From a virus: a stretch of 23,885 nt of DNA. A model generated the notes under the pieces. The model did not search any database. It was given only the letters and a program-made list of their open reading frames with translations, and was not told the origin of the DNA. The DNA is taken from IMG/VR virus record IMGVR_UViG_3300025645_000444, positions 1 through 23,885 of that record; one strand, written 5' to 3'. Position 1 is the first letter of the stretch. Each line of letters opens with the position of its first letter. The position numbers and the translations under genes were made by a program. Positions 1 through 23,885 of the stretch are shown here, piece by piece.

Positions 1-39
1 CCACCAACTACATCGTCAATTGAAGTGAACTACGTTTAA
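1..39 (+). CDS. C-terminal end of an upstream protein (partial)
   Basis: Frame 1 is open from the window edge to a TAA at 37-39 and reads PPTTSSIEVNYV. The stop lies nine bases before the next gene, as expected in this tightly packed late operon. Only 12 residues are visible, so no family can be named. From position, the gene is probably another virion (tail or connector) component, which is inference only. Confidence 0.45.
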   Translation, partial: PPTTSSIEVNYV

Positions 40-48
40 CAAACAAGT

Positions 49-780
49 ATGGCTAACAGTAAAATCTCAGCATTAACCCCTGCAAGTACACCGCTTGCGG
101 GGACTGAGACGTTGCCAATTGTGCAGTCAGGTGTCACGGTTAAAGTTGCCGTGTCAGACTTAACTGCTGGGCGCGCTATTTCATCAACAGGTCTTTTGGT
201 TAATACAGCAAGTCAAATTAACTTTTCTGCTATTTCCGTATTAACAATTGCAAGCGCTTGGGGGATTGGCGTTAAAGCATACGCAAGTACAAGTGAACTT
301 TTCACGGGAGTTAGTACAACTGGTTCTTCCGTATTTATTGTAAAAGGAACTGGTGAAATTACCACTGCTGATAATCTAGTCGTTAACACAGCAGCCAAAG
401 GCATCAATTTCACCGCCAATACTCCAGCAGCAGGAATGACGAGTCGGTTGCTGAACTGGTATGAGGAAGGTACTTGGACTCCAAATAAAGGTCAATGTAC
501 AGTTGTAGGCACATTCAGTTCTAGTGGAACATATACCCGTGTTGGTCGTGTTGTAACACTGCGTTTAAATTTATCTGGTTCAACATCTATCACCTGTGCT
601 ACTGGTGCTCAGGTTACAACCAACTTGCCCTACGCTTCATCAACAGATACACCAGCGTTATATATTAATGGTGGATTTTCAGTTAGTGGTGCTGTTGATA
701 CATCGGGAACAATTATGTATGCCGTGGGAACAATAGCTACTACTAACAGTATCATTATTACAGCCACTTATCAAGTTTAG
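49..780 (+). CDS. Small tail-fibre-like virion protein
   Basis: The 243-residue product opens with MANSKISALTPASTPLAGTE, then a 'LPIVQSG..VKVAVSDLTAGR' segment. This opening is familiar from many phage tail-fibre and appendage proteins, where it probably forms the virion-attachment end. The rest is rich in Thr, Ser, Gly, Ala and Val, with no catalytic motif; residues 135-165 (LLNWYEEGTWTPNKG..) resemble the start of a beta-rich tip domain seen in phage fibres. It lies at the head of the visible late operon, nine bases before the tailspike gene. The ATG at 49 has only a weak ribosome site, so coupling to the upstream gene is possible. Role: accessory fibre or adaptor, inferred from sequence style and position. 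Confidence 0.65.
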   Translation: MANSKISALTPASTPLAGTETLPIVQSGVTVKVAVSDLTAGRAISSTGLLVNTASQINFSAISVLTIASAWGIGVKAYASTSELFTGVSTTGSSVFIVKGTGEITTADNLVVNTAAKGINFTANTPAAGMTSRLLNWYEEGTWTPNKGQCTVVGTFSSSGTYTRVGRVVTLRLNLSGSTSITCATGAQVTTNLPYASSTDTPALYINGGFSVSGAVDTSGTIMYAVGTIATTNSIIITATYQV

Positions 781-788
781 GAAATAAA

Positions 789-2060
789 ATGTCTCTTACT
801 AAAACAAGTTTTTCTATGATAAATGGCACTGTTGCCAATATCTTGGACTATGGTGCTGATCCAACAGGGGTTGCCCTTTGTAACACTGCGTTAAGCGCCG
901 CAAAAGCAATCTGCAATACGGTATATTTTCCTCCGGGAACTTTTCGTATTGAAAACTATAACCTTGAGGATTTACGAATAATTGGTGCTGGAGGTGGTGG
1001 GCCAAACTATGGTGTAAATACAACCATTATCCAAGGCTCTGGTGATATTTTTACAGAAGCCAACAATTTTGCAATATCGAATTTGACCATACGTAATACT
1101 GCTGGAGGTACTCTTGGAAAATTGATTCAGGTTAAGGACATTGATACATCAATTGGCCCAATTTCAAATTGTAATTTCCATCGTGCCGCATATCACATCT
1201 ATCATTCAAGCGCGACTAAAACTATTGTTGGAGCAGCCATTCAGGGATGTCAGTTTCGTGAAGCAACTATTTACAGTCGCTATTATGCAAATGCGGGATT
1301 ATTTCAATATTCTGAAACCGATTGTTACACTCAAGCCAATAAACGCGGTTTGTTTATTCAAAGCACATCAACAGCATTAATTTCAGCTAGTGTGTTTGAA
1401 TTTCAAGATGAGGGGGCTGTTTATGTAGTTAACACCACAGTCTTCAGTGATGTTATTCGTGGCCTAAAATTCCAAAACATTCACTTTGAACATAATGGAA
1501 ATGTTACACCTGCCGCTGATGTAACTCTTAACATTACATTATCTCTATCAAAAGTTGAGTTTGATAATTGTGGATTTTACTCATCCACTCTTGCTGGAAA
1601 CGTAGACTGTACTGGTAGTTCAGACTTGCGAATTTTTGAGCATAATTGCCAAGACGCTTCGTATAACGTCAGCGTAGGCACAAAAATTACAGTTGTCAAT
1701 CAAAATGTTGTTGGTGGAAACGATGGGGTTTACACCAATGGTATGTCGATTGCTTCAATTGGTGAACCCTTGGTAAGCGATAAGGGATTTTCAGCTAGGG
1801 GTGAGATTGCAACCACAATATCAGGAACGGTAACGCCAACTCCTGTACCCGCACCATCTTCAAATGCTTCGGCACTAGTTCTTGTTCGGGATAGAACCAC
1901 ATCTGGGGTTGCCGTTTTAATGATGACAGATACTGTTGTAAGCGTTGTTTCATCAACTCTTACAGCTATTACCTTTTCCATATCTGGTGGGTTTCTTGCG
2001 GCGCAAACAACTGGTGGTACAGCCTCAAGAATCTTAGCTTTTAATTACATGACAACATGA
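789..2060 (+). CDS. Tailspike with pectate-lyase-like beta-helix
   Basis: The 423-residue protein contains, at residues 18-55, the signature ILDYGADPTG...ALSAAKAICNTVYFPPGTFRI. This is the N-terminal cap of pectate-lyase-superfamily right-handed beta-helices used in phage tailspikes. The middle (about 60-290) has the alternating N/F/I-rich turns of a beta-helix (FAISNLTIRNT, ISNCNFHRA, KFQNIHFEHN, KVEFDNCGFYSS). A Thr/Val-rich C-terminal segment (about 330-423) may be a trimerising or tip domain. Such proteins bind and often cleave host surface polysaccharide; the active-site acids cannot be identified by eye. A GGAAATAAA ribosome site precedes the ATG. It overlaps the next gene by an ATGA and is the best candidate enzymatic receptor-binding protein here. 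Confidence 0.8.
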   Translation: MSLTKTSFSMINGTVANILDYGADPTGVALCNTALSAAKAICNTVYFPPGTFRIENYNLEDLRIIGAGGGGPNYGVNTTIIQGSGDIFTEANNFAISNLTIRNTAGGTLGKLIQVKDIDTSIGPISNCNFHRAAYHIYHSSATKTIVGAAIQGCQFREATIYSRYYANAGLFQYSETDCYTQANKRGLFIQSTSTALISASVFEFQDEGAVYVVNTTVFSDVIRGLKFQNIHFEHNGNVTPAADVTLNITLSLSKVEFDNCGFYSSTLAGNVDCTGSSDLRIFEHNCQDASYNVSVGTKITVVNQNVVGGNDGVYTNGMSIASIGEPLVSDKGFSARGEIATTISGTVTPTPVPAPSSNASALVLVRDRTTSGVAVLMMTDTVVSVVSSTLTAITFSISGGFLAAQTTGGTASRILAFNYMTT

Positions 2061-2257
2061 ACCCTATCCTCCAACGCCTCAAATCAAAGACCTATTGGGT
2101 AGCAATACTCGGTGCTCTATTAACCGCCATAGAAGCCAACAGTGGATTTATTTCAAGCCTCATGCCACCAACATACGGTAAGTATGCAGTGATGATGTGG
2201 CCTGTTTTAATGCTGATGCTTAGAGAAGTAACTACTTCTGCTTTGGCAGATAAATGA
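2057..2257 (+). CDS. Small two-helix membrane protein, holin-like
   Basis: This 66-residue protein starts with MNPILQRLKSKTYWVAILGA and has two hydrophobic stretches, about residues 13-32 and 40-56, joined by a short loop with Pro-Pro (LMPPTYGKY). The basic N-terminus and two spans resemble small phage holins, but no family is certain. Its ATG overlaps the tailspike stop (ATGA). It lies inside the tail-gene block, about 9 kb from the main lysis cassette, which is unusual for a holin. It could instead be a membrane component for adsorption or DNA entry. Confidence 0.65.
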   Translation: MNPILQRLKSKTYWVAILGALLTAIEANSGFISSLMPPTYGKYAVMMWPVLMLMLREVTTSALADK

Positions 2258-2320
2258 TTTACAGTAATAATTAATTTAAGCAGCCGTATAATCATTTCAG
2301 TTTGATAAATAGGATACAGA
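2258..2320 (+). promoter_or_regulatory. Intergenic gap with possible -10 box and ribosome site
   Basis: This is the largest gap between the visible tail genes. A TATAAT hexamer lies at 2287-2292, but no good -35 box sits 16-18 bases upstream. AGGA at 2311-2314 is a clear ribosome site for the next ATG at 2321. A local late promoter is possible but weakly supported. Confidence 0.25.
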
Positions 2321-3949
2321 ATGACAGATTACTCGCGTTTACGCACTCCATTTGTCAACATGAGTTTCTGTCCAGATGTGCCTAGTAATGCTTTAGGCCC
2401 AAATGAATATAACAGTGGACTAAATGTTGAGGCAGATGTACGTGGAATTAAAAAGATTTCTGGTGAACAAGAGATTCTTTCTGTTATTCCCAATCTACCT
2501 ATTTTTATGGATGGTGGTTTCCGATCTGAAACAGAATGGGTATTTATTGTTGCTACCCGTACTACAGCGAGTCACGGCAATTGGTATTTAGTTACAGCAA
2601 ATGCGATTACCAACATTACACCCGGTATTGGTGCAAATCCTGCTGCTTACTTGCCAGGTTACACAGAAGATTTAAACATTACAACTTCTTGGGTTGGTAA
2701 TGTTTTCTTTATTAATGATGGCATTAGTTCACCTATGTATTTCATACCTACTCGGAATGAGATCTCTATTTATGATACTGCTCCTGATAACTATAAATGG
2801 AACTATGACATTGGTGTAACTGCTACTCGTGCTGGTTTTGTACGTAACTTTTGTTCTCCAAATGTTGGTAACATTTTGATAGCAGGAAATATTACAAAAG
2901 ATTACGCTATTGGTACAACAGTTAATTACCCAACAACTGTACGGTGGTCACAAGCTTTTGCTAATACGGGTGTTCCTGCAACATGGGAACCTACTTTATC
3001 AAACGTAGCTAATGAACAAGAGATTCCAGTACGTGGGCCTATTGTTGATGGTTTCTTTTTAGGTGGTAACTTTTACGTATGCTCTTATTGGGATACGGTT
3101 ATCTTTTCACCTATTGCTTACCAGTCTTCTACAACGCCTGTATTTGGTGTACGTCTGTTAAATCAAGGGCGTGGCCTTATTAATAATAACTGTTGGTCAA
3201 ATACAGATGCCAATGTGTATGGTGTTGATAGTCGTGATATTTGGATTTTTGATGGATCTAACTTTAATCCATTAGGCAATCAAAAAGTTCGTGATTACTT
3301 TTTTAATAATCTTAGTGTGGCTCATTCTGACCGTATCTTTATGGTCAACAACACGCAAAAGAACCAGATTGAGATCTATTATCCTGATCTAACATCACCT
3401 GGTTGGTGTAACAAAATGTTGTCATGGCGTTATGACCTTCAAGTCTGGAATGCTCCTAAAGATGTAGATTTTGCTTGTGATGCTTGTGAAGCTCCAAAGC
3501 TAGTCAATGGAGTGTTTAAGTACGCCTCTAGAACGGTCACATACGCCCGTGGAGACATAGCAAATCAGAAGTTGGTACAAACAGGCGTAGGCAATAGTTT
3601 TATCAACAATCAACCTATTCCCACATTGTTTGAACGTACCAATATGGTTCTACAAACAGAAAAAGGGCCAGTTCCTTACAGCTCTAAAGTTTATATTCAC
3701 CGGGTACTTCCTGAAATTGCAGGTACAGGTGTAATTACTATTACTGTTGGCAGCTCTAATTCCACTGCTCAAACACCTACTTATGGTCAAGTTGGAATTG
3801 TCAATGTAGTTACGGATAATCCTTGGGTAACTACTCAACAGAATGCTGGTAGAACTACTTCAGTAAAAGTAGAATCAAATAATGCTACAGATGCTTGGAA
3901 TCTTACCGCGTTAAACTGGCAGGCTTCTATTGTTGAGGATGCGTTCTAA
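2321..3949 (+). CDS. Tail nozzle / DNA-stabilisation-like beta-propeller protein
   Basis: The 542-residue protein is almost all beta-strand and turn, with repeated blade-like segments: WVFIVATR (about 69), SWVGNVFFINDG (about 123), FVRNFCSPNVGNILIAGN (about 169), NFYVCSYWDTVIFSP (about 250), YGVDSRDIWIFDGSNF (about 303), IEIYYPD..GWCNKMLSWRYDLQVWNAP (about 350). This pattern, including 'run the simulation and check the surface' phrases such as DIWIFDG and LSWRYDLQVW, is typical of P22 gp10-like and T7 gp12-like proteins that close the tail tube and stop DNA leaking. The assignment rests on fold-style resemblance, not a diagnostic motif. It has a good ribosome site, and its stop overlaps the next start as TAATG. 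Confidence 0.55.
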   Translation: MTDYSRLRTPFVNMSFCPDVPSNALGPNEYNSGLNVEADVRGIKKISGEQEILSVIPNLPIFMDGGFRSETEWVFIVATRTTASHGNWYLVTANAITNITPGIGANPAAYLPGYTEDLNITTSWVGNVFFINDGISSPMYFIPTRNEISIYDTAPDNYKWNYDIGVTATRAGFVRNFCSPNVGNILIAGNITKDYAIGTTVNYPTTVRWSQAFANTGVPATWEPTLSNVANEQEIPVRGPIVDGFFLGGNFYVCSYWDTVIFSPIAYQSSTTPVFGVRLLNQGRGLINNNCWSNTDANVYGVDSRDIWIFDGSNFNPLGNQKVRDYFFNNLSVAHSDRIFMVNNTQKNQIEIYYPDLTSPGWCNKMLSWRYDLQVWNAPKDVDFACDACEAPKLVNGVFKYASRTVTYARGDIANQKLVQTGVGNSFINNQPIPTLFERTNMVLQTEKGPVPYSSKVYIHRVLPEIAGTGVITITVGSSNSTAQTPTYGQVGIVNVVTDNPWVTTQQNAGRTTSVKVESNNATDAWNLTALNWQASIVEDAF

Positions 3950-6465
3950 TGACTTTTTCATTATCTTCTGGTGCGCCACAAAATGATGTAGTGGATGCCA
4001 TTAATTATTTGCTTAGTAACTTTAAAGGCACTATTTCTGCCGATGACAGTACTGGTCAAATAACTGGCCCAACTGGTAATGTTGTTTCATATTTATACAA
4101 ATATTTAGCTGTTAAATATGCAGATAATATTACTGGTGCATTAAATTTCAGTAACAGTCCAACCAATCGTTTGTATTATGGTTTACGCAATACCAACAGT
4201 AACATTGAGTCAACTAATCCACAAGATTATGTTTGGACTCAAGTAACCGGAGGATTTGGCACAACCAAATTCTTTTGGTATAGCGTTACTGGTGGTCGTC
4301 AAATTCTAATTCAAGTATCTACTACTAAACCTGATGATGGTTATCTTCAAGATGCTAGCAATGCTATTGATTTAGACATTATTACAACACCATCTTTTAG
4401 TCCTGTTTCTTGGGTATTGTTTCGTGTTGCTAATGATAATACTGAACCAACTAATGCAGAAAGTCAATTTGCTTTAAACCGTAATCCTATTACTGGTGAT
4501 ATTTGCACAATTAACTTTAATGCTGGTACTGAATCAATTCAATACAAGTATGGCACTTCTAGTTGGGCTGTATTAAATAGATATATTACTGGTGACATTA
4601 TTAAGAACCTAGAAGGTCTTGATTGTGCAATTGAAACTGTTACTCATATAGATTTCAATACTACTTTAACTGCACCTCCTTATAAAGCTGGACGAGTTTG
4701 GTATGACCAAGCTACAAATACTCTTGCTTATAACAATACAGTTCTTGGCACTACTATCCATCTTGGAACCAATAGCACATCTACACCTACTAATGGTGGA
4801 GTTGCTTATGGTACGGGTACAGCACTTGCATACACACCTACAGGGTCTACAGGACAGTTTCTAACGTCTGCTGGTGGTGCTCCACCCACTTGGACAAGTG
4901 CTACTGCTTTAGCAGGTGCTATTGGTTACTATGGCGCATACCATGATACGTCTACTGTAACGGCTACCAGTGTAACTACAGCTTATGTCATGAACATAGG
5001 TTCAACTGATTTACAAAATGGCGTCAGTATTGTCAGTGGAACACGTTTAACTGTAGCTAATGCAGGCATTTACAATTTGCAATTTAGTGCGCAGTTATCC
5101 AACCCCAACTCGGCTATTGCTAACGTATCTATTTGGTTGCGTATTAATGGTGTAGATGTTACTGATGGCGCTGGTACAAATGGTGTTCCTGCAAAGCATG
5201 GGTCAAACGATGGTTTACAAATCATCTCTTGGAACTATATTTTAAGTCTTGCTGCTGCTGATTATGTTGAACTGGTTTGGCACTCAGATACAACTGGTGT
5301 TCAACTAATAACATTTCCAGCTACTACTAGTCCTTCTGTTCCTCAATCACCATCTTTGATTGTTACCATTGGTGCACAGTCTCAAATTGGTATTGGATAT
5401 TATGGTCAAACATCTCTTACTAGTACCACTATTGGTACAGGTAGCAAGACCTTTACTGTAAGCATTCCTGCAACAACTACAGCGTTTACTATTGGTACTC
5501 GGGTTAGATTTGCATACACAACCACCCCAAGTAACTTCATGGAAGGTGTGATTACAGCCTTCAGTAATAGCACTATGACAGTGCTTATTGATCTTATTGG
5601 TGGTTCTGGAACGTATGCGACATGGGCCGTATCTGTTGCTGGCAATCAAGGTACTGGTGCTGTTACAAGTGTTACCGCTACAGCCCCTGTTGCTTCATCT
5701 GGTGGTACTACTCCAGTGATTAGCATGGCTGCTGCTACAACGTCAGTTAATGGATACCTTACTTCGACTGACTGGAATACTTTTAATAATAAAGGTTCTG
5801 GTACGGTTACATCGGTAACAGGTACAACAGGACGCATAACATCTACAGGCGGCGTAACACCTGTTATAGACCTTGCCAGTGGTATTGCCACGGCTGGAAC
5901 AACAGGTTCAGCTACGTTAATTCCTGTAGTGACAATTGACACTTATGGTCGAGTTACTGGTATTACTACTGCTGCTAATCCGCAAGGCACACTAACAGGA
6001 TTGTCTGTTGTTTCAGCTAATGGTTTTGCTGGTACATCAAATGGTGGTGCAACTCCTGCACTGACCCTCTCGACAAGCGTTACAGGCATCCTGAAAGGCA
6101 ATGGTACAGCAATGAGTGCTGCTGTAGCTAATACAGACTATGTGCCTTTGTCGACTGTTTTGACTAAAACTGCTGATTACACAATTACCAATACTGATAC
6201 TTGGATTATTAATAACAAGTCTGGTTCAGCAATGGTATTGACGTTTCCTGCGGCTTCAGCATGGCCTGGTAGATCAGTAACAATTAAAAACTTACAAGTG
6301 CAAGCAGTTAATTCAGCTACAAGTAATATTGTTCCAATTGATAGTATTACTGCTGGTACATCTATTCTTTTACCAGTAATAGGTAATTGGGCCACAGTAG
6401 TATCTGATGGTACTAATTGGGTAACAATGGCTCAAGCACCAAATAACATTCTCTTATTAGAGTAA
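3949..6465 (+). CDS. Large tail fibre with C1q-like domain
   Basis: At 838 residues this is the longest product. The N-terminal 280 residues are likely virion-attached. GGVAYGTGTALAYTPTGSTG (about 283-302) is a glycine-rich linker common in phage fibres. Residues about 324-478 (AIGYYGAYHDT...AGIYNLQFSAQLS...VSIWLRINGVDV...YVELVWHSD...SLIVTIGAQ) match the jelly-roll C1q/TNF-like module of phage fibres. A second GIGYYGQTS unit follows. Then comes a repeat-rich region with VTSVTATAPVASSGG, STDWNTFNNKGSG and VTSVTGTTGRI, a motif family widespread in long phage and surface fibres. The C-terminal ADYTITNTDTWIINNKSG...FPAASAWPGRSVTIKN segment resembles fibre tips. It is expected to be a trimeric receptor-binding fibre. 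Start and stop are coupled by TAATG to the preceding gene. Confidence 0.75.
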   Translation: MTFSLSSGAPQNDVVDAINYLLSNFKGTISADDSTGQITGPTGNVVSYLYKYLAVKYADNITGALNFSNSPTNRLYYGLRNTNSNIESTNPQDYVWTQVTGGFGTTKFFWYSVTGGRQILIQVSTTKPDDGYLQDASNAIDLDIITTPSFSPVSWVLFRVANDNTEPTNAESQFALNRNPITGDICTINFNAGTESIQYKYGTSSWAVLNRYITGDIIKNLEGLDCAIETVTHIDFNTTLTAPPYKAGRVWYDQATNTLAYNNTVLGTTIHLGTNSTSTPTNGGVAYGTGTALAYTPTGSTGQFLTSAGGAPPTWTSATALAGAIGYYGAYHDTSTVTATSVTTAYVMNIGSTDLQNGVSIVSGTRLTVANAGIYNLQFSAQLSNPNSAIANVSIWLRINGVDVTDGAGTNGVPAKHGSNDGLQIISWNYILSLAAADYVELVWHSDTTGVQLITFPATTSPSVPQSPSLIVTIGAQSQIGIGYYGQTSLTSTTIGTGSKTFTVSIPATTTAFTIGTRVRFAYTTTPSNFMEGVITAFSNSTMTVLIDLIGGSGTYATWAVSVAGNQGTGAVTSVTATAPVASSGGTTPVISMAAATTSVNGYLTSTDWNTFNNKGSGTVTSVTGTTGRITSTGGVTPVIDLASGIATAGTTGSATLIPVVTIDTYGRVTGITTAANPQGTLTGLSVVSANGFAGTSNGGATPALTLSTSVTGILKGNGTAMSAAVANTDYVPLSTVLTKTADYTITNTDTWIINNKSGSAMVLTFPAASAWPGRSVTIKNLQVQAVNSATSNIVPIDSITAGTSILLPVIGNWATVVSDGTNWVTMAQAPNNILLLE

Positions 6466-6499
6466 TGATGGTTAAAATCACTGGAATTAAAGGATAAAT

Positions 6500-6817
6500 A
6501 TGGGCGCACCTACATCAGCAATAGCAAGTAACCCAACCGCATCAGGTGGTAATGTTACTCCATCGTCTGGTGGTAAAGGTGGAGGAAGTGGTAAAAGTGG
6601 AATGAGTTCGATTCAACCTAGTAATCAGACATTGACAGCCAATACAGCACAACCAGCAATGGGTGCTCCTGCTGCTTATTCAAATACAATTACTACAGAT
6701 CAAACAGCACCTGCTGTAATGAATCAAACAACTCCATCAATGCAAATGGGTTCAGGTAAAAGTGGAATTGCAGGAGCAGTTCCAAATCAACCACAATCAC
6801 AAGGTAAGGGGCAATAA
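6500..6817 (+). CDS. Gly/Ser/Gln-rich low-complexity virion-operon protein
   Basis: This 105-residue protein has no hydrophobic core and is made of Gly, Ser, Ala, Pro, Gln and Asn. GSGKSG occurs twice (about residues 29 and 88) and QPAMGAPAAYS lies in the middle. It is probably disordered. AAAGGATAAAT gives a strong ribosome site at the ATG. It lies between the large fibre and the presumed ejection proteins, so it may be a minor virion or assembly factor. No family is recognised. The MGAP and GKSG motifs recur in the neighbouring products, hinting at co-evolved flexible segments. Confidence 0.6.
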   Translation: MGAPTSAIASNPTASGGNVTPSSGGKGGGSGKSGMSSIQPSNQTLTANTAQPAMGAPAAYSNTITTDQTAPAVMNQTTPSMQMGSGKSGIAGAVPNQPQSQGKGQ

Positions 6818-6819
6818 TC

Positions 6820-7530
6820 ATGGGCGGTGGAAAATCTTCAGGAAGTACGCAAGTACAACTATCTCCCGCTCAAGAAGCGGCTATTACTGCACAAACAAAG
6901 TTTCTTACTGATACAGCACTTCCTGCTTATCAAAAGACTATTGCTGGTGCTGGTGATGTTTATGGTCAAACTGCTCCAGCTACTTTAGCTGCGGCTCAAC
7001 GTGCCACTAATGTTGCTCAACAAACTGGCAACCTTCAACAAGGTGTTGGTTCAGCTAGTTTGCTAGGTGGTACGGCTGGACTTGCATCATTGTTTGATCC
7101 ACAGTACGAACAGAATCAGATTCAAGGTGCTTTGCAAGCTGGTAGAGAATCAGCCCGTGAATCACAAGCTGGTCAAAATGCTATGTACGGTGCTGCTGGT
7201 GGACTTGGATCTTCCAGACAAGCTCTAGCTGATGTAAATATGTCTAGCTTGAATGCACAACGTCAAGCCACTGCTGCTGCTGATGCTCAAGCTAAAGTAC
7301 AAGCTAATAAAGCTGCTGCTGCTCAAGGTCTTATTAGTGCTGGTCAAACAGGTTTGGGTGCTGCTAATCAAGCTGCTGGTGCTCAAATTGGATACGCTGG
7401 TGCTCCACAAGACCTCTACAGTAAGTATGCTTCTGTTGTGTTTGGTACACCTCAAGCATCTACAACACCTAACTTTACTGGTACTCAAGGACAGACAACT
7501 TCTGGCAAGAGTGCTGGATTTAAAATTTAA
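6820..7530 (+). CDS. Ala/Gln-rich internal virion (DNA ejection-like) protein
   Basis: The 236-residue product starts MGGGKSSGSTQVQLSPAQEA and has a long predicted helical middle (about 20-190) dominated by Ala, Gln and Gly, for example QRATNVAQQTG, RESARESQAGQNAMYGAAGG and ADAQAKVQANKAAAAQG. Proteins with an MGGGK/MGGKS start and Ala/Gln-rich helices are common among podovirus internal virion proteins that leave the capsid with the DNA and form a channel through the envelope (P22 gp7/gp20/gp16-type roles). The order nozzle, fibre, then a run of such proteins supports this, but no diagnostic domain is visible. The C-terminus is a flexible Thr/Gly/Gln tail. Confidence 0.55.
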   Translation: MGGGKSSGSTQVQLSPAQEAAITAQTKFLTDTALPAYQKTIAGAGDVYGQTAPATLAAAQRATNVAQQTGNLQQGVGSASLLGGTAGLASLFDPQYEQNQIQGALQAGRESARESQAGQNAMYGAAGGLGSSRQALADVNMSSLNAQRQATAAADAQAKVQANKAAAAQGLISAGQTGLGAANQAAGAQIGYAGAPQDLYSKYASVVFGTPQASTTPNFTGTQGQTTSGKSAGFKI

Positions 7531-7539
7531 GGATAGTTT

Positions 7540-7878
7540 ATGGCAACCACAGCAGCACCAGGTTTAGAATTTCAGAATTGGCAAAATCTTCCTGGAATAA
7601 TGGAAACGGCACAAGGAGGAAAAAGCCCATTATTAAAAATGCTTGGGTTATTAATGTCTGGTGACTCATCTACATCTGAACCTAGTGCTACCCCTGAAGG
7701 AGCCGTCAATCCTAGTGGTTATGGAATTACACCGCCACAAATGGGTGCTCCATCAATGGGTATAAAAGCACCTCCATTTGGATTGCCTCCTTTGCCAGTA
7801 ACATCTTTACCTACGCCTAACACTCAAGCAACTCCTGACTATTACCATAGTCAAATTAAATCTTATTGGGGTCAATAA
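7540..7878 (+). CDS. Pro-rich small protein in the ejection-protein cluster
   Basis: This 112-residue protein has an N-terminal segment with aromatic residues (LEFQNWQNLPGIMETA), one short hydrophobic stretch (LLKMLGLLMSG, about 31-41), then a Pro/Gly/Thr-rich disordered half (GITPPQMGAPSMGIKAPPFG). It ends in SQIKSYWGQ. AAGGA precedes the ATG, and the stop overlaps the next start as TAATG at 7876-7880, so the two products are probably translated together. No family is recognised; a minor virion or assembly protein is likely from position. Confidence 0.6.
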   Translation: MATTAAPGLEFQNWQNLPGIMETAQGGKSPLLKMLGLLMSGDSSTSEPSATPEGAVNPSGYGITPPQMGAPSMGIKAPPFGLPPLPVTSLPTPNTQATPDYYHSQIKSYWGQ

Positions 7879-9446
7879 TGGCTGATGTTCTTTCTCCTAT
7901 CGCTCCACCAGCTATGGATATGCCACCTTCTGGTTTAGAAAATGCGGTGGCTCCAAATGCTTATCAGCCACCACCTGATTTAAATTCACTGTATGAAGAT
8001 GCTGCCAATTCTGGTGATGCAACTTCTATGTATTCATTAACAAGCAGGGCTAAAGGTACTCAATATGAAGCACCTATTAAGCACGCTGCTGATGTAATGA
8101 ATCGTAATTTAACAGCGTTTCAAGAAACTGTTGCACCTGTTGTAAAAGCAGGGGGGGCTAACACGCCAGAAGGTCGTATTGCAGCTTCAAAGACAGTTAC
8201 TGATTTTGCTGATAAACCAGACAAGATGAGAGCATTTACTGAAATGCTGCTTGGTAATCCTTTGTGGCGTGTTTATGCTTCTGGTGGCAATATCAGTACT
8301 AAAGTTGGATATGATAATCAAGGCAATCAATTAGAAGTTCAAACTAATGAATTTGGAAAACCTGTTGGTTATGTTGATAGCGCAACAAATAAACCTTTAA
8401 CTAAACAAGAACTAGCTGCTCGTGGTGGTTTGGTTCCATCATTGGATGCTGCTCTTGGTTATCAAACTGATAAAGCATTAAACACTTTTAATACTGACGC
8501 ATTAAATAAATCTACTGAAGTTACTTCTGCTTATGCGGCAAAAGCTCCTGCTCAAAAAGCAATGTACGGTGACTTTCGACAAACCTTACAAAATCTTTAT
8601 GGTTCTGATTTAACTGATAAACAACGTAATGCTATTGCTGAATTTACTAGTCGTTCTTCTGGTTATTCACAAACTACATCAGCAGGCTTAAATGCGTTAC
8701 AACAAAAAGTGGACAATAAAAATGTAAGTTTATCTGCTTCTGAACAAAAATCTATGGGCGCTGTATTAGGCGCTTTAGGTATGAGTATTAGTAGTGATGG
8801 TTCTATTAAAAAAGCTAATGGGGAAGCTGTTACCAAAACAGATTTAAATCAAGCTCAAAATACCTTAAATAATAGTTCTAATCTAGAGCGGAACTTTACT
8901 CAAAATAAAAACGATTTTGTAAATAATGAAGTTTTTAAAGATTTAGGTGCAAAAGAAAAGCAAATGTTAAGTCATGCTTTAGATTTGCAAACAAATTTAG
9001 AAAAAACTCAAATGGAATTAACCCTGAAACATGGGACATTGCCTTTTGTAATCAATCCTAAAACTTATGAAATTGGCGATCAATTTACTAGAGGACAAGC
9101 ACAAGCATTAATTGGAGAATTTAATTCTGATGCTACTGCTGCTTATAGCAATTGGAGAGATCAAAAGTTAGAAGCTTATCGCAAAACAAAAACTGTTCCT
9201 CGTGCTGGCGAACTAGAAGCTTTGTTTGCTACTTCTCCTGAAATGAAAGCTTTAAAAGCTGATTATGCAGAAAAGAATAGAGCTATTTTGTCTCGTCCAA
9301 CTTCAGAACGAGCAAGTACTCAACCTGAAACAGTTACATCTGCAAATTGGAATACTGATTTAAAAACTCCAATAGCACCACCTACTCAATCTGCACCTAA
9401 AGCCAAAACGAGTATCAAAGATTTAGCTGCAACATTTAGAAAGTAA
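7878..9446 (+). CDS. Large internal virion protein (ejection-like)
   Basis: I place the start at the ATG at 7878, which shares its A with the previous TAA. A TTG four codons upstream also keeps the frame open but has no advantage. The 522-residue product has a Pro-rich N-terminus, then a long mostly helical, charged body (for example LERNFTQNKNDFVNNEVFKDLGAKEKQMLSH in pieces near residues 335-375) and a flexible Pro/Thr/Lys tail ending SIKDLAATFRK. There is no signal peptide or catalytic motif. Size, helicity and position between smaller Ala-rich proteins fit a podovirus ejection protein. No lytic transglycosylase motif is apparent. Confidence 0.55.
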   Translation: MADVLSPIAPPAMDMPPSGLENAVAPNAYQPPPDLNSLYEDAANSGDATSMYSLTSRAKGTQYEAPIKHAADVMNRNLTAFQETVAPVVKAGGANTPEGRIAASKTVTDFADKPDKMRAFTEMLLGNPLWRVYASGGNISTKVGYDNQGNQLEVQTNEFGKPVGYVDSATNKPLTKQELAARGGLVPSLDAALGYQTDKALNTFNTDALNKSTEVTSAYAAKAPAQKAMYGDFRQTLQNLYGSDLTDKQRNAIAEFTSRSSGYSQTTSAGLNALQQKVDNKNVSLSASEQKSMGAVLGALGMSISSDGSIKKANGEAVTKTDLNQAQNTLNNSSNLERNFTQNKNDFVNNEVFKDLGAKEKQMLSHALDLQTNLEKTQMELTLKHGTLPFVINPKTYEIGDQFTRGQAQALIGEFNSDATAAYSNWRDQKLEAYRKTKTVPRAGELEALFATSPEMKALKADYAEKNRAILSRPTSERASTQPETVTSANWNTDLKTPIAPPTQSAPKAKTSIKDLAATFRK

Positions 9447-9450
9447 GAAT

Positions 9451-10857
9451 ATGAGTAATTTTGATGAACAAGCTTTTCGTAAAGCAGCAAAAGCGGCTGG
9501 TCATTCTGATGAAGAAATTAATGCGACTGTTGCCGAAGAAAGTAAACCCAATACCTCAAATGTTGATCCATTTGTTAAAGGTTCAGAAGGTTATGCACTT
9601 GGAACACCACAACAAGCAGTAGATAAATTAGGCAATGATTGGTGGCATTTACCAGCGGCAATGGCGGTAGGTAGTGGATTAGGACTGGCTGCAAAAAGTC
9701 TTTATGACCGTAAAAAAGCTGCTTCTACTTTAGATTCTGCTGTTGGCCGCATTGAACCAACATTGGAATCACAAGGCAATACGGTTCCAACGACACCAGT
9801 AGAAAAAGCTGCTGTTATGGCTGATCCACTTGCTGAAGCTAAATTACGTCAAGCTAATGCTCAAGCGGATCTCGCAGAACATCGTTTAAAGATGGCTCAA
9901 CAGCCTTCAGGAGTTGTTCCTGCTCCTGTTGCTGCACCAGTTGCTGCACCTGTAGCTCCAACGTCTTTTGCTAATGCTCCTGCGGCTCCTGTAGTACCTC
10001 CTGAAGTGCCACCAGGTACTGCTGCACAAGTTAAAGCTACAACAGTCCCTGTAATCCCTATTGCAACTGCGGCTGAACCCGCTGCACTTGCACAAACAGT
10101 TGAAAAGCAAGCTGCTATAGCAGAAGATTTAGCTCCTAAACCTGTAGAAGCAGTTAAAAAAGAACCAAAGATTAAAGGGGCAGTTGCTCCTGAAATGCCA
10201 CAACAAACATTGAAAACAGCTTCTGGTTTTGATGCTTTAGTTGGTCAAGGCGAATCTAAAAAGCGTGTACCTACTTCTTTTGAATCTGTTAAAGATGTCC
10301 CAAAAGATTACGCTTTTATTCCAGGTATGGATATTGGCGGTACAAACTATGCCCGACAGACTTTAGGTCAAACTGGTGCAATTGAATCAGCTAAAACTCT
10401 AGGTCAACCTTTTGGGCCTTATACAGAAACACAAAAAACTCTTAAAGGTCTAGATCAAGAACGTGTTGGGCCTCCAGCAACTAGAGATTTGCGTAAATCA
10501 ATTGGCGCTCCAATGCCACCAAATACTACTGGTCTTGCTGGTAAAGCAGTAAAAGTTGGTGGGGTAGCTGGTACTTTGCTTTTGTTGTCTGATTTGGCTA
10601 GTGCTGGACAAGATGTTGCAAAAGGTGACTTTTCTAAAGGTGGTGGTAAAGCGGCTGAAGCTCTTTCATCATTCTTTCCGGGTTTTCAAGGTGCTACTTT
10701 TTCCAAAGGTGCTGGTGAAGGTGAACAAGAACAAATTGATTACCTAAGACGTATTGAAGAAGCTAAGCGTAAAGGTGCTGGTAATCGTGGTTCTGCTTAT
10801 GATCCACGTAAGTTTTATACCCCAATGGATATTGGTGTGCCACCTCCAAACCGATAA
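9451..10857 (+). CDS. Ala/Pro-rich internal virion protein with two hydrophobic segments
   Basis: The 468-residue product begins MSNFDEQAFRKAAKAAGHSD, a helical start. It has a hydrophobic stretch at about 68-82 (LPAAMAVGSGLGLAAKS) and another at about 365-385 (VKVGGVAGTLLLLSDLASAG). Between them lies a striking Ala/Pro/Val repeat (VVPAPVAAPVAAPVAPTS, about 152-170), probably an extended linker. The C-terminus is basic and Gly-rich. The two membrane-type segments fit a protein that enters the host envelope during DNA delivery. It is the last gene before the lysis cassette. Function is inferred from position and composition. Confidence 0.55.
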   Translation: MSNFDEQAFRKAAKAAGHSDEEINATVAEESKPNTSNVDPFVKGSEGYALGTPQQAVDKLGNDWWHLPAAMAVGSGLGLAAKSLYDRKKAASTLDSAVGRIEPTLESQGNTVPTTPVEKAAVMADPLAEAKLRQANAQADLAEHRLKMAQQPSGVVPAPVAAPVAAPVAPTSFANAPAAPVVPPEVPPGTAAQVKATTVPVIPIATAAEPAALAQTVEKQAAIAEDLAPKPVEAVKKEPKIKGAVAPEMPQQTLKTASGFDALVGQGESKKRVPTSFESVKDVPKDYAFIPGMDIGGTNYARQTLGQTGAIESAKTLGQPFGPYTETQKTLKGLDQERVGPPATRDLRKSIGAPMPPNTTGLAGKAVKVGGVAGTLLLLSDLASAGQDVAKGDFSKGGGKAAEALSSFFPGFQGATFSKGAGEGEQEQIDYLRRIEEAKRKGAGNRGSAYDPRKFYTPMDIGVPPPNR

Positions 10858-10890
10858 TATAATCTTGACCATAATCAATTAGGGTAGTTC

Positions 10891-11124
10891 ATGGATAATC
10901 AATCACTATTTAATCTTGTTGCTGGTACAGCACTTACAGTAACAGGGTGGTTTGCCCGTGAACTATGGACTGCCGTAAAAGAACTTAAATCTGATCTAGC
11001 TAAACTACGTGAAGATTTGCCACGAACTTATGTTGCGCGTGAAGATTACAAACAAGATATTCGTGAATTAAAAGAAATGATTAGTAAGTTATTTGATAAG
11101 TTAGATAATAAATCTGACAAATGA
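10891..11124 (+). CDS. Membrane-anchored coiled-coil protein of the lysis cassette
   Basis: The 77-residue protein has one N-terminal hydrophobic segment (about 5-22, LFNLVAGTALTVTGWFARELW) followed by a highly charged heptad-like helix (VKELKSDLAKLRED and YKQDIRELKEMISKLFDKL). This layout fits an inner-membrane spanin-like subunit or an accessory holin/antiholin of the XhlA type; the sequence alone does not decide. AGGGTAGTTC gives the ribosome site. Its stop overlaps an 18-codon micro-ORF (ATGA) that in turn overlaps the holin, so the four lysis genes form one coupled unit. Confidence 0.7.
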   Translation: MDNQSLFNLVAGTALTVTGWFARELWTAVKELKSDLAKLREDLPRTYVAREDYKQDIRELKEMISKLFDKLDNKSDK

Positions 11125-11177
11125 TGGCTTTTGTTGTCTACTGGTATTGGTTAGAAAATGTATTAAAGGGTAAATAA
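11121..11177 (+). CDS. 18-residue hydrophobic micro-protein linking lysis genes
   Basis: The peptide MMAFVVYWYWLENVLKGK is encoded between the coiled-coil gene and the holin gene. Its ATG overlaps the upstream TGA (ATGA, 11121-11124) and its TAA shares an A with the holin ATG (TAATG, 11175-11179). The exact double coupling argues that it is translated rather than a chance ORF. The peptide is very aromatic and hydrophobic with a basic end, compatible with membrane insertion. It may modulate the holin, or act only as a translational bridge. Confidence 0.5.
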   Translation: MMAFVVYWYWLENVLKGK

Positions 11178-11563
11178 TGGACATTACAGGTTTAGGTGCT
11201 GTATCTGATTTAGCCAATAATGTAATTAATAAGATTTGGCCTGATAAATCTGAAGCTGAAAAACAACAGTTAGCTGCTGCTGTAATGGTCATTCAAGGCC
11301 AAATCGACATTAATAAGGTAGAAGCAGCAAGCCCTTCCGTATTCGTATCAGGATGGAGACCAGCGGTGGGATGGGTATGTGCTGCTGCTTGTACTTGGAA
11401 CTGGATTGGTCTTCCTATTGCCAAACTTTTACTTGAACTTACGGGACACTCTGTCCAACTCTTTTCCGCTGATCTAACTGAAATGATGCCTATTCTTATG
11501 GGTATGTTGGGTTTAGGTGGACTACGAACTGTTGAAAAAATCAAAGGTGTTGCCGCTAAATGA
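11177..11563 (+). CDS. Holin, three-helix (GTA holin 3TM) family
   Basis: The 128-residue product carries the signature of the 3TM holin family: WRPAVGWVCAAACTWNWIGLPI at about residues 55-76, preceded by an amphipathic helical N-terminus (DKSEAEKQQLAAAVMVIQGQ) and followed by PILMGMLGLGGLRTVEKIKG near the C-terminus. Holins of this type form inner-membrane lesions that release the endolysin at a set time. The gene overlaps the micro-ORF upstream (TAATG) and the endolysin downstream (ATGA at 11560), the usual holin-endolysin pairing. Confidence 0.85.
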   Translation: MDITGLGAVSDLANNVINKIWPDKSEAEKQQLAAAVMVIQGQIDINKVEAASPSVFVSGWRPAVGWVCAAACTWNWIGLPIAKLLLELTGHSVQLFSADLTEMMPILMGMLGLGGLRTVEKIKGVAAK

Positions 11564-12069
11564 ATATTAACTTTGGAAAATCATTGGAATTGGTATTGAA
11601 AAGTGAAGGTGGGTACAGTAATCACCCGTCAGATCCAGGCGGCATGACCAACTTAGGTTGTACTAAAAGCACTTGGGAAGCATGGCTAGGACACCCTGTA
11701 TCTGAAAACGATATGCGCCTCCTGAAAATCAATGATGTTGCACCACTGTACAAACAGAAATATTGGGATCGTGTATCAGGGGATGACCTACCCACTGGAC
11801 TAGATTACGCTGTGTTTGATGCTGCCATCAATAGTGGGCCTGGCAGAGCCTCTAAATGGCTTCAGGAGACACTTAACGTCAAAGCTGATGGAGTTATAGG
11901 CCCAATCACAATTCAGGCTGCAAAGGCTTGTGATGTTATGCGTCTGATTGCTCAGTTTAATGACACTCGTTTGAGATTTCTGGAAGAATTGCCTACATGG
12001 CAGCATTTTGGAAGAGGCTGGTCAAACAGAGTTTCTTCCGTTCAATCAGACTCTACCAAGATGGTTTAA
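11560..12069 (+). CDS. Endolysin, GH108-type muramidase
   Basis: The 169-residue enzyme has the GH108 N-acetylmuramidase hallmark LKSEGGYSNHPSDPGG, with Glu16 of the E-G-G-Y motif as the likely catalytic acid. It continues with TNLGCTKSTWEAWLG and KQKYWDRVSGDDLPTGLDYAVFDAAINSG, typical of the family. The C-terminal part (ADGVIGPITIQAA, about residues 110-122) is the PG_binding_3-type peptidoglycan-binding segment. There is no signal peptide, so release should depend on the holin. The 169-residue length is normal for the family. Its TAA lies tail to tail with the opposite-strand MazG-like gene, overlapping by four bases with no room for a separate terminator. Confidence 0.9.
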   Translation: MNINFGKSLELVLKSEGGYSNHPSDPGGMTNLGCTKSTWEAWLGHPVSENDMRLLKINDVAPLYKQKYWDRVSGDDLPTGLDYAVFDAAINSGPGRASKWLQETLNVKADGVIGPITIQAAKACDVMRLIAQFNDTRLRFLEELPTWQHFGRGWSNRVSSVQSDSTKMV

Positions 12070-12368
12070 TCTTTTACAAAAACACCATTAGGAAGCAAGG
12101 TTCCTTTACGATCCTTGATTTCCTCATAAGCTGATTTCATACAGGTAGTCAAATCAATGTGCTTTAACGCACAATAATTGATGAGGCATACCATCACATC
12201 ACCGACACCATCAATGATGCCAGCTTCATCATTCTTTAGTGTTGCGTCTGCAAGTTCTCCAAGCTCACTTACTAGCTTCATTAACTGCGATTCAGCAGTA
12301 GCATTTGGAATAATCTTACGTTCTTCAGACCAATGAATAATCTGTAGTTCTACTTGTGCAAAGCTCAT
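12066..12368 (-). CDS. MazG-like nucleotide pyrophosphohydrolase
   Basis: This 100-residue protein matches the compact phage MazG-like fold. It has a first helix with KLVSELGELADA (Glu35 and Glu38) and a second helix with IIDGVGDVMVCLINYC (Asp53 and Asp57), which would bind Mg2+ for pyrophosphate hydrolysis of nucleoside triphosphates. The usual first EExxE block is incomplete, as in other phage members. Possible roles are dNTP or alarmone clean-up during infection. It is the last gene of the minus-strand operon and overlaps the preceding gene as ATGA. Confidence 0.8.
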   Translation of the reverse strand: MSFAQVELQIIHWSEERKIIPNATAESQLMKLVSELGELADATLKNDEAGIIDGVGDVMVCLINYCALKHIDLTTCMKSAYEEIKDRKGTLLPNGVFVKD

Positions 12369-12571
12369 TCGTTATCCTCAAAAGGGTCGCCAGTTTGAGA
12401 CTGGACGCCTGTTGTCATATTCATAAAACCATTGCCGACTTTTTGTATTAAGTCGCCATCTTGCGTGAGATAACCATTAAATACTTTGTTAAAAACTGCG
12501 CCATCTTCAGACACTAAAACATTTCCTGTCTCGGTGTAATTTTTATTGGAAAACATATTAAAAATATTCAT
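12365..12571 (-). CDS. Small hypothetical protein
   Basis: The 68-residue product (MNIFNMFSNKNYTETGNVLV...) has a beta-hairpin-like pattern of short repeats: SEDGAVFNKVFNGYL, TQDGDLIQKVGNGFM and TTGVQSQTGDPFEDNE, with DG/TG turns. No family is recognised. TAGGAATGT before the ATG is a good ribosome site, and the stop is coupled by ATGA to the MazG-like gene, so the two are probably made together. Confidence 0.7.
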   Translation of the reverse strand: MNIFNMFSNKNYTETGNVLVSEDGAVFNKVFNGYLTQDGDLIQKVGNGFMNMTTGVQSQTGDPFEDNE

Positions 12572-12577
12572 ACATTC

Positions 12578-12658
12578 CTAAAAATAGGTGGGGGTACTCG
12601 CTGCACTATGTCTAGATAGCTGCACTTTGTGTTTGGCATCACCCGGCAAAGGGTGCAT
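12578..12658 (-). CDS. Possible 26-residue micro-protein
   Basis: On the minus strand the frame runs from ATG (12658-12656) to TAG (12580-12578) and reads MHPLPGDAKHKVQLSRHS... ending STPTYF. The stop falls just before the ribosome site of the next gene, a position typical of packed phage operons. An in-frame TAG three codons upstream fixes the ATG as the only start. The ribosome site is weak (AGAAAG). If not coding, the same bases hold a direct repeat and a hairpin that could be regulatory. Confidence 0.4.
   Translation of the reverse strand: MHPLPGDAKHKVQLSRHSAASTPTYF
12600..12626. repeat. Direct repeat GCTGCACT, 19-base period
   Basis: GCTGCACT occurs at 12600-12607 and again at 12619-12626, separated by ATGTCTAGATA, which contains the palindrome TCTAGA. 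Next to it, CACCC (12640-12644) and GGGTG (12651-12655) can form a hairpin. The cluster lies in the 135-base gap between minus-strand genes and could be a protein-binding site, or simply part of the 26-codon ORF. Confidence 0.4.
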
Positions 12659-12706
12659 TGCTTTCTAGTTGACTTATGCTCATAGCATTCGCTTTCCCCC
12701 CTGTAA

Positions 12707-13018
12707 TCATTTTGCTAATCGTGCCAAATCTTCAGTAACAAGTACACCAAATTTTAAATACAATTCTTGAATAGCATGAGCCAAAATCTGAGTATTATTT
12801 CTGTTGGCTTGAATTCCATAGTTCTGACGCCCAACTTGAATATTCAAATTCTTACCCGCCATGATGCAATTAGATGCTGTTACTTCAAAGCGTAATACTG
12901 AAGCTGCCAATAGTGCCAATTCAGCTTGAGTCATTGTTTGAACAGGGATTGGATTTTGATCCAACCATTGTGTCAATTTATATACTTCAGGTGCAGTCAA
13001 TACATTTTTAGTGCTCAT
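12707..13018 (-). CDS. Hypothetical protein of the recombination operon
   Basis: The open frame extends up to 13144, but I choose the ATG at 13018: CAGGAGATAGTA sits directly before it, and the longer form would overlap the SSB-like gene. The 103-residue product (MSTKNVLTAPEVYKLTQWLD...) is helical with a Leu/Ala-rich middle (ELALLAASVLRFEVTASN) and a C-terminal helix (HAIQELYLKFGVLVTEDLARL). No family is recognised. The SSB-like gene ends 13 bases upstream, so the two are probably co-transcribed. Confidence 0.7.
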   Translation of the reverse strand: MSTKNVLTAPEVYKLTQWLDQNPIPVQTMTQAELALLAASVLRFEVTASNCIMAGKNLNIQVGRQNYGIQANRNNTQILAHAIQELYLKFGVLVTEDLARLAK

Positions 13019-13031
13019 TACTATCTCCTGA

Positions 13032-13292
13032 TTAAAAAGGGACGTCCATATCCATGTCGGAACTTTTACGAGTAGGTGCGCTACTTTGACGTGAAGGCTT
13101 TTCACCAGCTTCATAAGGTTCTTTAACCGACAACCAGCCATCAAAACCTACAGGAACAGCATCAATTTTGATAGACTGGCCTTTGTCACTATTAAACAGT
13201 GAACCCACCTTAACAAACCGTTTTTTGGTTTCGCCAGCAGAGTTTTTGTATTCGCCAACAATAGCGATAAGATCCATACGAGGTGATGACAT
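13032..13292 (-). CDS. Small SSB-like protein with acidic C-terminal tip
   Basis: The 86-residue product has a compact beta-rich core (MDLIAIVGEYKNSAGETKKR, FVKVGSLFNSDKG, IKIDAVPVGFDGWLSV), a Lys/Arg/Ser linker (EKPSRQSSAPTRKSSD) and the C-terminal tip DMDMDVPF. A short OB-like core followed by a linker and a hydrophobic tip ending Asp-x-Pro-Phe recalls single-strand-DNA-binding proteins, whose tip recruits repair partners. The fold assignment is inference. The start overlaps the stop of the annealing-protein gene (TAATG), strongly linking the two: annealing proteins and SSBs work together on recombining ends. Confidence 0.6.
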   Translation of the reverse strand: MSSPRMDLIAIVGEYKNSAGETKKRFVKVGSLFNSDKGQSIKIDAVPVGFDGWLSVKEPYEAGEKPSRQSSAPTRKSSDMDMDVPF

Positions 13293-13882
13293 TATTTACT
13301 TTCAGTTGAGTTAAGTTTTTCTTTGTACGCCTTGATAGCTGAACGTACTTTACTGTCAGGAGCCAGTGTTTTCCACACTGTAATCCGAACTTCATTGTCG
13401 GCAATGGCTTCCCATATACCGTACATACCTGCAAGATCATCTTTTTCATAATGATCTTTAATCTCATACACCAGGCTGTCAATCAATCCAGAATCAAGTT
13501 CAGGAAGATCTTCACCAGCATAAATATAGAGTCCAAGGCCATGCAAGCTCAAAGCCTTTGTCATGCAGCGCATGATGGCTGTATTCACTGCAAAAGCATC
13601 AGGTGCTTGAATAGCTTTATTGCGGTGATCCATTACTGGAAGCTGACACATCATTGGTTTGCCAAACATGGTTACTGTTACCCAGACCATGCAAGTGCCA
13701 TTAATGTCCATGTAGCACTTTTCTTCACCCGGCTTACCCCACATTTGCACTTGGTAAAAAGCAAGGGGGTCATGCTTTAATGCTTCAGCCCATGCCCATG
13801 CCCATGAAAGGTATGTCAGATTGGCTTTTTTCTCTGTGTGTTCATTGACGTTTAGAGTCAAGAGATCGTTTACTGTTTTCAT
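13292..13882 (-). CDS. Sak-type (DUF1071) single-strand annealing protein
   Basis: This 196-residue protein carries the DUF1071/SSAP_Sak signatures: ANLTYLSWAWAWAEALKHDP (about 20-39), a beta-strand MVWVTVTMFGKPMMCQLPVMDHRNKAI (in pieces about 64-92), and NTAIMRCMTKALSLHGLGLYIYAGEDLPE (in pieces about 99-127). The family belongs to the Rad52-like annealing recombinases. It binds single-stranded DNA and anneals complementary strands during phage recombination and replication restart. It lies between a Cys-rich small gene (ATGA overlap) and the SSB-like gene (TAATG overlap). No partner exonuclease is visible in the window. Confidence 0.85.
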   Translation of the reverse strand: MKTVNDLLTLNVNEHTEKKANLTYLSWAWAWAEALKHDPLAFYQVQMWGKPGEEKCYMDINGTCMVWVTVTMFGKPMMCQLPVMDHRNKAIQAPDAFAVNTAIMRCMTKALSLHGLGLYIYAGEDLPELDSGLIDSLVYEIKDHYEKDDLAGMYGIWEAIADNEVRITVWKTLAPDSKVRSAIKAYKEKLNSTESK

Positions 13883-14076
13883 GCTTTCATCCCAAAGTAA
13901 GTGTCGTATTCTTCATTGATAATTTCCATTTGTGTAGAGTCATCTAAATCACTGAATGGCACAAAATGGTTTTCTGAACAACAAGACATTTTGTTGCCAC
14001 GTTCTTCAATGCAGTAGCAGCAGTATTCAATGTTTGCGTGTTCTTCTTTGAACTCTTGTATAAAGTTTTTCATCAT
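13879..14076 (-). CDS. Small Cys-rich hypothetical protein
   Basis: The 65-residue product has a cluster of cysteines (EYCCYCIEERGNKMSCCSENH, residues 17-37) that could bind zinc, between an acidic N-terminal helix and an acidic C-terminus (DLDDSTQMEIINEEYD). The start is probably the first of two Met codons at 14076, because that ATG overlaps the stop of the upstream micro-gene (ATGA). The stop overlaps the annealing-protein start. No family is recognised. Confidence 0.7.
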   Translation of the reverse strand: MMKNFIQEFKEEHANIEYCCYCIEERGNKMSCCSENHFVPFSDLDDSTQMEIINEEYDTYFGMKA

Positions 14077-14222
14077 TTAATCCAAAGGTACAAGCCGTGG
14101 AATATTCCGATTGGAAACATGATTGCACCAGCAATGAGGAAACCCCAAAGTGATTGTGCAAAACAGGTAAAAATGTGAGTCAGCCATGCCGCAAAGCAGG
14201 TGATAAATATGATGACATTCAT
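14073..14222 (-). CDS. 49-residue membrane protein
   Basis: The minus-strand frame reads MNVIIFITCFAAWLTHIFTC..., with two hydrophobic stretches (about 2-20 and 26-46) rich in Phe, Ile, Trp and Gly and a basic end (YLWIK). The TGA overlaps the next ATG (ATGA at 14076-14073), and the start lies two bases after the stop of the gene upstream, supporting a real coupled gene. Role unknown; possibly a host-interaction membrane peptide. Confidence 0.6.
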   Translation of the reverse strand: MNVIIFITCFAAWLTHIFTCFAQSLWGFLIAGAIMFPIGIFHGLYLWIK

Positions 14223-14224
14223 TG

Positions 14225-14377
14225 TTACTTTCGTTCTATATGCTTTGCTAATAACCAGTTGTCGCCAAGTGCTCTAACTGACTTGATCCATTGCCGTTGA
14301 TTGTGGCGATTAATGGAGCGAGGTACGTAGTCTACATTAAAAAGTTCACGTACATGAACCAACATCTTAGTTTTCAT
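14225..14377 (-). CDS. 50-residue basic protein, first gene of the minus-strand operon
   Basis: The product MKTKMLVHVRELFNVDYVPR continues SINRHNQRQWIKSVRALGDN and ends LAKHIERK. The 'LFNVDYVPRS.NRHN..QW..SVR.LGD.WL' pattern is one I recognise as recurring in small phage early proteins, but no function is known. It is strongly basic and could bind nucleic acid. CTAGGAAGAAAGAA before the ATG is a strong ribosome site. The promoter-like cassette at 14404-14439 lies just upstream, making this the leader gene of the recombination operon. Confidence 0.75.
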   Translation of the reverse strand: MKTKMLVHVRELFNVDYVPRSINRHNQRQWIKSVRALGDNWLLAKHIERK

Positions 14378-14403
14378 TTCTTTCTTCCTAGTTCGTTTAA
14401 GAA

Positions 14404-14439
14404 GACTCTACTGTATCGACTTTTTCAACTTTTCTTCTA
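14404..14439 (-). promoter_or_regulatory. Promoter of the minus-strand recombination operon (cassette copy 1)
   Basis: On the minus strand TACAGT (14415-14410) serves as a -10 box within TACAGTAGAGTC, with a poorer -35 candidate TAGAAG (14439-14434) 18 bases upstream. The 12-mer starts 38 bases before the ATG at 14377. The same 12-mer, with one change, lies exactly 38 bases before the ATG at 19182 on the plus strand, and the leaders between are also similar, supporting function. Confidence 0.55.
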
Positions 14440-14452
14440 GGGGTTTTCCCTA
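14438..14452. promoter_or_regulatory. Operator-like palindrome in the divergent control region
   Basis: TAGGGGTTTTCCCTA is an inverted repeat with TAGGG/CCCTA arms. It lies between the divergent operons, touching the -35 region of the minus-strand promoter and 36 bases before the plus-strand ATG at 14488. A repressor or activator bound here could control both directions. No regulator gene with a clear match is visible. Confidence 0.35.
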
Positions 14453-14487
14453 CTGTTTTTTAAATAAATCCGTGGTAGCCTTATGGC

Positions 14488-14664
14488 ATGAACATTGAAG
14501 AACTTGAAACAACTTACGCATGGAACTTGGTTGTTGAAGCCACTGACTATGCGGAATCCTACGCCTTAGAAGATGACATTGAAGCTTCTATTGTTGCCCT
14601 TCTAACTCGGGCTTTAGAGTTAGCCACTGGTAAAACAGTATCCATAGAAAGTATGTTTGTATGA
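14488..14664 (+). CDS. 58-residue acidic protein, first gene of the plus-strand early operon
   Basis: The frame reads MNIEELETTYAWNLVVEATD..., with a central acidic stretch (YALEDDIEASIVALLTRALE) that should be helical, and ends SIESMFV. The stop overlaps the next start (ATGA at 14661-14664). There is no strong ribosome site; the upstream T/A-rich region TTTTTTAAATAAAT may contain a promoter. Function unknown; DNA-mimic or host-takeover peptides are often this small and acidic, which is speculation. Confidence 0.65.
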   Translation: MNIEELETTYAWNLVVEATDYAESYALEDDIEASIVALLTRALELATGKTVSIESMFV

Positions 14665-14852
14665 CAACTTATAAGACCTCATTTGAGGCACAGTGCAAGG
14701 GAAAACATAAGTTTCCTACCTACCAGGTAGCACAAGCCTCTTTAGGCTTTAAACGTGGGGATCCAATGGAGGTTTATCACTGTCCACATTGCCAGTTTTA
14801 CCATGTAGGTCATGCAACACCTAAACAACCAGACATAAGGAGAGCAAAATGA
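14661..14852 (+). CDS. Small zinc-finger-like protein
   Basis: The 63-residue basic protein has Cys12 and His16 (AQCKGKHKFPT) and then YHCPHCQFYHVGH (about 39-51), giving a C..H...CxxC..H..H set that could bind zinc. Such short proteins are frequent in phage early regions and may bind DNA or RNA. It is ATGA-coupled on both sides, so it is clearly part of the early operon. Exact role unknown. Confidence 0.75.
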   Translation: MTTYKTSFEAQCKGKHKFPTYQVAQASLGFKRGDPMEVYHCPHCQFYHVGHATPKQPDIRRAK

Positions 14853-15046
14853 GTAAAGGTTCAGCAAGGCGTCCAACGTCTTTAGCTAATGATGAGCTTA
14901 ACAAACGTTGGGATGCCATCTTTAAAAAGGCTAAATGTCCAATTTGTGGATCTAAAGAATACACGCAGCATGAATCAGTTCAACACAATCAAGAAGTTGG
15001 TTACAAAAACTGTAATGAGTGTCATGCACAATTTGATATAGGTTAA
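14849..15046 (+). CDS. Small zinc-ribbon protein
   Basis: The 65-residue product contains two knuckles, CPICG (about 31-35) and CNECH (about 55-59), with spacing and context (CPICGSKEYTQHES...GYKNCNECHAQFDIG) typical of a zinc ribbon. The first 30 residues are basic (SKGSARRPTS, NKRWDAIFKKAK). The start overlaps the preceding stop (ATGA). A nucleic-acid-binding or transcription-related role is plausible, but the family is not known. Confidence 0.75.
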   Translation: MSKGSARRPTSLANDELNKRWDAIFKKAKCPICGSKEYTQHESVQHNQEVGYKNCNECHAQFDIG

Positions 15047-15058
15047 ACTTTTACAAAC

Positions 15059-15121
15059 CCGGCTAGGTTGGATTAATTACCCAACTGAAAAGTGAGCTTC
15101 CCCACTTGCCGGATGTTTTTT
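15059..15121 (+). ncRNA. Three-way-junction RNA element or terminator before the replication genes
   Basis: Complementary arms nest cleanly. CCGGC (15059-15063) pairs with GCCGG (15108-15112). Inside it GTTGG (15067-15071) pairs with CCAAC (15081-15085), and AAGTG (15090-15094) pairs with CACTT (15103-15107). The third stem abuts the first, and ATG then six T follow. This could be an intrinsic terminator or attenuator, a leader RNA, or a cruciform marking a replication origin beside the initiator gene. Its junction lacks the hammerhead core bases. Confidence 0.45.
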
Positions 15122-15146
15122 CAGTGGAAGACAGCGGAAAACAACT

Positions 15147-15785
15147 ATGTCAATCATCAGAACGCCTCGTAAGGCGACTAATTTCACCATCCTGTCCAAC
15201 TGTGTCATTCAAGACAATCGTTTGTCTATGAAGGCTTTGGGTATGCTTGTTCGTTTGTTATCACGTCCTGACAACTGGGCTACTAACAGTGAAACATTAG
15301 CCCGTGAGTTTGATTGTGGTCGAGAGCAAATCAGAACTGTTCTTGGAGAACTTGCAGACCGAGGTTATATGCAGCTTAACAAAACTCAAAACGATAAAGG
15401 CCAATGGAATTCTTCATGGTCTGTTTATGACGAACCTTATGAACCGGAGTCTAGTGAACCGGAGCCCGGAAACCCGTACGTCGGTCGGCTGGGCCCTATA
15501 ACAAGTACTGTATTACAAAGTACTAATACAAAGGAAGAGCCAGTCGGTTTCACCTCCTTTTGGCGCTCTTATCCAAACAAGAAAGCCAAGCCTGCGGCTT
15601 TGAAAGCGTTTAACAAAGCTAAGGTAACAGACATTAACTTAATCTTGAATCACATAGAAGTGATGACTAGATCAGAACAATGGCAAAACACACAATTCAT
15701 TCCTTTTCCAGCAACCTACCTTAACCAGCGTAGATGGGAAGATGACACCATTGCACCAACTAACCAATTTGCAGGCTTTAAATGA
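15147..15785 (+). CDS. Winged-helix replication initiator (O/DnaD-like)
   Basis: The 212-residue protein has a winged-helix module at about residues 20-85 (LSMKALGMLVRLLSRPDNWATN, SETLAREFDCGREQIRTVL, ELADRGYMQL). A flexible acidic linker follows (PYEPESSEPEPGNPY). The C-terminal domain has FTSFWRSYPNKKAKPAALKAFNKAK (in pieces about 132-158) and FIPFPATYLNQRRWEDD (about 183-199), typical of phage replisome organisers. It would recognise the origin and load the helicase encoded just downstream. It is ATGA-coupled to the next gene. GCGGAAAAC precedes the ATG at a usable distance. Confidence 0.8.
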   Translation: MSIIRTPRKATNFTILSNCVIQDNRLSMKALGMLVRLLSRPDNWATNSETLAREFDCGREQIRTVLGELADRGYMQLNKTQNDKGQWNSSWSVYDEPYEPESSEPEPGNPYVGRLGPITSTVLQSTNTKEEPVGFTSFWRSYPNKKAKPAALKAFNKAKVTDINLILNHIEVMTRSEQWQNTQFIPFPATYLNQRRWEDDTIAPTNQFAGFK

Positions 15786-16126
15786 GCTTAAAACAGCTTG
15801 TAGACCTACGCATAGCAGGTCATGCACCTAAAAGCGTTTGGATTATTGTTGGTGACTGTCCAAAATGGATAGATGAAAGCCATCAATACATTCGGATTAC
15901 TCCTTCTGATAAACCGAAACATATGGACTTTAGAGCTTTAGTTGGTTTAAACGTGGTCATTTTTGAGATTGGTAAGTACAACAGTTTGTTCTTACAAACG
16001 ATCCAAGCAGTAGAAGCTGCTAACCCAAAAGAGCTTTCACTCGCTTGTAAAACTGGTATTGCGGGTGCAAGTGATGACCATGAACATATTTTGAAACGAA
16101 TTTGGAGGACTTTATGTCCAGCATGA
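15782..16126 (+). CDS. Hypothetical protein between initiator and helicase
   Basis: The 114-residue product has a Rossmann-like beta pattern (KSVWIIVGDCPKW, LVGLNVVIFEIG) and a helical C-terminus (HEHILKRIWRTLCPA). No motif identifies it. It is translationally coupled to the initiator (ATGA) and overlaps the helicase start by 13 bases, so it sits exactly where helicase loaders or accessory replication factors are often encoded. A helicase-accessory role is inference from position only. Confidence 0.7.
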   Translation: MSLKQLVDLRIAGHAPKSVWIIVGDCPKWIDESHQYIRITPSDKPKHMDFRALVGLNVVIFEIGKYNSLFLQTIQAVEAANPKELSLACKTGIAGASDDHEHILKRIWRTLCPA

Positions 16127-17094
16127 TTACTCTTGATGATATTGACTTTAATGTCTACTTACATGAAACTGACAACTCTACCAAGGTTAAAACAGCACAA
16201 ACATGGATGGAAGACCTTATTCATGATTTGCGGAATCCTGATAAAACACGCAAGATTTTTATGCCGTGGGAAAAGACTACCAACGATTTCTGTTTTAGAC
16301 CGGGTGAAGTTACGCTTTGGGCTGGTCAAAATGGTCATGGTAAGTCAATGGTCACATCTCAAATTGCAATGTCGCTTATGGGTCAAGACCAAAAGGTCTG
16401 TATTGCTTCGTTTGAGATGAAGCCTACAACGACTCTAAGCCGCATGGCGAGGATGTATGCGGGAACTAATCCATTCTCTGAAGAATATCAGTCTAGCGAG
16501 GGTGTAGAGGCCTTAGCGAGCCTTTATACAGAGTTTGGAGAGTGGTCTGACAATAAACTTTGGCTTTATGACCAACAAGGGACTGTTAACCAAGATCAAA
16601 TCATTTCAGTAGCGAGATATTGTGCAAAGAAGTTAGGAGTCACTCACTTCTTTATTGATAGCTTAATGAAGTGCTCCAAAGGTGAAGATGACTATAACGG
16701 TCAAAAGAACTTTGTAGATGAACTTACAGCTTTGGCAAGGGATAACCAGGTACACATCCATCTTATCCATCACATGAAGAAACCCGCTGGTGGTGAGTAC
16801 CAGGTATGCGGAAAGTACGATGCGAAAGGTTCTGGAGCCATTTCAGATCTCGTTGATAACTTCTTTGTTGTTCACCGGAATAAAGAAAAGTCTGATGACA
16901 TTGAGAACAAAGGAATGGCTTCACTAAAAAAGGGTGAAGCTGATGCTTTCCTGATATGCCGTAAACAGCGTAATGGTGAAGGTGAGCCTAAGTTCCTTCT
17001 ATGGTTTGACCGTGACAGTCAGCAATTTAAAGGAGGTGAGCATGACAGTCTCCACTTCTACCCAAATTATCCTCACAAGCCATCAATTTTTTGA
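16114..17094 (+). CDS. Replicative DNA helicase, DnaB/RecA fold
   Basis: I place the start at the ATG at 16114, five bases after GGAGG at 16104-16108; an in-frame TTG lies upstream. The 326-residue protein has Walker A GQNGHGKS (about 71-78), the motif IASFEM (about 97-102), a Walker B-like strand FFIDSL (about 179-184) and HLIHH (about 216-220), then KGSGAISDLVDNFFVVHRNK near residue 240. These are the order and motifs of the DnaB/T7 gp4 helicase domain. The primase or DnaB N-terminal domain is missing, as in compact phage helicases. It should unwind the phage fork with the upstream initiator as loader. Confidence 0.9.
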   Translation: MSSMITLDDIDFNVYLHETDNSTKVKTAQTWMEDLIHDLRNPDKTRKIFMPWEKTTNDFCFRPGEVTLWAGQNGHGKSMVTSQIAMSLMGQDQKVCIASFEMKPTTTLSRMARMYAGTNPFSEEYQSSEGVEALASLYTEFGEWSDNKLWLYDQQGTVNQDQIISVARYCAKKLGVTHFFIDSLMKCSKGEDDYNGQKNFVDELTALARDNQVHIHLIHHMKKPAGGEYQVCGKYDAKGSGAISDLVDNFFVVHRNKEKSDDIENKGMASLKKGEADAFLICRKQRNGEGEPKFLLWFDRDSQQFKGGEHDSLHFYPNYPHKPSIF

Positions 17095-17272
17095 ACAACA
17101 TCAAGAGAAGATGGTTAAACATTTTCTCTACTTGCGAGAACAAGACAGGGACTATGCAATTGAAGCTCTTTATGAGTACAAAAACATGGCTTCTTGTCCA
17201 TTTCCAGAAATCCACAAAGACGTAAAAGTCGCATTTGACAAGGTAAAAAATGAAAATATTAGTAGCGTGTGA
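17042..17272 (+). CDS. Small hypothetical protein
   Basis: The frame is open further upstream, but AAGGAGGTGAGC just before the ATG at 17042 fixes the start, giving 76 residues (MTVSTSTQIILTSHQFFEQH...). It is helical and charged, with LREQDRDYAIEALYEYKNMAS in the middle. It overlaps the helicase end by 53 bases and the methyltransferase-like gene by 23 bases, an unusually deep double overlap. Function unknown; a replication accessory role is possible from context. Confidence 0.75.
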   Translation: MTVSTSTQIILTSHQFFEQHQEKMVKHFLYLREQDRDYAIEALYEYKNMASCPFPEIHKDVKVAFDKVKNENISSV

Positions 17273-17837
17273 ATATTCGGGAAAAGTTCGTGAGGCTTTT
17301 AAAGCACTTGGACATGATGCAACGAGTTGTGATTTATTGCCAACTGATTTACCAGGTAAACATTACCAAGGTGATGTGTTTGACATCATCAATGATGGTT
17401 GGGATTTGATGATTGCACATCCTCCATGCACTTATTTATCTGTATCTGGTATGCACTGGACAACTCGTGGTTTGCGTGACCCAAAGTTGACCGAGGATGC
17501 TTTGACCTTTGTTAAATTGTTAATGGATGCGCCAATTCCAAGAATTGCAATTGAAAATCCAATAAGTGTGATTTCAAGCAGAATAAGAAAGCCAGATCAA
17601 ATCATTCAACCTTGGTGGTTTGGAGAAGATGCAAGTAAAAAAACGTGTATTTGGCTTAAAAACTTGCCTTTGCTTCTGCCAACCAATATGTTGCCTGGTG
17701 ATGCAAAAACACGTAGAGGAAATCAAACCGCTAATGGACAAAACAAGTTGCCACCATCAAAAGACCGCTGGAAACTTAGATCAACAACTTATCAAGGTAT
17801 TGCTGATGCAATGGCTAATCAATGGAGTAATGTATGA
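17250..17837 (+). CDS. Short cytosine-C5-methyltransferase-like protein
   Basis: The 195-residue product opens MKILVACEYSGKVREAFKAL, a phage-type variant of methyltransferase motif I. It continues with ATSCDLLPTD (motif II-like), LMIAHPPCTYLSVSG (Pro-Cys motif IV), AIENP (motif VI) and a C-terminal STTYQGIADAMANQW resembling motif X. Standard C5 methyltransferases exceed 300 residues because of the target-recognition domain, which is missing here. Many phages carry this short form; it may methylate DNA with relaxed specificity or have lost activity. It is ATGA-coupled to the next gene and lies in the replication operon. Confidence 0.75.
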   Translation: MKILVACEYSGKVREAFKALGHDATSCDLLPTDLPGKHYQGDVFDIINDGWDLMIAHPPCTYLSVSGMHWTTRGLRDPKLTEDALTFVKLLMDAPIPRIAIENPISVISSRIRKPDQIIQPWWFGEDASKKTCIWLKNLPLLLPTNMLPGDAKTRRGNQTANGQNKLPPSKDRWKLRSTTYQGIADAMANQWSNV

Positions 17838-18034
17838 ATTTTGAAGAATTACAAATCAAATTATTTGATCTTTTAAATGAGTGTAAAGATATGCCAGCCG
17901 ATACTGTTATGGGTGCTGTTGCTATGGTTTATGAGCGAACTAAATATCACTATGCAATGTCAATTCGTTTGCATGATGAGAAATTTAGATCATCTGATGT
18001 ATATGAAGAATCTTTAAAACAAGGTAATGTATGA
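17834..18034 (+). CDS. Small hypothetical protein
   Basis: This 66-residue helical product (MNFEELQIKLFDLLNECKDM...) has alternating acidic and hydrophobic residues and contains VMGAVAMVYERTKYHYAMS. No family is recognised. Its start is ATGA-coupled to the methyltransferase-like gene. Its stop is ATGA-coupled to the rusA stub at 18031, showing that rusA was originally its direct downstream partner. Confidence 0.7.
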   Translation: MNFEELQIKLFDLLNECKDMPADTVMGAVAMVYERTKYHYAMSIRLHDEKFRSSDVYEESLKQGNV

Positions 18035-18096
18035 CATTTCAATTAGCATTCAAACTTGAAAGTACACCCGTAGGCAAAGGGAATATAGTAGAATAA
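18031..18096 (+). pseudogene. rusA: Leftover 5' stub of rusA
   Basis: This 21-codon frame starts MTFQLAFKLESTPVGK and stops at TAA (18094-18096). Its beginning matches the intact rusA at 18670, which starts MTFQLHFEVIGSPIGK; even the ribosome site and start bases agree (CAAGG....TATGAC.TTTCAATTA). The PVGKG segment is the usual RusA N-terminal signature. The match ends after about codon 16. The stub is ATGA-coupled to the upstream gene, so it marks the original rusA position before the HNH gene was inserted. It differs too much from the full copy to be a recent duplication. Confidence 0.75.
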
Positions 18097-18100
18097 AAAC

Positions 18101-18171
18101 TACAGCTACCTTTAGCGGGGGAAAAGACGATTCATCACCGTCCTGCTGTAATTTTTAGTGATGACTTCCGC
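18101..18171 (+). ncRNA. Folded leader (pseudoknot-capable) before the HNH gene
   Basis: This short non-coding stretch holds several pairable segments. TACAGC (18101-18106) pairs with GCTGTA (18145-18150), and GACG (18126-18129) pairs with CGTC (18139-18142). TCATCAC (18132-18138) in that hairpin loop pairs with GTGATGA (18158-18164), and GCGG (18115-18118) pairs with CCGC (18168-18171). AGCGGG can alternatively pair with CCTGCT. It may be an intron remnant or a translational control element. The motif GCGGGGGAAAA recalls group I intron P4 but the rest of the core is not evident. Confidence 0.4.
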
Positions 18172-18188
18172 CAATGATGAGGTGCGAC

Positions 18189-18668
18189 ATGCTTACTTAT
18201 TTAATTCCTAAACTTAATGAATTACTGTATGTAAAAAACAGTATTTTCTATTGGAAAAAAACACAGGGTAGAAGAATTGCTCATAAACCTGCTGGATGGC
18301 TTTCCAAAGGTTATGTACTGATTGGAATTTGTAATGAAGTACATCCAGCTCATAGATTATTATTTTCTTTACATCATAACTATTGCCCTGAATTTATAGA
18401 TCATATTGATGGTAATAGAGCAAATAATAAAATAGAAAATTTAAGACCTGCAACTTTGAATGAAAATGCAAGAAATTGCAAAAAACCAAGTCATAACACA
18501 AGTGGATTTAAAGGTGTAGGTTGGGATAAAAATAGAAATAAATGGATGGCATATATCACGATTAATAATAAATTCAAATCTTTAGGAAGATATGAAAACA
18601 TAAATGATGCTAATTTAGCTTACATCACAGCTGCTAAATTTTATTTTGGAAATTTTGCAAGGATTTAA
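18189..18668 (+). CDS. HNH homing endonuclease with AP2-type DNA-binding domain
   Basis: The frame is open from 18174, but GAGGTG just before the ATG at 18189 favours that start (159 residues). The N-terminal part (MLTYLIPKLNELLYVKN...FYWKKTQGRR) is typical of phage HNH_3 proteins. The catalytic block runs HRLLFSLHHN then DHIDGNRANNKIENLRP (about 58-91). The C-terminal AP2-like part (SGFKGVGWDKNRNKWMAYI, LGRYENINDANLAY) would bind DNA. Such genes spread by cutting a homologous site in a competing phage. Its last codons hold the ribosome site (AAGGA) of the intact rusA. The gene is more AT-rich than its neighbours, suggesting recent transfer. Confidence 0.9.
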   Translation: MLTYLIPKLNELLYVKNSIFYWKKTQGRRIAHKPAGWLSKGYVLIGICNEVHPAHRLLFSLHHNYCPEFIDHIDGNRANNKIENLRPATLNENARNCKKPSHNTSGFKGVGWDKNRNKWMAYITINNKFKSLGRYENINDANLAYITAAKFYFGNFARI

Positions 18669-18669
18669 T

Positions 18670-19098
18670 ATGACTTTTCAATTACATTTTGAAGTAATAG
18701 GTTCCCCTATAGGAAAACAAAGACCTAAATTTGCAAGACGGGGAAACTTTGTCTCAACTTACACACCTTTAAAAACAAAACTGTATGAAGACCAAATACG
18801 GGAAGTTGCTAGTCAAGCAATGGGTGAAGTAGAGCCTCTAGACACTCCTATCACAGCCTGTTTCTACATCACCATGCCAGTGCCAGCCTCTTACTCAAAG
18901 AAGGCTAAAGAAGATTGTTTATCAGGAAAGACAAGACCAACCAAGAAGCCTGACATTGATAACGTAATCAAAGCATTTTTAGATGCAATGAATGGCATTG
19001 TTTACCTGGATGACTGTCAAGTAGTCGATTTGCACGTCAAAAAAGTCTATGGAACAGTCGGAATGGTAGAAATTTACATAAAAGAAAGCTTGGACTAA
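18670..19098 (+). CDS. rusA: Holliday-junction resolvase RusA
   Basis: The 142-residue enzyme has the family N-terminal motif GSPIGKQRPKF (about 11-21). Its catalytic segment KKPDIDNVIKAFLDAMNG has Asp95 and Asp97, Lys101 four residues on, and then YLDDCQV with Asp114/Asp115, fitting the acidic triad plus lysine of RusA. It would resolve four-way junctions formed by annealing recombination and replication and so ready DNA for packaging. AAGGATTTAAT gives its ribosome site, encoded within the end of the HNH gene. An older stub of the same gene lies at 18031. Confidence 0.9.
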   Translation: MTFQLHFEVIGSPIGKQRPKFARRGNFVSTYTPLKTKLYEDQIREVASQAMGEVEPLDTPITACFYITMPVPASYSKKAKEDCLSGKTRPTKKPDIDNVIKAFLDAMNGIVYLDDCQVVDLHVKKVYGTVGMVEIYIKESLD

Positions 19099-19119
19099 GG
19101 GTTTACACCTACAAAATAG

Positions 19120-19155
19120 TTGAAAGAATCAAGTTTTTCAAGTTACACTAGAGTC
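19120..19155 (+). promoter_or_regulatory. Sigma-70-like promoter (cassette copy 2)
   Basis: TTGAAA (19120-19125), an 18-base spacer and TACACT (19144-19149) form a good promoter. The -10 sits in TACACTAGAGTC, which matches 11 of 12 bases of the minus-strand copy at 14404-14415, with the same 26-base distance to the ATG. TTGAAA also pairs with TTTCAA (19136-19141), an inverted repeat that a regulator could bind. It drives the coupled small genes from 19182. Confidence 0.65.
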
Positions 19156-19181
19156 CTCATCAACGAAACGGGTAGAAAGAA

Positions 19182-19358
19182 ATGAAAATTGAACTTACAA
19201 AAGCAGAAGTTACAGAAATCCTTTTGGAACACATCAACTTCAAAATTGCTAATTGCAAAGAGATCTTTAACACAGTGTCATTTGGTAGCTATTACAGCAA
19301 CTTTAATGAAGTCACTGTTAGCTATGTAGCACCAGAGGTGACAGATGACAAAGCCTAA
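19182..19358 (+). CDS. 58-residue protein, first of a small-gene cascade
   Basis: The frame reads MKIELTKAEVTEILLEHINF... and continues KEIFNTVSFGSYYSNFNEVT before an acidic end (PEVTDDKA). A start helix and two strands are likely. The leader GGGTAGAAAGAA and promoter cassette lie immediately upstream, and its stop overlaps the next gene by 14 bases. No family is recognised. Sharing its promoter-leader with the recombination operon suggests early co-expression. Confidence 0.65.
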   Translation: MKIELTKAEVTEILLEHINFKIANCKEIFNTVSFGSYYSNFNEVTVSYVAPEVTDDKA

Positions 19359-19560
19359 GCGTCCAGAATTGCGTATTAATGCTAACTCTGCTTTGCACTT
19401 TATTGCTCCAAAAGTGCAAGTGTATAAACCAGCAAACATGACACCTAGAGCTTTAAAACCGGGTGAAGCTGGCCCTAGACAATATGACTCACGTAAATCA
19501 GTTTACAAGCCTTCTGATTACTTAGTGTCATCAACAGGGTTAGCAAAATGGACGCTGTAA
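19345..19560 (+). CDS. Small basic hypothetical protein
   Basis: The 71-residue product (MTKPKRPELRINANSALHFI...) is basic, with Pro- and Tyr-rich segments (KVQVYKPANMTPRALKPGEAG, SVYKPSDYLVSSTG). YKPxxY-like motifs recur at about 27 and 54. It overlaps both neighbours by 13-14 bases. No family is recognised. It may bind nucleic acid. Confidence 0.65.
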   Translation: MTKPKRPELRINANSALHFIAPKVQVYKPANMTPRALKPGEAGPRQYDSRKSVYKPSDYLVSSTGLAKWTL

Positions 19561-19637
19561 TTAGTCACACTATCAGCTTTTTTGCTGGTGTTGGTTGCAT
19601 TACTGTACTAATTTTTACCATGATGGTTTGGAAATGA
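19548..19637 (+). CDS. 29-residue single-span membrane micro-protein
   Basis: The frame MDAVISHTISFFAGVGC... continues ITVLIFTMMVWK with one strongly hydrophobic span. It overlaps the previous gene by 13 bases, and its TGA overlaps the next ATG (ATGA at 19634-19637). The coupling supports translation. Function unknown. Confidence 0.55.
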   Translation: MDAVISHTISFFAGVGCITVLIFTMMVWK

Positions 19638-19732
19638 AAACACTATTTGTTGTACTTGTAATCATGATGGTGATTGTTTTGATTGCCAGTTATGTAATGT
19701 ATTTAATTTTTAAAGATGACCAAGATGTATAA
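19634..19732 (+). CDS. 32-residue single-span membrane micro-protein
   Basis: The frame MKTLFVVLVIMMVIVLIASY... has one long hydrophobic span (about residues 4-26), then a charged end KDDQDV. It is ATGA-coupled to the previous micro-gene and overlaps the start of the next gene by 17 bases. Together the two micro-proteins could form a small membrane complex; this is speculation. Confidence 0.55.
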   Translation: MKTLFVVLVIMMVIVLIASYVMYLIFKDDQDV

Positions 19733-20033
19733 ACCAGAAACAACATTTGTTAATGGAAAACATCCATTGAAAATAGTTCATGTGTTTAAAAAACCAGCAA
19801 AAATAGTAGTTGATCCAACTATGCGTTTATATGGAAAACAAGTGAAGTCAATTATTGAGTACATTATTCAAAATGGCCCTGTAACTGCTGCACAAGTTGT
19901 CAAAACATTGGACTTAATTCCCTCTGCTAAAAGTCAAATACGTGATGCTAAATGCAAAGGTTTAATTGTTGGAGTTTGGGGTACTCAACCTGATAACAAT
20001 AATCGAATCATGTACTACTCGGGAGTTCAGTAA
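19716..20033 (+). CDS. Winged-helix-like protein, paralogue A
   Basis: The 105-residue product has a basic N-terminus (a second in-frame Met lies three codons in) and a helical domain KSIIEYIIQNGPVTAAQVVK, LDLIPSAKSQIRDAKCKGLI (about 44-83), followed by a strand ending RIMYYSGVQ. The pattern of helix, turn, recognition-like helix and beta wing suggests DNA binding. It matches the next gene in layout and in its last six residues, so the two are tandem paralogues. The stop shares an A with the next ATG (TAATG). Confidence 0.65.
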   Translation: MTKMYKPETTFVNGKHPLKIVHVFKKPAKIVVDPTMRLYGKQVKSIIEYIIQNGPVTAAQVVKTLDLIPSAKSQIRDAKCKGLIVGVWGTQPDNNNRIMYYSGVQ

Positions 20034-20419
20034 TGCTTTCAACTTTTACACCACAAACTATTTTGCAGCCAATCAAACCTTGGTCTGCACAAGAAATTGA
20101 AACAATGTTTGCAACATCCCAACACCAGACTATTTTGCAAAAAGTAAAACCTTGGCCTATAAAAAAAATTGAAAAGCCAGCTGTAGCCGGAAGCCCATTT
20201 GCTCATCTTCCACTAGGTGCTAGAAAGATCATTGAGTTTGCTATTGAGTTTGGCCCATGTACTTATGACCATGTTGGAAAACGCACTGGCATGACTGGAA
20301 TTCATGCTGCAAGAACATTAAAAAGTGCTGCTGCCAACGGTTATATCAAAGCAGTGACGAGAATGGTGACTACTGGAAATTATGTAAGAGCTAATATTTA
20401 TTATTCGGGGGTACAGTGA
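20033..20419 (+). CDS. Winged-helix-like protein, paralogue B
   Basis: The 128-residue product has a duplicated N-terminal motif, TPQTILQPIKPW (about 6-17) and QHQTILQKVKPW (about 30-41). Then comes a domain RKIIEFAIEFGPCTYDHVGK, RTGMTGIHAARTLKSAAANG and a wing ending ANIYYSGVQ, paralogous to the preceding product (which ends RIMYYSGVQ). It could be a phage transcription regulator or DNA-binding accessory. It is TAATG-coupled upstream and TGATG-coupled to the micro-gene downstream. Confidence 0.65.
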   Translation: MLSTFTPQTILQPIKPWSAQEIETMFATSQHQTILQKVKPWPIKKIEKPAVAGSPFAHLPLGARKIIEFAIEFGPCTYDHVGKRTGMTGIHAARTLKSAAANGYIKAVTRMVTTGNYVRANIYYSGVQ

Positions 20420-20511
20420 TGTGGCCCTTCCCCTTAACACTACCCACGAAGCAGCCTAATGCACCGCTGCCTAAGTTCAATCCCAACAACTACGATGACG
20501 CACCGCTATGA
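20419..20511 (+). CDS. 30-residue Pro-rich micro-protein
   Basis: The frame MWPFPLTLPTKQPNAPLPKF then NPNNYDDAPL is one-quarter proline. Its ATG overlaps the preceding TGA (TGATG at 20417-20421) and its TGA overlaps the next ATG (ATGA at 20508-20511). These exact overlaps and the consistent composition support a real gene. Function unknown. Confidence 0.55.
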   Translation: MWPFPLTLPTKQPNAPLPKFNPNNYDDAPL

Positions 20512-20861
20512 ATAAAGAACGTGAAGCACTGGAACAAACACACTCAACAAATTACTGGCTGCATGAAGTTGAGATGGCTAATATCAGAGGATATAAACAG
20601 GGCCGCGAGAGTGGTCTAAAAGAAGCCTTAGCGCAACCAAAGCAACAGGAGTCTGTGACAAACAACCGCATACAGGAACTTGCTGAACAAGCGGGACTCT
20701 TAGGCCCAAGCAGTCGGGTAGGAAACGCACATGAAGCCACAAAGAAGTTCGCTGAGTTGATTATTGCCGAGTGTGGCTTGATAGTTGACGAACTGGCTGG
20801 TGGGCAAATGGGCGGTGCAGGCTCGTACGATTTAAATAAACACTTTGGAGTAACAGAATGA
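20508..20861 (+). CDS. Modular early phage protein with LAQP linker
   Basis: The 117-residue product has an N-terminal helical part (EREALEQTHSTNYWLHEVEM) ending in KEALAQPKQQES (about 38-49). Then comes a separate domain, NNRIQELAEQAGLLG...FAELIIAECGLIVDELAGG, YDLNKHFGVTE, seen in many phage accessory proteins but of unknown role. The ALAQP linker recurs in the next gene and seems to be a recombination joint between modules. It is ATGA-coupled on both sides. It is visibly GC-richer than genes before 20400. Confidence 0.65.
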   Translation: MNKEREALEQTHSTNYWLHEVEMANIRGYKQGRESGLKEALAQPKQQESVTNNRIQELAEQAGLLGPSSRVGNAHEATKKFAELIIAECGLIVDELAGGQMGGAGSYDLNKHFGVTE

Positions 20862-21145
20862 CAACAAAAACTGAAGCACTGAAGCTGGCGCTTGAGGCGT
20901 TATATCCCATTTCACATAACGCAACTGATGACCCCCGAGGGCAAGCAGACAAAGCTATCACCGCAATCGAAGCGGCCCTAGCGCAACCATACCATATTCC
21001 TGACGCCGGGAAATTGGTCACGAAACCTCTTTCGTTACCAGAGCAGGAATATCTTGATGCAGTGGCGGCAACACTGATGCGCGAGGGTGTAGCTAAGCAT
21101 CGGGCGAAAGAGTATGCGCAGCACTTTTTTAAGCTGGCGCAACCA
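20631..21145 (+). repeat. Three GCGCAACCA linker repeats (LAQP modules)
   Basis: GCGCAACCA occurs at 20631-20639, 20981-20989 and 21137-21145. It is translated each time in the same frame as (L)AQP and sits at apparent domain junctions in two consecutive genes. Short repeats at module borders could promote domain shuffling by recombination. A related GCGCAAC occurs near 21268. Confidence 0.5.
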
Positions 21146-21355
21146 GAGCCTGTACTCATTAACGGCTTGACCAAATCTGAAACTAGCGCGTCAATGTCTG
21201 TGATGGGGTTGTCAAAACCTAAGCGCGAGTGGGTGGGGCTGACAGACGATGTTATTTTGGACGTAGCGCAACACTACAGTGAATCTGAAGGGTTCTGGCA
21301 AGGCGCTATATGGTCGCACGACAAACTGAAGGAGTTGAATCATGTGGGGGCCTAA
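20858..21355 (+). CDS. Modular hypothetical protein with LAQP linkers
   Basis: The 165-residue protein is built from blocks. They are TKTEALKLALEALYPI...QADKAITAIEAALAQP (about 3-44), then LSLPEQEYLDAVAATLMREG...YAQHFFKLAQPEPVL (about 58-98), then a C-terminal REWVGLTDDVILDVAQHYSE...FWQGAIWSHDKLKEL (about 127-160). The first and last blocks are familiar from mosaic phage and prophage proteins, but no biochemical role is known. ATGA links it to the previous gene, and the next gene starts 14 bases before its stop. Confidence 0.65.
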   Translation: MTTKTEALKLALEALYPISHNATDDPRGQADKAITAIEAALAQPYHIPDAGKLVTKPLSLPEQEYLDAVAATLMREGVAKHRAKEYAQHFFKLAQPEPVLINGLTKSETSASMSVMGLSKPKREWVGLTDDVILDVAQHYSESEGFWQGAIWSHDKLKELNHVGA

Positions 21356-21566
21356 AACTGACTACGAAAGCACAGACTACAAAGCAGGGTTTGAGGATGG
21401 CGAATTCGCTGCCGAGACTGCAATAGCACTGAAGCAAGCCTCTGAGCGTAACTTCTGCCCACGTTGCGGCAAACGGTTGATGAACGCTCTTGGCCCTGTA
21501 AGTATTCATACTTGCACACCACCAAATGCAAGAACTTTTGACGACTACGGAAACAAAATAGTATGA
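21342..21566 (+). CDS. Small zinc-knuckle-like hypothetical protein
   Basis: The 74-residue product has an acidic N-terminal part (DYESTDYKAGFEDGEFAAE) and a CPRCGKR motif (about 39-45) plus a later HTC (about 57-59), which may complete a zinc site. GGAG before the ATG at 21342 is a good ribosome site although the gene begins inside its neighbour. ATGA-coupled to the next gene. Family unknown. Confidence 0.65.
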   Translation: MWGPKTDYESTDYKAGFEDGEFAAETAIALKQASERNFCPRCGKRLMNALGPVSIHTCTPPNARTFDDYGNKIV

Positions 21567-21805
21567 CCTGTCCACCATGTAATCAAAAATGTGACCAAGG
21601 CCGAACTTGTACACACACAATTAACAATGACAAAACTGTAGCAGTCAGTACCGAGGTTTATTGGATTCCGATTGGTATGGATACACCTCGAAATGTAAAA
21701 TTACAATTGTTAAGTGCTGGCGGTGTCGCCTCTTATGGCCCGTATCAGGGTGAACAATTCTGGACACATTGGCAGTCACTTCCAAAGAAAGTAAAAAATG
21801 CCTAG
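21563..21805 (+). CDS. Small Cys-rich hypothetical protein
   Basis: This 80-residue product begins MTCPPCNQKCDQGRTCTHTI, with four cysteines and a histidine in the first 19 residues, which may bind metal. A beta-rich domain follows (VSTEVYWIPIGMDTPRNVKL, GGVASYGPYQGEQFWTHW). It starts with an ATGA overlap and ends eight bases inside the following gene. No family is recognised. Confidence 0.6.
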   Translation: MTCPPCNQKCDQGRTCTHTINNDKTVAVSTEVYWIPIGMDTPRNVKLQLLSAGGVASYGPYQGEQFWTHWQSLPKKVKNA

Positions 21806-21992
21806 ACCTAAGCCAATTAATCCTTGGCATACAAATCCCTTGACGCTTAGAACGACATGGGAACAAAGAGTAAAACTTAAACAACTTGGTGGAGCAGTAT
21901 GGCTACGACAACAGATAGATCAGGCTTTCCTGCCCCAACCAGTTTCAGAGATTCAGTGCGACAACAATTTAAACTCGGAAAATACAAAATGA
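21798..21992 (+). CDS. Small basic hypothetical protein
   Basis: The 64-residue product (MPRPKPINPWHTNPLTLRTT...) is basic and helical in its middle (WEQRVKLKQLGGAVWLRQQID), a shape reminiscent of ribbon-helix-helix or other small DNA-binding proteins. It starts inside the previous gene by eight bases and is ATGA-coupled to the DUF3310 gene. The role is unknown. Confidence 0.6.
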   Translation: MPRPKPINPWHTNPLTLRTTWEQRVKLKQLGGAVWLRQQIDQAFLPQPVSEIQCDNNLNSENTK

Positions 21993-22309
21993 ACTTTGAT
22001 AAACATAGTATGTGGGAAAAACAACAAGCTGCAATGGCACAGCAAGCACCACAATTCAATCCAAACTTTAAAAAAGCAAATGATACGCAAATCGGAGGAC
22101 AACATTACAAGAAAGCCATCCAACCTTGGGACGCAATGGAATGCTGGATGAGTCCAGAGCAGTTTGAAGGGTTTTTACGGGGAAATGTGATTAAGTACAT
22201 CGCCAGGTACAAAGACAAAGACGGAATGAAAGATGTGCAGAAAGCCAAGCACTATCTTGAGAAACTTTTAGAGTGTTTGGAATCTCGTTGTGGGACAAGG
22301 GTAGAGTAA
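21989..22309 (+). CDS. DUF3310 (SaV-like) family protein
   Basis: The frame is open from 21899, but the ATG at 21989 overlaps the previous TGA (ATGA) and has GGAAAATACAAA before it, so I prefer the 106-residue form starting MNFDKHSMWEKQ. The C-terminal 70 residues match DUF3310: DTQIGGQHYKKAIQPWDAME, FEGFLRGNVIKYIARYKDKD, GMKDVQKAKHYLEKLLE. This small helical domain is common in phage replication and nucleotide regions; function unproved (nucleotide-kinase labels are tentative). It is TAATG-coupled to the next gene. Confidence 0.8.
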   Translation: MNFDKHSMWEKQQAAMAQQAPQFNPNFKKANDTQIGGQHYKKAIQPWDAMECWMSPEQFEGFLRGNVIKYIARYKDKDGMKDVQKAKHYLEKLLECLESRCGTRVE

Positions 22310-22536
22310 TGTACACACCTAAGCCCCAATGGTTAAAAGATCGTGAGAATGCTGCTTTTAGTGGCCCTAAAAAGCCTTGGGGTGGCTATCGTCCAGGTTC
22401 AGGACGTAAACGAACTAAACCAATTGAAAACCTAATAAACATCAAGTTAAACAGTATTCAAAAGATGATGTTGCAAGAGATGGGTAATGGTGACTTGGAT
22501 CTTGGTGTCCAGGTTCTTATTGATAAGCATTTATAA
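22309..22536 (+). CDS. Small basic protein with GxRxGSGRK motif
   Basis: The ATG at 22309 shares its A with the preceding TAA, giving 75 residues. Residues about 20-36 read KKPWGGYRPGSGRKRTK, the G-G-x-R-x-G-S-G-R-K motif found in many small phage DNA-binding or terminase-associated proteins. The rest is helical (LINIKLNSIQKMMLQEM) with a short acidic end. It may bind DNA in regulation or packaging; the motif alone does not decide. The motif is the only firm feature. Confidence 0.65.
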   Translation: MYTPKPQWLKDRENAAFSGPKKPWGGYRPGSGRKRTKPIENLINIKLNSIQKMMLQEMGNGDLDLGVQVLIDKHL

Positions 22537-22547
22537 CAATGTATATG
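22520..22547 (+). promoter_or_regulatory. Possible weak promoter before the 22574 gene
   Basis: TTGATA (22520-22525), a 16-base spacer and TATATG (22542-22547) give a plausible but imperfect promoter in the short gap before the next ATG, and a TATAAA follows. There is no supporting repeat. Confidence 0.2.
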
Positions 22548-22573
22548 TTACTGATCGTATAAATAGGAATGAT

Positions 22574-23038
22574 ATGAGTCGTAAGAAATGTAAACGTAAG
22601 CACTATGCAACAACTGGTTTTGATGCAGTTGGACACGCTATCTCTGGTGCAAGGATAGTAGACCAAAAATCTTTGGATTTGCTCACAATGAGAGATCTAA
22701 GCAGTTTAGAAGCTATCATGAACGGTAAAGGTGGAGTGCAAGAATGGTGGGACTTAACTGGTAGCCTAAATATTTGCGAAACAATGGCTCGTAATGGTAT
22801 TGGAAAAGAAGCATTGGATGATTGCGCAATCGCTCAAACAGAACTCAAGAATGCTGCTAAACGGTATGACAGATCAAAAGTAATGGGTTTTACAGGTATT
22901 GGAATTACAGCAATCAGGAATATGCTTGAGTATCATCAATTACAACGACAAATTATTAGTAGATCAGACTATTCCAAGTATATAAAAATGACGTTAGATA
23001 GATATACAAGTCGCGCACCAGAATTAGATTGTGTATAA
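22574..23038 (+). CDS. Conserved-looking phage protein of unknown function
   Basis: The frame is open further upstream, but AATAGGAATGAT before the ATG at 22574 fixes a 154-residue form (MSRKKCKRKHYATTGFDAVG...). The basic N-terminus is followed by a helical body with SLDLLTMRDLSSLEAIMNGK, LNICETMARNGIGKEALDDC, and FTGIGITAIRNMLEYHQLQ. No catalytic motif is visible. It has the look of a phage regulator or antitermination-type protein, but this is only an impression. It lies directly before the long non-coding stretch, so it may work with it. Confidence 0.7.
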   Translation: MSRKKCKRKHYATTGFDAVGHAISGARIVDQKSLDLLTMRDLSSLEAIMNGKGGVQEWWDLTGSLNICETMARNGIGKEALDDCAIAQTELKNAAKRYDRSKVMGFTGIGITAIRNMLEYHQLQRQIISRSDYSKYIKMTLDRYTSRAPELDCV

Positions 23039-23040
23039 TT

Positions 23041-23400
23041 AAATCGTCAAGTGCTGCAACACTAGATTAATGAGACTTCTTTCTCATGCGTTACCCTTAA
23101 AAAAGGAACTGGTGTTGCAGCATCAGAGCGCAGTAGAAAGAAGTCTTTTTGCGTTTTAGTTCCAATTGCTAATGACGAAATAATGAACCATGTCCCGGTT
23201 GCTGTTGAGAATAGGGATGCGCTCTTAAGGGTCGGCGCGAGAACTTGCTAGAGGTATCTCAGGAACAGGCAAAATGGGTGATGAAGTTTAGGCCAGCTTA
23301 TTGGTCGCCTGGAAATAGAATCTAGTCCTCATGGGTGTGATGGTCTTAACAAAGATGGTCAAAGTAGGGTATATCACCCTCTTGGCCCTTCCTATGTCTA
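23041..23400 (+). ncRNA. Candidate structured RNA or switch in a 371-base gene-free stretch
   Basis: No convincing gene fills 23039-23409. Instead complementary segments abound. TGCTGCAACAC pairs with GTGTTGCAGCA; AGACTTCTTTCT (23073-23084) pairs with AGAAAGAAGTCT (23135-23146), which is followed by five T. AGAGCGCA (23125-23132) pairs with TGCGCTCT (23218-23225), ACCCTTAA (23093-23100) with TTAAGGGT (23225-23232), and GGCCA (23291-23295) with TGGTC (23302-23306), stacked on CAGGC/GCCTG. AGGGT/ACCCT (23366-23380) makes a last hairpin. Several pairings cross or exclude each other. The stretch is also GC-richer than its flanks. It matches no RNA family I know. Confidence 0.5.
23051..23123 (+). 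repeat. Long inverted repeat at the start of the gene-free stretch
   Basis: TGCTGCAACAC (23052-23062) is the perfect complement of GTGTTGCAGCA (23112-23122), and G-T pairs extend the stem to about 15 positions. The loop contains ATGAGA/TCTCAT (23070-23087) and CCTT/AAGG (23095-23106) hairpins. It may cap the upstream transcript or form the first domain of a structured RNA. Confidence 0.6.
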
Positions 23401-23409
23401 AAGGAATGT

Positions 23410-23733
23410 ATGGAAATTGAACCACTAAAAGCAATTGAATATATACAACGTAATGCAGGAACTTATGCACAAGCCAAAGCAAACAGGATCTACATTGAAA
23501 ACTATCTCAAAACAGTCAAAGCTAGACTTATGGGAAATTCAGATGAAAAAGCAATTGGAGCAAAGGAGATGGATGCTTATGCAAGCTCAATCTACGTTGA
23601 ACAATTGGATGGCCTCAAAGCTGCAATAGAAATAGAAGAAACATTAAGGTATATGTTAGAAGCTGCCAAGATGAAGGTCGAAATTTGGAAGGTGCAAGAG
23701 TACACCAAGCGAACAGAAATGAAGATGCAATGA
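23410..23733 (+). CDS. Helical coiled-coil phage protein
   Basis: The 107-residue product (MEIEPLKAIEYIQRNAGTYA...) is almost entirely helical with charged heptads (AQAKANRIYIENYLKTVKAR, YVEQLDGLKAAIEIEETLRY, AAKMKVEIWKVQEYTKR). It is a pattern I associate with a common phage gene near recombination and packaging functions, of unknown role. AAGGA four bases before the ATG is the ribosome site. It is ATGA-coupled to the Ref-like nuclease gene, suggesting a paired function. Confidence 0.75.
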   Translation: MEIEPLKAIEYIQRNAGTYAQAKANRIYIENYLKTVKARLMGNSDEKAIGAKEMDAYASSIYVEQLDGLKAAIEIEETLRYMLEAAKMKVEIWKVQEYTKRTEMKMQ

Positions 23734-23885
23734 ACGAGAAGCAGTACAAGCAAAAGCTAGTCACTCTTGGTTGTATGGTTTGCAGGCGTTTATACGGCAT
23801 AACAGACAGCCCGGTACAGTTGCATCACTTTAGATCTGGAGGCTGGGGAAGGGGTGATTACACCACCCTGATACCCCTTTGCCCT
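23730..23885 (+). CDS. Ref-like HNH nuclease (partial, runs off window)
   Basis: The 52 visible codons read MNEKQYKQKLVTLGCMVCRR, then LYGITDSPVQLHHFRSGGWG and end TTLIPLCP. CxxC (Cys15, Cys18), a later His-His (32-33) and a C-terminal LC make the layout of the P1 Ref/DUF968-type HNH fold, in which zinc-bound cysteines frame the His active site. Ref cuts DNA held in RecA displacement loops. The second half, with the final catalytic His cluster, lies beyond the edge. ATGA-coupled to the coiled-coil gene. Confidence 0.75.
   Translation, partial: MNEKQYKQKLVTLGCMVCRRLYGITDSPVQLHHFRSGGWGRGDYTTLIPLCP

Follow-up and report, generated by a model that had tools for sequence, protein, structure and literature searches.

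The 371-base gene-free stretch close to the downstream end of the window (the whole 23,885-nucleotide stretch of DNA analysed here) appears, by comparison with related sequences, to encode a member of a new class of large structured RNAs in environmental phages. By "new" we mean a class of RNA without homology to any Rfam family; the general bin of large phage noncoding RNAs already exists. The 371 bases lie between the stop codon of gene A (23038) and the start of gene B (23410). The putative RNA, its promoter element and the flanking genes are as follows:

22574..23038, plus strand, gene A, with a weak match to phrog_20828; the TAA that ends it falls within the RNA's -10 box
23034..23039, plus strand, -10 box TATAAT, 6 nt before the 5' end of the RNA
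23046..23396, plus strand, putative structured RNA of about 351 nt, its 5' end placed from the promoter and its 3' end where conservation stops (CCUAUG)
23400..23405, plus strand, AAAGGA, at the 3' border of the insert; by its sequence the likely ribosome-binding site of gene B
23410..23733, plus strand, gene B (107 aa), whose family adjoins the RNA in other phages too
23730..23885, plus strand, first part of a small HNH nuclease gene (RecA_dep_nuc-like, phrog_1588) that is truncated by the end of the window

The original prediction, which was made from the letters of the window, held that the stretch has no convincing ORF, and this was borne out by an ORF check. The 11- and 12-base complementary pairs and the several 8-base pairs that had been described are present as well; perfect helices of 12, 11, 8, 8, 8 and 7 bp can be drawn, the two longest being:

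23073-23084/23135-23146, plus strand, 12-bp perfect helix
23052-23062/23112-23122, plus strand, 11-bp perfect helix

That such pairs outnumber the chance expectation also proved correct. Five helices of at least 8 bp are present compared with 0.85 expected from 200 dinucleotide shuffles, none of which reached five. The minimum free energy z-score is -2.39 on the plus strand and -1.93 on the minus strand, so that the plus strand folds better. The predicted excess of GC over the flanks exists, but it is small: 0.43 in the stretch versus 0.38 and 0.41 on either side of it and 0.40 window-wide, which places the stretch at the 79th percentile among 371-base windows. The gene-free, helix-rich character of the stretch is confirmed.

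Relatives were sought by pattern scans. The first useful 16-base pattern gave 22 matches, among which, besides the window's own phage, the sole true homolog was L047, a locus of another phage about 70% identical over 390 bases; its RNA lies directly before terS and terL, and its 12-bp helix carries a compensated change. Further patterns drawn from the blocks conserved between the window and L047 retrieved 79 loci of the same type as the window, 61 of them distinct, as well as over 100 looser relatives, which share the motif GTCAGGGCGC..AGCTRATGG. The search of metagenomes and phages thus recovered a family present in other phages at many genomic positions. A covariance model trained on loci of the window's type gave 148 bits (E 3.5e-41) for the window, which was part of the training set, E 5e-19 for L223 and L235, and E values from 8e-7 to 5e-10 for the looser relatives L107, L112 and L113. 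Looser relatives of the L100 type did not score with this model. They are linked to the family by the GTCAGGGCGC motif, by a similar 3' end and by 5' modules matching at 72%, and L100 (MW202484.1) and L054 share a 5' module with E 6e-12; the core of the L100 type is likely homologous to that of the window's type. In L119 the domain-2 motif (GTCAGGGCGC...CCCAAGAAA) is tandemly duplicated within one RNA.

When about 85,000 prokaryote genomes were scanned by pattern, one true homolog was obtained, the other seven of the eight matches being due to chance; the same pattern matched 36 viral stretches. A covariance search of 369 genomes of the same class as the genome carrying L095, run behind a limited first-look filter, returned only the already known genome. 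One of 50,697 phage records carries the RNA, namely MW202484.1, a metagenomic podovirus, which was found by L054, L106 and L108. BLASTN searches of phages gave chance matches only with the window RNA and no matches with the RNAs of L047, L269, L232, L235 and L112; a search of plasmids with the L052 RNA gave none either. The match to L017 (85% over 38 bases) was rejected as chance; it lies inside a coding gene on the opposite strand. The hypothetical protein UOF77725.1, which overlies the RNA at L100 6041-6400 (MW202484.1 33533-33892), is probably a spurious ORF. The identifiers of L212 and L137 (IMG/VR 2519899633 and 2913625563) have a format that resembles isolate genomes rather than metagenomes, and proviruses with looser relatives of the RNA may accordingly reside in cultured hosts.

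Alignment of the 3' core of 54 distinct sequences yielded a structure of 13 helices with crossing sets, three of the helices being pseudoknotted. Its main elements in the window are:

23186..23217, plus strand, h1 (23186-89/23197-200) crossing h2 (23193-96/23214-17); 7 of 8 pairs changed on both sides
within 23219..23390, plus strand, h3 hairpin (23219-23/23234-38), whose loop 23227-23233 pairs with 23384-23390
the same loop and partner, plus strand, h12, the pseudoknot joining the h3 loop to the 3' end of the RNA; 100% paired in the 54 cores, 5 of 7 pairs changed on both sides
23239..23325, plus strand, h4 (23239-42/23257-60) crossing h5 (23248-52/23321-25); 9 of 9 pairs changed on both sides
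23266..23311, plus strand, h6 (23266-70/23307-11), enclosing hairpin h7, from the core alignment
23277..23378, plus strand, h8 (23277-82/23373-78), crossing; 5 of 6 pairs changed on both sides
23338-40/23359-61, plus strand, h11 hairpin; 100% paired, 3 of 3 pairs covary
23344-46/23353-55, plus strand, h10 hairpin; 96% paired
23362-64/23381-83, plus strand, h13 hairpin, in the 3' hairpin group 23338..23383

Across the 13 helices, 97.4% of cells are paired. Changes on both sides were seen at 43 of the 57 core pairs (375 cells) versus 22.2 pairs (89 cells) in shuffle controls, which ignore the relatedness of the sequences; when the partner strands were slid, pairing fell to 34-40% and 15-23 pairs were doubly changed. 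Relatedness is an unlikely cause of the covariation, because of the slid controls and because different changes occur repeatedly within single helices: one h5 pair is found as CG, UA and GC and another as UA, AU, CG and GC. The h12 pseudoknot reads AAGGGUC/GGCCCUU in the window and ACAAGCC/GGCUUGU in nearly all relatives. The h7 pairs of the window read uncleanly because its row is shifted at this place in the alignment. What defines the class, a covarying 13-helix 3' core in which the h3 loop is pseudoknotted with the 3' end, is thus present in the window.

This comparative structure retains the 11-, 12- and 7-bp helices and discards the three 8-bp ones, since their strands have other, covarying partners (23227-23233/23384-23390, 23321-23325/23248-23252 and 23127-23132/23087-23092). 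A closing helix GUCAAG/CUUGGC was dropped as well, its strands being better supported with other partners. Helices do cross, as had been foreseen, but most of the crossing is formed by helices other than those originally named. Strong covariation in homologous loci is accompanied by 1- and 2-nt indels among the aligned homologs, and a conserved reading frame is therefore excluded. The interpretation of the stretch as an undescribed structured phage RNA is supported by this covariation, pseudoknots included, and by the failure of Rfam to match the RNA in the window and in the relatives tested.

Upstream of the core lies a 5' module:

23046..23067, plus strand, P1 hairpin, GUC/GAC in the family (23046-23048/23065-23067), its loop holding the 5' strand of helix A
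23052..23122, plus strand, helix A (23052-23061/23113-23122), pseudoknot between the P1 loop and the loop of hairpin B
23073-23084/23135-23146, plus strand, helix B, 12 bp and perfect in the window, followed by B2 (23087-23092/23127-23132)
23146..23150, plus strand, U-run directly after hairpin B, terminator-like, the large loop of the hairpin being filled by the pseudoknot

P1 is paired in 94% of cells, and its pairs are nearly invariant, so covariation lends it weak support. Helix A, which crosses helix B, is changed on both sides at nine of its ten pairs. For the 5' module as a whole, such double-sided changes affect 16 of 32 pairs versus 6.7 in shuffles. A run of at least four T follows hairpin B in 54 of 57 members of the window's type and in 82 of 105 looser relatives. 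The L262 homolog has lost the 3' strands of both helix A and helix B through an internal deletion and keeps the rest; this is either a natural experiment on the 5' module or an artefact of assembly. In L108 and L204, the 5' module upstream of GTCAGGGCGC is replaced by what looks by eye like a tRNA-like fold, with a long acceptor-like helix and a T-arm-like loop, GGTTCGATTCC; an Rfam search of L108 found no tRNA.

In 30 homologs, the hexamer located 6 nt upstream of the GTCAAG/GTCAAA start matches TATAAT at 4.9 of 6 positions on average, compared with 1.3-2.6 at other spacers. Some homologs, e.g., L052, L054 and L083, have perfect TTGACA/TATAAT promoters; no good -35 candidate was found when the window promoter was scanned. 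In the window, L052, L083, L225, L226, L230 and many other loci the -10 box contains the stop codon of the upstream gene. Since the spacing from this box to the conserved 5' end is exactly 6 nt, we infer a discrete transcript from about 23046 to about 23396. The extent first proposed, 23041-23409, would then include the RNA but be somewhat too long, and its last part, 23400-23409, resembles the ribosome-binding region of gene B. No terminator was seen after the 3' end of the RNA in the members read. At most loci a co-directional gene begins a few bases past the RNA, often with its ribosome-binding site at the edge of the RNA. By crude ORF calling, the next gene is on the same strand in 109 of 140 loci and not in the other 31. 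At loci where the RNA precedes a capsid gene, a promoter-like stretch was noticed between the two (L109, L114, L115, L128, L144, L169, L187 and L210), followed by conserved, possibly structured sequence of the type GACAACCGCAAGGCCCATGACAGCAGTAG...GGTGCGATGTAAAGCACAAG, perhaps a leader of the capsid gene. These TTGACA..TATAAT-like stretches were read by eye; a scan with spacers of 16-18 nt was uninformative.

Gene B has relatives on 14 viral contigs. One of them, L002, is the same phage as the window and has the RNA stretch. The close relatives L003, L004 and L005, which are 76-88% identical upstream, are devoid of it: the stop codon of gene A abuts or overlaps the ATG of gene B there (GTATGATGG or GTGTAATGG), which makes the RNA a clean insertion, and both genes are intact in these RNA-less phages as well as in the window. 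The more distant L006 also has gene B without a preceding RNA stretch. Given these four relatives, the stretch was most likely gained in the lineage of the window, with damage to neither gene.

Labelling of neighbouring genes by tblastn revealed that the RNA occupies many junctions in other phages: the boundaries gene A/gene B, gene B/HNH, HNH/terS, terS/terL and scaffold/capsid, and positions upstream of an HNH gene, after terL, after Rz and upstream of replication genes. Different junctions often sit within one common gene order. The major capsid protein at the scaffold-capsid junction is phrog_3437; the scaffold label is by position only, the protein having no PHROG match. In L067, L112 and L211 the RNA comes after an Rz-like spanin gene, and the ORF called next lies on the opposite strand; family support for these opposite-strand neighbours in L067 and L211 is absent or weak. 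3' cores that are 95-98% identical accompany terminase small subunits without BLAST similarity to each other, and the terL proteins of the same phages are only 33-43% identical. The RNA stretch is present exactly once in each of the 21 viral records matched by the model (21 of 21). At the level of sequence, the comparisons show the RNA behaving as a horizontally moving cassette located at gene junctions, with one copy per genome. That its fold is conserved, that it occurs once per genome with a promoter of its own and that it moves between phages would imply a useful or a selfish role.

Searches for a known counterpart gave the following results. At the gathering score, Rfam 15 did not match the RNA in the window and 12 relatives, and relaxation to E=10 produced nothing beyond noise, with no GOLLD in the window, L047, L054 or L100. 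The Rfam covariance model of ROOL did not match the window or the relatives tested. A tmRNA was rejected: ARAGORN found neither tRNA nor tmRNA in the window, and alpha_tmRNA scored 9.5 bits against a cut-off of 50. So were group I and group II introns, for which Rfam gave no match in the window up to E=10; no gene is interrupted, as genes A and B are intact and abut or overlap in RNA-less relatives. Rfam 15 does not contain the class, and the phage records and bacterial genomes searched have almost none of it, which would explain how it could escape notice.

Several known phage RNAs share features with this one. In the lambda late leader with 6S RNA and in HK022 PUT, a promoter, an RNA and a terminator-like hairpin precede late genes. 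The same three elements are found here, but the fold past the terminator-like element is much larger and more conserved, and the RNA is not tied to late genes. The pRNA of phi29 is a phage RNA with complementary loops that is tied to one type of motor. The window RNA resembles it in having complementary loops and in often being close to packaging genes, and differs in occupying many non-packaging positions and in accompanying unrelated terminase small subunits. A literature search, which took in no preprints and few subscription papers, returned one relevant paper, on GOLLD, ROOL and OLE (PMC12286853). GOLLD is a large, pseudoknot-rich RNA of phages and prophages, 800 nt or more in length and with no function assigned, whose 3' region is conserved and 5' region less so, and whose linker sometimes holds tRNAs (PMC12286853). 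The window RNA is likewise large and pseudoknot-rich, its 3' region is also better conserved than its 5' region, and the tRNA-like 5' module seen by eye in L108 and L204 recalls GOLLD; it differs in its length of about 350 nt, in lying between protein genes, in having no tRNA in the window and in the lack of an Rfam match. Proximity to tRNA genes and a homo-oligomeric cage are further marks of GOLLD. ROOL is phage-encoded and has many pseudoknots and no known protein partner, and its solved structure contains conserved intermolecular kissing loops (PMC12286853). Unlike ROOL, the window RNA is shorter and unmatched in Rfam, and its oligomerisation is a possibility raised by helix A. The RNA, most likely stand-alone and trans-acting, is comparable to GOLLD and ROOL and, by Rfam search, unrelated to both; it may serve as a shorter, well-aligned counterpart of the two for probing the roles of large phage RNAs.

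The explanation that we favour, with modest confidence, is a stand-alone gene for a phage noncoding RNA acting in trans. The host RNA polymerase containing σ70 would initiate the RNA on the G that opens GUCAAG (about 23046). The P1 loop would pair with the loop of hairpin B, the U-run coming next, and in the 3' core, of about 13 helices, several pseudoknots would tie the 3' end back. The folded RNA might act in trans alone, as an oligomer held together by loop complementarity, or together with a protein of the host or the phage, and would not regulate the gene behind it; it would spread between phages as a cassette entering two-gene junctions. The argument for trans action is that a regulator of a single gene would keep its gene and this RNA does not: its many different junctions speak for no single regulated gene, and the opposite-strand ORFs that follow it in L067, L112 and L211 favour the same reading. 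No protein partner or target of the RNA was found. The compensated turnover of helix A would suit intermolecular loop-loop contacts as in ROOL, and an intramolecular pseudoknot equally well. A bolder version, unlikely on balance, combines a protein-free, self-contained mobile RNA gene, structured and carrying its own promoter between phages and, within syntenic genomes, between junctions, with an RNA-only complex assembled through the variable complementary loops and serving the phage.

A less probable explanation, though one to be taken seriously, is a cis-acting leader, i.e., a promoter and a structured 5' region through which transcription or translation of the following gene is altered, either as a processive antitermination RNA of the PUT/EAR style, which would let downstream terminators be read through in cis, or as an attenuator in which the kissing helix A is set against the terminator-like hairpin B. 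The fixed -10 box would fit such a leader, as would the conserved hairpin B with its U-run and the crossing of A and B, and so would the same-strand gene with a ribosome-binding site that often comes immediately after an RNA with no terminator seen behind it. But the most conserved part of the RNA lies past the U-run, so that control of termination upstream of it is impossible for the core. The downstream gene, moreover, varies between phages and across early, packaging, capsid and lysis regions, which speaks against PUT/EAR-type antitermination in particular; in L067, L112 and L211 no same-strand gene was called directly after the RNA, and several capsid-type loci have, by eye, an additional TTGACA/TATAAT-like stretch before the capsid gene. 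We consider it quite unlikely that the stretch is a selfish mobile RNA, acting like a ribozyme or mobilised in trans, that places itself between genes. Its precise insertion between intact genes at many different sites, its horizontal transfer and the frequent overlap of the -10 box with the upstream stop codon are what such an element would produce, but no terminal inverted repeats were seen, no protein is encoded, each genome has one copy, Rfam gave no intron or ribozyme match, and no clear target-site duplication was seen, TGTAT alone being common to both junctions in the window. Ordinary recombination of phage modules would explain the mobility. A phi29-like DNA-packaging RNA, in which the P1 and B loops of separate molecules pair, giving a ring at the packaging motor, is very unlikely: loops of 10-12 nt that change sequence together and a frequent position directly before terS/terL agree with it, but the RNA also neighbours capsid, lysis and replication genes and occurs with unrelated terminase small subunits, whereas a phi29-like pRNA is bound to one motor type, and no Rfam packaging RNA matched in the window at E up to 10. 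Finally, a decayed gene or chance folding, which a gene-free sequence between genes might at first suggest, is refuted by the comparative data, given the covariation and the indels of the homologs and, for a decayed gene, the relatives that lack the stretch altogether and have no intact gene in its place.

A second, unrelated structured RNA was detected at a separate locus of the window:

18099-18164, plus strand, int-alpA RNA (RF02996, 37.3 bits), immediately before an HNH-AP2 endonuclease gene (18174-18668)

Like the RNA described here, int-alpA is a structured phage RNA between genes; unlike it, it is 66 nt long. The phage of the window thus carries two structured RNAs.
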